From Syntrophobotulus glycolicus DSM 8271 (GTDB lineage: Bacteria; Bacillota; Desulfitobacteriia; Desulfitobacteriales; Syntrophobotulaceae): a stretch of DNA of 64,000 nucleotides. The notes beneath the pieces were generated by a model that was not told the origin of the DNA, searched no databases, and worked only from the letters and a program-made list of their open reading frames with translations. The stretch covers positions 1,674,001-1,738,000 of the forward strand of contig NC_015172.1 of assembly GCF_000190635.1 (NCBI RefSeq). Direction: 5' to 3'. Below, in pieces: positions 1 to 64,000 of the stretch; positions within the stretch are counted from its first letter, which is position 1; every line of letters begins with the position of its first letter. Position numbers and translations under genes: made by a program.

Positions 1-2
1 TG

Positions 3-413
3 GAAACCGTGCAAAGTGTCTCCAAGACCATGTCTATGCTTCTGGGAGGAATAGCCGGAATCTCCCTGTTGGTCGGCGGGATTGGGATCATGAATATTAT
101 GCTGGTCTCAGTGACGGAAAGAACAAGGGAGATCGGAATCCGTAAAGCAATCGGTGCCAAGGAAAAAGACATTATGCTTCAGTTTCTGACGGAAGCTGTT
201 GTTCTTTGCCTTCTGGGCGGAATGATCGGCATAGGGTTCGGCTATGCCGCCTCCGCACTTGTTTCCAAGTTTTTGAGCATGGGATCGAGTATTTCTGTTT
301 CTTCCATCATCATTGCCTTTTGTTTTTCGGCCTTGATCGGCGTTGTTTTTGGGGTCGTGCCGGCCAGAAAAGCGGCAAAAATGGATCCGATTGATGCTTT
401 GAGATTTGAATAA
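3..413 (+). CDS. MacB-type ABC transporter permease, C-terminal part (5' end outside window)
   Basis: Only the last ~136 codons are in the window; the reading frame is open to the left edge, so this is a gene fragment by window position, not a broken gene. It shows the FtsX/MacB C-terminal membrane domain: the glycine-rich helix ending in [12 protein letters not shown], the conserved cytoplasmic [15 protein letters not shown] segment, two further hydrophobic helices, and the typical end PIDALRFE. It is the membrane subunit of an ABC exporter of the MacB/LolE superfamily; the substrate cannot be read from the sequence. It strongly resembles the complete permease at 22944-24128, so the genome carries at least two such systems. 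The next gene, a secreted wall protein, starts 14 bp downstream and is probably co-transcribed. Confidence 0.9.
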
Positions 414-427
414 GAAGGAGAAAGACA

Positions 428-2008
428 ATGAAAAAAAAGACAATATTTGTATTGTTCATGACTATGCTTTTGGTCATCGCCACGGTGATTCCTCAAACTG
501 CTTTTGCTTCTGAAGAGCTGGATGATATAGAATTTTTGACTTCATCAGATTATCGGCTGACAACAGGGGTCAGCACAACAATTAACTTTAAGCTCTATGA
601 TGATAATGGAGATCTGTTCACAGGAAGTGTTACCGCAATCCTGTACGATTCAGACGGAAAAGGCACATCTTACATGCCATCCGGAAGCTCCGGCTATTAT
701 TCGATCAACAATGTGACAGTAGATGTTGCCGGTGATTACGATTTGGTGGTAGAAAGTTCGGATGGGGATAAGGTTACCGTCCCGATTGAAGTGGCTGATC
801 CGGGCATTGATATTACAGGCTCATTGATCATCAACGACGCAAATCCTTCTCACAAAATTACAATAGAGCTGGGGGATGCGCATGGAGAGGCCATTCGCAG
901 ACAGTCTGTGACGATTGACGGAACCTCGGTTGGAGCGGGAACTCTGAGTCTGACCACAGATTATCTTGGGAAGGCGAGCTTTTCCATGACTCCGACGATG
1001 TTTGGCAATGCCGATATCCTTCTGGAAGGGCATATTATTGGGACGATTCCGGTCGTTAAAGCTTACACGGAAGGAGAGCGGATCGGGGAAAACGGAAAGG
1101 GAAGTGCGGGCCTGTCAGTCGCCGTAGCTGAAGAGGGATGGGAAAGTTCAAGTATTGTCATCTTAACCCGGGATGATATTTTAGCAGATGCAATGGCCGC
1201 TGTCCCACTGTCGAAAAAGTTGGACGCGCCGATATTAATGACGTCCTCAAGCTCGTTGGATTCAGAGGTTCTCTCCAAGATTCAGGAGCTTGGGGCCAGT
1301 CAGGTATTTATTATTGGCGGAGCAGAGGCCATATCCAAAGAGATAGAAGCCAGTCTCAGTTCTTCAGGGCTAACCATCTCCCGTCTAAGTGGAAAAAATC
1401 GATATGATACAGCCGCACAAATCGCGGCCCAGATCGGCAGCGCGGATGTTGTGTATATGACCTATGGTCATGGTGAGGCCGATGCAATGGCGATAAGCTC
1501 ATTCGCCGCCGCACAGGGGTCCCCAATTCTCTTGACAGATCAAGATACCATTCCGGGTGAAACCCTGGCGGCGTTGAAAACAGTCTCTCCCCACAAGATT
1601 ATTCTTATCGGTGGAACGGGAATAATCAGCCCAAATATTGAAAAGCAGCTTGCGGGCAATTATACGGTGGAACGATGGGGCGGTACAGACAGGTATAATA
1701 CGGAGCAGATCATTCTGGAAAACCTGCTCGATAAGCAGTCCGCGCGGCCGGTATACTTTGCTTCAGCATTGGTTGCTTCCAGTGATGTTTCAGGAGGCAA
1801 ACCATTTGGAGACGCCTTGCTGGCGTCCGCGTTAGCAGCAAAGAATAACGGGTTTGTCATCGTTGTTCCGCAAAACACGCTTCCTTCATCAATCCAGTAT
1901 TTCCTGTCCTATAATAAGGGTTATCTGACCAAAGGAACGGTCGTAGGAAGCACCTCCGCAATCAGCCGGGGCCTGCAGGAACAGTTGTCTGCCTTAATAG
2001 AGCATTAA
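428..2008 (+). CDS. Secreted cell-wall-binding protein with CWB2 repeats
   Basis: A 526-residue exported protein. Residues 1-28 form a signal peptide (KKK, long hydrophobic core, cleavage near AFA-S). Residues ~33-210 are beta-rich and look like one or two Ig-like/invasin-like domains. From ~228 to the end there are three cell wall binding 2 repeats (PF04122 type), recognisable by IIGG-type strands, the GKNRYDTA and GGTDRYNTE motifs and repeated DALAA-like helices. In clostridia CWB2 triplets bind anionic wall polymers non-covalently. The ribosome site AAGGAG lies just before ATG 428. It follows the MacB-type permease by 14 bp and ends at a strong terminator, so it is the last gene of that operon. 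Role of the N-terminal part is unknown. Confidence 0.9.
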   Translation: MKKKTIFVLFMTMLLVIATVIPQTAFASEELDDIEFLTSSDYRLTTGVSTTINFKLYDDNGDLFTGSVTAILYDSDGKGTSYMPSGSSGYYSINNVTVDVAGDYDLVVESSDGDKVTVPIEVADPGIDITGSLIINDANPSHKITIELGDAHGEAIRRQSVTIDGTSVGAGTLSLTTDYLGKASFSMTPTMFGNADILLEGHIIGTIPVVKAYTEGERIGENGKGSAGLSVAVAEEGWESSSIVILTRDDILADAMAAVPLSKKLDAPILMTSSSSLDSEVLSKIQELGASQVFIIGGAEAISKEIEASLSSSGLTISRLSGKNRYDTAAQIAAQIGSADVVYMTYGHGEADAMAISSFAAAQGSPILLTDQDTIPGETLAALKTVSPHKIILIGGTGIISPNIEKQLAGNYTVERWGGTDRYNTEQIILENLLDKQSARPVYFASALVASSDVSGGKPFGDALLASALAAKNNGFVIVVPQNTLPSSIQYFLSYNKGYLTKGTVVGSTSAISRGLQEQLSALIEH

Positions 2009-2052
2009 AACAGACAACCCCTTTATCGATTCAACTTTTCTGATTGAACAAG

Positions 2053-2101
2053 AAAAAGAGCTTGCTCAGAAGTCTGAAATGATCTGAAAAAGCTCTTTTT
2101 T
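2053..2101 (+). terminator. Intrinsic terminator after the CWB2 gene
   Basis: AAAAAGAGCT at 2053-2062 pairs with AGCTCTTTTT at 2091-2100, giving a hairpin that ends in a T run. It lies between the CWB2 gene and the next glycosyltransferase gene. Confidence 0.75.
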
Positions 2102-2116
2102 ATCAAAGGAGAGAAC

Positions 2117-3328
2117 GTGTTGAAAAATAAACCGCGTGAAGGGACCATCCTCATCCTGCTGCTTTGTATGGGATTGTGCCTGCGGATCGCCGCCGCCGTC
2201 TCCATCGAAGGATTTAGCTCGGATATCCATCTGTTCAGAAATTGGGCGGGAACTGCGGCGGACAATTTGGGACAATTTTATTTCAAATCTTCCAGTGATT
2301 ATCCGCCGCTTTATATTTATGTCCTCTTTCTGATCGGAAAACTGCTCAGCTTTCCGGCAATTAGTCCCTATACGGTTTTGATCATAAAACTGCCCGCTAT
2401 TCTGGCTGATCTGGCTACCGCGCTGTTCATCTTCAAGGTCGCTTCGAAGTATCACAGCCGGAAAACGGGGATACTGCTGGCGGCGTATTATCTGTTCAAT
2501 CCGGCAGTATGGATTAATTCCAGTCTCTGGGGACAGGTGGATTCGTTTTTCACTCTGCTTATTGTTGCCGCGGTATACCTGCTGACGGAAAAGAAACTCG
2601 GATTTTCGGCGGTTTTCTTTACGGCGGCAGTTTTGATGAAGCCTCAGGGAATCATTTTTCTCCCCGTGCTTTTTTTTGAATTGGTGCGGACAAAAAAGAT
2701 GGGGGATATCCTGAAAGCAATGGTCTCCGCCATCATTACCGCTCTCATCATTATCCTCCCGTTTTCCTTAAACAGGGGTTTGACCTGGATTTATCAGTTA
2801 TTTGCGGGGACTGTCGCCGAATACCCCTATGCTTCGGTCAATGCGTTTAATCTGTACGGCTTGCTGGGCGCAAATTATGTCAATGATGCAAAGACATTAC
2901 TGCTCTTTAGTTATCATAGATGGGGCCTGATCTTGATTGTCCTGACCACATTATTTTCCTGGTTAGTATATATTAAGGGAAACAGCAGGAGATTTGCTTT
3001 TGCCGCCGCAATGCTGCAAATCATGGGTGTTTTCACTTTAGCCACAAGAATGCATGAACGCTATTTGTTTCCGGCAATTGCCCTGGCCGTTTTTGCTTGG
3101 ATTTACCTCAAAGATAAAAGGCTGTTTTTTCTTGCCGGCGGGGTCAGCGTGACAAGCTTTTTCAATACATTTTTTATTCTCTTTCATACAAGCAGGATCA
3201 TGGACTCAAGCGGATATGGCTTTTGGCTCCGGATCATTTCTCTGCTCAATGTTCTTCTCCTGATTTGGGCGGCGAAAACGGTATTTGATTTGGCCCTGAA
3301 CAGGAAAAGCGATGACAATATGTTTTGA
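2117..3328 (+). CDS. GT-C type membrane glycosyltransferase (GT87/DUF2029-like)
   Basis: A 403-residue polytopic protein with about ten hydrophobic helices. Family signs are the acidic site in the first outer loop (GFSSDIHLFRNW), the WGQVDS motif near residue 140, and the MHERYLFP motif near residue 315; these are typical of GT-C enzymes that use polyprenyl-phosphate-linked sugars. It probably transfers a sugar to an envelope acceptor on the outer face of the membrane; sugar and acceptor are unknown. Start is GTG 2117 or the next codon TTG 2120; the site AAAGGAGAG at 2105-2112 is better spaced for 2120. It is followed convergently by galE, 12 bp away, and sits in a glycosylation locus with a GT2 enzyme and GtrA protein. 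Confidence 0.8.
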   Translation: MLKNKPREGTILILLLCMGLCLRIAAAVSIEGFSSDIHLFRNWAGTAADNLGQFYFKSSSDYPPLYIYVLFLIGKLLSFPAISPYTVLIIKLPAILADLATALFIFKVASKYHSRKTGILLAAYYLFNPAVWINSSLWGQVDSFFTLLIVAAVYLLTEKKLGFSAVFFTAAVLMKPQGIIFLPVLFFELVRTKKMGDILKAMVSAIITALIIILPFSLNRGLTWIYQLFAGTVAEYPYASVNAFNLYGLLGANYVNDAKTLLLFSYHRWGLILIVLTTLFSWLVYIKGNSRRFAFAAAMLQIMGVFTLATRMHERYLFPAIALAVFAWIYLKDKRLFFLAGGVSVTSFFNTFFILFHTSRIMDSSGYGFWLRIISLLNVLLLIWAAKTVFDLALNRKSDDNMF

Positions 3329-3340
3329 AAACAGGGTGAT

Positions 3341-4333
3341 TCAATGGGGAAAACCATCCGGATTCTTACGGTGCCAGGCCCAGGCGCTCTCAATGATCTG
3401 ATCTAAAGAGCTGTATCCGGGAGACCAGTTAAACGTGGTTCTTATCTTATCGGCCTCAGCCACCAATTGGGCAGGGTCGCCGGGACGTCGCGGACACTCC
3501 AGGACGGGGATGTTCCGGCCTGTAATTTTACGGGAGGTTTCAATCACTTCCCTGACACTGTGGCCGGATCCTGTTCCTACGTTAAAAACACCGCTGCCGA
3601 CACCTTTCTCCAAAGCCGCTAAGGCCAGAATATGGGCTTTGGCCAGATCAAGCACATGGATATAATCCCTGATACAGGTCCCATCCGGAGTGGGGTAATC
3701 TGTCCCGAAAATACTGATCTGTTCCTGGCGTCCTAAAGCTGTTCGGAGAATCAGGGGAATCAGATGAGTTTCCGGAGTATGGTGTTCACCGAGCGAGCCA
3801 TCAAACAGGGCCCCGGCGGCATTGAAATAGCGAAGAGAGATCCATTCCAGCCCATAGGCTTTTTCCAGCCAGGGGAAGGATTGCTCAATCATCCGTTTGG
3901 AGGCGCCATAAGGATTGACAGGGATTGTCGCGGCAGCTTCGGGAATAGGCACCTGTTCTGGAATACCGTAGGCTGCCGCGGTTGAGGAAAAAATCACCCG
4001 TTTCACGCCCGCGCTGAGCAGGGCACTGATAAAGAGATTTGTTTTGGCAGTATTCTCGTGAAAATACAGGTCGGGTTTTTGCATAGATTCACCAACCAGG
4101 CTGCGGGCGGCAAAATGGATCACAGCATCGATCCCCAGATCTTGGACAATATTGCGGACCAGAAGCCCGTCCGCAATATCCCCTTTAAAGAAAGGCACTT
4201 CGGGAAGAGCCGAGGATAAATGGCCCGTGACCAGACTATCAAGGATGACAGGCCGGTATCCTTCTTCCAACAATAACCTGACGGTATGACTGCCGATATA
4301 CCCGGCGCCCCCGGATACGAGAATCGTTCTCAT
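3341..4333 (-). CDS. galE: UDP-glucose 4-epimerase
   Basis: A 330-residue extended short-chain dehydrogenase. The NAD site is GGAGYIGSH (residues 8-16), the catalytic pair is Tyr142/Lys146 in NPYGASK, with Ser/Thr at 117-118. It interconverts UDP-glucose and UDP-galactose and supplies sugar for wall polymers or glycoproteins. Length is normal for GalE. The start has AAGGATG upstream on the minus strand. It stands alone on the minus strand, facing away from the two-component system, and its likely promoter carries the same phased TTCAG-type repeats as that operon. A related UDP-hexose epimerase is possible, but GalE fits best. Confidence 0.93.
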   Translation of the reverse strand: MRTILVSGGAGYIGSHTVRLLLEEGYRPVILDSLVTGHLSSALPEVPFFKGDIADGLLVRNIVQDLGIDAVIHFAARSLVGESMQKPDLYFHENTAKTNLFISALLSAGVKRVIFSSTAAAYGIPEQVPIPEAAATIPVNPYGASKRMIEQSFPWLEKAYGLEWISLRYFNAAGALFDGSLGEHHTPETHLIPLILRTALGRQEQISIFGTDYPTPDGTCIRDYIHVLDLAKAHILALAALEKGVGSGVFNVGTGSGHSVREVIETSRKITGRNIPVLECPRRPGDPAQLVAEADKIRTTFNWSPGYSSLDQIIESAWAWHRKNPDGFPH

Positions 4334-4355
4334 TTTTTCACATCCTTCGTTTTTT

Positions 4356-4394
4356 CCGGCAGAACAGGTCCTGAATGATAATCAGGATTGCCGG
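4356..4394 (-). other. Hairpin in the galE leader
   Basis: CCGGCA at 4356-4361 pairs with TGCCGG at 4389-4394, and CCTGA (4370-4374) with TCAGG (4382-4386). On the minus strand it lies between the predicted galE -10 box and the start codon and is followed by A residues, so it is not an intrinsic terminator. Function unknown. Confidence 0.4.
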
Positions 4395-4408
4395 TAAAAG
4401 ATATCATT

Positions 4409-4462
4409 AGTATAAAAGTGATTTCTGAGCGTGCATTGATTGTCTGCTGAAAAAAAGCTGAA
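4409..4462 (-). promoter_or_regulatory. galE promoter with 11-bp phased TTCAG-type repeats
   Basis: On the minus strand TTCAG occurs at 4462-4458 and 4451-4447 (11 bp apart) and CTCAG at 4429-4425 (22 bp further). Ten bases separate the last box from TATACT (4414-4409), a good -10 element. No -35 hexamer is evident, as expected for an activator-dependent promoter. The same arrangement is seen at 4498-4540 and 6880-6955. Confidence 0.55.
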
Positions 4463-4497
4463 GATTTTCGGCATGACGGAAAAACGCTCAGATTTAT

Positions 4498-4540
4498 TTC
4501 AGTGATTATTCAGAACGAATTCAGTATAATATGAAATAAT
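4498..4540 (+). promoter_or_regulatory. Promoter of the two-component operon with three phased TTCAG repeats
   Basis: TTCAG begins at 4498, 4509 and 4520, exactly 11 bp apart on the same face of the helix. Two -10 candidates follow: TATAAT at 4525-4530 and AATAAT at 4535-4540; the second keeps the same 10-base gap from the last box seen at galE and at the GT2 operon. OmpR/PhoP-family regulators typically bind such direct repeats, so autoregulation by the downstream regulator is a reasonable inference. Confidence 0.6.
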
Positions 4541-4548
4541 AGAAAAAA

Positions 4549-4575
4549 GAAAGAAAAAATTTGATTTTTTCTTTC
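4549..4575 (+). other. AT-rich hairpin in the 5' leader of the two-component operon
   Basis: GAAAGAAAAAA at 4549-4559 is the exact inverted complement of TTTTTTCTTTC at 4565-4575. It lies between the promoter and the ribosome site. The T run falls inside the stem, so it may be a weak terminator or a 5' mRNA stabiliser; the sequence does not decide. Confidence 0.45.
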
Positions 4576-4604
4576 TTTCCTTGAATCTTGAAGGAGGCTC
4601 TCAA

Positions 4605-5288
4605 ATGCAAAAATTAAAAGGGATAAAAGTATTGTTGATCGATGATGAGCCGAATATTTTGCAGTTTTTGGAGATGGGCCTGTTAAACGAGGGGTTTGAT
4701 GTCATGACAGCTCAGGATGGGATGTCGGCAATGACGATTGTCAAACAGTTTCAGCCGCATATTGCGATCCTGGATGTCATGATGCCGGGGATGGATGGGT
4801 TTGAAGTATGCAAAATGCTGAAAAAAACGGAGAATACCGCGATTATCATGCTCACGGCAAAGGATGAAGTGGACGATAAGGTGAAAGGGCTTACTCTGGG
4901 AGCGGATGATTATATGGCCAAACCATTTAGTTTTGAGGAGTTGTTGGCCAGAATCCACGCAAGAGTGCGCAACCAGTTTCCCAATCTTCTGGGGGAAGTC
5001 GTCATCGGGCCTTTCCGCATTGATGACAGGCGGAAAGAAATCTTTTATCATCAGGTTGTCCTGGAGCTTTCTCCGACTGAGTACGAGCTGCTTCGTTTTA
5101 TGGTTCTCAATCAAGGACTTGTGTTAAGCAAAACCAAGATTTTAGACAAGGTCTGGGGATATGACTTTGTCGGAGATGAAAACATTGTTGAAGTCTATAT
5201 CCGGTCCTTGCGGGATAAATTGAATGATAAGGAACATAAATTGATCCGAACCCTGCGCGGTTCAGGGTACAGGGTAGATCTGCCATGA
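4605..5288 (+). CDS. OmpR/PhoP-family response regulator
   Basis: A 227-residue DNA-binding regulator. The receiver domain (residues ~7-122) has the complete phosphorylation site: Asp13/Asp14, phospho-acceptor Asp57 in ILDVMMPGMDG, Thr84 and Lys106 in MAKPF. The C-terminal ~130-227 is a winged helix of the OmpR type, with SPTEYELL and LRGSGYRVD motifs. The start at ATG 4605 was chosen because AAGGAGG (4591-4597) is ideally spaced; an upstream TTG at 4581 has no ribosome site. Its last codons overlap the kinase start by four bases, so both proteins are coupled. Its probable targets are the nearby promoters carrying TTCAG boxes phased at 11 bp. Confidence 0.95.
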   Translation: MQKLKGIKVLLIDDEPNILQFLEMGLLNEGFDVMTAQDGMSAMTIVKQFQPHIAILDVMMPGMDGFEVCKMLKKTENTAIIMLTAKDEVDDKVKGLTLGADDYMAKPFSFEELLARIHARVRNQFPNLLGEVVIGPFRIDDRRKEIFYHQVVLELSPTEYELLRFMVLNQGLVLSKTKILDKVWGYDFVGDENIVEVYIRSLRDKLNDKEHKLIRTLRGSGYRVDLP

Positions 5289-6793
5289 GGATGCCCAAGC
5301 CTTTTCAGCGCTTTTTTATTATAAAGTCACTTCGGTTTCAGCTCTTATCCCGCTCCTTGCTCTTAATGGCAATTTTGATGGCGATTATCGGAGTTTTTCA
5401 ATACGTCATCATGAGCGAGTTTATCTATCAGAATAAAGCAGTCAGTATTCAGGAGCAAATGAAAGCCATTTCCCCGGGAGTATGGGATAATCTGATCCTC
5501 AACGCAAAGGATTCCGGCCAAATTATTGGCGACAATAAAAACAATAATTTTCCGATGAAGCCGGACCGGCTGCCTTATTTTATGACCCCCGATTCCACGG
5601 TCGCGTTTGTTGATGCCGAGGGGAACTATTATGTCATTTCCAATTCTACAGCAGATGGCAGGACCCCGCCTCAACTGGATTTGACAACTTATGAAAATAG
5701 TTCTCAGTTTAAGTACGGGAGAGCATATCAGATTGTAAACGGCGGAACGAATTCGGAAGAGTTGGTTGTTTTGCACCCGGTTTTTGAGAGAGGGCAAAGA
5801 ATTGGCACAGTTCAGGTCAGTATGGGGACAGCGCCCTTGAAGGAAATCCTTTATCATATATTAATTGCCTTTTTATCTCTGTCCCTGCTCGCTCTCATCG
5901 CTGGAATACTGGCTTTTATCCCTGTTCTGAGAAAAACCCTGGTCCCTTTGTCCAAGATGGCGGAAACCGTGGAACAGATCAACTCCGGAAACCTGGCTGA
6001 ACGGTTTCCGGTCGAACAAGGTCAGATTGAGATCGACCAATTAGCCGGTTCCTTCAACAGAATGCTGGAAAGGCTGGAACTGTCTTTTAAAGCAGAGCAG
6101 GAGGCCAAAGAGCAGATGCGGAGATTTGTTGCCGATGCTTCCCATGAGCTGAGAACTCCGTTGACTTCTATCCATGGATTTTTAGAAGTGCTTTTAAGGG
6201 GGGCGGTCAACCAGCCGGATAAATTGGAAAAATCCCTCAAAAGCATGCTTACGGAATCTGAGCGCATGAAGAAACTCATTCAGGATCTTCTCCAGCTGGC
6301 CAAGCTGGACCGCACACCCCAGATCGAGCTTAAAGAAGGCAGGTTAGATAATCTGATCAAAGAGATGGAGCCGCAGTTGAAAATGCTGGCCGGACTGAGA
6401 AAAGTCACGATTAATCTTGGATCTGCGTTGAGATGCAGGTTTGATGAGGACAAAATCAAACAGGTGATTCTAAATCTTTTTCAAAATGCTGTTCAGCATA
6501 CGGAAGCAGAAGAGGGCCGGATTGAGCTCAGTCTCAAGGATACTGCCAATGGAGTTGAGATAGAAGTGAAAGACAATGGTCCCGGGATCGCGGCAAAGCA
6601 TCTTCCTTATCTTTTTGACCGGTTCTACAGGTGTGATTCTTCCCGGACCCGTAAACACGGTGGCTCAGGATTGGGCTTATCCATCACAAGATCGATTGTT
6701 GAATTGCACGGCGGAACAATCAAAGTGGCTACGGTTGAAGGGAAAGGAACGGCTTTTCAAGTAGGGCTCCCCCTCAATAAACACTCTCAATAA
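5285..6793 (+). CDS. Sensor histidine kinase (HAMP-HisKA-HATPase)
   Basis: A 502-residue membrane kinase paired with the regulator upstream. Helix 1 is at ~20-42, an extracellular sensing region spans ~43-185, helix 2 is at ~188-212, HAMP follows to ~265, then the HisKA domain with His287 in SHELRTPL, and the HATPase domain with NLFQNAVQH, DNGPGI and GGSGLGLS boxes. It senses an unknown envelope or external signal. The extracellular part is large enough for a dCache/PAS-like fold but I cannot assign a ligand. The final codons LNKHSQ and the stop codon lie in a 13-bp tandem duplication (6773-6798), so the present C-terminus is recently altered. Confidence 0.95.
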   Translation: MRMPKPFQRFFIIKSLRFQLLSRSLLLMAILMAIIGVFQYVIMSEFIYQNKAVSIQEQMKAISPGVWDNLILNAKDSGQIIGDNKNNNFPMKPDRLPYFMTPDSTVAFVDAEGNYYVISNSTADGRTPPQLDLTTYENSSQFKYGRAYQIVNGGTNSEELVVLHPVFERGQRIGTVQVSMGTAPLKEILYHILIAFLSLSLLALIAGILAFIPVLRKTLVPLSKMAETVEQINSGNLAERFPVEQGQIEIDQLAGSFNRMLERLELSFKAEQEAKEQMRRFVADASHELRTPLTSIHGFLEVLLRGAVNQPDKLEKSLKSMLTESERMKKLIQDLLQLAKLDRTPQIELKEGRLDNLIKEMEPQLKMLAGLRKVTINLGSALRCRFDEDKIKQVILNLFQNAVQHTEAEEGRIELSLKDTANGVEIEVKDNGPGIAAKHLPYLFDRFYRCDSSRTRKHGGSGLGLSITRSIVELHGGTIKVATVEGKGTAFQVGLPLNKHSQ

Positions 6794-6798
6794 ACACT
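6773..6798 (+). repeat. 13-bp perfect tandem duplication at the kinase stop codon
   Basis: CTCAATAAACACT is present twice in direct succession (6773-6785 and 6786-6798). The kinase reads through the first copy and uses the TAA of the second. Confidence 0.9.
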
Positions 6799-6828
6799 GT
6801 TCCTCAACCCAAACAGTCAATTTCAGAT

Positions 6829-6870
6829 ATGGCTTTACTTGTTCTCTATATCAGGTAAAGCTATTTTTTT
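6829..6870 (+). terminator. Intrinsic terminator after the two-component operon
   Basis: ATGGCTTTAC near 6829-6838 pairs imperfectly with GTAAAGCTAT near 6855-6864, followed by a run of seven T. Confidence 0.7.
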
Positions 6871-6879
6871 GTCTTCTTT

Positions 6880-6955
6880 TTCAGCGAATTTTCAGGAAAT
6901 CCTAAATAAACTTTCAGGTAAGTTTAAGGAGTCATTCAGAATGACTGGTTATATT
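6880..6955 (+). promoter_or_regulatory. GT2/gtrA operon promoter with phased TTCAG repeats
   Basis: TTCAG begins at 6880, 6891, 6913 and 6935, giving spacings of 11, 22 and 22 bp. Ten bases after the last box lies TATATT (6950-6955), a plausible -10 element. The layout matches the promoters of galE and the two-component system, so the neighbouring response regulator is the likely activator. Confidence 0.55.
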
Positions 6956-7023
6956 AATGATTGTAAAGGATAAAACGGATTGCTGATTCCTGTCTTTTAG
7001 TTAGGGCGAGAAGGAGGAAGGGA

Positions 7024-7974
7024 ATGGAAGAAAATATTCGCTATTCAGTCATCATTCCTGTTTATAACGAAGAAGCCGTGATCAAAGAAACCTATCTGAG
7101 ATTGGTCAAGGTCATGGAATACACCGGTGAAAAATATGAACTGATTTTCGTAAATGACGGAAGCCGTGATCAAACAGCGGCTCTGATCAAAGGCTTCCGG
7201 AATGGGAATGACAGGGTGAAGCTGATCGATTTCTCGCGCAATTTCGGTCATCAGGTCGCGATTACCGCCGGCATGGATTATGCATCAGGTGCGGCCGTAG
7301 TGGTGATTGATGCCGATCTTCAGGACCCTCCGGAGCTGATTGTCAACATGATCGCCAAATGGAAGGAAGGCTATGATGTTGTCTATGCCCAAAGAAGCAA
7401 ACGTAAAGGGGAAACCATTCTCAAAAAACAGACCGCTCATTTTTTCTACCGCGTCCTGCGGGTGTTGACGGAAATAGATATCCCTGTGGATACCGGTGAT
7501 TTCCGCTTGCTTGACCGTAAAGTCTGTGAAGAACTGAAACGAATCCCGGAAAAAAACCGTTTTATGCGCGGTCTGGTCAGTTGGATCGGATTCAAACAGG
7601 CGGCAATAGAATACGAGAGAGATGAACGGCCGGCAGGGGAGACAAAATATTCGTTAAAAAAAATGATCAAACTAAGTATAGATGGAATGACCTCTTTCTC
7701 CTTAAAACCCATAAAACTTGCTTCCTATGCCGGTGCTGTTCTGATCGCGGCCGGCCTGGTCTGTTGTGTTGTTTTTCTGACGCTGAAAGGGAATACCTTT
7801 TCAGCCCCAGGATGGAAACTGGTGATTATCCTCCAGCTGTTTTTGAGCGGGATGCTCCTGACCATGATGGGAATTATGGGAGAATATATCGGTCGCATTT
7901 ATGATGAGGTCCGGCATCGTCCGCTCTATATTGTCAGTGAGTGCTATGGACTGAAAAAAAGAGAGGAGGAGTGA
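7024..7974 (+). CDS. Polyprenyl-phosphate glycosyltransferase, GT2 (DPM1/GtrB-like)
   Basis: A 316-residue membrane-anchored GT2 enzyme. The N-terminal ~230 residues have the GT-A fold: SVIIPVYNEE start, NDGSRD, and the DADLQDPPEL metal-binding segment near residue 96. Two helices at ~237-258 and ~265-290 anchor it. The family moves a sugar from UDP/GDP-sugar to undecaprenyl phosphate on the inner leaflet. A GtrA-type protein starts six bases downstream and probably flips the lipid-linked sugar, and a GT-C enzyme (2117-3328) could then use it outside. The ribosome site AGAAGGAGG precedes ATG 7024. Sugar identity is not readable; galactose or glucose is suggested only by the nearby galE. Confidence 0.92.
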   Translation: MEENIRYSVIIPVYNEEAVIKETYLRLVKVMEYTGEKYELIFVNDGSRDQTAALIKGFRNGNDRVKLIDFSRNFGHQVAITAGMDYASGAAVVVIDADLQDPPELIVNMIAKWKEGYDVVYAQRSKRKGETILKKQTAHFFYRVLRVLTEIDIPVDTGDFRLLDRKVCEELKRIPEKNRFMRGLVSWIGFKQAAIEYERDERPAGETKYSLKKMIKLSIDGMTSFSLKPIKLASYAGAVLIAAGLVCCVVFLTLKGNTFSAPGWKLVIILQLFLSGMLLTMMGIMGEYIGRIYDEVRHRPLYIVSECYGLKKREEE

Positions 7975-7979
7975 AAGAT

Positions 7980-8381
7980 ATGCCGGCTAAGATTCAACAT
8001 TACGCGAAATTCCTCAAGTACTGCCTGGTAGGGGGCGTGAATACAGCGGTTGATCTGATTCTTTTCTTTCTGCTCTCTCTGATCGGGGCTCCTTTGCTCA
8101 TTGCGCAATGCGTAGGGTATTCAGGCGGTTTCTTCAATAGCTTTATATTGAATCGAAAATGGACCTTTCAGACATATGGTCCGTCAGGAAGGCAATTCAT
8201 CCGGTTTATCGGACTCAACCTGTTTACTCTAGCCTTGACTTACGGGGCAATTGTCGGGCTCCATGACCAGCTGCAATGGCCGCTTATGATCAGTAAAATC
8301 ATTTCAACTGTTTTATGTACGGGGATCAATTACACCGGCAGCCGTTTATGGGTGTTTTCTGATCCGGCGGCAAGCATATAA
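7980..8381 (+). CDS. GtrA-family membrane protein
   Basis: A 133-residue protein with four hydrophobic helices and the GtrA signature: FLKYCLVGGVNT at the start, FFNSFILNRKWTF in the middle and a final NYTGSRLWVF. GtrA proteins are thought to move polyprenyl-phosphate sugars across the membrane for O-antigen, wall acid or arabinogalactan modification. ATG 7980 was chosen because GAGGAGG lies upstream; an upstream in-frame ATG at 7941 would add 13 hydrophilic residues overlapping the GT2 gene. Co-transcribed with the GT2 enzyme, its expected partner. Confidence 0.9.
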   Translation: MPAKIQHYAKFLKYCLVGGVNTAVDLILFFLLSLIGAPLLIAQCVGYSGGFFNSFILNRKWTFQTYGPSGRQFIRFIGLNLFTLALTYGAIVGLHDQLQWPLMISKIISTVLCTGINYTGSRLWVFSDPAASI

Positions 8382-8411
8382 ATCATGATGAAGAAAAGAA
8401 GGGCTGGGAAA

Positions 8412-9086
8412 ATGAAAATATTGTTCATTAAGAATGAAATGGGAAGTCGGAAAAAAATATTCGCTGTGTTGAGAAAAGAAGGGTACACGGTTGAGGCTGC
8501 CTATGATGAAGAGTCAGGCTTCAGTAAAGCGGCAGCCGGTGATTTTGATGTTATTGTTTTATATTTGCACAGTCCGAATGAAGACAGGGTTGCTTTTATC
8601 AGGGACCTCCGTGACCTGGGAATTTCCACTCCATTAATTGTTTTAGGTGATGATGGTCATTCAGGAGACAAGGTGGCCGTCTTAGATGCCGGTGCGGATG
8701 ATTGTCTGGTTACCCCCTTGGATATGGATGAATTTATGGCCAGATTAAGGGTACTCTCAAGAAGAAGAAATCAAGCCATAATCGAAAATAAACTTGAAGC
8801 GGCAGGACTGGTTTTAGACCCTTTAAAATGTGTGGTCATGAAAAAAAATCAGACGATCAAATTAAGTTTAAAAGAAACCTTGCTGCTTGAAATCTTAATG
8901 CGCAATACCGGGAAAGTGGTGACCAGAGAACAGCTCTTTGATCGTGTCTGGGGTTATTGTTCTAAAAATGAGCTTTCCAATGTTGATTTATACGTGTATT
9001 ATTTGAGAAAGAAATTGAGCAAAACATCGATCGGGACTGTACGTGGGATTGGGTATTTCTTTGAACAGAATCTTGATGCCGTATAA
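8412..9086 (+). CDS. Atypical OmpR-family response regulator with degenerate receiver
   Basis: A 224-residue protein with receiver (1-118) plus OmpR winged helix (~128-220, ending in VRGIGYFFE). The receiver has lost all canonical phosphorylation residues: the acidic pair is Lys7-Asn8, the phospho-acceptor position is Tyr51 (VIVLYLHSP instead of ..LDLMLP), the conserved Thr is Gly79 and the conserved Lys is Thr101. It therefore should not be phosphorylated in the normal way and may act constitutively or through ligand or partner binding, as known for atypical regulators. No kinase is adjacent. Start 8412 was preferred for the upstream AAGGG; ATG 8385 lacks a ribosome site. It follows gtrA by 30 bp and precedes a CheV-type gene. 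Confidence 0.88.
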   Translation: MKILFIKNEMGSRKKIFAVLRKEGYTVEAAYDEESGFSKAAAGDFDVIVLYLHSPNEDRVAFIRDLRDLGISTPLIVLGDDGHSGDKVAVLDAGADDCLVTPLDMDEFMARLRVLSRRRNQAIIENKLEAAGLVLDPLKCVVMKKNQTIKLSLKETLLLEILMRNTGKVVTREQLFDRVWGYCSKNELSNVDLYVYYLRKKLSKTSIGTVRGIGYFFEQNLDAV

Positions 9087-9193
9087 ACAGAGAAAGGATA
9101 AGTCATCAAAAAAGTTTGATCAGGCCTGGAGAAGGATAATGAAAGCAAAATATCGAATATAATGGGAAAAGAAGAAAGCAAAGGATGAAGATC

Positions 9194-10093
9194 ATGAGTG
9201 AGATTTTGTTGGAATCCGGAACAGGCGAAGTCGAAATACTCGAATTTATAATCAGCGGCAGATTTTATGCGATTAATGTCATTAAGGTGAAAGAAGTTTT
9301 AGATATCCAATCGATGAAAATAACGAAGATTCCCCTTGCCAATCCCGCCATAGCGGGTTTGATTCTCAACAGGGGTGAAGTGGTCACTTTAATCGATTTG
9401 AAATATGTTTTAGACCAGGAGAAAACAGAAAACTGGACAAAAGTCATCATCTGTGAATTTAATCAGCTAAAGGTTGCTTTTACAATCGATGATATTACCA
9501 GCGTGCACCGAATAAAATGGGAACAAATCTTAAAACCGGAAACCTTATCGGCTGATTCTCTGGTCACCGGGAATATTATTTTGGGTGATAAGCTGGTTCT
9601 TTTCCTGGATTTTGAAAAAATCGTAACAGATATTTCCCCGAATACCGGAATAAATGAACATAGAATAGCCAATATTCAGACCAAAGACAGATCGGAGATC
9701 AAAATCCTTTTAGCGGACGATTCCCCGCTGATCAGAGCCTTGTTAAGGGATACTCTGACGAAGACCGGTTTTCAACATCTGAACATCTTTGACGACGGAA
9801 AACAGCTGCTGGATCATTTGTTGAATTTATTCGAGACGAAAGGAGAAAACTTTATTGAGGATGTTCAACTGGTGATTACAGATATTGAGATGCCGACAAT
9901 GGATGGGCATACTTTGACCAGGAGAATTAAAGAGCATTCCAGCCTGAACAAGCTGCCGGTGATTATTTTCTCCTCTCTGATTACCGATGATTTAAAACAC
10001 AAGGGGGTCTCAGTCGGGGCGGACGCCCAGCTGAGTAAGCCGGAGATCGGAGAGTTAATCAATACTGTCGATCAATTACTTCTGAAAAACTGA
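9194..10093 (+). CDS. cheV: CheV-type chemotaxis coupling protein (CheW + receiver)
   Basis: A 299-residue protein with a CheW domain (~1-150; starts SEILLESGT, then EFIISGRFYAINVIKVKEVL) and a receiver domain (~165-298) with an intact site: LLADDSP, phospho-Asp in VITDIEMPTMDG and Lys in QLSKPE. CheV couples chemoreceptors to CheA and adapts through its own phosphorylation. No other chemotaxis or flagellar gene is in the window, so it acts with partners encoded elsewhere. ATG 9194 was chosen since AAAGGA is well spaced; ATG 9185 is the alternative, three codons longer. The gene directly upstream encodes a phosphorylation-dead regulator, an unusual pairing. Confidence 0.88.
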   Translation: MSEILLESGTGEVEILEFIISGRFYAINVIKVKEVLDIQSMKITKIPLANPAIAGLILNRGEVVTLIDLKYVLDQEKTENWTKVIICEFNQLKVAFTIDDITSVHRIKWEQILKPETLSADSLVTGNIILGDKLVLFLDFEKIVTDISPNTGINEHRIANIQTKDRSEIKILLADDSPLIRALLRDTLTKTGFQHLNIFDDGKQLLDHLLNLFETKGENFIEDVQLVITDIEMPTMDGHTLTRRIKEHSSLNKLPVIIFSSLITDDLKHKGVSVGADAQLSKPEIGELINTVDQLLLKN

Positions 10094-10150
10094 GATAATC
10101 AATACCAGGAAGAGGAACCTTTCTTTTTCCACGATTTAAGGAGAACAAAA

Positions 10151-11179
10151 ATGGGCATGAAGTTTATCAAGAAGATACCTGCCGCAGACGAGATCAAGGA
10201 ACAAATGCCTTTGCCGGAGCATATCCGGGAAATTAAAGCGCAAAGAGACCAGGACCTGAGAAAAATCTTCTGCAATGAAGACGACCGGTTTATTTTGATC
10301 GTTGGCCCTTGTTCGGCCGATCATGAAGATTCCGTATGTGAATACATAGAAAAGCTGGCTCAAGTACAGGATCGCGTCAAAGATAACATTTTCGTCATTC
10401 CCAGGATCTATACCAATAAGCCCCGCACAACAGGAGAAGGGTATAAGGGTATGGCTCATCAGCCCGATCCGAGTAAAGAACCTGATTTATATGAGGGCAT
10501 AAAGGCGATCAGAAGACTGCATATTAAGGCCTTAAGTGAATTCTATATGCCGGCCGCTGATGAAATGCTTTATCCGGAAAACTATACGTATTTGTCCGAT
10601 GTCATCGGATACAATGCGATTGGGGCCCGCTCCGTCGAAAATCAGCAGCACAGACTGGCTGTAAGCGGAGTCAGTACGCCGGTAGGGATGAAAAATCCGA
10701 CAAGCGGAGATCTGTCCGTCATGCTGAATTCCATAGTGGCGGCCCAGCAAGGGCATAGTTTCATTTATAACGGCTGGGAGGTTGCCACAACGGGTAATCC
10801 TTTCGCCCACGCCATTTTAAGGGGTGCCGTAGACTCGTATGGCAGGAATATTCCCAATTATCATTATGAGGATTTGATCAATATCTCTTCCGAATACGAA
10901 AAGCGTCAGCTCTTCAATCCGGCCATCATTGTTGATACAAATCACGCCAATTCAATGAAGCTTTATTATGAACAGCCCAGAATCGCGAGGGAAATCCTAA
11001 TGAGCAGGAGGTATGACAGCCTTCTGAAAAAAATGATTAAAGGGTTAATGATTGAGAGTTATCTTGTTGAGGGCAGGCAAGGTATTGAGGAAAATGTTTA
11101 TGGCAAGTCCATCACTGATGCTTGTCTTGGCTGGGAAAGTACCGAGAAGCTGATCTATTTTATCGCTGAAAATATCTAA
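10151..11179 (+). CDS. aroF: 3-deoxy-7-phosphoheptulonate (DAHP) synthase, class I
   Basis: A 342-residue enzyme condensing phosphoenolpyruvate and erythrose 4-phosphate, the first step of aromatic amino acid synthesis. Class I (AroFGH) features are IVGPCSADH, PRTTGEGYKGM, the GARSVENQQHR segment, GMKNPTSGD and DTNHANSMK, including the metal-binding Cys and His. TAAGGAG lies before ATG 10151. It is monocistronic and ends at a strong terminator. The presence of an E. coli-type class I enzyme, together with the separate AroH-type chorismate mutase at 39290, implies that here the two activities are not fused. Feedback effector is not readable. Confidence 0.94.
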   Translation: MGMKFIKKIPAADEIKEQMPLPEHIREIKAQRDQDLRKIFCNEDDRFILIVGPCSADHEDSVCEYIEKLAQVQDRVKDNIFVIPRIYTNKPRTTGEGYKGMAHQPDPSKEPDLYEGIKAIRRLHIKALSEFYMPAADEMLYPENYTYLSDVIGYNAIGARSVENQQHRLAVSGVSTPVGMKNPTSGDLSVMLNSIVAAQQGHSFIYNGWEVATTGNPFAHAILRGAVDSYGRNIPNYHYEDLINISSEYEKRQLFNPAIIVDTNHANSMKLYYEQPRIAREILMSRRYDSLLKKMIKGLMIESYLVEGRQGIEENVYGKSITDACLGWESTEKLIYFIAENI

Positions 11180-11190
11180 AGGAAACCTTG

Positions 11191-11231
11191 AGAAAAACCT
11201 CTGGGAGAGTAATCCTTCAGAGGTTTTTCTG
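11191..11231 (+). terminator. Intrinsic terminator after DAHP synthase
   Basis: AGAAAAACCTCTG at 11191-11203 pairs with CAGAGGTTTTTCT at 11218-11230, a 13-bp stem with T-rich 3' side. Confidence 0.9.
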
Positions 11232-11279
11232 ATCTAAAGATCTTCGCAAGGGAATAATTTAAAATAATATAAAACAAAG

Positions 11280-11299
11280 AATAATTATAAATAATTATT
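11280..11299. promoter_or_regulatory. Perfect 20-bp palindrome, possible PerR/Fur-type operator
   Basis: AATAATTAT, two bases, ATAATTATT: a perfect inverted repeat about 50 bp upstream of the rubrerythrin -35 box. Its AT-only composition and size resemble PerR/Fur boxes, and rubrerythrin is a classical peroxide-stress gene. Assignment to PerR is inference. Confidence 0.45.
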
Positions 11300-11349
11300 T
11301 AATGGAAAGAATTTTAGTGATATTGCTTGATAATGGCGTTAAACCGGGT

Positions 11350-11378
11350 TTGAACAGCAGCAGGGAATATCTTAATAT
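11350..11378 (+). promoter_or_regulatory. SigA-type promoter for rubrerythrin
   Basis: TTGAAC (11350-11355), 17-base spacer, TAATAT (11373-11378), 35 bases before ATG 11414. Confidence 0.6.
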
Positions 11379-11413
11379 AGTAGTGTTAATGAAATACATA
11401 TGGAGGGAACAAA

Positions 11414-11956
11414 ATGAAAAAATTTATCTGTTCAGTATGTGGTTATATCCATGAAGGAGATCAGGCCCCTGAACAATGTCCGCTCTGCAATGCCTCGTCC
11501 GACAAATTTTCTGTCTCTGAGGAAGGCGCCAAACAATGGGCTGATGAGCATAAGCTTGGTGTGGCAAAAGACGCTGATCCTGAAATATTGGAAGGATTGA
11601 GAGCGCATTTTAACGGAGAATGTACAGAAATCGGCATGTACTTGGCGATGAGCCGCCAGGCAGACAGAGAAGGATATCCGGAGGTTGCTGAAGCTTATAA
11701 GAGAATTGCCTATGAAGAAGCGGAGCATGCAGCCAAATTTGCAGAGCTGCTGGGAGAAGTCGTTTTTGATACAAGAAAGAACCTGGAATTGCGGGTTGAA
11801 GCAGAATTCGGAGCTTGTCAGGGCAAAAAGGATATCGCGGTAAGAGCAAAACAGCTCAATTATGATGCGATCCATGATACCGTCCATGAGATGTGTAAAG
11901 ATGAGGCACGCCATGGCAGGGCATTTAAAGGGCTTTTAGAAAGATATTTTGTTTAA
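11414..11956 (+). CDS. Rubrerythrin with N-terminal rubredoxin domain (reverse rubrerythrin)
   Basis: A 180-residue peroxide-reducing non-haem iron protein. The rubredoxin-like [Fe(SCys)4] site is at the N-terminus ([10 protein letters not shown] ... CPLC), and the ferritin-like diiron domain follows (~55-175) with [18 protein letters not shown] and DEARHGRAF carrying the Glu/His ligands. This domain order is reversed from classical rubrerythrin and is typical of clostridial 'reverse' rubrerythrins that detoxify H2O2 and O2 with NADH-linked rubredoxin reductases. TGGAGG precedes ATG 11414. A promoter and a 20-bp palindrome upstream suggest oxidative-stress control. Confidence 0.94.
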
Positions 11957-11958
11957 AC

Positions 11959-12297
11959 ATGAACATCCAGATTTTTGGACTGAAAAAATGCTTTGACACG
12001 CAGAAGACAGAAAGATACTTTAAAGAGAGAAAGATTCAATACCAATTTATTGACTTGAAACAAAAAGGATTGAGTAAGGGCGAACTGGAGAGTGTCCGGA
12101 AAAATATCGAGCTGAAAGACCTCATTAATCCGAAAGCTAAAGGATATGCCGGATCAAATATTGAGCAGATCAGAAGCGCGGCCGGCAAAGAGGAAATTCT
12201 ATTAAATCATCCTGCTCTTTTCAAAACACCGATTGTCCGTAACGGCAAACTGGCTACGGTCGGATATCAAGCCGAGGTTTGGAAGGACTGGGAATAG
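11959..12297 (+). CDS. ArsC/Spx-fold thioredoxin-like protein
   Basis: A 112-residue member of the arsenate reductase/Spx/YffB family. The expected Cys is in KKCFDTQKT near residue 11; the second Cys of Spx-type CxxC is absent. The conserved PI-V-R-NG segment (TPIVRNGKLATVGY) near the end is the family's cis-Pro/Arg region. A true arsenate reductase usually has extra Arg residues and an ars context, both lacking here. It starts three bases after the rubrerythrin stop, so co-transcription and a redox role are likely; substrate unknown. Confidence 0.8.
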   Translation: MNIQIFGLKKCFDTQKTERYFKERKIQYQFIDLKQKGLSKGELESVRKNIELKDLINPKAKGYAGSNIEQIRSAAGKEEILLNHPALFKTPIVRNGKLATVGYQAEVWKDWE

Positions 12298-12389
12298 CCC
12301 GGCGGTATTGTAGTCCTGTTCAATATTTTGCCGGGAATTCGTATAATAGACTGAATAAAAAGAAATATTGAGACAATTCTGAACATCGC

Positions 12390-12418
12390 TTTACTTTATC
12401 CCTTCCGTCATTTATAAT
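12390..12418 (+). promoter_or_regulatory. Promoter of the structured RNA
   Basis: TTTACT (12390-12395), 17-base spacer, TATAAT (12413-12418). The expected transcript start (~12425) is right before the 5' strand of the closing stem of the RNA. Confidence 0.65.
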
Positions 12419-12424
12419 AAAAAT

Positions 12425-12673
12425 AACCCTGACAGACCCGAAGCCCGCAAGGAGAAACCCAAAGAATGTTTCAGGTTTGTATTGAGTCTGGTATTGATCG
12501 TTCCATGGGATACCGCTTTTGGTTAACGAAACAGGGGAGTAGTTTTCAAGTCAAAAGAGTGGAGGAAGGCTAACGTTTTTAGGATTATTCACGAAATGGT
12601 TTCCGTTATGGCTCAAATGGTCATAATCTCGGAAGAGGGAGGTTCTTTGGTAAGGGCTTTCGGGTCATCAGGG
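12425..12673 (+). ncRNA. Large structured non-coding RNA, candidate raiA-class
   Basis: About 250 nt without a credible reading frame. The ends pair: CCCTGA...ACCCGAAGCCC (12427-12445) with GGGCTTTCGGGT...TCAGGG (12654-12673), a long interrupted closing helix. Inside are further hairpins, such as GGTAT/ATACC around 12491-12517 and TTATG/CATAA around 12606-12625, and long purine-rich unpaired stretches (GGAGAAACCCAAAG near 12451, GGAGGAAGGCTAACG near 12561) like the conserved single-stranded parts of known RNAs. It has its own promoter and an intrinsic terminator downstream. From memory its conserved blocks and size resemble the raiA motif RNA of Firmicutes; this identity is tentative, the structured RNA itself is well supported. 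Confidence 0.72.
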
Positions 12674-12712
12674 TGAGAATCAGGAAGAACGTAGAATATC
12701 AAAATGTCCCGC

Positions 12713-12766
12713 AGGAAAGGACAGGTCAATTCCGGTAAAACGGAGGCACCTGTCCTTTCCTCTTTT
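12713..12766 (+). terminator. Intrinsic terminator of the structured RNA transcript
   Basis: AGGAAAGGACAGGT (12713-12726) is perfectly complementary to ACCTGTCCTTTCCT (12748-12761), followed by CTTTT. It separates the RNA from the thiamine operon. Confidence 0.88.
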
Positions 12767-12807
12767 CATCAAAATGGTTTTCTGTGTGTTGACAGCAAAT
12801 AAAAATA

Positions 12808-12836
12808 TTCACATTTGATGATTTATCTGCTACAAT
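12808..12836 (+). promoter_or_regulatory. Promoter of the thiamine operon
   Basis: TTCACA (12808-12813), 17-base spacer, TACAAT (12831-12836), shortly before the TPP riboswitch. A consensus TTGACA at 12789 is not correctly spaced to this -10. Confidence 0.55.
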
Positions 12837-12856
12837 GAGAAAAAAGATATATTAAA

Positions 12857-12942
12857 GCTGGGGGTGCCAATTCTGGCTGAGAGAGACTGGCTGTCTCAAA
12901 CCCTTTGAACCTGACATGGCTAGGACCATCGTAGGGAAGCGT
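12857..12942 (+). promoter_or_regulatory. TPP riboswitch (THI box)
   Basis: The conserved blocks are all present in order: GGGGTGCC, GGCTGAGAG, ACCCTTTGAACCTGA (with the leading A of the preceding line), and GGCTAGGACCATCGTAGGGAAGC. It binds thiamine pyrophosphate and here controls thiGHECSF. A terminator hairpin directly follows, so control is probably by transcription attenuation. Confidence 0.97.
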
Positions 12943-12965
12943 TCGCATTAAAAGAATGAGAATTT

Positions 12966-13001
12966 AGGCTTTATCCTTACGGATAAAGCCTTTAAATATT
13001 T
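12966..13001 (+). terminator. Regulated terminator of the TPP riboswitch
   Basis: AGGCTTTATCC (12966-12976) and GGATAAAGCCT (12981-12991) form a perfect 11-bp stem with a four-base loop, followed by TTAAATATTTT, upstream of the thiG ribosome site. Confidence 0.85.
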
Positions 13002-13015
13002 TGGGAGGAAATGCA

Positions 13016-13789
13016 ATGAATGAAGACAGACTCAAAATCGGCCAAACTGAGCTTCAGAGCAGATTATTCATCGGTTCAGGCAAATATTCCACAAATGCCT
13101 TAATCCCTGAAATTGTGGCGAGCTCAGGAGCCCAGGTCATTACCGTAGCAGTACGGCGCGTTGACTTGGATTCCAAAGAGGAAAACATGCTGAACTACAT
13201 TCCTAAAGGATGTATTCTCATGCCCAATACTTCGGGCGCAAGAAATGCCGAAGAAGCGGTAAGAATTGCCAGGCTGGCCAGAGCAATGGGATGTGGGGAC
13301 TGGATCAAGATCGAAGTGATCTCCGATACCAAATATCTGCTGCCTGATAATCAGGAAACGATTAAGGCTACAGAAGTGTTGGCTCAAGAGGGATTTGTCG
13401 TGCTTCCCTATATGTGCCCGGATCTGATGGCGGCCAAAAGGCTGCGCGATGCCGGAGCGGCCGCGGTTATGCCTCTCGGTGCTCCGATCGGCACGAATAA
13501 AGGACTTAAGACAAAGGAACTGGTGAGAATCCTGATTGAGGAAATTGATTTGCCGGTGATTGTCGACGCCGGAATCGGCAAGCCTTCCCAGGCAGCGGAA
13601 GCGATGGAGCTGGGGGCTGCCGCAGTTCTTGTCAATACGGCAATCGCTACAGCCGGAGATCCGGCAGGCATGGGGGAGGCTTTTGCTTTAGCGGTGCAGG
13701 CCGGAAGAAAAGCTTTTCTGGCGGGAACAGGCGCAGTGACGGAATATGCGGAGGCATCTTCCCCTCTGACCGGTTTTCTAAATTCATAA
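13016..13789 (+). CDS. thiG: Thiazole synthase ThiG
   Basis: A 257-residue TIM-barrel enzyme building the thiazole phosphate of thiamine from deoxyxylulose 5-phosphate, dehydroglycine and ThiS thiocarboxylate. Seen: FIGSGKY near the start, the Lys in DWIKIEV that forms the imine with the substrate, and the phosphate loop segments [18 protein letters not shown] and VNTAIA. ATG 13016 is used because GGGAGGA (13003-13009) precedes it. First gene of the operon, directly after the TPP riboswitch terminator; ThiH is 18 bp downstream. Confidence 0.97.
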
Positions 13790-13807
13790 GGGAGACAGGT
13801 AAACATC

Positions 13808-14911
13808 ATGAGCTTTTACGATGATTTGCAAGAATTGGATCAACAATCCCTGCACAAAAAAATCCTGACCGCGGATGAAGAAGCGGTTAACAGAGCGTTA
13901 AGCAAGGAAAACCTTTCTCTGGACGATTATGCGGCACTTCTTTCACCGGCGGCAGGAGGGTATTTGGAGCAAATGGCCAAAAAAGCCCAGGAGATCACAT
14001 TCCGCCATTTCGGTAAGGTTGTCATCTTATTTGCCCCCATTTATCTGGCTAACTATTGTGTAAACCAATGTCTTTATTGCGGCTTTAATGTGCACAACCG
14101 GATTGGGCGCGGGAAATTAAATACTCTGGATGTGGCCAGAGAGTCCAAGACCGTGGCCGGAAGAGGGATTAAGAATATTCTTTTGCTGACGGGGGAGTCC
14201 AGACAGCATTCCGGAGTAGAATACATCAAAGAGTGTGTACAGGAAGCTCGAAAGTATTTTCCGTTTGTTTCCCTGGAAGTTTATCCTTTGGATGTTGAGG
14301 AATATCAGCAGCTGACAGAAAGCGGAGTGGATGGGCTGACGCTTTTCCAGGAGGCTTATGATGAGGATACCTATAAAATGATGCATCCCGGCGGTCCCAA
14401 AAGTAATTATCGTTACCGTCTGGAAGCTCCGGAGAGAGGCTGTCAGGGAGGAATAAGAAGTATGGGCATCGGGGCCCTGCTCGGGCTTCATCACTGGAGG
14501 ACGGAAGCCTTTTTTACGGCTTTACATGCCAATTTCCTGATGAAAAATTATCCGGATGTTGAAGTCAGTGTGTCTCTTCCCCGGATGAGACCCCATACCG
14601 GAAGCTTCCAGGTTCCCAGCCCGGTCAACGATAAGGATTTTGTGCAGATCATGCTGGCCCTGAGACTGTTCCTGCCTAATGTGGGAATCACGATTTCTAC
14701 CCGGGAAAGGCCGGAATTCAGAGATAATCTGATTGGGATAGGACTGACCAGGATGTCGGCGGGAGCGGTAACCGAGGTCGGAGGCTACAGCGAGAAAAAA
14801 GGCGACGGCCAGTTTGACGTTTCGGACAGCCGCAGTGTGGAAGAAATCAGACAGATGCTCTATCAAAAGGGCTTTCAGCCGGTATTCAAGGATTGGCAAA
14901 ATATAAGTTAG
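13808..14911 (+). CDS. thiH: 2-iminoacetate synthase ThiH (radical SAM)
   Basis: A 367-residue radical-SAM tyrosine lyase giving dehydroglycine for ThiG under anaerobic conditions. The [4Fe-4S]-SAM Cys residues are Cys84, Cys88 and Cys91 (C-x3-C-x2-C in ANYCVNQCLYCGF). LLTGESR, the GLTLFQEAYD and RPHTGSFQ segments fit ThiH. ThiH instead of the oxygen-dependent glycine oxidase ThiO agrees with an anaerobe. Second gene of thiGHECSF; GGGAGACAGG precedes the start. Confidence 0.97.
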   Translation: MSFYDDLQELDQQSLHKKILTADEEAVNRALSKENLSLDDYAALLSPAAGGYLEQMAKKAQEITFRHFGKVVILFAPIYLANYCVNQCLYCGFNVHNRIGRGKLNTLDVARESKTVAGRGIKNILLLTGESRQHSGVEYIKECVQEARKYFPFVSLEVYPLDVEEYQQLTESGVDGLTLFQEAYDEDTYKMMHPGGPKSNYRYRLEAPERGCQGGIRSMGIGALLGLHHWRTEAFFTALHANFLMKNYPDVEVSVSLPRMRPHTGSFQVPSPVNDKDFVQIMLALRLFLPNVGITISTRERPEFRDNLIGIGLTRMSAGAVTEVGGYSEKKGDGQFDVSDSRSVEEIRQMLYQKGFQPVFKDWQNIS

Positions 14912-14924
14912 GAGAGGAAAAGAG

Positions 14925-15575
14925 ATGACAAGTCGGACAAGACCGGTTTTCCCTGATACGGATATTTACGGGATCACCGCAGAAGAGCATTCCCGGGGAA
15001 GAGATAATGTCGAAGTCGTCGCCAGAATGCTTGATGCCGGAATCAAGCTGTTTCAATACCGGGAAAAAGACAAATCCATGCTGGAAAAATATCGTCAATG
15101 CATCAAATTAAGGGAGATGACGGCTGAGCGAGGGGCCACATTGATCGTCAATGACCATATTGATCTGGCGATCAGTGTCGAAGCGGATGGAGTACATGTG
15201 GGACAGGATGATCTGCCTCTGCCCGCGGTCAGAAGGCTGGTAGGGGAAGGGATGTTGATCGGGCTTTCGACTCACTCTCCCCAACAGGCTCAAAAGGCTG
15301 TTCTGGACGGAGCGGATTATATCGGGGTCGGACCGCTTTTCCAAACCTTTACGAAAAAAGATGTCTGTCAGCCTGTTGGCCTGGAGTACTTGGAATACGC
15401 TGTGCAGAATATTCACATTCCAATGGTGGCCATAGGCGGGATTAAACTCCACAATCTTGCTCAGGTCAAAGCAAAAGGCGCAAAGTGCATCTCTCTGGTC
15501 ACAGAGATCGTGGGGGCGGAAAATATCGAAGAGAGAGTAAACGCGATAAGAAATATTTTAAAAGGAGAATCATGA
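14925..15575 (+). CDS. thiE: Thiamine-phosphate synthase ThiE
   Basis: A 216-residue TIM-barrel enzyme joining HMP-pyrophosphate to thiazole phosphate. Motifs: [42 protein letters not shown] and AIGGIKLHN, matching substrate and phosphate sites. The N-terminus carries ~20 extra residues relative to the shortest homologs. GGAGAGGAAAAGAG precedes ATG 14925; its stop overlaps the thiC start region, so translation is coupled. Confidence 0.96.
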
Positions 15576-16876
15576 TGACGTACAAAACACAGATGGAAGC
15601 AGCCAAAAAAGGCATTCTGACAGAACAAATGAAAAAAGTCGCAGCGAAAGAAGGCATGGATACGCCTAAGCTGATGGCGCTTATGGCGGAAGGAAGAATT
15701 GTCATTCCATCCAATATTCATCACCTTTCCTTGGATCACGAAGGGGTTGGTGAAGGGCTGAAAACCAAGATTAATGTGAATCTTGGGATATCCAGAGATT
15801 GCAGGGAATTTAAATTTGAAATTGAAAAGGCAGTCAAGGCGATTGAAATGGGAGCGGAAGCCATTATGGACCTAAGCTCTTATGGCAAAACAAGAGAATT
15901 CCGCCGTAAACTTGTCGGCATGTCCAAAGCAATGATCGGGACGGTTCCGATGTATGATGCGATCGGGCATTTGGAAAAAGACCTGGGGGAAATTAAGGCT
16001 GAGGAGCTGATTGATGTATTGCGGGTTCATGCCGAGGACGGTGTTGATTTTATGACCATTCATGCCGGTATCAACCGCAAGACGGCCGAAAGACTGAAGA
16101 AAAACGGCCGCCTGACAAACATTGTATCCCGCGGCGGTTCCCTGCTCTATGCCTGGATGGAACTGACCGGCAATGAAAATCCCTTCTACGAACACTATGA
16201 CAAAGTTCTGGATATCCTCAGAGCATATGATGTCACCATCAGCCTTGGTGATGCCTGCAGGCCCGGAAGCATCAACGATTCTACCGATGCCTGCCAGGTC
16301 GAGGAGTTAATTACCCTTGGGGAACTGACCAAGGAAGCCTGGAAGAAGGATGTCCAGGTGATGGTGGAAGGTCCCGGGCACATGGCCATCAATGAGATTC
16401 AGGCGAATATGGTTCTGCAGAAAAGGCTCTGTCATCATGCGCCTTTCTATGTTTTGGGACCTATTGTCACGGATATTGCCCCCGGCTATGATCATATCAC
16501 CAGTGCCATCGGGGGAGCGATCGCAGCCTCAAGCGGCGCTGATTTCCTTTGTTATGTAACACCTGCGGAACATCTCAGGCTTCCCGATCTTGAGGACATG
16601 AAAGAGGGAATCATCGCCGCCAAAATAGCCGCTCACGCCGCGGATATCGCCAAGGGTGTAAGCGGAGCCAGGGAACATGATTATCAGATGAGCACCGCCA
16701 GAAAAAATTTGGACTGGGAGGGGATGTTCAACTTGGCCCTCGACCAGGAGAAAGCACGCAGATATCGAGAATCCTCCCAACCCGAGCATGAAGATTCCTG
16801 CACGATGTGCGGCAAAATGTGCGCGGTCAGGACCATGAACAAGGTCATGAGCGGGGAAAAGCTGAGCTTGGATTAA
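15575..16876 (+). CDS. thiC: Phosphomethylpyrimidine synthase ThiC
   Basis: A 433-residue non-canonical radical-SAM enzyme converting aminoimidazole ribotide to HMP phosphate. The C-terminal cluster motif is CTMCGKMC (Cys409, Cys412, Cys416). It is the short form of ThiC without the N-terminal extension found in enterobacteria and plants. Seen also: [13 protein letters not shown] and EGPGHM. ATG 15575 is best spaced from AAAGGAGA; ATG 15572 one codon upstream is the alternative. Both overlap the thiE stop. Needs reduced Fe-S and so fits an anaerobe. Confidence 0.96.
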
Positions 16877-16938
16877 AGTGCGCAAGAGTGGAAGAAAAGA
16901 GGTCAGTAAAAAATCAGATCGAGGCGGAGAGGACAAAG

Positions 16939-17136
16939 ATGTTTACCGTTAATGGCAATAAAGTAAAAATTGAAGAGCACCTGACAATAAGCGGTTATCT
17001 TGCTTCTGCCGGTATTGATCCCAGCCTGGTTGTTGTTGAATATAATCATCAAATCCCTGACAGGCAGGAGTGGCCCAATATTCACATCCAAAATGGTGAC
17101 AATCTGGAAATCGTAAAGTTTATTGGTGGAGGCTGA
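16939..17136 (+). CDS. thiS: Sulfur carrier protein ThiS
   Basis: A 65-residue ubiquitin-fold protein ending in IGGG; the C-terminal Gly-Gly is adenylated by ThiF and carries the thiocarboxylate used by ThiG. GGAGAGGACAAAG precedes ATG 16939. Longer in-frame starts inside thiC are not credible because they overlap its 3' end and lack homology. ThiF begins three bases downstream. Confidence 0.93.
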   Translation: MFTVNGNKVKIEEHLTISGYLASAGIDPSLVVVEYNHQIPDRQEWPNIHIQNGDNLEIVKFIGGG

Positions 17137-17139
17137 GCA

Positions 17140-17949
17140 ATGGCTGCAGATTCTCTGGATCAGGATGTCTTAAGATATTCCAGACAGATCATTCTGGATG
17201 GCTTTGGCAAAGATGGGCAGGAAAAATTGAAAACGGCCCGGGTTCTGGTGATTGGAGCGGGGGGACTTGGTTCCCCGGCCCTGTACTACCTGGCAGCGGC
17301 AGGGGTGAGCAATATCGGAATTGTCGATTTCGATACAATCACATTATCTAATTTGAACCGGCAAATTCTTCATTTTACCGAAGACTTAGGCAAGAAGAAG
17401 ACGGATTCCGCTGAAAAGAAGCTGTTAAATTTGAATCCTGGTCTCAATATTGAGAAATATCATGACAGGCTTAATATTGATAACATTGAAGAGGTCATCA
17501 GCAACTATGATGTGATCATTGACGCTACGGATAATTTTCCGGTCAGATATCTCATAAGCGACTGCTGCTATTTCAACGGAAAGCCGTTGATTGAAGGAGC
17601 GGCGGTCGGGTTCGACGGCATTTTGATGACAATCATTCCGGGGCAAACCCCCTGTTACCGCTGTCTTTACCCTGAGCCGCCCCAAAACGGTGTTATGCCG
17701 ACCTGCAGTGACAGCGGCATATTGGGTATGGTGACCGGAGTGATCGGGTCGCTGCAGGCTTTGGAAGCGGTCAAGGTGATAACCGGAATGGGCCAAACCG
17801 TTTCCGGCAGATTACTTATCTTTGATGCCTTACGTTCAAGCTTCCGGGAAGTGAACTGGCCGAAGAGGGATCATTGTCCTTTATGCGGAGATGAGCCAAA
17901 GATCAGAGAACTGGTGGAATACGAAATAAAATGCAAAGTAAAATTGTAA
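17140..17949 (+). CDS. thiF: ThiS adenylyltransferase ThiF
   Basis: A 269-residue E1-like enzyme (ThiF/MoeB/HesA family). Nucleotide site GAGGLGSP near residue 40, the SNLNRQILH segment, Asp in DATDNFPVRY, and two CxxC zinc pairs (CYRCLYP and CPLCG). The GTPTCSDSG-like Cys (MPTCSDSGILG) corresponds to the conserved thioester/persulfide region. In a thi operon beside thiS it is assigned ThiF rather than MoeB. Last gene of the operon; a terminator follows. Confidence 0.94.
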   Translation: MAADSLDQDVLRYSRQIILDGFGKDGQEKLKTARVLVIGAGGLGSPALYYLAAAGVSNIGIVDFDTITLSNLNRQILHFTEDLGKKKTDSAEKKLLNLNPGLNIEKYHDRLNIDNIEEVISNYDVIIDATDNFPVRYLISDCCYFNGKPLIEGAAVGFDGILMTIIPGQTPCYRCLYPEPPQNGVMPTCSDSGILGMVTGVIGSLQALEAVKVITGMGQTVSGRLLIFDALRSSFREVNWPKRDHCPLCGDEPKIRELVEYEIKCKVKL

Positions 17950-18032
17950 TCGTTGACACGCAATCACAAGCCTATATGTCTGCTGATTGCTTAGATGAAT
18001 TTAGGATTAAGATCTCTTAATTATACGGAAAA

Positions 18033-18062
18033 CGCAGGCTCTTCGGAGCCTGTAGTTTTTTT
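18033..18062 (+). terminator. Intrinsic terminator of the thiamine operon
   Basis: CAGGCTC, TTCG loop, GAGCCTG (about 18035-18052), then GTAGTTTTTTT. Stable UUCG-type tetraloop hairpin. Confidence 0.9.
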
Positions 18063-18158
18063 CCCGGCAAAAGAGTGTGCGAACAGAAGGTTTGGCTCGG
18101 ATTTTCAAATGATAAGATTTAGTTTTATGGTGCCCTGCAGGAGGCAAAAAAATTTTTA

Positions 18159-18200
18159 TTGATTACAGAGAGTATAATGTATATAATAAATATATACATT
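18159..18200 (+). promoter_or_regulatory. Promoter overlapped by a perfect palindromic operator
   Basis: TTGATT (18159-18164), 17 bases, TATAAT (18182-18187). The -10 box lies inside the inverted repeat AATGTATATA-ataaa-TATATACATT (18176-18200), perfect over 10+10 bp. GntR/YtrA regulators bind such palindromes, so autorepression by the downstream gene is inferred. Confidence 0.7.
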
Positions 18201-18225
18201 ATTTTTGTGTGAAGAGGTGACCGCT

Positions 18226-18606
18226 CTGGACATTATTATCTCCAACCAAAGTGATATCCCAATTTACCAGCAAATTGTCACGCAGATGAAAAATCTGATG
18301 ATGAACGGTGAGTTATCGGAGGGCGATCCGCTTCCTTCGATACGTACCCTGGCGACCGAGCTGCAAATCAGTTCCATTACGACGAAGCGTGCCTATGAGG
18401 AATTGGAACGTGAGGGCTATATCGTATCCCAGGTGGGGCGCGGTTCTTTTGTCAACGCCCAAAATAAAGAACTGATGCGGGAAAAACGGATGAAGATTGT
18501 AGAGGAAAAGCTGGCTGAAGCAGTAGCCGCTGCCAAAATGATCGAAATGTCACGGGATGATCTTCGGGAACTTTTAGATATTCTATTTGGGGAGGATATG
18601 AAATGA
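18226..18606 (+). CDS. GntR-family (YtrA subfamily) transcriptional regulator, probable CTG start
   Basis: A ~126-residue regulator with an N-terminal winged helix (PIYQQIVTQMK, LPSIRTLATELQISS, TTKRAYEELEREGYI) and the short YtrA-type C-terminal helices that serve dimerisation. It likely represses its own operon, which encodes an ABC-2 exporter. Start choice: homologs begin MDIII..., which here needs CTG 18226; the excellent site AGAGGTGA (18213-18220) is placed right for that CTG and would be covered by GTG 18217, while TTG 18205 has no ribosome site. The stop overlaps the ATP-binding gene by four bases. Confidence 0.88.
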   Translation: MDIIISNQSDIPIYQQIVTQMKNLMMNGELSEGDPLPSIRTLATELQISSITTKRAYEELEREGYIVSQVGRGSFVNAQNKELMREKRMKIVEEKLAEAVAAAKMIEMSRDDLRELLDILFGEDMK

Positions 18607-19466
18607 GTAACCTGATCGAGGTGAAAAATCTTAGAAAAAGCTGGCAGGATTTTGGGCTCCAAGACATCTCTTTTGCCCTGGCCCCTGGGTATATCATGGG
18701 CTTCGTCGGCCCTAACGGGGCGGGAAAGAGTACGACCATCAAATTGATGCTGAACCTCCTTCATAAACAAGGGGGGGACATCAAACTGTTTGGCCTTGAT
18801 CATGTTAAAGACGAAATTGCGGTTAAACAGCAAATCGGTTTTGTTTTGGATGATACTTATTTTCAGGAGAATATGACCATCAAGCAGATTGAATGGCTGG
18901 TATCAGGTTTCTACCGGGAGTGGGACAGGGAAAAGTTTAATCAGTTTATGATCAAGTTTTCCCTGCCTAAACATAAAAAAATAAAAGAACTGTCCACGGG
19001 GATGAAAGCGAAATTGGCTATGTCCGTGGCCTTAAGCCATAACGCAAAACTGCTGATCCTGGACGAACCAACCTCAGGTCTCGATCCTGTGGTGCGCAGC
19101 GAAATCTTAGGCGAGCTTTCTCAAGTGGTGCAAGACCCGGCGCGCGGGGTTTTCTTTTCTACCCATATTACCTCTGACTTGGACAAGATCGCCGACTATG
19201 TCACCTTTATCCACAACGGAAGAATCGTCCTTGCCACAACAAAGGACGAAATCAATGAAAAGTACGCGATCGTCAAGGGAACAAAAAAGCAGCTTGCGGA
19301 AATCAAGAGTCTTTTGGTGCGCTATAAGGAATCCCAATTTGGCTTTGAGGGTTTGACAGGTGAAGCGGTTGTTTTGCGAAAACAAAGTCGGGGGCAGCTT
19401 GTTCTGGAAAAAGCAAAAATTGAGGACATTATGCTCTATTTCGAAAAGGGGGAAGCGGGATGTTGA
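18603..19466 (+). CDS. ABC-2 type transporter ATP-binding protein (YtrB-like)
   Basis: A 287-residue ATPase. Walker A GPNGAGKST, Q-loop near VKQQIGF, signature ELSTGMKAKLA, Walker B LLILDEPTSGLD, and an H-loop STHITSD. The C-terminal ~70 residues are the extension common to exporters of bacitracin/lantibiotic type and YtrB. Overlaps its regulator (4 bp) and the permease gene (7 bp), so all three are translated as a unit. Substrate unknown; YtrA-type operons answer to cell-wall antibiotics in Bacillus, an analogy only. Confidence 0.92.
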   Translation: MSNLIEVKNLRKSWQDFGLQDISFALAPGYIMGFVGPNGAGKSTTIKLMLNLLHKQGGDIKLFGLDHVKDEIAVKQQIGFVLDDTYFQENMTIKQIEWLVSGFYREWDREKFNQFMIKFSLPKHKKIKELSTGMKAKLAMSVALSHNAKLLILDEPTSGLDPVVRSEILGELSQVVQDPARGVFFSTHITSDLDKIADYVTFIHNGRIVLATTKDEINEKYAIVKGTKKQLAEIKSLLVRYKESQFGFEGLTGEAVVLRKQSRGQLVLEKAKIEDIMLYFEKGEAGC

Positions 19467-20134
19467 GGCTTATTGTCAGGGATTTGTTCATGTACCAGAG
19501 AAACAACTTCTTTGTTCTGATCGGTTTTGCCCTCTTAAATACCTTTCTGCTGCGGCAAGGGGATAGTGGGGTGATGGGTTTCACGATTTGCCTGTTGGGG
19601 ATGTCGTTGTTTGCCTTTACCATGACGGCCCAAACCACGTTATACTATGATGAACTGTCCAAATCGAACAGATTTTTCCGGGCAATGCCGATACCCCCGT
19701 CATCCATTGTGAGATCGAGATATGCATCCTGCTTTTTGTCCGCGGCAATGGGCATACTGGCGCTCTATATTGTTGCGGCCCTGGTGAACGTGGCTTCCCT
19801 ATTCTATCCTTTCCTCTATAGAGAGGTGATCTTCAATATTGACCTATTAATATTGTGTCTTGCCGCCGTGCTCATCTTTTGCGCCGCCCTTCTTCCGCTC
19901 CTGTTTAAATTCGGCTATATGAAGTCAAAATATCCTCTTATGCTTTTGTTTATTGCTCTTGCTTCGTGTATGCCAATGGCCCTTTCCAGCGGGACCCAAA
20001 CACAAAAAGAACTCCCTTTTCTTTCGTTCCTGCCGACAATCGGAACATCTGGCATAGTGTTTATCCTCGCGCTTTTGGCTCTATATGGCTCGATCAGGCT
20101 CTCTATGGCAATTTTTGCCCGAAAAGAGGTATGA
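19460..20134 (+). CDS. ABC-2 type permease
   Basis: A 224-residue membrane protein with six predicted helices: hydrophobic stretches start near residues 14, 37, 85, 120, 150 and 190. Weak sequence motifs, as is normal for ABC-2 permeases (ABC2_membrane_5-like). It pairs with the ATPase directly upstream, with which it overlaps by seven bases. It is the last gene of the regulator-ATPase-permease operon. Confidence 0.85.
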   Translation: MLRLIVRDLFMYQRNNFFVLIGFALLNTFLLRQGDSGVMGFTICLLGMSLFAFTMTAQTTLYYDELSKSNRFFRAMPIPPSSIVRSRYASCFLSAAMGILALYIVAALVNVASLFYPFLYREVIFNIDLLILCLAAVLIFCAALLPLLFKFGYMKSKYPLMLLFIALASCMPMALSSGTQTQKELPFLSFLPTIGTSGIVFILALLALYGSIRLSMAIFARKEV

Positions 20135-20150
20135 CCATGAAAGGTAAGCT

Positions 20151-20180
20151 TTGCACATTTGGGCTAATCTAGTGTATAAT
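20151..20180 (+). promoter_or_regulatory. Promoter of the Yip1/tripartite exporter operon
   Basis: TTGCAC (20151-20156), 18 bases, TATAAT (20175-20180), 26 bases before the Yip1-family start. Confidence 0.6.
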
Positions 20181-20205
20181 TTTTACAGAAAAGGGGTGTT
20201 TTTTT

Positions 20206-20895
20206 ATGGAAGAACAGAAAATTGAAGAAACAAAAATATCTTTGCTGAAAAAGTTTGGCAAAGTCCTGACCTCGCCGAGGGAAGCCTTTCAGGTCATTAC
20301 ACAGGACCCCAAGATCTTGTGGCCGGGACTGATCATAATCGTGATAAATTTAATCGCAACCCTGATCATTCTGCCGGAGAGTGTGGCTTATACAGAACAG
20401 ATCATGATTGCGCAGGGAATCGGTCCTGAGCAGATAGCCATGTATACGAAGGTTCTGGCGCCAATCGCTGTTATCGGGGTAATCATTATCGTTCCTTTGC
20501 TTTGGGTAGTCAAAGCGGGTGTGCTTTTTCTTTACAACATGCTTTCTGTCGGAGAGGCCCGTTTTAAGCAGCTCATGGCCGTAGCGATCTTTGTTGAGAT
20601 TCCGCTGATCATAAAAGCTGTAATCTCAAGCGGACTGATCAAAATCATGGGATATCAAGCGGGTTATCAGGTTAACGCCAGCTTAGCGTTATTATTCATG
20701 AATTTAGAAACGTCCAGCTTCCTGTACCGCCTGCTGCAGCAGATCGAACTGTTCAATATATGGGGCCTGGTCCTGCTGGTGATAGGGGGATCTGCGGCGA
20801 TCAAAAAAAACGCGAAAGGCTTGGCTGTCTATTTGGGGATTTTTTGGATCATTCTTTCCCTTGTCGCGGCTTTGCTGAATAACACAACAGTATAA
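20206..20895 (+). CDS. Yip1-domain membrane protein
   Basis: A 229-residue protein: a ~30-residue cytosolic head with FGKVLTSPREAFQVI, typical of bacterial Yip1 (PF04893) proteins, then five hydrophobic helices (about 39-60, 88-112, 126-148, 155-175, 195-225). The family is often found beside MacA/MacB-type exporters; its role is not established. It is followed 25 bp later by the adaptor gene of such an exporter, which suggests a functional link. Confidence 0.82.
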   Translation: MEEQKIEETKISLLKKFGKVLTSPREAFQVITQDPKILWPGLIIIVINLIATLIILPESVAYTEQIMIAQGIGPEQIAMYTKVLAPIAVIGVIIIVPLLWVVKAGVLFLYNMLSVGEARFKQLMAVAIFVEIPLIIKAVISSGLIKIMGYQAGYQVNASLALLFMNLETSSFLYRLLQQIELFNIWGLVLLVIGGSAAIKKNAKGLAVYLGIFWIILSLVAALLNNTTV

Positions 20896-20920
20896 TAAAA
20901 TCATTAAGGAGTTTTCCAAA

Positions 20921-22216
20921 TTGAATACGATGCTGAATCAGAAAATCTCGGATCTCGGTACCGGAAAAGAAATGAAAACATCTCGTTCTCTGAAGAAAAA
21001 AATATTGGTGATCGGCTTAATCCTTTTGGTTTTATTAATCGTCGGGTTGAATGTTTACCGGTTCTATTATAAGGATGTCATCCCGGTTGCGGTATCTCCG
21101 GTCAGTGAGAAAAACCTGGTGGAAAAGGTCCCGGCTTCGGGAAATGTTGTTGCTGCCGACCGGGAGATTGTCTATAGTCAAGCAAGCGGAACAGTAGAAA
21201 ACATTCATGTCAAAATGGGTCAAAAGGTGACGGCCGGACAAGCCCTGCTGGACATTGATATCATTGATGCCGAGCAGAAGCTGGCGGAGGCCCGGGCCAA
21301 ACTGGCAGCCGCAAACCTGGCTTTCAGCCAGGCGCGCTCAGGTGATCAGACAACCGCGCTGATTTCTGCGCGGTCTGCCCTGACTGAGGCTGAGAATACC
21401 TATAAGCAGGACAAAGATCATTTGGAACGGACCAGGATCTTAGTGGAGCAGGGGGCAGTGGCCCAGGTTGATCTGGATAAAGCTCAGGCGGACTTGAACA
21501 ACAGTCAGGCCGCCTATGATCAGGCTCAGGCTAATTTCCGGCAGGCTGAACAGAATGCTCCCCTTCAACTGCAGTCACTGCAGGCAAATGTGGAGTCGGC
21601 CGGATTACAGCTTGAAGCCATAGAAAAACAGGTTGCGGGAAGAAATCTGCTCAGTCCCTGTGACGGCTATGTGCTGTCAATCGCAGTGAATACAGGTGAT
21701 CAAATCGACGACAAAACACAACTGCTGACCATCGGGAATGTCGCCAAACTGAACATCGAGGCAGATATTCCGGAAAGCGGAGTCGGTAAAATTAAAAACG
21801 GACAAGCGGTCAGCATCAGTTGCAATGCTTTTCCGGAAGAAAAATTTCAGGGTAAGGTCACTCAAGTCGGCCTGGAGATGGTGACGAAAACCAAGAACAA
21901 TCAGCAGGATACCTTCCTGCCTGTCATGGTTGAGGTTGAGGGTGATTCTCGCTTGCTGCCGGGATTTAAGACCGATCTGGAAATTGTTACGGCAGATATC
22001 CAGACTTTGGTCGTGCCCATTGAAGCACTGGTGGAAAAGAATGAAGGCAAGAGCCTTTTTGTACTTAAAGAAGGAATCGCTCATCTTACCGTAGTCAAAA
22101 CAGGCATTAATGACGGGGTGACGGTCGAGATTCTTTCCGGAGTAAATAAAGATGAGCAAGTGATCCTGAATCCTTCGGCTAAGGTTCAAGACGGAAGTAA
22201 GGTTCGTGTGCAATGA
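20921..22216 (+). CDS. MacA/HlyD-family efflux adaptor
   Basis: A 431-residue membrane-fusion-type protein. One N-terminal helix (~25-48), then the barrel-sandwich half AIVYSQASGTVENIHVKMG, a long alpha-hairpin (~110-225, rich in Ala/Gln heptads), the second lipoyl half SPCDGYVLSIAVNTGDQI, and a C-terminal beta-barrel. In Gram-positives it links an ABC exporter to the wall side. Start is TTG 20921, nine bases after AAGGAG. Its stop overlaps the ATPase start by four bases; together with the next two genes it forms a MacAB-like exporter. Confidence 0.92.
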   Translation: MNTMLNQKISDLGTGKEMKTSRSLKKKILVIGLILLVLLIVGLNVYRFYYKDVIPVAVSPVSEKNLVEKVPASGNVVAADREIVYSQASGTVENIHVKMGQKVTAGQALLDIDIIDAEQKLAEARAKLAAANLAFSQARSGDQTTALISARSALTEAENTYKQDKDHLERTRILVEQGAVAQVDLDKAQADLNNSQAAYDQAQANFRQAEQNAPLQLQSLQANVESAGLQLEAIEKQVAGRNLLSPCDGYVLSIAVNTGDQIDDKTQLLTIGNVAKLNIEADIPESGVGKIKNGQAVSISCNAFPEEKFQGKVTQVGLEMVTKTKNNQQDTFLPVMVEVEGDSRLLPGFKTDLEIVTADIQTLVVPIEALVEKNEGKSLFVLKEGIAHLTVVKTGINDGVTVEILSGVNKDEQVILNPSAKVQDGSKVRVQ

Positions 22217-22947
22217 TCGAAATTCAGAACTTGTGTAAAACTTATCAGACCGGCAGCGTAAAGGTCAATGCCCTTAAAGATGTCAATTTGACTGTCGAGG
22301 ATGGTCATTTTATTGCGGTAATGGGCCCTTCAGGATCGGGAAAATCCACATTCATGAATATTCTCGGTCTACTGGATCATCCGACGGACGGCAGTTATCT
22401 CCTGGATGAGGTTGATACCAGAAGTCTTGATGAATACCGGCTCGCAGCTGTGCGCAACAGAAAGATCGGTTTTGTGTTTCAAAACTTCAATCTTTTGCCC
22501 AGGCTAAGTGCCCAGCGCAATGTGGAATTGCCTTTGTTTTACGCCGGGGTTGCCGCTAATGAAAGAAGGGCCCTGGCCGCGGCCGCTTTGGAACGGGTGG
22601 GCTTGTTAAGTCATATTGACCACCGCCCCAATGAGCTGTCCGGAGGTCAAAGGCAGCGTGTAGCAATAGCGCGGGCTATTATTAACCATCCCAGTATCTT
22701 ATTGGCCGATGAACCAACCGGTAACTTGGATAGTGCGTCAAGCTATGAGATTATGACTTTATTTCAGGAACTGCACCGTCAAGGCAGTACCATTATTTTG
22801 GTGACGCATGAGCCGGAGATTGCCCAGCACGCCGGCCGGATTGTTCATTTTCGGGACGGAAGTCTGGTCAAAAACGAAAAAGTGGAAAGCCCGCTGGATG
22901 CCCGGCAGCTTTTGGAACAATGGCTGCAGCAAGGAGGACGGGAATGA
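22213..22947 (+). CDS. MacB-type ABC transporter ATP-binding protein
   Basis: A 244-residue ATPase of the LolD/MacB/FtsE type: Walker A GPSGSGKST, the Q-loop FVFQNFNLLP, signature LSGGQRQRVA, Walker B ILLADEPTGNLD, and H-loop VTHEPEIA. Works with the permease downstream and adaptor upstream to export an unknown compound or peptide. Gene ends overlap both neighbours by four bases. The last ~25 residues form a variable tail. Confidence 0.95.
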   Translation: MIEIQNLCKTYQTGSVKVNALKDVNLTVEDGHFIAVMGPSGSGKSTFMNILGLLDHPTDGSYLLDEVDTRSLDEYRLAAVRNRKIGFVFQNFNLLPRLSAQRNVELPLFYAGVAANERRALAAAALERVGLLSHIDHRPNELSGGQRQRVAIARAIINHPSILLADEPTGNLDSASSYEIMTLFQELHRQGSTIILVTHEPEIAQHAGRIVHFRDGSLVKNEKVESPLDARQLLEQWLQQGGRE

Positions 22948-24128
22948 AATTCAAAGAAATGATTGCCGCGGCTTTGGAAGGAATCAGAGTAAATAAACTG
23001 CGTTCCGCCTTGACCATGCTGGGAATGATTATTGGCGTGATGTTTGTGATTATTATTATTACATTAGGGCAAAGCCTCAGCCGCAAAGTGACGGAAACAG
23101 TCGAGGGAATGGGGGCCAATTCTTTTTATTTGTACGGAACAACCAATGACAACGGTCAGCAGGGCAAGCTGAAACTGGAAGACTGTAAACTCCTTAAGGA
23201 CTCCATTGATAGTATTGAAGCCGTAATCCCTTTAAAATATATGAACTTTCAAGCGGCCTTGGAAACAACCCGGAAGAAAGAAAACAGCTATCTGATGGGA
23301 ACGACTCCGGAATATATGAAGGCCCAGCAAACCGGTCTCAGCCAGGGAAGGTTTTTCAGTGAAGCGGAAAACCAGGTGAGCCGCAAGGTTGTGGTTATCG
23401 ACCAAAATATGGCGGACAGTCTGTTTGGCCCGGGCGCGGAAGCGGTAGGAAAAACCGTTCGGATCAACAGTACCCCCTTTCAGGTCTGCGGAGTGACCAA
23501 GCCGGAGAAGGGGCTGTTTGGGATGGGTGCATCCACGGTCCTGATTCCGATCAAGACTTTGCTGGAAATGAGCGATACGCAGGAAATCCAACAGGCCATA
23601 GTCCGGGTGACCAGCGGGGACCAGGTCAAGGCGGCGACTGTCCAAAGCCTCAGTGTCTTGGAAGTACGGCACGCTGTGAAAAACGGGTTTGAAGTCCGGA
23701 CCAATGAACAGGAGTTAGCGCAGTTCAGTACAATGTTGACGGTCGTTACCTCTGTCTTTGGCGCTCTTGCCGGGATTGCTCTGCTCGTAGGGGGGATCGG
23801 TATTATGAATATTATGCTGGTTTCCATTACGGAACGTACACGTGAGATTGGGCTGCGCATGGCCATAGGTGCCCGGCGCAGTGACATTTTGATTCAATTT
23901 CTTGTGGAATCGGCTACGATTTCCGCCCTGGGGGGAATGATCGGCATGATTCTGGGGATTGGGATCGGAGCAATCATTTCCCTTTTATTCAATATGCCGG
24001 TGATTATCTCTTTGGGGACAATTCTGATTGCTTTGGGATTTTCTTCGGCTGTGGGTATTATTTTTGGCCTGTATCCGGCTAACAAAGCCGCTAAGCTTGA
24101 CCCTATTGACGCCTTGAGGTATGAATAA
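22944..24128 (+). CDS. MacB-type ABC transporter permease
   Basis: A 394-residue permease with one N-terminal helix (~20-42), the periplasmic-core-like domain (~50-230) and three C-terminal FtsX helices with [27 protein letters not shown] and the final PIDALRYE. ATG 22944 was chosen for AAGGAGG at 22931-22937; an in-frame start at 22920 would add eight residues. Closely related to the fragment at the left edge of the window. Last gene of the exporter operon, ended by a very strong hairpin. Confidence 0.94.
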   Translation: MKFKEMIAAALEGIRVNKLRSALTMLGMIIGVMFVIIIITLGQSLSRKVTETVEGMGANSFYLYGTTNDNGQQGKLKLEDCKLLKDSIDSIEAVIPLKYMNFQAALETTRKKENSYLMGTTPEYMKAQQTGLSQGRFFSEAENQVSRKVVVIDQNMADSLFGPGAEAVGKTVRINSTPFQVCGVTKPEKGLFGMGASTVLIPIKTLLEMSDTQEIQQAIVRVTSGDQVKAATVQSLSVLEVRHAVKNGFEVRTNEQELAQFSTMLTVVTSVFGALAGIALLVGGIGIMNIMLVSITERTREIGLRMAIGARRSDILIQFLVESATISALGGMIGMILGIGIGAIISLLFNMPVIISLGTILIALGFSSAVGIIFGLYPANKAAKLDPIDALRYE

Positions 24129-24150
24129 GAGACGAGAATAGATTTAATCT

Positions 24151-24196
24151 AACAAAGATCACCACCGGCATTCCCTGCCGGTGGTGATCTTTGTTA
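24151..24196. terminator. Bidirectional terminator, 20-bp perfect stem
   Basis: AACAAAGATCACCACCGGCA (24151-24170) is exactly complementary to 24176-24195, with a five-base loop and a T-rich 3' side on both strands. It ends the exporter operon on + and the short minus-strand gene at 24194-24316. Confidence 0.92.
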
Positions 24197-24316
24197 TTTT
24201 GGACTTTGCGGTGCTTTCTTGTAATAGCCTTTGGCAATTCTTTTCTGATCCTTCAACTCCTGATTTCTTATGCCTTGATCAGCGCCATCAGTTTTTGTGC
24301 TTTTATTTTTCCCCAT
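24194..24316 (-). CDS. Small basic hypothetical protein (40 residues)
   Basis: An open frame of 40 codons beginning MGKNKSTKTDG and ending KKAPQSPK: hydrophilic, Lys-rich, no membrane segment. AAGGGTGA lies five bases before the ATG on the minus strand; an ATG two codons upstream is possible. Its stop sits at the edge of the bidirectional terminator, just where a convergent gene should end, which supports it as real. The composition resembles small spore or nucleic-acid-binding proteins, but I do not recognise a family. The remaining ~240 bases up to EcsC are AT-rich with no other gene seen. Confidence 0.5.
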   Translation of the reverse strand: MGKNKSTKTDGADQGIRNQELKDQKRIAKGYYKKAPQSPK

Positions 24317-24558
24317 ATTCATCACCCTTTTTATTATTTTTTAACATTCGGGCTTTTATACAATCGTGAACCTTGTTGTATAGAGCGAGTAAATTTTTGC
24401 GACAATCCTTTTAAACATCAAACTGCAGTTGAATTTTGCGGGAATGATCATATATCGTTTTAACGCAATATATATTATAATATTGCCAGAATCGGAATAA
24501 AAATTGCAGGTGCATGTATACTGAGCTGCAAAAATGTGATTAATAGAGGTCAAAAAAA

Positions 24559-25305
24559 GTGGATGCTTACGAAAGAATGGTCATCAGGGAACTGAGTGTC
24601 TGGGAACGAAAGATGAAGAAGAGAAGACCCACACCGGGAGAAAGACTTTCCAAAGGTGTCCAGCGCAGGGTAAACAAGCTGATTCCTCAGAAATTCCACG
24701 AGATCATCGGAGCAGCGGTAATGAATATGGTAAAAGCTGTTCTCAACGGTTCGGAATATCTTTCCCTGCTGGAGGTTGATCCCGAAAAATCCTTACAGCA
24801 ACGGGATCAGCTGGTTAAGGACAGGCTGGTTTTCTATAAGTCGGCCTCGGCGGCCAGCGGGGCAGGAACAGGGGGAGGCGGCATCTTTCTCGGCCTGGTC
24901 GATTTTCCGATACTTTTAAGCCTGAAAATGAAATTCATGTTTGATGCGGCATATCTTTACGGATTTGATGTGAAAAAGCTTGAGGAAAGGCTTTTTATTC
25001 TCTACCTCTTTCAGCTGGCTTTCTCCGGCAGGCACAAAAGACCGGATATATTTGAGAAGGTCTCCGACTGGGAAAGCTTTTCTTTCACACTTCCCGCTAA
25101 AATTGAAGATTTTGATTGGCTGACTTTTCAGCAGGAATATCGAGATTATATGGATCTGGCAAAATTTTTTCAAATCATCCCCGGTATTGGAATGGTTGTG
25201 GGGGCTGTGGCAAACTATAAATTGTTGGATCATTTGGGTGAAACTGTGATCAATGGTTACCGGATGCGGATATTAGGCAGGGATAGCCGCAAAAAAATAG
25301 AATAG
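24559..25305 (+). CDS. EcsC-family protein
   Basis: A 248-residue protein matching the EcsC family (PF12787): SKGVQRRVNKLIP, a glycine-rich patch SAASGAGTGGGGIFLGLVDFPILLSLK that likely inserts in the membrane, and GIGMVVGAVANYKLLDHLGETV near the C-terminus. In Bacillus EcsC accompanies the EcsAB exporter and is linked to secretion and intramembrane proteolysis, function unknown; no ecsAB is nearby here. Start is GTG 24559 with GAGGT upstream. Stands alone. Confidence 0.85.
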   Translation: MDAYERMVIRELSVWERKMKKRRPTPGERLSKGVQRRVNKLIPQKFHEIIGAAVMNMVKAVLNGSEYLSLLEVDPEKSLQQRDQLVKDRLVFYKSASAASGAGTGGGGIFLGLVDFPILLSLKMKFMFDAAYLYGFDVKKLEERLFILYLFQLAFSGRHKRPDIFEKVSDWESFSFTLPAKIEDFDWLTFQQEYRDYMDLAKFFQIIPGIGMVVGAVANYKLLDHLGETVINGYRMRILGRDSRKKIE

Positions 25306-25375
25306 TAGCAGTAGAATCTAATCCTGGAAAACAAGAATAACTTTTTTCCAATATCAATCTTAAGGAGTGTTCAAT

Positions 25376-25609
25376 ATGCCGCATATCAGCGTTAAATTAT
25401 GGCCGGGGAAGACTGAGGAAGAAAAAATTGAGCTGACGGATAAGTTTGTAAGAGCAATGGAAGAAATCATGGGTGTTCCGGAAAGGAGCATTTCCGTTGC
25501 CATAGAAGAAGTCCCTAAAGAGCTTTGGACAGAACAAGTCTACAATACCGACATCATGGGAAAACCGGAGAATCTTTATAAGAAACCCGGATATACCCCC
25601 TCTGTCTAA
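25376..25609 (+). CDS. 4-oxalocrotonate tautomerase family protein
   Basis: A 77-residue tautomerase-fold protein. Pro at position 2 (MPHISVKLW) becomes the catalytic N-terminal proline after Met removal, which fixes ATG 25376 as start although an ATG lies three codons upstream. TAAGGAGTG precedes it. The middle PERSISVAIEEV matches 4-OT/PptA subunits, which form hexamers or dimers. Substrate unknown; gene stands alone and ends at a terminator. Confidence 0.88.
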   Translation: MPHISVKLWPGKTEEEKIELTDKFVRAMEEIMGVPERSISVAIEEVPKELWTEQVYNTDIMGKPENLYKKPGYTPSV

Positions 25610-25670
25610 AACGAGTTATTGGGGCAGGGAGGAAACGGTTGTCTTCCAACGGGCTTGAGTTCATGAAAAG

Positions 25671-25715
25671 GGACTGTGCTGAAACGGAAAGTTTCAACAC
25701 AGTCCTGATTTTTAG
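25671..25715 (+). terminator. Intrinsic terminator after the tautomerase gene
   Basis: GGACTGTGCTGAAAC (25671-25685) pairs with GTTTCAACACAGTCC (25691-25705), one mismatch, then TGATTTTT. Confidence 0.88.
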
Positions 25716-25760
25716 GGCAAACATGATTAATGAGTCAAATAAAATCAATCAAGATAATTG

Positions 25761-26768
25761 TTATCTCATCAGAAAAGAAATCACCAAATAGCTTAAGGCA
25801 CCGACAATAGAACAGGACGGTATGGTCAAGACCCAGGCAATAAGCATTTGTTGGGCCGTTCCCCAGCGGACAGCTTTAATTCTTTTGGCCATCCCGACCC
25901 CGATAATGGAGCCGGAAGCAACATGCGTGGTGCTTACAGGAAGGTGAAGGCCGGGCAGGGCTGTAGCCGACCAGATGATCAGGGAAGAGGAAAGATCTGC
26001 GGCGAAGCCGTTGATCGGCTCAAGCTTGAATATTTTATCTCCCATCGTCCGAATAATTCGCCAGCCTCCTCCCGCAGTGCCGGCGGCCATGGCAATCGCA
26101 CACGCCAGTTTAACCCAGAACGGAACTTCGATACTGGGAAGCATTCCAGCAGCGAACAGGGAAAGGGTGATAATCCCCATGGATTTCTGAGCGTCATTGG
26201 AACCATGGTTAAAAGCCAGCAATCCGGCAGTAAAGAACTGCATTTTCTGAAAGGCAAAGTTTACTCTGGCGGGGGAAGAGTAGGCAAAAACCTTATATAA
26301 GACCGACATGATCAGAAAACCAAGCGCAATGCCACAGACCGGAGAGACTAATAACCCGATGATGATCTTGGAAATGCCGCCAAATTGGAGAGCGCCAAAA
26401 CCGGCCTTACATGCTCCCGCACCGATTATTCCGCCGATTACGGCATGGGAAGAACTGCTTGGGATGCCGACATACCAGGTTAAAAGATTCCAAAGTATGG
26501 CGCTGATCAAGGCGGCAATCATCACTTCCGAAGTGACAACCGATGTAATGACAATATCTTTAGCAATTGTCTTGGCAACACCTGTACTGTACATGGCTCC
26601 GACAAAGTTTAAAATTGCCGTCATAATGATGGCCTTTTTTGGAGTTAAGGCTCTGGTCGATACTGAGGTGGCAATAGCATTGGCAGTGTCGTGAAACCCA
26701 TTGATATAATCAAATACCAAGGCTAAGATAACAATAAAGCCAAGCAGGATAACCGAACTACTAAGCAT
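25761..26768 (-). CDS. pit: Inorganic phosphate transporter, PiT family
   Basis: A 335-residue transporter with about ten helices. PiT signatures appear twice: GFHDTANAIATSVSTRAL near residue 25 and FNHGSNDAQKSMG near 195; also SSSSHAVIGGIIGAG and PVSTTHVASGSIIGVG. It carries phosphate (as metal-phosphate or with cations) at low affinity. It overlaps the upstream DUF47 gene by eight bases, the usual PiT/PhoU-like pair. Confidence 0.95.
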   Translation of the reverse strand: MLSSSVILLGFIVILALVFDYINGFHDTANAIATSVSTRALTPKKAIIMTAILNFVGAMYSTGVAKTIAKDIVITSVVTSEVMIAALISAILWNLLTWYVGIPSSSSHAVIGGIIGAGACKAGFGALQFGGISKIIIGLLVSPVCGIALGFLIMSVLYKVFAYSSPARVNFAFQKMQFFTAGLLAFNHGSNDAQKSMGIITLSLFAAGMLPSIEVPFWVKLACAIAMAAGTAGGGWRIIRTMGDKIFKLEPINGFAADLSSSLIIWSATALPGLHLPVSTTHVASGSIIGVGMAKRIKAVRWGTAQQMLIAWVLTIPSCSIVGALSYLVISFLMR

Positions 26769-27393
26769 ATTTGAGCACTACTCCTTTAATGAAGTCTCCA
26801 ATATCCTCGCAATAGTCAGCGGCGTTCTCTAAATGTTCCAGGATTTCTTTCCATTTAATGATTTCCAGAATATTTTTTTCTTCATCAAATAAGCGGCCGA
26901 CTTCTTTACGGTATAGTTTGTCGGCATCGCTTTCCAGAACGCTCACTTTGGCCACATTCTCTAAAATATGCTGGCGGCCTGATCTGATATTCGGCAGGTA
27001 ACTGAACGAGTCTTTAATGATTTTGGCACATTCATCAAGAACCTTGGTTAACTCAATGGCTCCCTGAGGTGGGGTGGAAGCTTTGTAGACAACCATTCGT
27101 TCAATCGCGCCCTGGATAAAATCAATCACATTGTCCAGAAAAGTTGCTAATTTATAGATGTCCTCTCTGTCTATGGGGGTGACCATCGTATGATTAAGCT
27201 TGTCAATAATTCTGGAAGTGACATCATCAGCCTGATGTTCAAGATCTGTAATTTTTGACATGCTTGTGGGAAGCTTATCGGGAGAAAAATCAGAGACAAG
27301 GTTTAACAGGCACCGGGTACTTTGGCATAACAGATCTGCAGTTTGGTTGAAAAGTTTAAAGAACTGGTCTTCCCGTGATTTTAGGCCAAACAT
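26761..27393 (-). CDS. DUF47/PhoU-like protein, partner of PiT
   Basis: A 210-residue all-helical protein of the TIGR00153/DUF47 family, related to PhoU: begins MFGLKSREDQFF, with the metal-binding-like DLEHQADDVTSRI and ESDADKLYRKEV repeats. It is thought to regulate the adjacent PiT. GGAGGAAAAAA precedes ATG at 27393; an upstream in-frame start at 27432 is unsupported. First gene of a two-gene minus-strand operon. Confidence 0.93.
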   Translation of the reverse strand: MFGLKSREDQFFKLFNQTADLLCQSTRCLLNLVSDFSPDKLPTSMSKITDLEHQADDVTSRIIDKLNHTMVTPIDREDIYKLATFLDNVIDFIQGAIERMVVYKASTPPQGAIELTKVLDECAKIIKDSFSYLPNIRSGRQHILENVAKVSVLESDADKLYRKEVGRLFDEEKNILEIIKWKEILEHLENAADYCEDIGDFIKGVVLKYA

Positions 27394-27671
27394 TTTTTTC
27401 CTCCAATTTTGATGATAAATAAGAATGATCACACAATGCTTATTCTATCATGTTATTACATAACAGGTAAAAATAAAAATATTAAAACGATTTATTTATG
27501 ATCAATATATACCGTTAAGACGAAAAAAATTAAGAATTATTTTGCCAGGATCCTTTTTATAGGCCTTAACAAAAAGAAATATTTCTGATAAGATTAAGGA
27601 GAATTTATAAGTTTTTTCGATGTTTAATGGAGTGAGAATGCTTAACGGCGCAAGTGAGGGAGGGATATTTT

Positions 27672-27752
27672 ATGAGCGAGAATTTTAAAGTGACGTTTCC
27701 CGCAACACTGGTCTTGGCAGCTTTAATTATTTTTTCAATAATTGCAAGTTAG
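27672..27752 (+). CDS. 26-residue single-pass membrane mini-protein
   Basis: ATG 27672 follows GAGGGAGGGATATTTT, an excellent ribosome site, and the frame runs MSENFKVTFPA, then a single hydrophobic helix to IIFSIIAS and a TAG. Too short for usual gene finding. Small membrane proteins of this design often stabilise larger complexes or serve spore membranes; no family is recognised. Located alone in a 560-base gap between DUF47 and the HD protein, with a weak hairpin (GGGCCC-tgag-GGGCTC, 27815-27830) downstream that may end the transcript. Nothing else is seen in this gap. Confidence 0.55.
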   Translation: MSENFKVTFPATLVLAALIIFSIIAS

Positions 27753-27886
27753 TCTGGTTTATTATTTACTTATGTTTATTTTAATTAAACGAAATCATGA
27801 TTATTATTTTGCCTGGGCCCTGAGGGGCTCATTTTATTTATGGAAATAAATACTTTATGAAAACCATTCAATGATTGATTTTTTTA

Positions 27887-27916
27887 TTGTGATCTGCAAG
27901 CGCATTGGTATATAAT
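27887..27916 (+). promoter_or_regulatory. Promoter of the HD-domain gene
   Basis: TTGTGA (27887-27892), 18 bases, TATAAT (27911-27916), 38 bases before ATG 27954. Confidence 0.6.
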
Positions 27917-27953
27917 AATTAAGAATTGAATTTTACTTGGAGAAAGGACAGTT

Positions 27954-28469
27954 ATGGAACATATTTCTCTAAAATATGATGAGTTTTTCTTAAGTATTGC
28001 TGAACCGATTATTGAACATGAAAAATATCAGCAGATGAAACAAATTCCTCACCATAATGGCACAGTTTTTGATCATTGCCTTGGAGTGGCCTATTATGCC
28101 TATAAAATCGCTTATAAACTGAATTTAGATACTGTATCGATTATCCGGGGCGCGCTGCTGCATGATTTTTATCTTTATAAATTTAAAAAGAGAGAAAAAA
28201 AGAATTTATTAGCGGAGAGTATCCGGCATTCACATCATCATCCTAAAGTTGCTTTAAAAAATGCCAAAACTCATTTTGAAATCAATGAGCTGGAAGAAGA
28301 TATTATTAAAAACCATATGTTTCCCGTGGGTTTGCCGAAGAGCAGGGAAGCTTGGATTACAACGTTTGCCGATAAAACACTGGCACTTTTTGAATATAGT
28401 ACGAGATTCTTTTTCTATATGCGCGTCAAATCAATCCGCTTCGCATACATCACAAATATTCTTGGGTAA
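27954..28469 (+). CDS. HD-domain phosphohydrolase-like protein
   Basis: A 171-residue protein with the HD metal site: His in PHHNGTVFDHCLG, the doublet in GALLHDFYLY and a later ...DK in TTFADKTLALFE. A His cluster RHSHHHPK lies between. The family cleaves phosphoesters such as nucleotides; the substrate is not readable. GGAGAAAGGACAG precedes the start. Alone between its promoter and terminator, followed by a Fur-family gene. Confidence 0.8.
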   Translation: MEHISLKYDEFFLSIAEPIIEHEKYQQMKQIPHHNGTVFDHCLGVAYYAYKIAYKLNLDTVSIIRGALLHDFYLYKFKKREKKNLLAESIRHSHHHPKVALKNAKTHFEINELEEDIIKNHMFPVGLPKSREAWITTFADKTLALFEYSTRFFFYMRVKSIRFAYITNILG

Positions 28470-28508
28470 AAAATCATTCCGCACGGTCAAAGGGCGGGAT
28501 GATTTTCT
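28469..28508 (+). terminator. Intrinsic terminator after the HD gene
   Basis: AAAATCATTCCGC (about 28470-28482) pairs with GCGGGATGATTTT (28494-28506), one G-U pair. Confidence 0.75.
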
Positions 28509-28523
28509 ATTGAAGCAGATTTA

Positions 28524-28551
28524 TTGTAAATAGATAAAAATATGTTAAAAT
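28524..28551 (+). promoter_or_regulatory. Promoter of the Fur-family gene
   Basis: TTGTAA (28524-28529), 16 bases, TAAAAT (28546-28551). Confidence 0.45.
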
Positions 28552-28559
28552 GAATTAGG

Positions 28560-28583
28560 TAAATTTCTATTTAATGAAATTTA
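28560..28583. promoter_or_regulatory. Inverted repeat in front of the Fur-family gene
   Basis: TAAATTTC-8 bases-GAAATTTA, perfect 8+8 bp, placed just downstream of the -10 box and before the ribosome site. A candidate autoregulatory operator; the protein binding it is inferred. Confidence 0.45.
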
Positions 28584-28609
28584 TAGTATCTTTAGGAGAT
28601 ATTGTTATC

Positions 28610-29065
28610 ATGAAGGAATTATCTGATTTTAGCAAGGTCTTAAAAGAAAACGGCTACAAATTTACCAATCAGCGCAAGTATGTTTATGAAGTTTTAATGG
28701 AGAATGGCGGAAAGCATCTCAATAGTCAGGAGATTTATGAACTGGTTAAAAATAAATATCCTGATATTGGTGTCGCTACGGTTTACCGTACCCTGACGCT
28801 GCTGGAAGATATGGAGCTGATTGACGGTGTTGATTTCGAAGACGGCTTTCGCCGGTATGAGGTCATAAAGGGTGAAGAAGAGCACCGGCATCATCATTTG
28901 ATCTGCCTGGAATGCGGTATAATTAAAGAAATGGAAGAGGACCTGCTTGAGAACATTGAGGATGAGATTTCTTGCAAAAATCATTTTAAAGTGATTGACC
29001 ATAGGGTAAAATTTTATGGTTACTGTTCGGATTGCCTGGAAAAAAGACAAATCAGGGAACAATGA
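28610..29065 (+). CDS. Fur-family metalloregulator (Fur/PerR/Zur)
   Basis: A 151-residue regulator with winged helix (~10-85; YKFTNQRKYVYEVL, GVATVYRTLTLLED) and dimer/metal domain. The metal site EEHRHHHLICLECG and the two CxxC structural zinc pairs (CLECG and CSDCL) are present. Which metal or peroxide it senses cannot be told from motifs alone; PerR would need a specific Asp that I cannot place safely. AGGAGA precedes ATG 28610; an in-frame start at 28574 is less likely. Overlaps nothing; YbaK starts immediately after its stop. Confidence 0.92.
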   Translation: MKELSDFSKVLKENGYKFTNQRKYVYEVLMENGGKHLNSQEIYELVKNKYPDIGVATVYRTLTLLEDMELIDGVDFEDGFRRYEVIKGEEEHRHHHLICLECGIIKEMEEDLLENIEDEISCKNHFKVIDHRVKFYGYCSDCLEKRQIREQ

Positions 29066-29572
29066 GTGTGGAATAAAATGAAGACAGAAGACAACAAAAC
29101 AGCGGACAGTAAAACAAATGTGATCAGGATTCTCGAAGCTCAAAACATTGAGCATGAGGTTTTTACATATGAGGTATCAGACGGTCTTCTTGATGCGATC
29201 ACAGTGGCGGGCAAGGTTGGATTTGATCCTGATCTGGTATTCAAGACTCTTGTCACCACAGGGAAAAATTCCGGGATCTATGTTTTTGTGATTCCGGGAA
29301 ATTGTGAGTTGGATTTGAAAAAAGCCGCCCAGGCGGCTCGGGAAAAAAGCATTCAAATGCTCAAAGCCAAAGACCTTCTCTCCCTAACCGGTTATATTCA
29401 CGGAGGATGTTCCCCAATCGGGATGAAAAAGAAGTTTTCCACATATATTGAAGAAGTTGCCTCCGGCTATGATGATATTCTGGTCAGCGCGGGAAAAATA
29501 GGAGTCCAGGTAAAAATAAAACCCGCTGATCTTATTGATTTAACGGGAGCCTGTTTTGCCAATCTGATTTAA
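29066..29572 (+). CDS. ybaK: Cys-tRNA(Pro)/Cys-tRNA(Cys) deacylase YbaK
   Basis: A 168-residue YbaK/ProX-fold editing enzyme. The catalytic Lys region is DPDLVFKTLV and the family signature is GGCSPIGMKKKFSTYI. It hydrolyses cysteine mischarged on tRNA-Pro. Start GTG 29066 follows the fur stop directly, with AGGGA upstream; ATG 29078 is the alternative. Transcribed with the Fur-family gene. Confidence 0.93.
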   Translation: MWNKMKTEDNKTADSKTNVIRILEAQNIEHEVFTYEVSDGLLDAITVAGKVGFDPDLVFKTLVTTGKNSGIYVFVIPGNCELDLKKAAQAAREKSIQMLKAKDLLSLTGYIHGGCSPIGMKKKFSTYIEEVASGYDDILVSAGKIGVQVKIKPADLIDLTGACFANLI

Positions 29573-29611
29573 AGGACCCCGTTCTCTTTTAAGCTACCAG
29601 GTTTAGTTTAT

Positions 29612-29644
29612 CCCGGCTTTTATAACAACGGTGAAAAAAGCCGG
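29612..29644. repeat. Inverted repeat at the cardiolipin synthase stop
   Basis: CCCGGCTTTT (29612-29621) and AAAAGCCGGG (29635-29644). Lies across the stop codon on the minus strand; no T run follows in either direction, so termination is uncertain. Confidence 0.5.
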
Positions 29645-31071
29645 GAAACGGATTCCTTAAATTGAATGAGCACAGAGCGTTTACGGTATTTTTCAAAAGT
29701 TAAGAGGGTGCAGTCCAGCATATCTTGCTCAAAAGCTTGTTGAAGCTTTTGAGCAATTTCTCTGTCGTATAAAAAAGCATTGACTTCAAAATTCAGTTTA
29801 AAGCTGCGAATATCAAAATTGGCCGTTCCGACAGAAGAAATGATGTCATCGACAACGATCGTTTTGGCGTGGAGAAAACCTTTTTCGTAAAGATAGGCTT
29901 TGACCCCGATTTTCACCAGATCACCGATAAACGAATAGGAGGCCCAATAGACGAAGGGATGGTCAGGTTTGTTGGGCATCATGATTCTGACATCGACCCC
30001 GGACAGTACGGCGATCTTCAATGCTTCCTGAATACTTTCATCTGGAATGAAGTAAGGGGTCTGGATATAGATATTCTTTTTGGCAGAGTTAATCATTTTG
30101 AGATAACCCTGCTTGATTTCTTCCTGGGGGGCTTCCGGTCCGCAAGATACGATCTGGATACCGGTTTGGCCTGTAACTGCAGGCTGCGGAAAATATTTCA
30201 GAGAATAAGTTAATTCCTCGGCAGAAGAAATTTTCCAGTCAAGCAGGAAACGAATCTGCATTTCATGCACAGCCGAACCTCTGACTAAGAGATGAGTATC
30301 CCGCCAGTAACCAATACTTTTCTTTAACCCCAGATATTCATTACCGACATTAAACCCTCCGATAAAACCGATTTGGCCGTCGATAATCACCAGCTTGCGG
30401 TGATTGCGGTAATTGATTTTCAGGTTGACCAGACTTAAGAAAGAAGGAAAAAATAAAGATACCTTGCCTCCTGCATTAATCAGAGGCTCAAAATCTTTTT
30501 CCAGCAGCTTGTTTCCCAGGGCGTCAATAATCAGTCTGACCTCAACTCCGGTTCTTGCTTTCTCAGTGAGGATATTGATTAGTTGCTCACCTAAACTGTC
30601 TCGTTTAACAATGAAATAGAGAATATGAACATGGCTTTTTGCTTCTTTGATCTGCCGAAAAAGCTCCTTGAATTTTTCGATACCGTCAGTAAGGATTTCC
30701 ACTTGATTATTCTGGGAAAAATAGGCTTTGCTCTGGTTTTGATGAAGAAGGATGAGATCCTTGTAATTCGCCAGCTCAGGATTATTAAAAATCAATTTCC
30801 CCTCTTTGATATCCTCGATCTCCTTGCTTAGGTGGGAAAAATATCTTTTATATTCCGGAGATTGAAAAGCAAACATTTTTTTGCGCATGAAATTTTGGGA
30901 AAGAAGGAGATAAAAAAGAACTCCGATACCGGGAAGCAGGAAAAGGAACAAAATCCAGACCAGTGTAGAAGTCGGATTTTTTCGTTCCAGAAAGATAATT
31001 GTAAAGGCAATTAAGATATCTAAAATATACAAAAGTGTTAAAAAGTTAAAACTTAAAAATTGCAAAGTCAT
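29620..31071 (-). CDS. cls: Cardiolipin synthase
   Basis: A 483-residue membrane enzyme of the phospholipase D superfamily. Two N-terminal helices (~5-25, 35-57) are followed by two HKD motifs: NHRKLVIIDG near residue 225 and HAKTIVVDD near residue 400, each with the downstream GG-N or SVGTANFD segment. It joins two phosphatidylglycerol molecules to cardiolipin and glycerol. Length and layout are normal for bacterial ClsA. Monocistronic. Confidence 0.95.
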   Translation of the reverse strand: MTLQFLSFNFLTLLYILDILIAFTIIFLERKNPTSTLVWILFLFLLPGIGVLFYLLLSQNFMRKKMFAFQSPEYKRYFSHLSKEIEDIKEGKLIFNNPELANYKDLILLHQNQSKAYFSQNNQVEILTDGIEKFKELFRQIKEAKSHVHILYFIVKRDSLGEQLINILTEKARTGVEVRLIIDALGNKLLEKDFEPLINAGGKVSLFFPSFLSLVNLKINYRNHRKLVIIDGQIGFIGGFNVGNEYLGLKKSIGYWRDTHLLVRGSAVHEMQIRFLLDWKISSAEELTYSLKYFPQPAVTGQTGIQIVSCGPEAPQEEIKQGYLKMINSAKKNIYIQTPYFIPDESIQEALKIAVLSGVDVRIMMPNKPDHPFVYWASYSFIGDLVKIGVKAYLYEKGFLHAKTIVVDDIISSVGTANFDIRSFKLNFEVNAFLYDREIAQKLQQAFEQDMLDCTLLTFEKYRKRSVLIQFKESVSRLFSPLL

Positions 31072-31188
31072 ATTTACCTCAAATATTTAAATATGGCTAT
31101 GGTTATTAATAATATTATAAAGGAGAAAATATGTTTATAAAATCTTTTTCAGGAAAAAATAATCCTAAAGTCATGAAGGGCAGCGAGT

Positions 31189-31833
31189 ATGCGGATAAGA
31201 CTGATGGTGAAAACAACCGGATTGCACAATAGATTTCGCTTTCAATGGGAAGCGGGAATCGTTAACTCTGCGATAAACTTGGATATTCCACTAGAACAGC
31301 TTAAAGAAGGGTATCTTGATTTAATCAGCAATATTATTCACGATACCGGAGAAACAAATTCATTTTCGGTTTCCCGGAAAACAAGCCGGTTCGCCAGAAA
31401 AATCAAAACCGGACGCTACAGGGCAATAAAAACAGCGGTAAAGAATTTGTGCCGATACAGTTTTATCCTAGGATGGTTATCTGATCAGATCAAAAGAATC
31501 CAGAAAAATTTTTACCGGCAGCTGAAGTTGGAAAGGCTGAATCTTAACCTGATTTTAGGAACCGGAGATGCCCAGCTTACAGCCTATGCCTATGGATTGG
31601 CCTGGCAGCTTATCGGACAGGCCGCCGCCAAAATGTACCGGACGGTTCGGGTTGCGACTGGAAAAAAGATTCAAATACAGGTTAACCCCGATTTCACCAA
31701 AGCGGCTTGGGACTGTACCTTTGATTGTATATTAAAAATGAAAATAAGCCATATTATCGTTATAGCCTATCATGCTCTGTTGCTCATGATAAGAAGCAGG
31801 AGGACAATAAAAACATGGATGAACACCCGATAG
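31189..31833 (+). CDS. DUF2953 protein (YtfI-like), short N-terminus
   Basis: A 214-residue protein placed directly before gerW, as ytfI is in Bacillus. The C-terminal half (LNLILGTGDAQLTAYAYGLAWQL, QVNPDF) fits DUF2953. The usual N-terminal membrane helix of the family is missing: the frame is closed by TGA at 31174 and the first residues are hydrophilic. AAGGG lies nine bases before ATG 31189. A last helix is at ~183-203. Overlaps gerW by 19 bases. Either a naturally short form or a 5'-truncated gene. A well-placed ATG in another frame (31131) yields only a 33-codon peptide. Confidence 0.7.
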   Translation: MRIRLMVKTTGLHNRFRFQWEAGIVNSAINLDIPLEQLKEGYLDLISNIIHDTGETNSFSVSRKTSRFARKIKTGRYRAIKTAVKNLCRYSFILGWLSDQIKRIQKNFYRQLKLERLNLNLILGTGDAQLTAYAYGLAWQLIGQAAAKMYRTVRVATGKKIQIQVNPDFTKAAWDCTFDCILKMKISHIIVIAYHALLLMIRSRRTIKTWMNTR

Positions 31834-32246
31834 AAACACTAATGAAAACAGCGATGGAAAGTATCCAGAAAATGATAAATGTCAACACGGTTATTGGAGA
31901 ACCGGTAGAAACCCAGCAGGGATCTGTGATTATTCCGATTTCCCGGGTCTCCTGCGGATTTGCGGCAGGAGGCAGCGAGTTTACATCCCTGGAAGAAAAG
32001 GAAGAAGTGTTAAAAAGTAAAGATCAAAATCAGGAAAAATTGCCTTTCGGCGGCGGAAGCGGAGCAGGAGTATCGGTTAAGCCGGTAGGATTTCTGGTCG
32101 TCAACTCTGAACAGATCAGAATGCTGCCTGTAGAAGGCAATGTCGTGATGGACAGAATCATCGATGAAATGCCGGAAATCATTGATAAATTTTCTCATGC
32201 CTTTGGCAAAAAGAGAGGACCCCGCGAAAGAGAATATGATTGTTAA
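31815..32246 (+). CDS. gerW: Sporulation protein GerW (YtfJ)
   Basis: A 143-residue YtfJ/GerW-family protein: IETLMKTAMESIQKM, TVIGEPVETQQGSVIIPISRVSCGFAAGGSEF, and the glycine-rich GGGSGAGVSVKPVGFLVV. In Bacillus it is made in the forespore and needed for proper germination. AGGAGG precedes ATG 31815; a longer frame from 31725 lies inside the DUF2953 gene and is not favoured. Neighbours spmA/spmB support the sporulation role. Confidence 0.94.
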   Translation: MDEHPIETLMKTAMESIQKMINVNTVIGEPVETQQGSVIIPISRVSCGFAAGGSEFTSLEEKEEVLKSKDQNQEKLPFGGGSGAGVSVKPVGFLVVNSEQIRMLPVEGNVVMDRIIDEMPEIIDKFSHAFGKKRGPREREYDC

Positions 32247-32338
32247 CGGAACCCGGAAAACGTAAAATCTGAGCCGGTCGATCGTCATGTGATTCTAATC
32301 CCTCCCTTCATATCATAAATTGAAGCGGAGGGATTTGC

Positions 32339-32920
32339 ATGGTTAATGCCATTTGGCTTGTTATGCTTTTAAGCGGCATCATGGTCGCTGCCCTGACGGG
32401 AAATATTGAAAAGGTCACGGAGTCTGCTTTGCAAGCGGCTGAACTGGGAGTGGAAGTATCCATTCAGCTTATTGGAGTGATGGCTTTATGGCTTGGGCTT
32501 ATGCACATTGCCGAGAAGTCCGGATTGGTCAGGATGCTGGCTAATTTGCTGGGACCGCTCGTTCGCAGGCTTTTTCCCACACTGAAACCAGATAGCCCGG
32601 CTTTGGGGGCGATCATCATGAACCTTTGCGCTAATATTCTCGGTCTGGGAAATGCGGCGACACCTTTCGGACTGAAAGCTATGGAGGAATTACAAAAAGA
32701 GAACCCGAAGAAGGATACTGCCAGCCAGCCGATGATTACCTTTCTGGCCCTCAACACCTCATGTATTACCTTAGTCCCCGCCACCATCATTGGGGTGCGG
32801 ATCAAAGCTGGTTCAGCAAATCCAACTGAAATCATCGGCACAACAATTTTTGCTACAGGCTGTGCGATGACTTTGGGCATTTTAGCCGATCGCTTTTTTC
32901 GGAGCAGGGAAAAGGCATGA
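32339..32920 (+). CDS. spmA: Spore maturation protein A
   Basis: A 193-residue membrane protein of the nucleoside-recognition (Gate) family: LAANLLGPLVRRLFP-like segment, MNLCANILGLGNAATPFGLKAM and NTSCITLVPATIIGVR. SpmA and SpmB together are needed for spore core dehydration. Overlaps spmB by four bases. In Bacillus dacB lies just upstream; it is absent here. Confidence 0.95.
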   Translation: MVNAIWLVMLLSGIMVAALTGNIEKVTESALQAAELGVEVSIQLIGVMALWLGLMHIAEKSGLVRMLANLLGPLVRRLFPTLKPDSPALGAIIMNLCANILGLGNAATPFGLKAMEELQKENPKKDTASQPMITFLALNTSCITLVPATIIGVRIKAGSANPTEIIGTTIFATGCAMTLGILADRFFRSREKA

Positions 32921-33462
32921 ACATCATCAGTGAAATATCCCGCTGGGCCATACCATTTTTATTGTTTTTTATCCCCCTGTTTGCTTTCTGGCGGAAGGTC
33001 CCTGTCTATGAAACATTTGTGGAAGGGGCGGAGGACGGGTTCAAAACAGCGGTGAAAATCATTCCTTACCTGGTCGGTATTTTGGTATCGATCAGAGTAT
33101 TCGTTGATTCCGGGGCTCTTGAGCTTCTGATCAAATGGTTTAAGCCCCTGTTTGCCCTTTTAGGTTTTAATCCTGAGCTCCTGAATATCCTCCCGCTGGC
33201 CATTATGCGTCCGTTGAGCGGATCAGGAGCTTTGGGCGTTGCCACTCAGCTGATTCATCAATATGGACCGGATTCCTTTATCGGCAGACTGGCCTCTACT
33301 TTGCAAGGAAGTACGGATACGACCTTTTTTGTATTGAGCATCTATTTCGGTTCCGTAGGGATCAAAAAATATGGATATGCCCTGAAGGTCGGCTTGCTTG
33401 CCGATTTTACAGGTTTAATCGCTTCAATCTGGATTGTATCTAAACTATTTGGCGGAGAATAA
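32917..33462 (+). CDS. spmB: Spore maturation protein B
   Basis: A 181-residue partner of SpmA with the same Gate-type helices: VPVYETFVEGAEDGFKTAV, MRPLSGSGALGV and LQGSTDTTFFVLSIYFGSVGIKK. Length as in other Firmicutes. Starts inside the spmA stop (ATGA). Followed 140 bp later by rluB, the usual order in this phylum. Confidence 0.95.
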   Translation: MNIISEISRWAIPFLLFFIPLFAFWRKVPVYETFVEGAEDGFKTAVKIIPYLVGILVSIRVFVDSGALELLIKWFKPLFALLGFNPELLNILPLAIMRPLSGSGALGVATQLIHQYGPDSFIGRLASTLQGSTDTTFFVLSIYFGSVGIKKYGYALKVGLLADFTGLIASIWIVSKLFGGE

Positions 33463-33601
33463 AGATAAAAAGGGTTGAATCAAAAACGAGGGTTTCTATT
33501 AATGCGTGAAGATCCTGTTTGTTGTACAATAAGAGATATGCAGGACAAGCTGGTTGACAGGATGGAAAATTCGGCATTATGTTAAAGGTGAGAAAGATCA
33601 A

Positions 33602-34366
33602 GTGAATGAAGAAAATCAAATACGGATGCGATTGCAAAAGGCTATCGCTTTATCAGGTCTGGCCTCCAGACGGCGCGCGGAAGAAATGATGACTGAAGGC
33701 CGGGTTAAAGTGAACGGTGTTGTGGTTACTGAGCTTGGCATGAAGGTTTGTGGTACGGATACGATTGAGGTTGACGGAAAAACTGTGCAGTCACTTGAGG
33801 TAAAGGGAAAAGAAAATAAGGTTTATTATATGTTGAACAAACCGGTTGGTGTCATCACCAGTCTCAGGGATCCGCAGGGCCGTAAAACAGTAAGGGATTT
33901 GCTGGGCGATGTGAAAGAACGCGTTTATCCTGTGGGCCGCCTGGATTATGATACTTCCGGTATTTTGCTTTTGACCAATGACGGTGATCTCGCGTATCGG
34001 CTTACCCATCCGAAATTTGGCGTATCGAAAATATACCGGGTGCAAACCGGGAGCCGGATACCGCCAAAGAGCATAGAACAGTTGGAAAAGGGCTTATTGC
34101 TGGAGGATGGCTGGACGGCCCCGGCAAAAGTACACCGACTGCCTCAAGGCCAAAATGATCATATCGTGGAAATCACCATTCATGAAGGAAGAAACCGGCA
34201 GATACGCAGAATGTTTGAGCGGATCGGCTATCCGGTCCAAAGATTGCACCGCAAAAGCTTTGGACCCCTGTTCACAGGAGAACTGGCCCCCGGCGGACAC
34301 AGAAGGCTCAGTCAAAAGGAAATAAGGGCATTAAAGGCGGCTGTGGGGCTCTCCTCCGCGCAATAA
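33602..34366 (+). CDS. rluB: rRNA pseudouridine synthase RluB/RsuA family
   Basis: A 254-residue enzyme: an S4 RNA-binding domain (MRLQKAIALSGLASRRRAEEMM) and the catalytic domain with VGRLDYDTSGILLLTNDG, containing the catalytic Asp. RluB modifies U2605 (E. coli numbering) of 23S rRNA; the family is conserved beside spmAB or scpAB in Firmicutes. GTG 33602 is taken as start, preceded by AAGGTGAG; ATG 33626 is another choice. RluB is favoured over RluF/RsuA by context. Confidence 0.93.
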   Translation: MNEENQIRMRLQKAIALSGLASRRRAEEMMTEGRVKVNGVVVTELGMKVCGTDTIEVDGKTVQSLEVKGKENKVYYMLNKPVGVITSLRDPQGRKTVRDLLGDVKERVYPVGRLDYDTSGILLLTNDGDLAYRLTHPKFGVSKIYRVQTGSRIPPKSIEQLEKGLLLEDGWTAPAKVHRLPQGQNDHIVEITIHEGRNRQIRRMFERIGYPVQRLHRKSFGPLFTGELAPGGHRRLSQKEIRALKAAVGLSSAQ

Positions 34367-34463
34367 CAAAAAATAATCCCGCTGTCCTGGCGGAAGTGAT
34401 TGCACATGGGTAATAAAGGATTAAAATGAAAGAGATAAAGATTGGGAATGAAGGTGACAAAAG

Positions 34464-35165
34464 TTGAAACTGAGGCCGGTAAAAACGCGCAGAATATATG
34501 AAGAAGTCGTTGAACAAATCAGAATGCTGGTATCTGAGGGTCATCTTAAGCCCGGCGACCGCCTTCCTTCGGAAAGAGATCTGGCCGAAAGGCTTCAGGT
34601 TAGCAGGGCATCGGTGCGGGAAGCTCTAAGTGCTCTGGAAATGATGGGTTTATTGGAAATCAGAAGTGGTGAAGGAACATATATTAAACAAGTGAATATT
34701 GATTCCGTGGTCGCGCCTCTGGCTTGGGGCGTCTCCATGGACAAGAATTCCGTGCTGGAATTGCTCGAAGTCAGAAAGATATTGGAAACCCGAGCGGCGG
34801 GGCTGGCGGCGGAACGAGCTGAAAACGAGGAACTGCGGGAAATCCGGGAAACGCTGGAAGAAATGCAGGACAACCTTGCGGCAGGCAAGCTGGGAGATGG
34901 GGCCGATCATATTTTTCATCATGCGGTAGCCAGGGCAACCAAAAATCATATTCTTGTCCAGTTGATGAATGCCATTTCAGAAACCATGTTTCAGGCGCTC
35001 AAGACATTCAGGCTAAAGCTGGATGAAGTTGAAGGATGGCAAGAAAGGCTTTATGAAGAACATGAAGGGATCTATCAGGCTATTTTGGCTAAAGATCAAG
35101 AAAAAGCGGCACTTTTGATGCTGGAGCATCTGGAAAGTGTAGAAGATGAATATCGAAATGGTTGA
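34464..35165 (+). CDS. GntR/FadR-family transcriptional regulator (copy 1)
   Basis: A 233-residue FCD-type regulator. Winged helix at ~8-75 (LPSERDLAERLQVSRASVREALSALEMMG), then the all-helical FCD ligand domain (~90-225) with VRKILETRAAGLAAERA and metal-type His residues DHIFHHAVARAT and YEEHEGIYQAI. TTG start, with AAGGTGA six bases upstream. Similar in most positions to the next gene, so both come from a tandem duplication. Such regulators sense organic acids such as lactate; the ligand is unknown here. Confidence 0.93.
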   Translation: MKLRPVKTRRIYEEVVEQIRMLVSEGHLKPGDRLPSERDLAERLQVSRASVREALSALEMMGLLEIRSGEGTYIKQVNIDSVVAPLAWGVSMDKNSVLELLEVRKILETRAAGLAAERAENEELREIRETLEEMQDNLAAGKLGDGADHIFHHAVARATKNHILVQLMNAISETMFQALKTFRLKLDEVEGWQERLYEEHEGIYQAILAKDQEKAALLMLEHLESVEDEYRNG

Positions 35166-35338
35166 AGATGATCGGCTGATCCTGGTTTGCGTATACTGAT
35201 CCTTTTCAGTTGCCGAAAGGCAACTTTTTTTTCGAAATTATTGAAATAATAGAAATTATTAATTTAAAATATTTCTATATATCTTAATTGAATTTTCAAG
35301 TAAAATATAAGTAACGAGATACAATGGGGTGAGCACAA

Positions 35339-36046
35339 ATGGATGTTGATCTGAAACCGATAAGAACAAAAAAAATCTATGAAGAAATTGTTGAACAAAT
35401 AAAAGAACTGATTACTGACGGGCAATTGAAACCGGGAGACAAACTCCCTTCGGAAAGAACCTTAGTCGAAAGTTTTCGGGTCAGCAGGGCTTCCATCAGA
35501 GAAGCTCTGAGCGCTCTGGAAATGATGGGCATGGTTGAAGTGAAGACCGGGGAAGGGACATTTATCAGACAGATTAAATCTGATTTGCTTGTGGCCCCAT
35601 TGGTGTGGGCATTATCCATTGACAAGGGTTCGGTCATTGAATTATTGGAAGTCCGCAATATGCTTGAAGTGCAGATGGTAGGGTTTGCCGCGGAAAGAGC
35701 CACCATGGAGGAGATCGGGGAACTGGGGACAATTTTGAACAACATGGGCGGCGATCATGCCAAACCGGAAATCATGAGTGAGAGTGCTGATATTAATTTT
35801 CACTATAAAATAGCCCTGGCTTCCCACAACAATATTGTCATTCGGTTGATGGACACCATTATGGATAATGTGCATCAAATGATGAGAATAAGCAGAAGTA
35901 AATTGTATGAAGATCCTAAGACGGTGGGAATGATATACTCAGAGCATGTGAATATTTTCGAGGCGATCAAGTCTAAAGATGTGGTTAACGCTCAGAAGTG
36001 GATGCTCCGGCATCTGCAGACCGTGGAAAGGGAATTATTTCATTAG
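35339..36046 (+). CDS. GntR/FadR-family transcriptional regulator (copy 2)
   Basis: A 235-residue paralog of the preceding regulator, identical in long parts of the DNA-binding domain (SRASIREALSALEMMG, KPGDKLPSER) but more divergent in the FCD domain, so the two likely share or overlap operators while reading different ligands. GGGGTGAG precedes ATG 35339. The gap before it has an AT-rich stretch with an apparent promoter. The Fe-S protein gene follows 37 bp downstream and may be co-transcribed. Confidence 0.93.
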   Translation: MDVDLKPIRTKKIYEEIVEQIKELITDGQLKPGDKLPSERTLVESFRVSRASIREALSALEMMGMVEVKTGEGTFIRQIKSDLLVAPLVWALSIDKGSVIELLEVRNMLEVQMVGFAAERATMEEIGELGTILNNMGGDHAKPEIMSESADINFHYKIALASHNNIVIRLMDTIMDNVHQMMRISRSKLYEDPKTVGMIYSEHVNIFEAIKSKDVVNAQKWMLRHLQTVERELFH

Positions 36047-36083
36047 TAATCTTTCAGAGAAATCATTGATAGGGGTGAGAGAA

Positions 36084-37127
36084 ATGGCTTTAAATGATTG
36101 TCAGATGATTTTCCATCCGGGCAACTGCCTGAATACGAAGAAGCCATACCCTAAACAGTGCAGGCAGTGTTTGCTGTATTGTCCCCATGAGGCGATTACC
36201 GAAGACATGCAGATAAAAAAAAGCAAATGTACTGAATGCGGGGTATGTATGTCAGTTTGCCCCAGTGACGGTTTTGTTGACAAGGAAATGGATAAACTGC
36301 GGGACTATATTTTTAATCGTGAAAAAGTCATCCTGAACTGTCCTCAGGCCCAGTCCAAGGGCCATGAAATCGCTTGTATCGGCATGCTTGATGAGGAGGC
36401 TTGGCTGACCTTAATGATTTTAGCTCAAGAAAAGGATGTGAGAATCCTAACCGGGGATTGCGGAAAATGTGATGACCGCCAGGCCTGTGTCGTTAGTGTG
36501 ACCAGTCTCAAGAAGATTCATGCTCAATGGCCGGATCATCCTCAAATCAAGATCGAGATAGCCCCTGCCGGCAGCGGGGAGGGCGGTAAGCGGGAAATGC
36601 CGGAAGAAGTCCCTGAAAACGGGGAAGAAGCCGGGAGTGCGGCAGGCTGGAGAGAACAAGGCAAAGAGAAGGTCAAAGCCTTGATTCCTTCTATTGTCGG
36701 AGAGGAAACATACCTGATTCCGCGGACCAGGCAATGGCTGGCCCAGGCTTTAAAACAATATCCGGATTTCAGGATTCAATATGAAGCCGTCAAAGTAGAC
36801 GACAAATGTACGAACTGTGGGGTATGTGTCAAAATTTGCCCCCAGGATGCTTTGCAGCTTGTGCAGAGAGAAGGAAGGATCAGGCTGATCTATCAGGCCG
36901 ACAGGTGTGTTCATTGCAAGAGGTGTGTAGAGATCTGCGGTCCGGAGGCGATGACACTGGAACCGATCAGTTTCAGTCATAAGCTTTTGACAGGCAAGAT
37001 TCTGCTCAGGGAATCGCTTCCCCGCTATTGCAGTAAATGCGGCAAACAAATTTTTCATAATATAGAACCGAGGCTCTGTATGCAATGCGCTGCCAAAAAT
37101 CCTGAATTGAAAGGGATTCTTTATTAG
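36084..37127 (+). CDS. Multi-cluster 4Fe-4S ferredoxin-type protein
   Basis: A 347-residue cytosolic iron-sulfur protein. Two ferredoxin cluster motifs at the N-terminus (CRQCLLYCPHEA, CTECGVCMSVCPSDG), a central ~150 residues with further Cys (CGKCDDRQAC), a charged Glu/Gly-rich linker at ~170-195, then two more cluster motifs (CTNCGVCVKICPQDA, CVHCKRCVEICGPEA) and a zinc-ribbon-like end (CSKCG...CMQC). Up to four [4Fe-4S] clusters are expected, suggesting electron transfer. GGGGTGAG precedes ATG 36084; a longer frame from 35979 overlaps the regulator. It follows the FadR-type regulators and precedes a flavoprotein; partner enzymes are not in view. Confidence 0.85.
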   Translation: MALNDCQMIFHPGNCLNTKKPYPKQCRQCLLYCPHEAITEDMQIKKSKCTECGVCMSVCPSDGFVDKEMDKLRDYIFNREKVILNCPQAQSKGHEIACIGMLDEEAWLTLMILAQEKDVRILTGDCGKCDDRQACVVSVTSLKKIHAQWPDHPQIKIEIAPAGSGEGGKREMPEEVPENGEEAGSAAGWREQGKEKVKALIPSIVGEETYLIPRTRQWLAQALKQYPDFRIQYEAVKVDDKCTNCGVCVKICPQDALQLVQREGRIRLIYQADRCVHCKRCVEICGPEAMTLEPISFSHKLLTGKILLRESLPRYCSKCGKQIFHNIEPRLCMQCAAKNPELKGILY

Positions 37128-37144
37128 AACGAAAAGGTGGTCCA

Positions 37145-38413
37145 ATGACTAAGGAGTTAATCGTAATCGGCGGCGGGGCGGCGGGCATTATGGCAGCCGG
37201 CCGTGCCGCATCCGAAGGCACAGAGGTTATTCTGTGTGAGAAGATGTCAAGGCTCGGCAGTAAGATAGCGATTTCCGGAAAAGGAAGATGCAATATTACA
37301 AATGCCGGAGATATACGCAGTTTTATCGAAAATTTCCCCGGCAATGGGAAATTTCTTTTTGCTTCCTTCAAAGAGTTTGATAATGAGGCCCTGCGGAACT
37401 TCTTTGCCGAATTCGGAGTGGAGACAAAGGTTGAACGTGGCGGCCGGGTTTTTCCCGTTTCTGATCAGGCCGAGGCTGTCGTCCATGCTCTGGGGAAATA
37501 CGCCGAACAAAGCGGAGTGAAGGTACGGTTAAGGACAAAGGTTGCCAAGATCCTTATTGAGAACAATACTGTAGTCGGAGTGGAAGTGGAGGAGAGCAGC
37601 GGCGGAAAAAAGAAAATCCCGGCCGGCGCCGTGATCGTATCTACCGGCGGAGCTTCTTTCCCCGGAACGGGTTCGACCGGAGATGGATATAAGATTGCGG
37701 CAGAGGCCGGTCATCATCTCATTGAGCCCCTGCCTTCTCTGGTGCCGATGCGTGTTTTGGAAGACTGGCCCAAGGAGCTTCAGGGCTTGGCTTTAAAGAA
37801 TGTAGCTGTTTCCCTGTGGGCAGGAGATAAAAAGAAGGCTGAAGAGTTCGGGGAAATGCTTTTTACGCATTTTGGCGTTTCAGGGCCGATTATCCTCACC
37901 TTAAGCAGGTTTGCCGTCAAGGAGCTGCAGGCCGGTAAAAGAATTTCCCTCAGGTTGAATATGAAGCCTGCTCTACGTGAGGAGCAGCTTGATCTGAGGC
38001 TGCAGCGTGATTTTGCCAAATTCAGCAATAAGCAGTTAAAAAACGCTTTAAATGACCTTCTGCCTAAAAGTATGATCCCAGTCTTGATCAGGCTTTCACA
38101 AATTGACCAGGATAAACAGGTTCATCATATCAGCCGGAGTGAAAGAATGCGATTAGTCAAGCTCCTGCAGGACCTTAGAATGACCGTAACTGGTACATTG
38201 GGAATGGGAGCGGCAATCGTAACCAGCGGGGGTGTGGATGTCAAAGAAATTAATCCGGCCACGATGGAATCAAAGCTGGTCAAAGGACTGTTCTGGGCAG
38301 GGGAAGTCATCGATATTGACGGGATTACCGGAGGATACAATTTACAGGCGGCTTTCTCCACTGGTTTTAAGGCTGGAAAATCAGCGGCTCAATATCTGAA
38401 AACCAAGGTCTAA
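37145..38413 (+). CDS. HI0933-family NAD(P)/FAD-dependent oxidoreductase (YhiN/YtfP type)
   Basis: A 422-residue flavoprotein. FAD dinucleotide fold VIGGGAAGIMAA at the N-terminus, KIAISGKGRCNITNAG typical of the HI0933 family, VSTGGASFPGTGSTGDGY, and the C-terminal GEVIDIDGITGGYNLQAAFSTG. The family has been linked to tRNA dihydrouridine-like and other redox roles, but its reaction is not established in most species. Starts 17 bp after the Fe-S protein, so they could function together; that is an inference. Confidence 0.9.
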   Translation: MTKELIVIGGGAAGIMAAGRAASEGTEVILCEKMSRLGSKIAISGKGRCNITNAGDIRSFIENFPGNGKFLFASFKEFDNEALRNFFAEFGVETKVERGGRVFPVSDQAEAVVHALGKYAEQSGVKVRLRTKVAKILIENNTVVGVEVEESSGGKKKIPAGAVIVSTGGASFPGTGSTGDGYKIAAEAGHHLIEPLPSLVPMRVLEDWPKELQGLALKNVAVSLWAGDKKKAEEFGEMLFTHFGVSGPIILTLSRFAVKELQAGKRISLRLNMKPALREEQLDLRLQRDFAKFSNKQLKNALNDLLPKSMIPVLIRLSQIDQDKQVHHISRSERMRLVKLLQDLRMTVTGTLGMGAAIVTSGGVDVKEINPATMESKLVKGLFWAGEVIDIDGITGGYNLQAAFSTGFKAGKSAAQYLKTKV

Positions 38414-38456
38414 TTGCCGGAGGTCTGCGCATAGGATGGTTATTGAGGTGATCTGT

Positions 38457-38861
38457 ATGCGTCCGGATAAAAGACTGACCCGGGGGATAGCGCTCATTGC
38501 AGTACTGTTAGGACTCCTGCAGTTTAAGAATGCCCGTGATCCTCTGGAATTGTATTTCCAGCTGACCAAAGAGATTGAAGCTCCGGCGATGAGCATGGAT
38601 GTTCCGGCATTTAACGCGCCGGCTCCTGAAAAAACTCCGATTGTTTTGGCCGTACAGCCATATGGCCTGGTCAGGATTTGGGAAGACGGAAAATATCTGG
38701 GGGAAATCGGGAAGGAAAAAACAACGTTCAGCGTGAGTGAGGGTAATCTCACTCTGGATGCCCGGGAATCGCAAACCGCAATTGTTGTTGAGGTGGAATG
38801 GAAAAGCAGTACGCAAAAGATAAATCTGGACAGAGAGATTAAAACCATAATTCTGAAATAA
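38457..38861 (+). CDS. Membrane-anchored hypothetical protein
   Basis: A 134-residue protein with one N-terminal hydrophobic segment (RGIALIAVLLGLLQF) and an extracytoplasmic domain of beta-type sequence, ending VEWKSSTQKINLDREIKTIIL. No family recognised. Start ATG 38457 has GAGGTGA upstream. The short distance (43 bp) to the flavoprotein gene suggests the same transcript. Ends before a terminator-like hairpin. Confidence 0.65.
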   Translation: MRPDKRLTRGIALIAVLLGLLQFKNARDPLELYFQLTKEIEAPAMSMDVPAFNAPAPEKTPIVLAVQPYGLVRIWEDGKYLGEIGKEKTTFSVSEGNLTLDARESQTAIVVEVEWKSSTQKINLDREIKTIILK

Positions 38862-38972
38862 GCCGATTTTCTCAAAAATAGCAGCCGATTGATTCGAAAA
38901 GAGAAGCCAAAAAGAAAATAACGGAGAAAATACCTTACAAATCAGCAAAAAATCATTTACAATAGGTATAAT

Positions 38973-39010
38973 AAAAAGTACAGCTTTAAAAAAATTAGTT
39001 GTACTTTTTT
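38973..39010 (+). terminator. Hairpin with T run between the hypothetical gene and aroH
   Basis: AAAAAGTACAGCT (38973-38985) pairs with AGTTGTACTTTTT (38997-39009). A TATAAT at 38967-38972 touches the 5' arm, so the palindrome may instead be an operator at a promoter start. Confidence 0.6.
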
Positions 39011-39032
39011 AATTGAGTAATATTTTTTCAGT

Positions 39033-39293
39033 TTGGGATGTGGTTGGAGGGAAGGAGTAATCAGAGAGACTCACGGGGAGGAAGGCGCGATAGCCGGTGT
39101 GACACGTGAGGCTCTAAGTCAAATCATGAATAAAGCTTCCGGTTTGAATATTGGCGGCAAATTGGGAATTGCCCATAAAGGGGAACATTTAAGTGTGGCT
39201 GTCTTTTTTGGAGTAGGATTGCTCCATTTGGATGAAGTCGCGGTTGGTTTAGGGCATAGAGTAGCCCCAAGAGACGAGGAGGGACAGAGATGA
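39033..39293 (+). pseudogene. hutP-like gene remnant (5'-truncated)
   Basis: The frame encodes REGVIRETHGEEGAIAG, VTREALSQIMNKA, and HLSVAVFFGVGLLHLDEVAVGLGHR, the C-terminal two thirds of HutP-family RNA-binding proteins, which in clostridia are ~140 residues. The N-terminal ~60 residues are missing: upstream lies a hairpin and AT-rich sequence with no matching code in any frame. The only start, TTG 39033, has no ribosome site, and the GGAGGGAAGGAG inside is simply the code for conserved residues. It overlaps the aroH start by four bases. HutP is an Mg/histidine-dependent antiterminator in Bacillus; the clostridial version is of unknown role. It may be dead or expressed as a fragment. Confidence 0.6.
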
Positions 39294-39670
39294 GAGGAAT
39301 CAGAGGAGCAACAACTGTTGAAGAAAACACGTCTGCTGCAATCAGAGAGTCGGCCAGAGAATTGATTCAGAGCATCGTGACGGAGAATGAACTGGATGTT
39401 GAAGATATTGTAAGCATCATTTTTTCGGTAAGCCCGGAGTTGAATTCAGAGTTTCCGGCCGCGGGGATTCGGGAGCTTGATGGGGAATGGAGGTATGTTC
39501 CGTTTTTCTGCACAACGGAAATCCCGGTTCCCAACGGTATTGACAAGTGTATTCGTGTTTTGGTCCATGTCAATACCGGTAAGAGTTTAAAACAAATCAA
39601 ACATATTTATTTAAAAAGGGCGGAGAAGCTCAGACCTGACTTGTTGGGAAGTAAACAGGATAATCCCTGA
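39290..39670 (+). CDS. aroH: Chorismate mutase, AroH type
   Basis: A 126-residue trimeric chorismate mutase: RGIRGATTVEENT at the start, IIFSVSPELNSEFPA and CIRVLVHVNT, including Arg7 and Arg90-type residues of the Bacillus AroH active site. It turns chorismate to prephenate for Phe/Tyr. GAGGAGGGACAGAG precedes the start; the gene overlaps the hutP remnant. Confidence 0.94.
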   Translation: MRGIRGATTVEENTSAAIRESARELIQSIVTENELDVEDIVSIIFSVSPELNSEFPAAGIRELDGEWRYVPFFCTTEIPVPNGIDKCIRVLVHVNTGKSLKQIKHIYLKRAEKLRPDLLGSKQDNP

Positions 39671-39702
39671 TGCTTGATGGTCAGCAAATATGTAGAAAAA
39701 AT

Positions 39703-39725
39703 TAGGTGAAGTAAAACTTCACCTA
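39703..39725 (-). terminator. Terminator for the small minus-strand gene
   Basis: TAGGTGAAGT, loop, ACTTCACCTA: 10-bp perfect stem followed on the minus strand by AATTTTTT. It lies 30 bases after the stop of the gene at 39755-39931; T run on that side only. Confidence 0.82.
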
Positions 39726-39754
39726 TAAATTACTGGTCCAGCAATTATTAATGA

Positions 39755-39931
39755 CTAATCCAGATCAAAAGAATTGGTGATATTGGACATGCCCCTGTCT
39801 TTCATTTTCATGAGCTTGTGTCTGATATCGCGGCCATATTTATTATAGGAGATTCCCAAAAAAAGTCCTCCAAGCATGGCACTAGTCACATATAACCAGT
39901 TATTGGACCTGCTTCTGTTCATGAATAACAT
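39755..39931 (-). CDS. Small single-pass membrane protein
   Basis: A 58-residue protein: MLFMNRSRSNN, one helix (WLYVTSAMLGGLFLGIS), then a basic tail with KMKDRGMSNI. GGGAGGA lies six bases before ATG 39931; ATG 39937 would be too close. Its own terminator follows. Similar small YtxH/DUF3918-like proteins occur in spore formers; I do not claim a family. Confidence 0.65.
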   Translation of the reverse strand: MLFMNRSRSNNWLYVTSAMLGGLFLGISYNKYGRDIRHKLMKMKDRGMSNITNSFDLD

Positions 39932-40135
39932 GTTCATTCCTCCCGGCTTTTTATCTAAAATCATTTCAGACTACTTATATTATGGTATAAATCAAGCAAA
40001 AATAATCGAGGATAATTTTTCATGTGTAAAAACAGATGGTTTATTTGATCAGTTTACAAAGACGAATCTGTTTTTATCCAAAAATTAATCAAATTTTTTT
40101 AAAGTATAATGTTAAAGTGGGTGGAAAAAATAGCG

Positions 40136-40801
40136 ATGAAATTAAACCGTAAAGTTTTAGGTATGGTATTACTGGGGATTGCCGCTGTTTTTGCAGGAAT
40201 GATCCTGATTAATGGGATAATTTTTTCTTTTTTCACCCAAGGCAAAACAGGCTATTATCTTTCACTCTTTTTTTCCAATTCCTTATTTATCCTGCTTATT
40301 CTCGGTATAATGAGAAATCAAAATATTAATATTAATGATATTGGCTGGAGAAAAACAAAACTGGTTCCTGCTTTGAAAAATATCGTCTTGATGTGGTTTG
40401 CTACCTGGATCTGTTATTTCCTTTATTTGATCGTTTTAGCTCTCGCAGGTTTTACACCTCAGGAAAATGGTCTTTATGAAATGCTTGCCGATCCGACGGG
40501 GGTCAATTTAGTCATTAATCTGCTCGCTATTGTGGTCGTCGCGCCGCTTGTAGAAGAGACATTATTCAGAGGCCTGCTTTTTGGCAGTTTATTTCCCTAT
40601 TTCGGAAAATGGGTCTCAATCGTTGTCAGTTCTGCGTTGTTTTCAGCACTTCATTTCGATCCCGTCGGGTTTTTCCCGCGGTTTGTACTGGGAATTTGTT
40701 TGGGTTATCTATATGTCAAAAATGATTCTCTGTTTCCCGCCATGGGTTTGCACGGACTAAATAACTTTGTGGCATTAATGCTGGTTTATTTAGTAAATTA
40801 A
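40136..40801 (+). CDS. CPBP-family intramembrane metalloprotease
   Basis: A 221-residue protein with about six helices. CAAX/Abi motifs: VEETLFRGLLFG (EExxxR) near residue 150, FSALHFDP (second metal-type FxxxH), and a later HGLNN. Family members cleave prenyl-CAAX-like substrates or confer bacteriocin immunity; the role here is unknown. GGGTGG precedes ATG 40136; ATG 40109 overlaps a TATAAT. Confidence 0.85.
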   Translation: MKLNRKVLGMVLLGIAAVFAGMILINGIIFSFFTQGKTGYYLSLFFSNSLFILLILGIMRNQNININDIGWRKTKLVPALKNIVLMWFATWICYFLYLIVLALAGFTPQENGLYEMLADPTGVNLVINLLAIVVVAPLVEETLFRGLLFGSLFPYFGKWVSIVVSSALFSALHFDPVGFFPRFVLGICLGYLYVKNDSLFPAMGLHGLNNFVALMLVYLVN

Positions 40802-40816
40802 GTTTGATTTTGATGA

Positions 40817-40846
40817 TTGTTGGAGCAAATTGGGCTGTGATATAAT
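40817..40846 (+). promoter_or_regulatory. Promoter of the cmk operon
   Basis: TTGTTG (40817-40822), 18 bases, extended -10 TGATATAAT with TATAAT at 40841-40846, 27 bases before ATG 40874. Confidence 0.6.
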
Positions 40847-40873
40847 TAGCGGGATAAGGGGAGAATAAGAACC

Positions 40874-41530
40874 ATGCAAATAGCGATAGATGGTCCTGCC
40901 GGTGCCGGTAAAAGTACAGTCGCCAAAATCGTTGCCGACAGATTGGGTATTCCTTATTTGGATACGGGCTCAATGTACAGAGCGATTGCTTATCAGGTTT
41001 TAAAGTCAGGGATTTCGGCTGAAAATGAAGAGGAAACAGTAAAAATCGCTTCTGCCGCGAATATTTCCCTTGACCATTTAAATAATCGAATCTATTGTGA
41101 CGGGCAGGACGTGACCAATGAGATCAGAAGTGCGGAGGTCACTTCCGCCGTGTCCATCATTTCCGCGTATCCCGGAGTGAGAAAGCGTCTGGTTGAGCTT
41201 CAGCGCGAGGAAGCAGCCAAAGGCAATGTGGTCATGGACGGCAGAGATATTGGCACTGTTGTTTTACCGCAAGCCCCGGTCAAGATCTTTTTGACGGCTT
41301 CTTTGGCCGAAAGAGCAAAAAGAAGGTGGCATGAACTGCAAAAAGCCGGTAAGGCCGCCATTTATGAAACCATTTATTGCGATATAGAGAAAAGGGATGC
41401 CAATGATCGTTCGCGGGAGTATTCTCCGTTAAAGGTTGCCGAAGACGCGTTTGTTCTGGACACAACGGCAATGACTGTGCAAGAGGCGGCGGATTGTATT
41501 GTTGACATCATTAGGAGGCAGGGGAATTGA
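40874..41530 (+). CDS. cmk: Cytidylate kinase
   Basis: A 218-residue P-loop kinase phosphorylating CMP/dCMP. Walker A DGPAGAGKST, LDTGSMYRA, and DGRDIGTVVLP are diagnostic. AAGGGGAG precedes ATG 40874. Overlaps plsC by four bases. First gene of a conserved run cmk-plsC-ispH/S1. Confidence 0.96.
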   Translation: MQIAIDGPAGAGKSTVAKIVADRLGIPYLDTGSMYRAIAYQVLKSGISAENEEETVKIASAANISLDHLNNRIYCDGQDVTNEIRSAEVTSAVSIISAYPGVRKRLVELQREEAAKGNVVMDGRDIGTVVLPQAPVKIFLTASLAERAKRRWHELQKAGKAAIYETIYCDIEKRDANDRSREYSPLKVAEDAFVLDTTAMTVQEAADCIVDIIRRQGN

Positions 41531-42111
41531 GTTTGTACAAGGTCGCCAGGGCGGTGCTGCGGGTACTGCTCCGGTTTAAAGGATATCAGGTCGAGGGCAG
41601 GGAAAATTTCCCGGAAAAAGGCCCGGTCATTATCGCGGCCAATCATTTAAGCCTTTGGGACCCGGTAGTGGTTGGTTGTGCCATAGATCGGACAGTATTT
41701 TATATGGCAAAAGAAGAATTATTTCAGGTGCCTTTTTTAGGGTGGCTTCTCACCAAATTGAAGTCTTTTCCGGTAAAAAGGGGACAAGGCGATATCGCGG
41801 CTATCCGCAGAGCCCTTGCGGTTTTAAAGGAAGGTCACGTTTTAGGTGTGTTTCCTGAAGGGAAAAGGTCCGTATCAGGAGAGATGCAGGAAGCGATGGC
41901 CGGTATCGCCTTAATTATGGAGAAGAGTAAAGCTCCGGTGGTTCCGGTTAAGGTTTGGGATGCGGGAAGAGAGGACGGGAAAAAAAGAGGATCTTTTAAA
42001 GTTGTGATCGGGAGACCGATTTATCCTGAGAAAATTATGATTCCGGAAAAAGAAGAAAACAGGAGAAATTGGCTGGCTAATCATATCATGACATTTGTTC
42101 AGGAGATGTGA
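41527..42111 (+). CDS. plsC: 1-acyl-sn-glycerol-3-phosphate acyltransferase
   Basis: A 194-residue PlsC: HxxxxD motif NHLSLWD, then FPVKRGQGD and FPEGKRSVSG for glycerol-phosphate binding. It makes phosphatidic acid. TTG start overlapping the cmk stop, with AGGAGG upstream. A partial terminator (42114-42148) separates it from ispH. Confidence 0.94.
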   Translation: MSLYKVARAVLRVLLRFKGYQVEGRENFPEKGPVIIAANHLSLWDPVVVGCAIDRTVFYMAKEELFQVPFLGWLLTKLKSFPVKRGQGDIAAIRRALAVLKEGHVLGVFPEGKRSVSGEMQEAMAGIALIMEKSKAPVVPVKVWDAGREDGKKRGSFKVVIGRPIYPEKIMIPEKEENRRNWLANHIMTFVQEM

Positions 42112-42113
42112 TA

Positions 42114-42148
42114 TGCTATTGCTCTCACCAATAGCAGGATTTTTTTGT
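42114..42148 (+). terminator. Terminator-like hairpin between plsC and ispH-S1
   Basis: TGCTATTG (42114-42121) pairs with CAATAGCA (42129-42136), then GGATTTTTTT. May partially end cmk-plsC transcripts. Confidence 0.75.
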
Positions 42149-42195
42149 TTGCTTAGCGAATCTTAATGTTTAGGTTTTAAAGGAGGTCAGCATAA

Positions 42196-44184
42196 TTGGA
42201 AATCATCCGGGCAGATAAAGCAGGTTTCTGTTTTGGGGTCAAAAGAGCCATTGAAATGGCCGCAAAGGCCTCGAAAAACGGAGATGCAGCATCACTCGGC
42301 CCGCTCATTCATAACCAGCAGGTGGTCGATTATCTTACCGGGCAAGGAATTCAAGTCATCGATTCTATTGAAGAGCTTCAGCCGGGTGCCCAGCTGATTA
42401 TCAGGTCACACGGGATTGCGCCTGCAGGCTATGAGTCTGCAGCCCATAAAAATATTCCGCTAATCGACGCAACCTGCCCTTTTGTGCAGAAAGCCCAAAG
42501 ATTAGCGGCAGAGGCATCGAAAAGCAATATGCTGATTGTGGTAGGGGACCGCAATCATCCTGAGGTTCAGGGAATACTCGGTTGGGCCGGGAGCCATTCC
42601 CGGGTAGTTGAAACCTTGGAAGAAGCCCAGCGCTTATCTTTCTTTTCCAAGCTTGCTGTTTTAGCCCAGACTACCCTGCCCAGGAGCACTTTTCTGGAGA
42701 TTGTGGAGGAACTGAAGAGCCATACGGAGCAACTGATCATTTATGATACAATTTGCAACGCAACATCGGAACGTCAGGATTCGGCGGCAGAAGTTTCCGA
42801 AAGGGCGGATCTGATGATTGTCGTGGGTGGAAGGCACAGTTCAAACACACGGAAATTGGAATCCATTTGCGGCAAAAAATGCCCTACGCATTTAATTGAA
42901 ACAGCAGACGAATTGCAACAAATCTGGTTTGCAGATGTCCGCAAGGCGGGCTTAACCGCCGGGGCGTCTACGCCGGATTGGATTATTGAGGAGGTTTATA
43001 AAAGAATGTCGGAAATACTTGAAAACAAAGACAATGAAGAAACCATGGAGAATTTTGAAGGCAGTCTCCCTGAATTATATAGAGGGGCATTGGTCAAAGG
43101 CACCGTTGTGAAGATGACTCATGATGAAGTTTACGTGGATATTTCATGGAAGTCCGAAGGGGTGATTCCGCAGGGAGAACTGTCCGCTGTCAGGGGGACC
43201 CGTCCGGAAGAAGTGGTCAAGCTTGGGGATGAAATCGAAGTCGTTGTCCTGAGACTGGAAAATGAAGATGGTCATCCGGTCCTGTCCAAGCGGAGGGCTA
43301 ACGAAATTAAAGCCAGAGAAGTGCTGGCAAAAGCTGCGGAAACCAAAGAAGAGATTCAGGCGGTAGCTGTTGAAGTTGTCAAGGGGGGACTGCTTGTTGA
43401 CCTTGGCATGCGCGGTTTTGTGCCCGCTTCCCAGATTCAGCCTGATTTTGTTGCTGATCTCAACCAGTTTGTCGGTCAGACGTTAAGACTCAGAATCATT
43501 GAATTTGATGAAGGGAAGAAAAAACTCGTTCTGTCCCAGAAGGCGATTCTGGCTGAGGAAAGAGAACAGGAAAAGGAAAAGCTCTTTGCGACCATCAAAG
43601 AAGGCGATGTTGTTCAGGGCGTCGTACGCAGATTGACGGACTTTGGGGCCTTTATTGATCTGGGCGGTGTCGATGGTCTCCTGCATGTTTCGGATATGGC
43701 TTTTTCCAGAGTCAGCAACCCTTCGGATATTGTCAATATCGGTGATGAAGTTGAGGTTCAAATCATTTCTGTTGATCAGTCCAAAGGAAGAATATCCCTG
43801 GGACTGAAGCAATTGAAAACAAATCCCTGGGACCAGGCCGGTACCAAATATCCCGTCGGCTCGACGGTTCAGGCTAAAGTCGTCCGGATCGCTGTTTTTG
43901 GAGCTTTTGTTCAACTGGAAGACGGGATAGACGCTCTGATCCATATTTCTCAGCTTGCCGACCGCCGTGTGGGTAAAGTCGATGAAGTTGTTAAAATCGG
44001 CGATGTCATTGAAGCCAAGATTATTGAATGTAAACCCGAAGAGAAAAGAATCAGTCTCAGTATACGGGAGCTTATTGCTGATAAACAGAATGCTGATGCT
44101 CAGGAAGATTTGGAAAATCAACCTGAAATCAAAGAGGTTACCATAGGTGAAGCCGTGTTATCCGCAGATGAAAACGAACAATAG
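42196..44184 (+). CDS. ispH: IspH (HMBPP reductase) fused to ribosomal protein S1-like domains
   Basis: A 662-residue fusion. Residues 1-~280 are IspH, last step of the MEP isoprenoid pathway, with the cluster Cys residues in AGFCFGVKRA, DATCPFV and TICNATSERQ. Residues ~300-640 carry four S1 (OB-fold) RNA-binding repeats, e.g. VKGTVVKMTHDEVYVDISWKSEGVIP and VVQGVVRRLTDFGAFIDLGGVDGLLHVSDM. The fusion is known in several Clostridia and would link isoprenoid synthesis with translation. TTG start, eight bases after AGGAGGT. Single undisturbed frame. Confidence 0.96.
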   Translation: MEIIRADKAGFCFGVKRAIEMAAKASKNGDAASLGPLIHNQQVVDYLTGQGIQVIDSIEELQPGAQLIIRSHGIAPAGYESAAHKNIPLIDATCPFVQKAQRLAAEASKSNMLIVVGDRNHPEVQGILGWAGSHSRVVETLEEAQRLSFFSKLAVLAQTTLPRSTFLEIVEELKSHTEQLIIYDTICNATSERQDSAAEVSERADLMIVVGGRHSSNTRKLESICGKKCPTHLIETADELQQIWFADVRKAGLTAGASTPDWIIEEVYKRMSEILENKDNEETMENFEGSLPELYRGALVKGTVVKMTHDEVYVDISWKSEGVIPQGELSAVRGTRPEEVVKLGDEIEVVVLRLENEDGHPVLSKRRANEIKAREVLAKAAETKEEIQAVAVEVVKGGLLVDLGMRGFVPASQIQPDFVADLNQFVGQTLRLRIIEFDEGKKKLVLSQKAILAEEREQEKEKLFATIKEGDVVQGVVRRLTDFGAFIDLGGVDGLLHVSDMAFSRVSNPSDIVNIGDEVEVQIISVDQSKGRISLGLKQLKTNPWDQAGTKYPVGSTVQAKVVRIAVFGAFVQLEDGIDALIHISQLADRRVGKVDEVVKIGDVIEAKIIECKPEEKRISLSIRELIADKQNADAQEDLENQPEIKEVTIGEAVLSADENEQ

Positions 44185-44204
44185 TCTTAAATTTCGACTG
44201 ATGC

Positions 44205-44232
44205 GGCTTCTTGCTTGGGCAAGAAGCCTTTG
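44205..44232 (+). terminator. Hairpin after ispH-S1
   Basis: GGCTTCTTGC (44205-44214), TTGG loop, GCAAGAAGCC (44219-44228), then TTTG. Strong stem, short T run, so perhaps leaky. Confidence 0.65.
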
Positions 44233-44274
44233 TGTGTAAGATGTTTTTCAGTGCTTTGATGACAGGAGGCAGTT

Positions 44275-45435
44275 ATGGTCAGTTTTAAGAAACCAAACAA
44301 ACCTGATTTCATTTTGCTTTTTACGGCATTAAGCATTTTAGCAATAGGGTTAATCATGGTTTTAAGTGCAAGTTCGGTGCTGGCCTTTAACAAAGAAGAC
44401 AATTCCTATCACTATTTTTTTCTGCAGCTACGCTGGGCGTCACTGGGTATGATCGCTGCTGGAGCAGCTTTGGTCATCCCCTACAGGCACTTGAAAAAAT
44501 TCGCGGGAGCGGGAGTGATCGTCAGTATATTTTTGTTAATTCTGGTTGAACTGACCGCTGACCCGGTAAAAGGATCGGCCCGCTGGCTTGAACTGGGGTT
44601 CTTTTCCGTGCAGCCCTCGGAAATCGCCAAATTAACTCTGATCATTTTTTTTGCCTATGTTCTGGCAAAATACCCTGTAAAAACAGCGAAGGACTTGATC
44701 ATTCCGGGAAGCTTTATGCTGGTTGTTCTATTCCTTGTCTATAAGCAGCCTGATCTGGGCACGGCGATAGTGATTGCCGCTTCTTGCGGGGCAATGCTGC
44801 TGTTGACCGAACTGCCCACTCTTTATTTTGTTACGGTTATTCCGCCTGTTTCCATCATCATGTATATCCTGATCAGAACCACAGAATATCAATGGGAGCG
44901 TGTGATTGGCTGGCTTCATCCCTGGGAGAATGCGGGCAAGCTCGGATATCAGCTCGTACAGGCCCAAATTGCTTTTGGCTCGGGAGGCTTATTTGGGATT
45001 GGCATAGGCAGAAGTGTGCAAAAGTATGGCTTTCTTCCCGAAAACTATACCGATACAATCTTTGCCATGATCGGAGAAGAATTTGGTTTTTTCGGTACGG
45101 TTTTTGTCGTCGGCTTATTTATGCTGCTCATTGCCAGGGGCTATATCATTTCTAAAGAGTGTCCGGATAAGTTCGGAAGATTTTTAGGGTTCGGACTGAC
45201 TACGGTACTGGCGATTCAGACTGTAGTTAATCTTTGTGTTGTCACGGGTTTGAGCCCGGTTACAGGGATTACGCTTCCTTTGATTTCCTATGGGGGCAGC
45301 TCACTGATCATCACGATGCTTGAGATCGGGATACTTTTGAATATCTCCTGCTACAGGGAGAACAAACAGGCAGTAAGGAACATCAATCCTAAAGGTAAAT
45401 TTCGGCCCGGTGATTCTTTCAGCTCAAGGGGATGA
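44275..45435 (+). CDS. ftsW: FtsW/RodA/SpoVE-family glycosyltransferase
   Basis: A 386-residue SEDS protein with ten helices: DFILLFTALSILAIGLIMVLSAS at the start, KGSARWLELGFFSVQPSEIAKL, QPDLGTA, and GITLPLISYGGSS. SEDS proteins polymerise lipid II with partner PBPs. The gene is outside a dcw cluster, so it may be SpoVE or a FtsW copy; names cannot be separated by sequence. AGGAGG precedes ATG 44275. Confidence 0.9.
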   Translation: MVSFKKPNKPDFILLFTALSILAIGLIMVLSASSVLAFNKEDNSYHYFFLQLRWASLGMIAAGAALVIPYRHLKKFAGAGVIVSIFLLILVELTADPVKGSARWLELGFFSVQPSEIAKLTLIIFFAYVLAKYPVKTAKDLIIPGSFMLVVLFLVYKQPDLGTAIVIAASCGAMLLLTELPTLYFVTVIPPVSIIMYILIRTTEYQWERVIGWLHPWENAGKLGYQLVQAQIAFGSGGLFGIGIGRSVQKYGFLPENYTDTIFAMIGEEFGFFGTVFVVGLFMLLIARGYIISKECPDKFGRFLGFGLTTVLAIQTVVNLCVVTGLSPVTGITLPLISYGGSSLIITMLEIGILLNISCYRENKQAVRNINPKGKFRPGDSFSSRG

Positions 45436-45440
45436 ATAGC

Positions 45441-46769
45441 ATGAATAACTATCTGACTGTCTCCTCCGTCCGCAGTGGCAGTATTGCTTCAGAAATGGAG
45501 ATTGAACCGGGTGACCGGATCCTTCATATTAATGGAAGCTTCATTGACGATATTCTGGATTTCCAATACCAAATTGCCGATGAACAATTTACCGTCTTTA
45601 TTCAGAAGATAAATGGAGAGATATGGGAGCTTGACATCGAAAAAGAACCGGGAGAGGATTTGGGGATCGAGTTAGGGCAGGTCAGTGCTCAGGGGTTGAA
45701 AAGGTGCCGGAACAACTGTGTCTTTTGTTTTGTCAGGCAGATGCCCCAAGGTCTCCGCAAATCACTTTATGACAAGGATGACGATTACAGACTGTCCGTA
45801 ACCCAGGGGTCTTATATTACTTTATCCAACCTGACAGAGAAGGATTTTCTCAGAATCCTCCGCCTGCATATCAGTCCTTTATATCTTTCCGTCCATGCCT
45901 GGAATCCTGCGGCAAGGAAAAAGCTGATGAAAAATTCCCGGGCCGCACTGCTTCCCGAACAAATCCAGCGCCTGGTTGAGGGGCGCATAACCTTGCATAC
46001 CCAAATCGTTCTTGTTCCCGGTTATAATGACGGGGAGATATTATGGGATACGGTCAATCACCTGGCGGAGCTATATCCTTCAGTGCAGTCTGTCGGTGTG
46101 GTCCCGGTAGGGTTAACCAAATTCAGGGAAGGGCTTCCTCTTTTGCGGACTGTTACCCGGAAGGAGGCGGAGATGATTCTGGAAGAAGGCACAAAGCTCC
46201 AGGAGACCCTCAGACAGAGGACAGGCAAAAGCTTAGTTTATTTTTCGGATGAATTTTACGTTTTGGCCGGAAAAAAATTTCCGGACAGAAAACTCTATGA
46301 TGATTTTCCTCAGATTGAAAACGGCATTGGGATGGCCAGTAAATTCCAAAGCGAATTAGCAAAATTATGGAGTCAAATTCCGCCTAAAATAGCTGGGAAA
46401 AGAATACATTTAATTACCGGAGTATCTGCGGCGTCTTTTTTTCGTTCGCTTGCTGCGGATTTGAGTTTTGTGCAAGGGCTTGAGCTCATTGTTCATGAAA
46501 TCAAAAATGTTTTTTTCGGGGAAACGGTTACTGTTGCGGGACTTCTCACCGCAGGGGATATTGCCGGGCAGGTGGGCAATATAGAGGGTGAAGAATTTTT
46601 GGTTCCCCGGGTCATGCTCAAAGCCGACTGTCATCTGTTTTTGGATGATTATGATATCAAATGGCTAGAAAGGAAAATTAACGGAAAAGCTGTTATAGTA
46701 GAAAATAAAGGACTGTCTTTCTTGCAGGCAATATTCGGACGTGATTTTGGAGGTGCAGATAATGAGTAG
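45441..46769 (+). CDS. DUF512 radical-SAM-like protein with PDZ domain
   Basis: A 442-residue protein. An N-terminal PDZ-like domain (~1-70; [16 protein letters not shown]) is followed by a Cys motif CRNNCVFCF of radical-SAM type, a barrel region and the DUF512 C-terminus with [11 protein letters not shown] and [21 protein letters not shown]. Always adjacent to der in Clostridia; role unknown. ATG 45441 has AAGGGGA eight bases upstream. Overlaps der by eight bases. Confidence 0.88.
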
Positions 46770-48093
46770 ACCGGTAGTAGCAATTGTTGGGCGACCTAAT
46801 GTGGGAAAATCAACACTTTTTAATAGAGTTGTGGGCCGGATGATCGCGATTGTGGAAAATACTCCGGGGGTGACAAGGGACAGATTGTATTTTGAGGCTC
46901 AGTGGCTCAACCGCAATTTTACCCTGATCGATACAGGAGGAATTGAATTCAAGGACCAAAGCACACCGTTGTCTTCCTTGATGAAGCAGCAGGCAGAAAT
47001 TGCCGTGGAAGAGGCGGATGTTGTGGTATTTGTTCTGGACGGCAAAACCAAGGCCACTGTGGAAGATGAGATGGTGGCCAAATTTCTGCGCAGCTCGGGG
47101 AAACCGGTGGTTTTGGTTGTCAACAAGGTTGAGAATTTTAAGAATTACGAAGTGGAATCCTATGAATATCTTGAGCTGGGTTTTGGGGAGCCAATCCCGG
47201 TTTCGGCGGCCCATGGGATGAATATCGGGGACATGCTGGACAAAGTAGTGGAGAACTTGCCCGAGGATGACAGTGAAGACGTTTCACCCGATGTGATTAA
47301 GATTGCCGTGATCGGCAGGCCGAACGTCGGCAAATCCTCGCTGGTCAATAAAATGGTGGGAGAGGAGCGGGTGATTGTCAGCGATATTGCCGGAACGACC
47401 CGTGATGCCATTGATACTCCTTTCCGGTTTGAAGACCGGGATTACGTATTAATCGATACCGCCGGGATCAGACGAAGAAAAAAAATTGCCGAGCTTACCG
47501 AGAATTACAGTGTCATCCGCTCTTTCAGGGCGATTGACAGGGCGGATGTCGTGCTGATGATGCTTGACGCCGTGGAAGGAGTAACCGACCAGGATAAACG
47601 GATAGCGGGATATGCTCATGAAGCGGGTAAAGCAATCATATTAGTGATCAATAAGTGGGATCTGATTGAGAAGGATGACAAAACCATCAACCGGTTTGAA
47701 CGGGACATTAGAGAGGAACTGGCTTTTATGGCTTATGCCCCAACTCAGTTTATTTCGGCCAAGACCGGTCAAAGAGTGCATAAGATCATAGAGCTGGTAG
47801 ATTTTGTGGCCGAGCAAAATTGCCACCGGATACTCACCAGCACCTTAAACAATGAGCTTCGGGAATGGCTTTATCTAAATCCTCCTCCAAGCGACAAGGG
47901 AAAACGCCTGAAGATCCTTTATGCTACGCAAAGGGAAGTCAAGCCCCCCACTTTTATTTTCTTTGTCAATGATCCGGAGCTGATGCATTTTTCTTATCAA
48001 AGGTATTTAGAAAATCAATTGCGGAAAACTTTTGGATTTGAGGGGTCTCCCATAAAAATGATCGTACGGAGAAATAAAGAGGAGAAAGAATGA
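46762..48093 (+). CDS. der: Ribosome biogenesis GTPase Der
   Basis: A 443-residue double GTPase: G1 motifs GRPNVGKST and [10 protein letters not shown]3 DTGGIE and DTAGIR, G4 NKVE and NKWD, then a KH-like C-terminal domain. Needed for 50S assembly. GGAGGTGCAG precedes ATG 46762. Overlaps DUF512 upstream and plsY downstream. Confidence 0.97.
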
Positions 48094-48701
48094 TGATGGT
48101 GCCTTATCTGGAGTATACAGTATTTTTAGCGGCATATCTGTCAGGCACAATTCCCTTTGCTTTTCTGATCGGCAAATACAAAAAAATCGATGTGCGCAAC
48201 CACGGAAGCGGTAATATAGGAGCGACCAATGCGCTGAGAGTATTAGGCAAAAGGGCCGGAGCCACAGTAATGGTTTGTGATATCTTAAAAGGGACGCTGG
48301 CGGCCTATCTTTGCAGTTTGTTTTTTGGTCCATGGGGAGGGCTGACAGGGGGCTTATTAGCCATGGCGGGACATAGCTGGAACCCTTTTTTTGGCTTTAA
48401 GCCAAGCGGCAAGGGCGTTGCGACAGGCTGTGGAGCATTGATCATTCTTATGCCTGAGGTCATGCTGATCAGCGGGACAGTATTTTTTGTCGTGACAATG
48501 GTCAGCCGGATGGTATCCCTGGCTTCCATTCTGGGATCAGCCACAGCTTTGATCATGTCGATGGTCTTTCCTGAGCCTTTGCCGTTCAGACTGTTCACCC
48601 TGATTGGGGCAAGCCTGGTTTTTGTCAGACACCGGGCGAATATCAAGAGGATCATTGATGGGACGGAGTCTCGAATTGGCTGTAACAAAGAAAAGGAGTG
48701 A
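48090..48701 (+). CDS. plsY: Acyl-phosphate glycerol-3-phosphate acyltransferase PlsY
   Basis: A 203-residue membrane enzyme with five helices: [49 protein letters not shown] and [12 protein letters not shown]. It starts phospholipid synthesis by acylating G3P, made by the next gene gpsA. Starts in the der stop (ATGATGATG, first or second ATG). Confidence 0.95.
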
Positions 48702-48705
48702 GCGA

Positions 48706-49716
48706 ATGGTTAAAACGGCGGTTTACGGATCAGGGAGCTGGGGTACGGCAATTGCCAGTGTTTTAGCCGGTGCCGGTCATCATACATATCTCATCGGCAG
48801 GCATTCCGATGAAATCGAGTTAATGCGTAGAAAAAGAGAAAATGTGCATTATCTGCCGGGAGTCTTTTTACCTGATAATATTTTGCCGACGACGGATTTG
48901 ACGAAGCTGGAGGCTGACGCAGTTTTCATCTGTGTTCCTTCTCATGCTGTGAGGGAAGGGGCCAGACGGATCAAGCCTTATCTGAAACAGGACTGTATTA
49001 TCGTCAATACGGCCAAGGGCTTGGAAGAGGGGACTCATCTCAGGCTATCGGAAGTATTGGCCGAGGAGCTGCCTTTAATGCCGCTTGCTGTCCTCTCCGG
49101 GCCCAGCCATGCCGAGGAAGTGGGCCGAAATATGCCGACAGCCGTTGTTGTCTCAGCCAGTGATAAGCAAACTGCGGAACGTGTTCAGGACCTGATCATG
49201 ACTCCGATGTTCAGAGTATATGTAAACTTAGATCTGGTCGGAGTAGAGCTCGGCGGAGCCTTAAAGAACATTATTGCTTTATGCTCCGGAGCGGCTGAAG
49301 GGATGAATACCAGGGATAATGCGAAAGCGGCTCTCATGACCAGAGGATTGGCTGAAATAACCAGACTTGGGGTAGCGCTCGGTGCGGATCCTTTGACCTT
49401 TTCAGGTCTCTCCGGTCTGGGAGACCTGATTGTGACCTGTACCAGTCAACACAGCCGTAACCTGAGGGCCGGAAGGGCATTGGGTGCGGGAAAGCCCCTT
49501 GATCAAGTGTTGAAGGAAGTAGGCATGGTGGTGGAAGGAGTCAGGACAACGAAATCCGCTTATGAGTTAAGCAGGAAAATCGGCATATCGATGCCCATCA
49601 CAGAGCAGGCCTTCAAGGTCCTGTTTGAGGGAGCCAATCCTGATAAAGCCATTGCCAATTTGATGATGCGGGGAAAGAAGCATGAATATGAACCTCTGGT
49701 TTCATTTGAGAGTTAG
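48706..49716 (+). CDS. gpsA: Glycerol-3-phosphate dehydrogenase [NAD(P)+]
   Basis: A 336-residue enzyme reducing DHAP to G3P. NAD fold YGSGSWGTAIAS, substrate region SGPSHAEEVG, catalytic Lys in ELGGALKNIIAL, and SGLSGLGDLIVTCTSQHSRN. AAAGGAGTGAGCGA precedes ATG 48706; the longer in-frame start lies within plsY. Supplies G3P to PlsY upstream. Confidence 0.96.
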   Translation: MVKTAVYGSGSWGTAIASVLAGAGHHTYLIGRHSDEIELMRRKRENVHYLPGVFLPDNILPTTDLTKLEADAVFICVPSHAVREGARRIKPYLKQDCIIVNTAKGLEEGTHLRLSEVLAEELPLMPLAVLSGPSHAEEVGRNMPTAVVVSASDKQTAERVQDLIMTPMFRVYVNLDLVGVELGGALKNIIALCSGAAEGMNTRDNAKAALMTRGLAEITRLGVALGADPLTFSGLSGLGDLIVTCTSQHSRNLRAGRALGAGKPLDQVLKEVGMVVEGVRTTKSAYELSRKIGISMPITEQAFKVLFEGANPDKAIANLMMRGKKHEYEPLVSFES

Positions 49717-49739
49717 CGCCGCGAGGCGCTTTTTTTTTA
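49717..49739 (+). terminator. Intrinsic terminator after gpsA
   Basis: GCGCC, GCGA loop, GGCGC, then eight T. It ends the ftsW-gpsA run. Confidence 0.92.
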
Positions 49740-49890
49740 TTAATTCCTAAATATTTTGGTCTAAATAATCTTTTTGAAAAATATAAATATATTGCTTGAA
49801 GTGCTAGTCCTGTTTAAGTTTTTACCATACATGTATCTCATCAAGGAGAGGTCCTTTGGAGGGCTGCACGCAAAAAGGGAGGGAAAGGCA

Positions 49891-51375
49891 ATGCAAAATT
49901 ATGACATCTTCAGCGACATTGCTGAAAGAACGGGGGGGGATATTTATTTCGGAGTAGTGGGTCCTGTCAGAACCGGAAAATCCACATTTATCAAAAGATT
50001 TATGGAGCTTTTGGTTTTGCCCAATATTGCCAATGTTTTTGAACGGGAAAGAGCAAGGGATGAACTTCCTCAAAGCGGAGCAGGCAAAAGGATCACGACG
50101 ACAGAACCAAAATTTATTCCTTCGGAAGCAGTGGAAGTAATCATTAAAGATACGATCAAGATGAATGTACGTTTGGTCGATTGCGTAGGCTATGCGGTGG
50201 ATGGGGCGATAGGCTATGAGGACGGAGAAGATGATCAGCCCAGAATGATCCATACTCCCTGGAGTGATGAGGCAATTCCATTTGAAGAAGCGGCTGAGCT
50301 CGGCACCAGAAAAGTGATCACTGATCATTCGACGTTAGGAATCGTGCTGACCACCGATGGATCTATTTCTGAAATACCCCGCGAAAGTTATGTGGAAGCA
50401 GAACAGAGAGTCGTCGCGGAGCTTCAGGAAATCGGCAAACCCTTTATCATTATTTTAAATACAACGAGGCCGTTTGCGGAAAATACGCTGGAACTCTGCC
50501 GTTCTCTCGGGGAAAATTATCAGGTGCCTGTTATTCCTGTGGACTGCATGGAAATAAACATCAGTGACATTACGCAGATTCTGGAAGAGATCCTTTATGA
50601 ATTCCCTGTGGATGAAGTCAATATCGAGCTGCCCAAGTGGGTGGAAGAGCTGGAACACAGCAACAGAGTGAGGGTAAGCTTTGATGAATCCATCCAAAAT
50701 GCGGTTTCCGAAATCAAACGAATCAGAGACATTGATCATGCCCTGGATATTTTAAATGAATCGTCTTATGCGAAAGAGGTCATTCTCAAACAAACCGACC
50801 TGGGAACAGGAAAAGCGGAAATTGAGATTTTTACCGACCCTGAGCTATATAAAGAAATTCTTGAAGAACTGACCGGGATCTCAATTGAAGGCGAACATAC
50901 CATCATGAGAATGATCATGGACTACAGCAAAGCCAAGAAAGAGTGGGATAAACTGTCGAAGGCTTTTGAAGAGGTTCAGATAAACGGTTATGGCGTTGTT
51001 ACCCCTCAGTTGGAGGAAATGTTCCTGGAAGAACCGGAGCTTGTGAAATCAGGGGGGCATTACGGGATTAAACTGAAAGCCAGCGCCCCGTCACTGCATA
51101 TCCTGCGGGCGGATGTCACGACAGAAATCACACCGCTCATCGGTACGGAAAAACAAGCTGAAGAACTGGTGAAATATATTCTTGATGAATTTGAAGAGGA
51201 TCCGAAAAAAGTGTGGAACTCTAATATTTTTGGCAAATCATTGCATGACCTGGTCAGGGAAGGGATACAAAACAAGCTTTATAAGGTTCCCGAGAACGTT
51301 CAGGTCAAACTTCAGGATACCTTGCAGCGGATCGTAAATGACGGGCATGGCGGACTGATTTGCATAATCATTTAA
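49891..51375 (+). CDS. spoIVA: Stage IV sporulation protein A (spore coat ATPase)
   Basis: A 494-residue SpoIVA: DIFSDIAERTGGDIYFGVVGPVRTGKSTFIKRF at the start with Walker A, the SAGKRITTTEPKF-like switch and VDCVGYAV, and the C-terminal GHGGLICIII. It forms the basement layer of the spore coat by ATP hydrolysis. GGGAGGGAAAGG precedes ATG 49891; an in-frame start at 49774 adds ~40 residues outside the family. A CATACATG at 49826-49833 resembles the SigE -10 box; mother-cell expression is inferred. Confidence 0.97.
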   Translation: MQNYDIFSDIAERTGGDIYFGVVGPVRTGKSTFIKRFMELLVLPNIANVFERERARDELPQSGAGKRITTTEPKFIPSEAVEVIIKDTIKMNVRLVDCVGYAVDGAIGYEDGEDDQPRMIHTPWSDEAIPFEEAAELGTRKVITDHSTLGIVLTTDGSISEIPRESYVEAEQRVVAELQEIGKPFIIILNTTRPFAENTLELCRSLGENYQVPVIPVDCMEINISDITQILEEILYEFPVDEVNIELPKWVEELEHSNRVRVSFDESIQNAVSEIKRIRDIDHALDILNESSYAKEVILKQTDLGTGKAEIEIFTDPELYKEILEELTGISIEGEHTIMRMIMDYSKAKKEWDKLSKAFEEVQINGYGVVTPQLEEMFLEEPELVKSGGHYGIKLKASAPSLHILRADVTTEITPLIGTEKQAEELVKYILDEFEEDPKKVWNSNIFGKSLHDLVREGIQNKLYKVPENVQVKLQDTLQRIVNDGHGGLICIII

Positions 51376-51423
51376 TGAAAAAGAATAATCTTTAAATCAA
51401 AAAAATTCATTCATCATAAAAAC

Positions 51424-51452
51424 GGAGATGTCTATCAGGCATCTCTTTTTTC
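51424..51452 (+). terminator. Intrinsic terminator after spoIVA
   Basis: GAGATG...CATCTC (51425-51445) followed by TTTTTTC. Confidence 0.8.
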
Positions 51453-51468
51453 TTTGAGCAGTTTGCTG

Positions 51469-51498
51469 TTGTCAATTTGCCGTGAGGAAGCTTATAAT
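51469..51498 (+). promoter_or_regulatory. Promoter of the ACT-domain gene
   Basis: TTGTCA (51469-51474), 18 bases, TATAAT (51493-51498). Confidence 0.65.
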
Positions 51499-51532
51499 AC
51501 AGATTAGGATCAGTTTTAAGAGGAGAAATCGC

Positions 51533-51979
51533 GTGTCGAACAAAAAAAAGGATTTTCTGCTTGTAAATAAGGATATTTTACCGGAAGCGATTCTGAAGAC
51601 AGCTCAGGCCAAGGAGTTGCTGGCGAAATTTGATGTTCTGACGGTAAATGAGGCCTGTGAGCGGGTCGAGATGAGCAGAAGCGCATTTTATAAATATAAA
51701 GACGGTGTTTTTCCTTTCTATGAAGCGGGTAAAGGAAGGATCATCACCCTTGCCCTTATTCTGGTGGACAAGGCAGGTATCTTATCCAATGTTCTTAATG
51801 ATATCGCTTCGGTCGGGGGTAATGTCCTGACGATTAATCAGGGTATTCCTTTGCAGGGGATTGCAAATGTTTCTATTGCCATTGAAACAGAAGCAATGGA
51901 AGAGAGCGTGGAAAGCCTGCTTTCTCATTTAAGCGAGCTGGATGGGGTGCGAAAAATAGAATTAATCTCAAAAAGCTGA
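51533..51979 (+). CDS. pheB: ACT-domain protein (PheB-like)
   Basis: A 148-residue protein of the UPF0735/PheB family: FLLVNKDILPEAILKT, SRSAFYKYKDGVFPF and the C-terminal ACT domain (IITLALILVDKAGILSNVLNDIASVGGNVLTINQ). ACT domains bind amino acids; PheB in Bacillus lies with pheA and may help chorismate mutase/prephenate steps. GTG 51533 follows AGGAGA at suitable distance; GTG 51482 lies before the promoter -10 and is rejected. Confidence 0.9.
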   Translation: MSNKKKDFLLVNKDILPEAILKTAQAKELLAKFDVLTVNEACERVEMSRSAFYKYKDGVFPFYEAGKGRIITLALILVDKAGILSNVLNDIASVGGNVLTINQGIPLQGIANVSIAIETEAMEESVESLLSHLSELDGVRKIELISKS

Positions 51980-52088
51980 GAGAAAGGGATGGGAGGCAAT
52001 ACCTCATGGAAACAGAACCCGATGGTCGGCATATGATAATCAATTATAGTTACTTAACCGGAAACAGTGATTCGACAATAATAAATAG

Positions 52089-52173
52089 TAATTTTACAGA
52101 GGCATTGGTCTCGGGAACAACAGACAGGTCTTTGCCATAGGAATAAACACCGCATACCCCTCTGTAAAAATTA
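52089..52173. repeat. 14-bp inverted repeat upstream of corA
   Basis: TAATTTTACAGAGG (52089-52102) and CCTCTGTAAAAATTA (52159-52173) can form a long hairpin with one bulge and a ~56-base loop, ending seven bases before the corA ribosome site. No T run follows, so it is not a simple terminator. Confidence 0.6.
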
Positions 52174-52186
52174 CGGAGGGATAATT

Positions 52187-53167
52187 ATGGCTGTAAAGAA
52201 GCTCACTCACACTAAACAAGGCATGAAGCCGGTGCCGCCGCACTCAGAAGTCAAACAGATTGATTTCCAGGGCCTGAAATGGATCGATATTGTTAAGCCC
52301 ACCAAAAGGCATATCAATATGCTGAAAGAACAGTTCGACTTTCATGAACTGCTTCTGGAAGACTGTATGACGGAACATCAGAGATCAAAGGTGGATGACT
52401 TTGATGAGTATTGTTTCATTGTTCTGCATTTTCCGAGATACCGAAAAGAAACAGTGACGATGGAAACTGAAGAAGTCGATATCTTTTTGGGACCGAATTA
52501 CCTGATTACTCTGCATGAAGGGGAATTGAAGCCACTGGTCGGCTTTTTTCATCTCTGTTTTTCCCAGGAAAGGGCTAAAGCTGAGTATATGAGCAAAGGT
52601 TCAGCTCTGCTCCTTTACGAAGTAACCAAGCGTCTTTTCGATTATTGTTTTCCGATGCTTGATAAAATTGATATTCTGTTAAGCGATATCAACAGGGAGG
52701 TTTTTAAAAACAGTTCGAAAAGCATGCTGCAGACCATTGCCAGAACCAAGATGCAGATCATCAATTACCGGAGGGTAATCAAACCGTTGCGGCCTGTGAT
52801 CCTCATGCTGGAGAAGGTCATCAAAAAATATTTACCGGAAGATATGGATATCTATTTTGACGACATCACGGACAAAATGGAAAAGATCTGGGATATGCTG
52901 GAGAACAGCAAGGAAGTGATTGAATCCATGGATGAAACCTTCAGCGCCCTGACTAATCAGAGGATCAATAATCTTCTCCGGACATTCACAATCCTGCAGG
53001 TCCTGACCCTGCCGATGATCGTGGTAGGCGGCCTGTTTTCCATGAATGTAGATGGTATTCCCCTGCATGAATATTCCAGCGCTTTCTGGATCGTTTTTGG
53101 GATGATTATGCTTCCGACCGGTGTTGGGGCGGGAATCATGTTTTGGAACAGGAAGAAATGGTTTTGA
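52187..53167 (+). CDS. corA: CorA-family divalent cation transporter, variant signature
   Basis: A 326-residue CorA-type channel: alpha/beta cytosolic domain, long helix, and two C-terminal helices. The usual GMN at the end of helix 1 reads SMN here (GGLFSMNVDGIP); such changes in CorA/ZntB relatives alter ion choice. ACGGAGGG precedes ATG 52187. A second paralog with the standard motif is at 57799. Ion identity cannot be concluded. Confidence 0.9.
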   Translation: MAVKKLTHTKQGMKPVPPHSEVKQIDFQGLKWIDIVKPTKRHINMLKEQFDFHELLLEDCMTEHQRSKVDDFDEYCFIVLHFPRYRKETVTMETEEVDIFLGPNYLITLHEGELKPLVGFFHLCFSQERAKAEYMSKGSALLLYEVTKRLFDYCFPMLDKIDILLSDINREVFKNSSKSMLQTIARTKMQIINYRRVIKPLRPVILMLEKVIKKYLPEDMDIYFDDITDKMEKIWDMLENSKEVIESMDETFSALTNQRINNLLRTFTILQVLTLPMIVVGGLFSMNVDGIPLHEYSSAFWIVFGMIMLPTGVGAGIMFWNRKKWF

Positions 53168-53317
53168 TGATATTGCTTATCTTGCGGGGTAGTCTAATCG
53201 AATAAATTTTTTACTATTTGGCAAACTGTATACTTCTTTATTTCTCCGATTTTTATCATCTTGATTTTTTATTTGATGCCATGATTTTCTTGTCCGTTTG
53301 TCATGTCATTTGCCTCG

Positions 53318-53857
53318 CTAAAAAGCTTTCCATTCTCTAAGGGTAACACAGGTCACATGCAATGTATTAATTACATTTATTAGCGGCCATTTTTTATCTT
53401 TTTCAGTATGATGAAATTTAAAACCGCATTTTTCCTGTACTCTTTTTGACTTTTCGTTGCCATCAAAATATCCGCACCAAAGGGTAGTTAGGCCAAGTTC
53501 GTCAAAAGCATGCCGCATAAGCTCACACACCGCTTCCGGGATAAGCCCTTGACCCCAGTAGGGTACACCAATCCAGTATCCGATTTCCGCTTGATCATTG
53601 CCGATATCCAGATTACTTTTGTTGCCGATCATCAGTCCAATGCTTCCTATTGCGTTATCGTTTTTCTTTATCGTTACAGCGTAGGTTTCATTCAAAGAAA
53701 GAACCTCTCGAATAATTTGCAGACTGTTCTCTACACTGGTATGAACCGGCCACCCCGCAATGGGCCCAATAAGAGGATCTTTTGCATATTCGTACAAGCT
53801 TTCCGCGTCTGTTTCTTTCCATGGGCGCAAAACCAGCCTGTTTGTTTCCAGTATCAT
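53318..53857 (-). CDS. GNAT-family acetyltransferase (RimJ/RimL type)
   Basis: A 179-residue N-acetyltransferase: MILETNRLVLRPW at the start, IGYWIGVPYWGQGLIPEAV (acetyl-CoA loop Q/GxGxx-type), and ERVQEKCGFKFHH-like end (KSKRVQEKCGF). Acceptor unknown; RimJ/L relatives acetylate ribosomal proteins or small molecules. ATG 53857 follows GAGGTG by six bases; in-frame starts upstream are unsupported. Confidence 0.88.
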   Translation of the reverse strand: MILETNRLVLRPWKETDAESLYEYAKDPLIGPIAGWPVHTSVENSLQIIREVLSLNETYAVTIKKNDNAIGSIGLMIGNKSNLDIGNDQAEIGYWIGVPYWGQGLIPEAVCELMRHAFDELGLTTLWCGYFDGNEKSKRVQEKCGFKFHHTEKDKKWPLINVINTLHVTCVTLREWKAF

Positions 53858-53964
53858 TGTCATCACCTCGAAAATTTGGAGTAAAGGTAAAACAAGATAT
53901 GTAACTCTCTTATCTATCATATCATATTTACCATTCTTTTCCGATAGTAAACCCTCCGCCAATC

Positions 53965-54013
53965 AAAAAACCACTTCCCCCTCAGAGTAGCAGTACTCCT
54001 GGGCAAGTGGTCT
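53965..54013 (-). terminator. Terminator of the tRNA-Pro gene
   Basis: On the minus strand ACCACTTGCCC and GGGGGAAGTGGT enclose a loop and are followed by TTTTTTG. It lies ~75 bases downstream of the tRNA. Confidence 0.85.
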
Positions 54014-54086
54014 ATTTAACATGGGATTCTACGGATATCTTTGGCCAAAAGGTAAAAAATCCTTCAAACCCTTGATAATACTGAAT

Positions 54087-54164
54087 TGGTCGGAGCGACA
54101 AGACTTGAACTTGCGGCCTCTACCACCCCAAGGTAGCGCTCTAGCCAAACTGAGCTACGCCCCG
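54087..54164 (-). tRNA. tRNA-Pro (anticodon GGG)
   Basis: Acceptor CGGGGCG pairs with CGCTCCG; D arm GCTC/GAGC; anticodon stem CTACC/GGTAG with loop TTGGGGT (anticodon GGG); T arm GCAAG/CTTGT with TTCAAGT. ACCA is encoded at the 3' end (54087-54090). Confidence 0.96.
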
Positions 54165-54283
54165 ACAAAAAATACTTATATAACTTAGCATACGATGGCC
54201 AAAAAATCAAGTATCTTTATTCGTTTACAAGCAATTATGTATCAGAACAAAGCAAAAATTTCCGGACCGCCGGATCAGATAGG

Positions 54284-54634
54284 TTACTGAGATTCTTTCA
54301 GGGCGTTTTTCACGTTGTCGATAGTAAGACCATATTTGGTCAGTTCGGACTGAGAATCCTTCAGATAGGCTTCCACTTGTTCTCTGTCCATGCCTTTTAA
54401 TTTCTCAACAAGAGTATTTAAAGCCTGCTCGGATGACTGCTCCATAACCTGAGACTGGATTTTGGATGATAAAGAATCAAATGATGGTGTCCCCTTGGAC
54501 AGATGGAAAAAAACAATAAGTCCGATTAAAATCAAAGCTAAAATGAGAACCAGCTTAATTATGGATTTAAAAAACTTAAAGGCAAAAAATACGGCAATAA
54601 TGATAACCAGTATTGGCCATAGATCATTGATCAT
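54284..54634 (-). CDS. Small membrane protein, hypothetical
   Basis: A 116-residue protein with two closely spaced N-terminal helices (~4-20 and 25-45) and a C-terminal helical domain of ~60 residues ending TIDNVKNALKESQ. GGAGGATTTTTC precedes ATG 54634. No family recognised. Stands alone. Confidence 0.7.
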   Translation of the reverse strand: MINDLWPILVIIIAVFFAFKFFKSIIKLVLILALILIGLIVFFHLSKGTPSFDSLSSKIQSQVMEQSSEQALNTLVEKLKGMDREQVEAYLKDSQSELTKYGLTIDNVKNALKESQ

Positions 54635-54797
54635 GAAAAATCCTCCATTTAATTCATTTTAACATATTATAGCAAAAAAATCGGATAAAGATGAAGTGCG
54701 GATAAGAAACGTCGGTGAAGTATTCCTGAAATTACTTGGAGGATTTTTTTTATTAGTATGGAATGTTAGTAAAAATATTTAATGGGGGTACACCGAT

Positions 54798-55601
54798 ATG
54801 GCTAGAGCACATGAAGTGGATTATCAAATATTTGGTGATGATATGCAGTTTGTTGAGGTCGAGCTGGACCCAAGTGAGAGTGTGGTTGCGGAAGCGGGAG
54901 CACTGATGTATATGGAGCCGGGCATCCGGATGGAGACGATTTTCGGTGACGGCAGTTCCAATCAGGGAAGCGGCTTAATGGGCAAGCTGCTGGGGGCCGG
55001 TAAAAGGGTCCTGACCGGAGAAAGTCTCTTTATGACGGTCTTTACAAACAGCGGATCGGGTAAAGGGCATGTATCTTTTGCCGCTCCTTTTCCCGGCAAA
55101 ATTATCCCGGTAGACTTAACCAATTATAATGGCAAGCTGATTTGTCAAAAGGATGCTTTTCTCTGTGCGGCTAAGGGGGTCTCGATAGGAATTGAATTCA
55201 CCAAAAAACTGGGCGCCGGCTTTTTTGGCGGTGAAGGCTTTATTATGCAGAGGCTTGAGGGGGACGGGATGTCCTTTTTGCATGCCGGCGGAACAATTGT
55301 GGAGAAGGTCCTTCAGCCTGGTGAAACGTTGCGTGTTGACACCGGCTGTCTGGTCGCGATGACCGGGCAGGTTGCCTATGATATCCAGTTTGTAGGCGGG
55401 ATTAAAACTGCCTTCTTTGGCGGAGAGGGGTTGTTTTTCGCCACTGTAAGCGGTCCCGGCAGGGTCTGGCTGCAATCCCTGCCTTTCAGCAGATTGGCGG
55501 ACAGGATCATTGCCTCGGCGCCAAGAGCAGGGGGATCCTCCAGGGAACAGGGGAGTGTTCTCGGTGTATTGGGAAACCTGATTGATGGAGACAATCGATA
55601 A
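54798..55601 (+). CDS. TIGR00266/AIM24-family protein
   Basis: A 267-residue beta-rich protein: [54 protein letters not shown] and [19 protein letters not shown]. Conserved in bacteria and mitochondria, function unclear. TGGGGGT precedes ATG 54798. Stands alone; the 210 bases after it are AT-rich with no gene seen. Confidence 0.9.
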
Positions 55602-55812
55602 AGTTTGATGGATTGATCTGGTTAAACAAGCAGCCAAATCGCAATATAAGAATTTGCCAATACCTGATTATTTGGTGTCCTGGATAAAACTTTCTGTTGT
55701 TTTCTGAATATTTAATATATAATAAATATTAATATATTAAAGTATAGGTAGCAACTCGGATTGTAAAAATCATGTCAAGTGAAACAAATTCTTACGATGA
55801 GGAGTTACTGAT

Positions 55813-57804
55813 ATGGATATAGATAAAAGGAATCAAACAGAAAGCGGAAATCAAATCGCGAACCGAAAGTCAGCGCATGGAAATCCGGATAATTGGGCTT
55901 TGGATCGGATGAAGAACCGGCAGGCTGTTTATGAATATGAGGATCTTTCCATACAGGATAGCCAATTGGTCAAATGCGATATCTTCTTAAACGTAGATGA
56001 AAATTTATTGAATCATGTTTGCGAATTGGAAAGAGGGGCTAAAATCAATACTTGTTTATACAAAGTTCTTTTGGATTATTCAAGTGACCCGATTTTTTGT
56101 CTTGACCAAACAGGAAGATTTATTTATGTAAATATTGCTTTTTCTGTTCCCCGACTGAGCGATGATGTGATCGGAAAGAAAATATGGGATGTATTTCCCG
56201 GGGAAGAAGGCCTTCCCGATTTTGATCTGATGAAAAGTGTTTTTCGGACAGGGAAAATGAAAGTTGTGGAAGTTCACGCTCAACGCAATGATTCCTTGTC
56301 TTATTTTATGACCTCGATTAACCCGATAAAGGATTCCTGCGGTGAGGTCATTATGATTATGTGCATTTCCAAAGACATCACAGACCGCAAGCTGGCTGAA
56401 GAAGCGTTAAAAGAAAGAGAGTACCTGTTGCGCGAATCACAAAAGGCAGCCCATATTGGCAGCTATGTGTATGATCTTAAAACCGAAATCTGGAAAGGCT
56501 CGGATGAACTCGATCTGATCTATGGAATTGATCAAGAGTATCCCCGTACTTACCAAGGATGGCTGCGAATCATCCATCCGGATTTTCTGACTGAAGTTTC
56601 AGCGTATTTTAAGAAAGTGGAAAAAGATAAAAGTCCTTTTCATTATGAATATAAAATTATTCGCCCCAGCGATTCAAGCGAACGGTGGGTACAGGACATC
56701 AGGAAATGGGAATTTGATGAAAATGCCGAAGCAACAAGAATGTTCGGAACTGTTCAGGATGTTACGGACCGCAAAAAGGTGGAGAAGGAAATTGTATTTC
56801 TCAGTTATCACGATAAATTGACCGGTCTTTATAACAGACGATTTTATGAAGAAGAAATTAAAAGAATGGATACGGAAAATAATCTTCCGATCTCCATTAT
56901 CATGGGGGATGTAAACGGACTTAAACTGGTCAACGATGCTTTTGGCCATGATAAAGGGGACGAGCTGTTGTTAAAATGTGCGGCAGCGTTAAAAAAGGCC
57001 TGTTGCCAGAATGAAATCATTGTTCGTTTGGGCGGAGATGAATTTCTAGTCCTTTTGCCCAGGACAGAAGGTGAAGAGGCAAAACAGGTGATCGATCGCA
57101 TCAAGAGCCATTATGCCAAGGAAAGTGTCAATGGGCTCAGTATCAGTATTTCTTTTGGTTCGGACACGAAAAGAAGACCGGAAGAAGATATTTTCAAAAT
57201 CCAAAAGAATGCTGAAGACTATATGTATAATCTGAAAATTATTGAAAAGGAAAGTATGCGGGGGAAAATCATAAAAAGTCTGGTCGATACTTTCTACGGG
57301 GAGAATAGGAGAGAAGAGCTTCATGCCAAAAGGGTCAGTGAAATCAGCTCAAGTATTGGGAAAGCGATAGGCCTTTCCCCCAATAGGATCAAGCAGCTGG
57401 AAATGGCCGGAATGCTTCACGATATCGGGAAAATCGCTTTGGACAGCAGGATTCTCAATAAGCAGGAAGCCCTTACCGAACAGGAAAAAGATGAATTAAA
57501 GAGACACCCTGATATTGGTTACCGGATTTTGAGTTCGTCTTATGACATGCTGGATTTGGCGGATTATGTCTATGCCCATCATGAAAAGTGGGACGGGTCG
57601 GGTTATCCCAAGGGACTGAAAGGGGAAAAAATCCCCTTAATATCCAGGATTATCGCGATTGCCGAAAGCTATGATGTTCTGACCAATCCTGTATCATACA
57701 AGTCATGTTTAAGCAGTCTTCAGGCCATCGAAGAATTAAAACAGAAATCGGGAACGGATTTCGACCCGGAAATTGTGAAAATATTCGTGGAAAAAATATT
57801 ATGA
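55813..57804 (+). CDS. PAS-PAS-GGDEF-HD-GYP signalling protein
   Basis: A 663-residue cytosolic c-di-GMP type regulator. Residues ~80-200 and ~205-325 are PAS domains (WDVFPGEEGL; WKGSDELDLIYGIDQEYPRTYQGW). GGDEF at ~340-475 has intact RLGGDEF and the metal Asp (IIMGDVNGLK), so it may make c-di-GMP. HD-GYP follows (~490-660) with HDIGKIALD and HHEKWDGSGYPKG, expected to break it down. Which output dominates is not readable. Its end overlaps the corA tail by six bases on the other strand. Confidence 0.92.
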   Translation: MDIDKRNQTESGNQIANRKSAHGNPDNWALDRMKNRQAVYEYEDLSIQDSQLVKCDIFLNVDENLLNHVCELERGAKINTCLYKVLLDYSSDPIFCLDQTGRFIYVNIAFSVPRLSDDVIGKKIWDVFPGEEGLPDFDLMKSVFRTGKMKVVEVHAQRNDSLSYFMTSINPIKDSCGEVIMIMCISKDITDRKLAEEALKEREYLLRESQKAAHIGSYVYDLKTEIWKGSDELDLIYGIDQEYPRTYQGWLRIIHPDFLTEVSAYFKKVEKDKSPFHYEYKIIRPSDSSERWVQDIRKWEFDENAEATRMFGTVQDVTDRKKVEKEIVFLSYHDKLTGLYNRRFYEEEIKRMDTENNLPISIIMGDVNGLKLVNDAFGHDKGDELLLKCAAALKKACCQNEIIVRLGGDEFLVLLPRTEGEEAKQVIDRIKSHYAKESVNGLSISISFGSDTKRRPEEDIFKIQKNAEDYMYNLKIIEKESMRGKIIKSLVDTFYGENRREELHAKRVSEISSSIGKAIGLSPNRIKQLEMAGMLHDIGKIALDSRILNKQEALTEQEKDELKRHPDIGYRILSSSYDMLDLADYVYAHHEKWDGSGYPKGLKGEKIPLISRIIAIAESYDVLTNPVSYKSCLSSLQAIEELKQKSGTDFDPEIVKIFVEKIL

Positions 57805-58761
57805 ATCGAACCATCCCTTGCGTTTAAACCAGAAGTACATCAGAATCCCAATCACCAGCATGACCAGCAGGATGATGTAATACCCGTACTTCCACTGAAG
57901 CTCCGGCATGTTGCTGAAATTCATCCCGTAAATACCGGCGATAAAGGTCAGAGGGATAAAGATCGTCGTAATGACAGTGAGCAGCATCATATTGTTGTTC
58001 ATCCGGTTGGTATTGACGGAAAGAAAACTGTCACGCAGATCTGCGGTCATTTCCCGGCTCGATTCAATCATTTCCACTATTTTTAAGAGATGATCATAAA
58101 TGTCTGAAAAATAGATTTTATGATTGATGTGATGATTATTCAGGTGTTCGGAATTGAGGATTCTGTAAACGAGATCCCGCATGGAAATGACCAGTCTTCT
58201 TAACCGTAAAAGCTTTCCTCTGATCTCAAAGACCTCATTGATCAGAATATGGATGGATTTGTTCTGGACAGTATTATCTAAATCCGAAAGGTAATCTTCG
58301 ATTTCATTGACAGCGGGGAAAAACTGATCAACGATTTTATCCATAAGCTTGTGGGTCACAAAGATAGGGCCTTTTTCCCACTCTTTATCTTCAGAGGTGA
58401 TCCTGTCCCAGGTTATCTGTACTTCGTTGGAGTGTTGTTTATGATGAGTGACAATGAAATGGTCTCCCTCGAACAGGGCGATTTCTTTCGGCTCTAAAGT
58501 AGCTTGGTCTAAAGCGTTGAGAATGATGAAATTGTAGTTATCATAGTAATCCAGCTTTGGTTTATCGATTGAATTGAGGCAGTCTTCAACAGCCAGGTGA
58601 TGAAAATGAAAAAAACTATCCAGAAGCTTATTCTCCTCTTCATTGGGAGAATCGAAATCTACCCAATACCAGGATAAATCCGTCTTTCTTTCAGTTAACT
58701 GGCTCATGGCAGAAATATTAATGATTTTGTAATCGGTTGACAGGGCAAAAATTCTGATCAT
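57799..58761 (-). CDS. corA: CorA-family magnesium/cobalt transporter
   Basis: A 320-residue CorA with the standard signature IAGIYGMNFSNMPEL between its two C-terminal helices and the cytosolic funnel upstream. Transports Mg2+ and possibly Co2+/Ni2+. Second CorA in the window; unlike the copy at 52187 it keeps GMN. Convergent with the PAS-GGDEF gene. Confidence 0.94.
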   Translation of the reverse strand: MIRIFALSTDYKIINISAMSQLTERKTDLSWYWVDFDSPNEEENKLLDSFFHFHHLAVEDCLNSIDKPKLDYYDNYNFIILNALDQATLEPKEIALFEGDHFIVTHHKQHSNEVQITWDRITSEDKEWEKGPIFVTHKLMDKIVDQFFPAVNEIEDYLSDLDNTVQNKSIHILINEVFEIRGKLLRLRRLVISMRDLVYRILNSEHLNNHHINHKIYFSDIYDHLLKIVEMIESSREMTADLRDSFLSVNTNRMNNNMMLLTVITTIFIPLTFIAGIYGMNFSNMPELQWKYGYYIILLVMLVIGILMYFWFKRKGWFDS

Positions 58762-58839
58762 ATTGACCTCTATTAATCATCTATTAATCATCAATGATAT
58801 CGATAAATCAATTCAGCAATCGAAATGAACAAAAGAAAT

Positions 58840-59469
58840 TCAATCCGCCCTGAAATGGTTTTGGATATGGGAGCCGTCACAATAAGGAGAATTTTTCGTA
58901 TGCCCGCAGCGGCAAAGACAAAAATGTTCAGGATCTGCCGGGGGCGAGTCGATGTCACCTTGTAATTCGACATTCCCCTCGACATTTAAAGGACCGTTTT
59001 TGATGATGGTAATTTTGGAGAACTGACTGTTCTCTTCACTTGGCCGCTTTCCTTCCAGAGTATAACTTAATGCTCCTGAAGGACATTTTTTTATTGCCTC
59101 AATAATTTTTTGCGGATCGGCGCCATTAGGGTTGATCCAGGGCTGATTGCTGAGGTCAAAAACGGAAGGAAGGGTATTGAGACATATTGCGGAATGGGCG
59201 CATATACTTAAATCAAAGTGAACAGTAATGTTTTCACCCAGGTATGTATTGATTTTACTTGGAATCCGGTCGGCTTTTTTTCGGCCTTGAAAATTAATTT
59301 CCCTATGGGCGCCGTCACAATAAGGTTTGGCCTTTGATGCGCCGCAGCGGCAGAGAGTAATGACAGGGCCTGTAGCAAAGGAATCGCCCTTACTGTTTTC
59401 CAGAGAGTCCAGGTTATGGACAAGATAAGGACCGTTTTGAGTAAAAGTAATGATCGTCTTTTTGTTCAT
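58840..59469 (-). CDS. Dual CDGSH iron-sulfur protein with central Fer4_19 domain
   Basis: A 209-residue protein. Two CDGSH-type [2Fe-2S] motifs: CRCGASKAKPYCDGAH (~residues 40-55) and CRCGHTKNSPYCDGSH near the end. Between them lies a divergent ferredoxin-like Fer4_19 domain (CAHSAICLNTLPSVFD, IEAIKKCPSGALSY). The arrangement is known for bacterial mitoNEET relatives and suggests electron transfer or Fe-S delivery. AAGGAGAAC precedes the start at 59469. Confidence 0.92.
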   Translation of the reverse strand: MNKKTIITFTQNGPYLVHNLDSLENSKGDSFATGPVITLCRCGASKAKPYCDGAHREINFQGRKKADRIPSKINTYLGENITVHFDLSICAHSAICLNTLPSVFDLSNQPWINPNGADPQKIIEAIKKCPSGALSYTLEGKRPSEENSQFSKITIIKNGPLNVEGNVELQGDIDSPPADPEHFCLCRCGHTKNSPYCDGSHIQNHFRAD

Positions 59470-59591
59470 TTTTGTTCTCCTTATTGTTTCCCTATTCTTA
59501 TAAGTATACAATAACAAAGAAGTGATTTGGAAATCATTAAGGAGAGATACTATAATAAATCTAAAAATACAATGCTATGGGGTGCTGAATA

Positions 59592-59930
59592 TTGTCGGAC
59601 TACCCGAAGAAAGCCATTATTGTTGAAGGGAAAACGGACAAGGCACGTATTTTAAAAGTCCTGGATGAAAAAATAGATATTATCTGTACTTTTGGCACAA
59701 TCAATATGGAAAAACTTGAACATCTGATTGACCTTGAGCGATACCAGGATATCTACGTTTGGGCAGATGCGGATGAAGCCGGAAAAGAGCTGCGGCGAAA
59801 AATCAAAATTGTCTATCCTCAGGTCAGAGACTTATACACGCAAAAAAAATACAGAGAGGTTGCTGCGACTCCTCTTGATGTATTGGCTCAAATCTTGGAT
59901 AAGGCCCATTTCTCAGTGAAAAAGATCTAA
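59592..59930 (+). CDS. Toprim-domain mini-protein
   Basis: A 112-residue protein that is almost only a Toprim fold: AIIVEGKTDKARI (catalytic Glu), then VWADADEAGKELRRKI (DxD motif). Related to RNase M5/primase-type small Toprim proteins, but much shorter than RnmV (~180). TTG start with GGGGTG upstream. Nuclease or regulatory role possible. Confidence 0.85.
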   Translation: MSDYPKKAIIVEGKTDKARILKVLDEKIDIICTFGTINMEKLEHLIDLERYQDIYVWADADEAGKELRRKIKIVYPQVRDLYTQKKYREVAATPLDVLAQILDKAHFSVKKI

Positions 59931-60037
59931 GAAAAGCGCTTTTTTCCAATAAAAATATCTCTGTAATATTGTAATTGTTGATGAATAATGTAAAATACTA
60001 TTTGGGAATGAGGATTGTGATTTAGGGGGAAGGATCA

Positions 60038-60772
60038 TTGACAGCTATACAAGGTTTCCATCAACAACTGGAAACTCTTCATGCCCACATGAACAGTGAG
60101 ATACGTTTTAAAAACGCCAAATTAGAAGAATTGGTCGAGCTTTCTTTAAATGACCTGGAATTGAATTTATGTCCTGCCGTGGTTTTTGCCGTGACTCGAG
60201 CCTTGCAGAAAGAAGAGCTGAAGATGCTTTCTTTAGCGTCCTTGTTCCAATATATTTTTTTGGCGGATAAAATACACCGTCTTGTCACTGATGGTGATCT
60301 CCCGGAGCAGGCCAGACAATATCCCATCCTTGTCGGTGACTACCTCTTTGGACAGACATTCCTTAAACTGTGCGAAAAGGATCTTCATCCCTATTTACGT
60401 GAATTTACCGGGCTAATAGAGACGATGAACGAGGGAGTCATTCATCGCTGGTCCCTCAAAGAGAAACAGATGACTTTAGAGGAGTATAAACATATTTTAA
60501 GTAAGGAAAGAGCTTCCGTGACGAAGCTTGCAGCCGGAATAACCGCGGAGCTTAACGGCGCTGAAGAGTCCGTTAAAGATCAGCTGGAATCTTTCGGCTA
60601 TCATATCGGCATGGCCTGGGCTTTTAGTGAAGAGGGACAGGGCTATGCGGTGATCAATACATATTTGGATCAAGCCCGGGCGGATATGGAGTGTTTATCC
60701 GGGAGGTGCTTGGTAGAACCATTGGATCAGTTGTATCAATATGTTCAGGGAAACTTAATCCGCAATAATTGA
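60038..60772 (+). CDS. hepS: HepS-like subunit of heptaprenyl diphosphate synthase
   Basis: A 244-residue protein resembling the non-catalytic HepPP synthase component I: helical, LASLFQYIFLADKIHRL and ILVGDYLFGQTFLKLCEKD echo prenyl synthase helices, but both DDxxD sites are absent. In Bacillus HepS pairs with HepT to make the menaquinone side chain; here the HepT-type gene is four genes downstream. TTG start after GGGGGAAGGA. Confidence 0.72.
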   Translation: MTAIQGFHQQLETLHAHMNSEIRFKNAKLEELVELSLNDLELNLCPAVVFAVTRALQKEELKMLSLASLFQYIFLADKIHRLVTDGDLPEQARQYPILVGDYLFGQTFLKLCEKDLHPYLREFTGLIETMNEGVIHRWSLKEKQMTLEEYKHILSKERASVTKLAAGITAELNGAEESVKDQLESFGYHIGMAWAFSEEGQGYAVINTYLDQARADMECLSGRCLVEPLDQLYQYVQGNLIRNN

Positions 60773-60822
60773 GGTCAATTTCATGCAATACAGTGATAAG
60801 CTTCAGTATAAGAGGAGATAAA

Positions 60823-61680
60823 ATGGGCAAGGTTAAAGTTTTTTTAGAAATGATCAAGTTTGAACACACCATCTTTGCTTTGCCTTTCGCTTATCTTGGC
60901 GCTTTTCTTGCCTCCGGGGGAGTTCCAAACGGATATCAGCTCCTCTGGATTACATTGGCGATGGTGGGGGCCCGGACGGCAGCAATGTCTTTGAACAGGG
61001 TGATCGATCGGTTTATTGATGCCAGGAATCCCCGGACAGTACAGAGGGCTATTCCGGCTGGCCTGCTTGGAGTAAGAGAAGTATATTATACGATCGTACT
61101 TTCTTTTCTATTATTGGGTTTTTCAGCGTATCAGCTGAATATGCTGGCGTTTAAACTGATGCCCTTGGCCGTTTTTGTCCTGGTCCTTTATTCTTATACA
61201 AAAAGATTTACCTGGTTATGTCACTTATTTCTGGGGTTGGCCCTGGGTATGGCTCCAGTAGGGGCATGGGTGGGAATAACAGGGGCGTTGGCTTTGCTGC
61301 CGGTAACAATGGGTCTTGGCGTCATGTTCTGGGTTGCCGGTTTTGATATTATTTATGCCTGTCAGGATGCCGAGTTTGACAAAATAGAAGGGCTCTATTC
61401 CATACCTTCTGTATTTGGTTTAAAAAATGCTTTGTGGGTTTCCATATTATTCCACGTCATTGCTCTGGTCCTGTTTATTCTTTTAGGCATGATGGATCCA
61501 ATCTTGGGAAAGATATATTATTTGGGTGTTCTGGCCGCCGCCGTTCTTTTATTCCGGCAGCATAAAATCGTATCTTCATCCGACTTATCAAAAATCGGGG
61601 TGGCGTTTTTTAATTTAAATGCTTATTTAAGTGTAGAATTGTTTGTTTTTGCGTTTTTAGATTTGGTAATCATCCATTAA
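60823..61680 (+). CDS. ubiA: UbiA-family polyprenyltransferase
   Basis: A 285-residue membrane enzyme with eight to nine helices. Asp motifs NRVIDRFIDARNPRT and DIIYACQDAEFDKIEGLYSIP bind the prenyl diphosphate. Similar to bacterial UbiA-other/MqnP proteins of the futalosine menaquinone route. AGAGGAGATAAA precedes ATG 60823; the longer start lies over hepS. Whether this cell uses the futalosine or the classical path cannot be seen here. Confidence 0.9.
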   Translation: MGKVKVFLEMIKFEHTIFALPFAYLGAFLASGGVPNGYQLLWITLAMVGARTAAMSLNRVIDRFIDARNPRTVQRAIPAGLLGVREVYYTIVLSFLLLGFSAYQLNMLAFKLMPLAVFVLVLYSYTKRFTWLCHLFLGLALGMAPVGAWVGITGALALLPVTMGLGVMFWVAGFDIIYACQDAEFDKIEGLYSIPSVFGLKNALWVSILFHVIALVLFILLGMMDPILGKIYYLGVLAAAVLLFRQHKIVSSSDLSKIGVAFFNLNAYLSVELFVFAFLDLVIIH

Positions 61681-61735
61681 CCGTGGTAGAATAGTTCATA
61701 CTAATGAGTATCGGTGTGAGAGGAAGTGTAACTGG

Positions 61736-62500
61736 ATGCGGCGCAGAAGACACCAGGTAGAAGATATGCCGCTTTTGGAACACCTGAAAGCGCTTCGCAA
61801 AGTATTACTGATCTCTGCTTACGCAATTGCAATAGGAACCGCTCTGGGCTGGTTTGCCAGTGACCTTGTTTATCGCTTTTTAGCAGAACCGGTTGTGGAA
61901 ATAGGCAATGTCGATTTTATTACCACAACACCAATGGAACCCGTCATGGTCAAACTCAAAGTTTCAGTTATTGTTGGTATAATCATCGCAGCACCGGTTC
62001 TTTTTTGGCAGATATGGAGCTTCCTGCTTCCGGCTTTGAAAAAAAATGAACGGAAATACTTGTATTTTATGGTTCCTTCTTCTGTTCTGCTTTTTCTAGG
62101 AGGCGCGGCGTTTTGCTTTTTTGTCGTCCTGCCGGTAGGCTTGCGATTTCTTCTTTCTGCCGGAGGCGGATCGTTGGATGTTACCCCTCTTCTTTCTAAA
62201 TCAGCCTATCTTGATTTTATCATTACTTTGTTTTTAAGTTTCGGTCTGGTATTCCAAATGCCGATTATCCTTCTTCTTTTAATCAAGCTGGGTTATTTAT
62301 CACCGAAGACTTTGGCAAAGTACAGAAAATATGCCTTTTTGACGATAATTGTTATTGCTGTGGTTATTTCACCGACTCCTGATCTGATGACCCAGATGCT
62401 CATGGCCCTTCCGATGTACTTCCTGTACGAGATCAGTATCTGGTTAGGTATCCTGATTGGAAGGAAGAAGAAAAAAACTGAAGCTGCGGCTGAGCAATAG
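61736..62500 (+). CDS. tatC: Sec-independent translocase protein TatC
   Basis: A 254-residue TatC with six helices: MPLLEHLKALRKVLL, FITTTPMEPVMVKLKVS, and LSFGLVFQMPIILLLL. It recognises twin-arginine signals. GAGAGGAAGTG precedes ATG 61736. TatA/B follows 13 bp later. Confidence 0.96.
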   Translation: MRRRRHQVEDMPLLEHLKALRKVLLISAYAIAIGTALGWFASDLVYRFLAEPVVEIGNVDFITTTPMEPVMVKLKVSVIVGIIIAAPVLFWQIWSFLLPALKKNERKYLYFMVPSSVLLFLGGAAFCFFVVLPVGLRFLLSAGGGSLDVTPLLSKSAYLDFIITLFLSFGLVFQMPIILLLLIKLGYLSPKTLAKYRKYAFLTIIVIAVVISPTPDLMTQMLMALPMYFLYEISIWLGILIGRKKKKTEAAAEQ

Positions 62501-62513
62501 GGGGGGAAAGAAA

Positions 62514-62894
62514 ATGGGCTTAACTGAAATCTTGCTTATCCTGTTTGTGGCTCTGGTTGTGTTTGGCCCGGAAGATCTTCCTGATGTCGCAAGGGCATTG
62601 GGGAAGATCGTCTATCAGATCCGTAAGTATTCGGCTGAAATTACCAGAGAAATACAAGAAAGCTATGAGGCGCCGGCCAAAGCCATTAATGAAGCCATTA
62701 AGGGTGATTCCCCCGGAAATCAAGTTGCCTCCGATGATCCGGTAATCCCCATTAATGATCAAAATCAAGAAGAACTTTTAACCTATGAAGACGAGGGAAA
62801 CAAGGCCAAGCAGGAAAATAAGGAATCGGATAATCCTTTGGCGGATCTTCCCCCAGATATGGTATTATCCTCAAAAGAAGACACAAGCAGGTGA
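62514..62894 (+). CDS. tatA: Sec-independent translocase protein TatA/TatB
   Basis: A 126-residue protein: one N-terminal helix (LTEILLILFVALVVFGPEDLPDVARALGK), an amphipathic helix and a long acidic tail (Glu/Asn/Asp-rich). The FGPEDLP start fits TatA/B; the extended tail is more TatB-like. GGGGGGGAAAG precedes ATG 62514. Stop overlaps the next gene by four bases. Confidence 0.93.
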   Translation: MGLTEILLILFVALVVFGPEDLPDVARALGKIVYQIRKYSAEITREIQESYEAPAKAINEAIKGDSPGNQVASDDPVIPINDQNQEELLTYEDEGNKAKQENKESDNPLADLPPDMVLSSKEDTSR

Positions 62895-63868
62895 AAACCT
62901 TGAAGCATAAACGGCTATTCAGTGAAATAAAAGCAGATTTGACAAAAGTGGAGAAAGAGCTGGATAAACTTTTGGCGGTTGATGATCCTATCCTGTCTAA
63001 GACCTGTGTTTATTTGCTCCAAGCAGGGGGTAAAAGAATGCGTCCAGGCTTTACTTTGCTTTCGGGCAGGTTTTTTAACTATGATTTCAAGAAAATTTTA
63101 CCCGTGGCAATGGCGATTGAGCTGATTCATATGGCAACTCTGGTCCATGATGATGTTGTGGACGCTTCTCTGACCAGACGGGGCAGACCGACCTTAGCCG
63201 CCGGCTGGGGAAATACCGTTTCAGTGGCCACAGGGGATTTCCTTTTTGCCAAAGCGTTAGAAATGATCGGGAAAATAGATGATCCCGGTGTGGCTAAGAT
63301 CTTAGCCGATGTCAGCGTGGAGATGTGCCAGGGTGAGATTCAGCAGATTTGGAGCGCTTTTGACGTCAAGCAGAATTTCAAGCAATACTATTACAGGATT
63401 CGCCGCAAGACCGCTCTGCTGATCGGGTTAAGCTGCAGGCTCGGGGCCATGGTTTCTGATGGCAGCCTGAGACATATGTGGTTGCTGGAGACCTATGGAC
63501 ATTGCCTGGGGATAGCCTTTCAAATCATTGATGATATTCTGGACATTATCGCCGATCCTGACGAAATGGGGAAACCTGTCGGCGGGGATATTCGTCAGGG
63601 GATCATGACACTCCCCATGATTTATGCGCTTCAGAGTTCCGGGCACAGGGAACGCTTGGGTCAGCTGCTGGCTCTGAAGAATAAAAAGGAAGCCCAGGTC
63701 CAGGAGGTTATCCATATGATTAAAAACTCTGATGGGATTGAACGGTCGAGAACAGTTGTGGATAAATATATTAATAAAGCCTTAAAGCATTTAGAGGAAC
63801 TTCCAAAGATTCCCGCTAAGAAAGCGCTGAGGGAATTGGCTGTTTTTGTGGGGGAAAGAAGTTACTGA
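62891..63868 (+). CDS. hepT: Polyprenyl diphosphate synthase (HepT-type)
   Basis: A 325-residue trans-prenyltransferase with both catalytic sites LVHDDVVD and IIDDILDI and the substrate Lys/Arg in QAGGKRMRPG. It should make the C35-C50 chain for menaquinone with the HepS-like subunit. GTG start inside the tatA stop; TTG 62900 is the alternative. Ends at a terminator. Confidence 0.94.
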   Translation: MKTLKHKRLFSEIKADLTKVEKELDKLLAVDDPILSKTCVYLLQAGGKRMRPGFTLLSGRFFNYDFKKILPVAMAIELIHMATLVHDDVVDASLTRRGRPTLAAGWGNTVSVATGDFLFAKALEMIGKIDDPGVAKILADVSVEMCQGEIQQIWSAFDVKQNFKQYYYRIRRKTALLIGLSCRLGAMVSDGSLRHMWLLETYGHCLGIAFQIIDDILDIIADPDEMGKPVGGDIRQGIMTLPMIYALQSSGHRERLGQLLALKNKKEAQVQEVIHMIKNSDGIERSRTVVDKYINKALKHLEELPKIPAKKALRELAVFVGERSY

Positions 63869-63900
63869 GTTTCCGGAGAAAGCAAAAAAGAAGGATCGAT

Positions 63901-63944
63901 AAGCTGCCTGTAATGGTTTAACATGAAGGCAGCTTTTATTCTTT
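63901..63944 (+). terminator. Intrinsic terminator of the quinone/Tat operon
   Basis: AAGCTGCCT (63901-63909) and AGGCAGCTT (63927-63935), then TTATTCTTTT. Confidence 0.88.
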
Positions 63945-63962
63945 TGGGATGAGGAAAACTAT

Positions 63963-64000
63963 TTGGGAAATTATAGCAAAAGAGATCGGAACGAATACAA
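63963..64000 (+). CDS. Start of a gene cut by the window end (uncertain)
   Basis: TTG 63963 follows GAGGA at good distance and opens a frame beginning MGNYSKRDRNEY up to the edge. A different frame from ATG 63954 area is also open. Twelve codons are too few to name a product. Confidence 0.3.
   Translation, partial: MGNYSKRDRNEY

Follow-up and report, generated by a model that had tools for sequence, protein, structure and literature searches.

In Syntrophobotulus glycolicus, a set of promoters is preceded by four to six (T)TTCAG units that recur with an 11-bp period, the last unit lying 10 nt before the -10 box. Judging from the sequences compared here, it is highly likely that these arrays are the operators of the OmpR/PhoB-type response regulator encoded at 4605..5288 (+ strand) of the window (the whole 64-kb stretch of DNA that was analysed), that the regulator binds them in tandem, and that binding activates envelope promoters lacking a -35 box. 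The original prediction, of a local glycosylation regulon under the control of this regulator, is right in kind and too narrow in scope.

Three promoters in the window carry such arrays. Ahead of the two-component system (TCS) operon, four units (CTCAG/TTCAG/TTCAG/TTCAG) occupy 4487..4524 of the + strand, with starts at 4487, 4498, 4509, and 4520, and the -10 box AATAAT follows at 4535..4540. On the - strand, the galE array (4425..4462, read from 4462) consists of TTCAG/TTCAG/ATCAA/CTCAG, a unit pattern repeated ahead of galE in locus L248 of a relative, and precedes the -10 box TATACT at 4409..4414. The GT2-gtrA operon, on the + strand, has six units (TTCAG/TTCAG/CTAAA/TTCAG/TTAAG/TTCAG, 6880..6939) and the -10 box TATATT at 6950..6955. 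Every repeat first placed at these promoters lies where it was said to lie, and the spacing between the last repeat and the -10 box is exactly 10 nt at all three, as claimed. The unit number had been undercounted: the full in-phase arrays comprise four (TCS), four (galE), and six (GT2-gtrA) units. No -35 partner can be recognised for any of the three -10 boxes. The assignment of the TCS -10 box, while backed in position by relatives, is uncertain because a second candidate, TATAAT, sits immediately after the last unit. Scanning the 64 kb for four units (at least 16/20) plus a -10 box (at least 5/6) returns exactly these three sites, in agreement with the earlier by-eye impression that no similar phased array exists elsewhere in the window. 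The same scan of the window returns no site at other periods (7 to 15 bp) or other gaps (5 to 15 nt), and none in 200 dinucleotide shuffles; phased repeats are thus not equally frequent in shuffled sequence.

The regulator gene is followed by that of a membrane sensor histidine kinase (HAMP, HisKA, HATPase_c; 5285..6793, +), whose predicted structure is of low confidence (mean pLDDT 66.8) and was left out of the conclusions. On one side lies galE (3341..4333, -), a UDP-glucose 4-epimerase gene with a TIGR01179 match above that model's cutoff. On the other side lie genes for a polyprenyl-phosphate-type GT2 glycosyltransferase (7024..7974, +; PgfS-like, below the equivalog cutoff), a GtrA-family membrane protein (7980..8381, +; PF04138), and an orphan OmpR-type regulator (8385..9086, +) that, from its spacing, probably closes the GT2-gtrA operon. 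In relatives, arrays also precede an orphan response regulator that has galE in its vicinity. Regulators similar to that at 8385-9086 have arrays of their own (L202, L226, L232), and these lie near galE, which suggests a regulatory cascade. The beginning of the window (1..3328, +) holds the end of a presumed macA-macB operon, whose array is located outside the window, upstream of it, at genome position 1670717. From spacing and orientation only, this operon appears to continue from macA via an ABC ATPase and permease (permease C-terminus, 9-413, +) into the genes for a CWB2 surface protein (428-2008, +) and a GT-C-like protein (2117-3328, +).

In the mechanism that we propose, the kinase would sense a cell-envelope condition and phosphorylate the regulator. 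Each unit would be occupied by one regulator monomer, and the monomers would line up head to tail along a single face of the helix, like Mycobacterium tuberculosis PhoP on TCACAGC-N4-TCACAGC. The subunits nearest the promoter would stand in for the absent -35 box and bring in RNA polymerase, as in class-II activation. The regulator would thereby turn on its own operon; the GT2-gtrA operon, galE, and a GT39-like transferase, all for lipid-linked sugar transfer; and MacAB efflux, surface proteins, and probably a short RNA. Repeats near a -10 box can exclude polymerase too, and the regulator could instead repress these promoters, or activate or repress depending on the promoter. We regard this as unlikely. 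The three -10 boxes lack a -35 partner, a loss that autoregulation by a repressor would leave unexplained, and CiaR-activated promoters share the geometry, with exactly 10 nt between the last repeat and the -10 box (PMC3091779).

The original naming of the regulator at 4605 as controller stands in that it is the likely binder: array presence tracks the kinase, the recognition helix is nearly invariant, and the TCS array is conserved. The scope then given to its control was too small. The protein matches PF00072 (Response_reg, the receiver) and PF00486 (Trans_reg_C, a winged helix) above cutoff, its recognition helix reads NIVEVYIRSLR[DE]K in 36 of 37 orthologs, and in-phase direct repeats upstream of a -10 box are present at its own promoter and conserved in orthologs. 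For NCBIfam models of named regulators (PhoB, MtrA, YycF/WalR, CreB, PmrA, VanR), the best 25 scores all fall below cutoff; the highest is 205.9 bits, versus a PhoB cutoff of 296.2. The closest solved structure is that of M. tuberculosis PhoP. In PhoP, Asn212, Val213, Glu215, Ser216, Tyr217, and Tyr220 read TCACAGC; Asn212 and Glu215 contact the CAG part, and Ser216 and Tyr220 contact A6 and C5 (PMC4832192). On TCACAGC repeats with an 11-bp period, PhoP forms a tandem dimer that can be extended to tetramers (PMC4832192). The window regulator keeps N, E, and Y (212, 215, and 217), carries the conservative change V213I, and is altered at S216V and Y220S. Only CAG is common to the window motif and TCACAGC, and the changed residues 216 and 220 are predicted to face the bases at which the motifs differ (TTCAG versus CACAG).

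Could another protein of the same genome be the main binder, leaving the window regulator as a bystander? The candidate is a regulator at 476 kb that is transcribed divergently from a VTC-domain operon. It is the only other aligned OmpR-type regulator of the genome that keeps N-x-x-E-x-Y, and its divergent promoter is flanked on either side by two-unit TTCAG repeats that keep the 10-nt gap, as is that of its one ortholog. We consider this very improbable, as the 476-kb regulator is found in only 2 of the 74 genomes of the order, one of which has no four-unit array, whereas arrays occur in 41 genomes. A regulator present in 2/74 genomes cannot therefore own the arrays, and it was rejected as their owner, being missing from nearly all array-bearing genomes. 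We note that this regulator (L004:1380-1600, genome 476.7-476.9 kb; L323) has a similar helix, NNVEAYISFLRKK, and a promoter divergent with a VTC/DUF4956 operon. Cross-talk between it and the window regulator is possible.

With the window regulator as the probable binder, the extent of its regulon can be asked of the entire genome (3,406,739 bp, a single contig). Exact TTCAG-N6-TTCAG has 28 matches genome-wide; two units are not specific, because about half of these matches fall inside genes. Most of the intergenic matches belong to arrays obeying the 10-nt rule, and it is four units plus the -10 box that confer specificity. A search with two mismatches for two units plus a -10 box was discarded as swamped by chance (153 matches versus 73 in the reversed control). 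The sequence model R2 was derived from 40 sites, all of them in other species and none in the S. glycolicus genome. In the R2 search of this genome, seven promoters rank on top, including the three in the window, and the next new place has an E value of 0.03. The seven are those of macA (genome 1670717), an RNA-like locus with an apparent ~60-nt RNA gene (471542), the TCS (1678488), a lipoprotein (1669961), GT2-gtrA (1680880), galE (1678409), and a PMT_2/GT39-like transferase (2542400). At the last of these (L024), the final unit is, in the better reading, degenerate (TTTAT), and TATATT follows after 10 nt; the L024 row stands shifted in A2 relative to this reading, and R2 is unaffected because it has no site of this genome. 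Five of the seven promoters cluster in an 11-kb region around the TCS. Contrary to what had been proposed, the regulon is not local: at least four more such promoters exist in the genome, two of which lie 3-4 kb beyond the upstream edge of the window.

Comparison of the promoters in relatives, suggested together with the original prediction, shows that the autoregulatory TCS array is conserved and that the six-unit pattern recurs downstream of the kinase. Specifically, nearly all orthologous TCS promoters in the order have four units, 10 nt, and a NATAAT-like -10 box, and the promoter 3' of the kinase often has six units, with units 3 and 5 degenerate as in the window. Kinase orthologs also occur in Cohnella and Paenibacillus (50-59% identity), where an array stands ahead of the TCS in 7/7 loci; at five Cohnella loci (L059, L060, L062-L064), an additional array faces a divergent macA-macB operon. 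Among the 74 genomes of the order, R2 matches are found in 38/38 kinase-positive and 3/36 kinase-negative genomes, a co-occurrence that is partly built in, because the autoregulatory array by itself suffices to score a kinase-positive genome as positive and because R2 was trained on kinase-positive genomes. Many genomes carry 5-15 arrays, i.e., beyond the autoregulatory one, and the three kinase-negative genomes with arrays are incomplete (67-82% completeness). Across 299 genomes of the phylum, matches occur in 13/18 kinase-positive and 1/281 kinase-negative genomes; outside the order, the counts are 8/13 versus 1/277. Five of the 18 have no model match at E 1e-4; arrays are present close to the kinase in three of these (L265, L270, L273), whereas the other two (L272, L275) have weak arrays or none. 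A model-independent pattern search gives nearly the same co-occurrence, with no reversed-control match in 74 genomes. TTCAG arrays are thus almost restricted to genomes with this kinase-regulator pair. The intragenic half of the 28 two-unit matches is what a chance or compositional origin of phased TTCAG runs has in its favor, and that origin, which we give practically no credence, is refuted by the shuffles and the reversed-control search, the empty scans at every other period and gap, and the conservation across species of arrays whose degeneracy is specific to particular units.

Arrays precede at least seven promoters in the S. glycolicus genome and up to 15 in relatives. The glycosylation targets initially proposed hold (galE, GT2-gtrA, and also the GT39-like transferase); the restriction to glycosylation does not. 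Arrays also reach macAB/RND efflux, surface and secreted proteins, VTC/DUF4956 operons, DUF4405 membrane proteins, and a second response regulator. Specifically, in relatives they stand ahead of the TCS, GT39-like transferases, VTC/DUF4956 operons, DUF4405 membrane proteins, MacA/RND adaptors (one with an AcrB-type pump), and CWB2 and other secreted proteins. Given these predicted targets, the name "envelope regulon" fits better than "glycosylation regulon."

Several known systems resemble this one. CreBC uses TTCAC direct repeats. OmpR/PhoB regulators such as PhoB and PmrA bind direct repeats about one helical turn apart (PMC4832192). CreBC, PhoB, and PmrA share that spacing with the window system; however, the half-site differs, and the window regulator scores below the NCBIfam CreB, PhoB, and PmrA cutoffs. 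M. tuberculosis PhoP has the 11-bp period and the CAG core in common with it and binds tandemly and cooperatively, up to tetramers with more repeats (PMC4832192), but the bases ahead of CAG, residues 216 and 220, and the targets are different. As in the protein-glycosylation system of Streptococcus mutans, a PgfS-like GT2 lies beside an epimerase and GT-C-type membrane transferases; unlike there, the GT2 falls below the PgfS equivalog cutoff, and GtrA is present. A close parallel in promoter layout is the streptococcal CiaRH regulon, which has TTTAAG-N5-TTTAAG repeats and in which CiaR promoters drive csRNAs (PMC3091779); these small RNAs, from the same promoters, are 51-202 nt long. Both systems have 11-bp direct repeats with exactly 10 nt to the -10 box (PMC3091779) and envelope-related targets. 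Short RNAs with anti-SD segments, transcribed from the same promoters, are a CiaRH trait (PMC8186281) that is only predicted here. In contrast to CiaRH, the half-site is TTCAG, TTAAG being merely a minority unit, and four to six units are present rather than two. The CiaR helix VVEVYVSKVRKKL (PMC3091779) and that of the window regulator, NIVEVYIRSLRDK, mark them as different regulators.

The RNA parallel is predicted from arrays that lead into a terminator. Of the 108 distinct arrays, 12 are followed by an intrinsic terminator before any ORF with a ribosome-binding site begins, and the predicted RNAs are not all independent cases, because L200/L205/L213 and L184/L204 are homologous. A thirteenth listed array, L216, was set aside (terminator at 339 nt, no pyrimidine bias). 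The 30 nt before the stem are a median of 81% pyrimidine, and several of these segments contain CCTCC; the corresponding pyrimidine content at 196 other sites resembling terminators is 47% (p about 1e-7). In S. glycolicus, the array at genome 471542 begins 1 nt past a stop codon and is followed by the -10 box TATCAT and, about 45 nt past it, by the hairpin ACCCGGAATAAGCTCCGGGT and a T run. No ORF lies between array/-10 and intrinsic terminator at this locus (L123:1502-1624, genome 471542-471664), and a pyrimidine-rich RNA of ~60 nt is predicted; it is only a prediction because the terminator may belong to the upstream gene as well. Similar arrangements occur in relatives (L195, L196, L198, L200, L205, L213, L319), and an Rfam search of the RNA candidates returned no family. 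Downstream of the array in L185, L184, and L204, a conserved hydrophobic ORF of ~28 aa (MTLIITLLL[IV]GM[IV]P...) stands ahead of a CU-rich terminator; it may encode a small membrane peptide of the regulon. It is plausible, if somewhat short of probable, that the regulator is an independent CiaR counterpart in anaerobic Clostridia that drives short CU-rich RNAs with anti-Shine-Dalgarno-like segments.

In the literature searched, which left most subscription journals outside its scope, we found no earlier description of the TTCAG motif or the regulator. The regulon and half-site are new, the type of mechanism is already known, and an RNA arm is possible. An unnamed sensor-regulator pair of scattered Firmicutes (Cohnella, Paenibacillus, relatives of S. 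glycolicus) thus gains a probable motif, a promoter rule, and a target set; with motif and rule assigned, targets become predictable in any carrier of the pair. Two regulators of one genome, with helices sharing N-x-x-E-x-Y and both behind TTCAG repeats, offer a direct test of how the family reads DNA. If the regulator is such a CiaR counterpart, one signal would couple envelope-gene transcription to post-transcriptional control, with the ~60-nt transcript at genome 471.6 kb as the S. glycolicus RNA. Should the short RNAs exist, RNA control of the CiaR kind would have more than one evolutionary origin.
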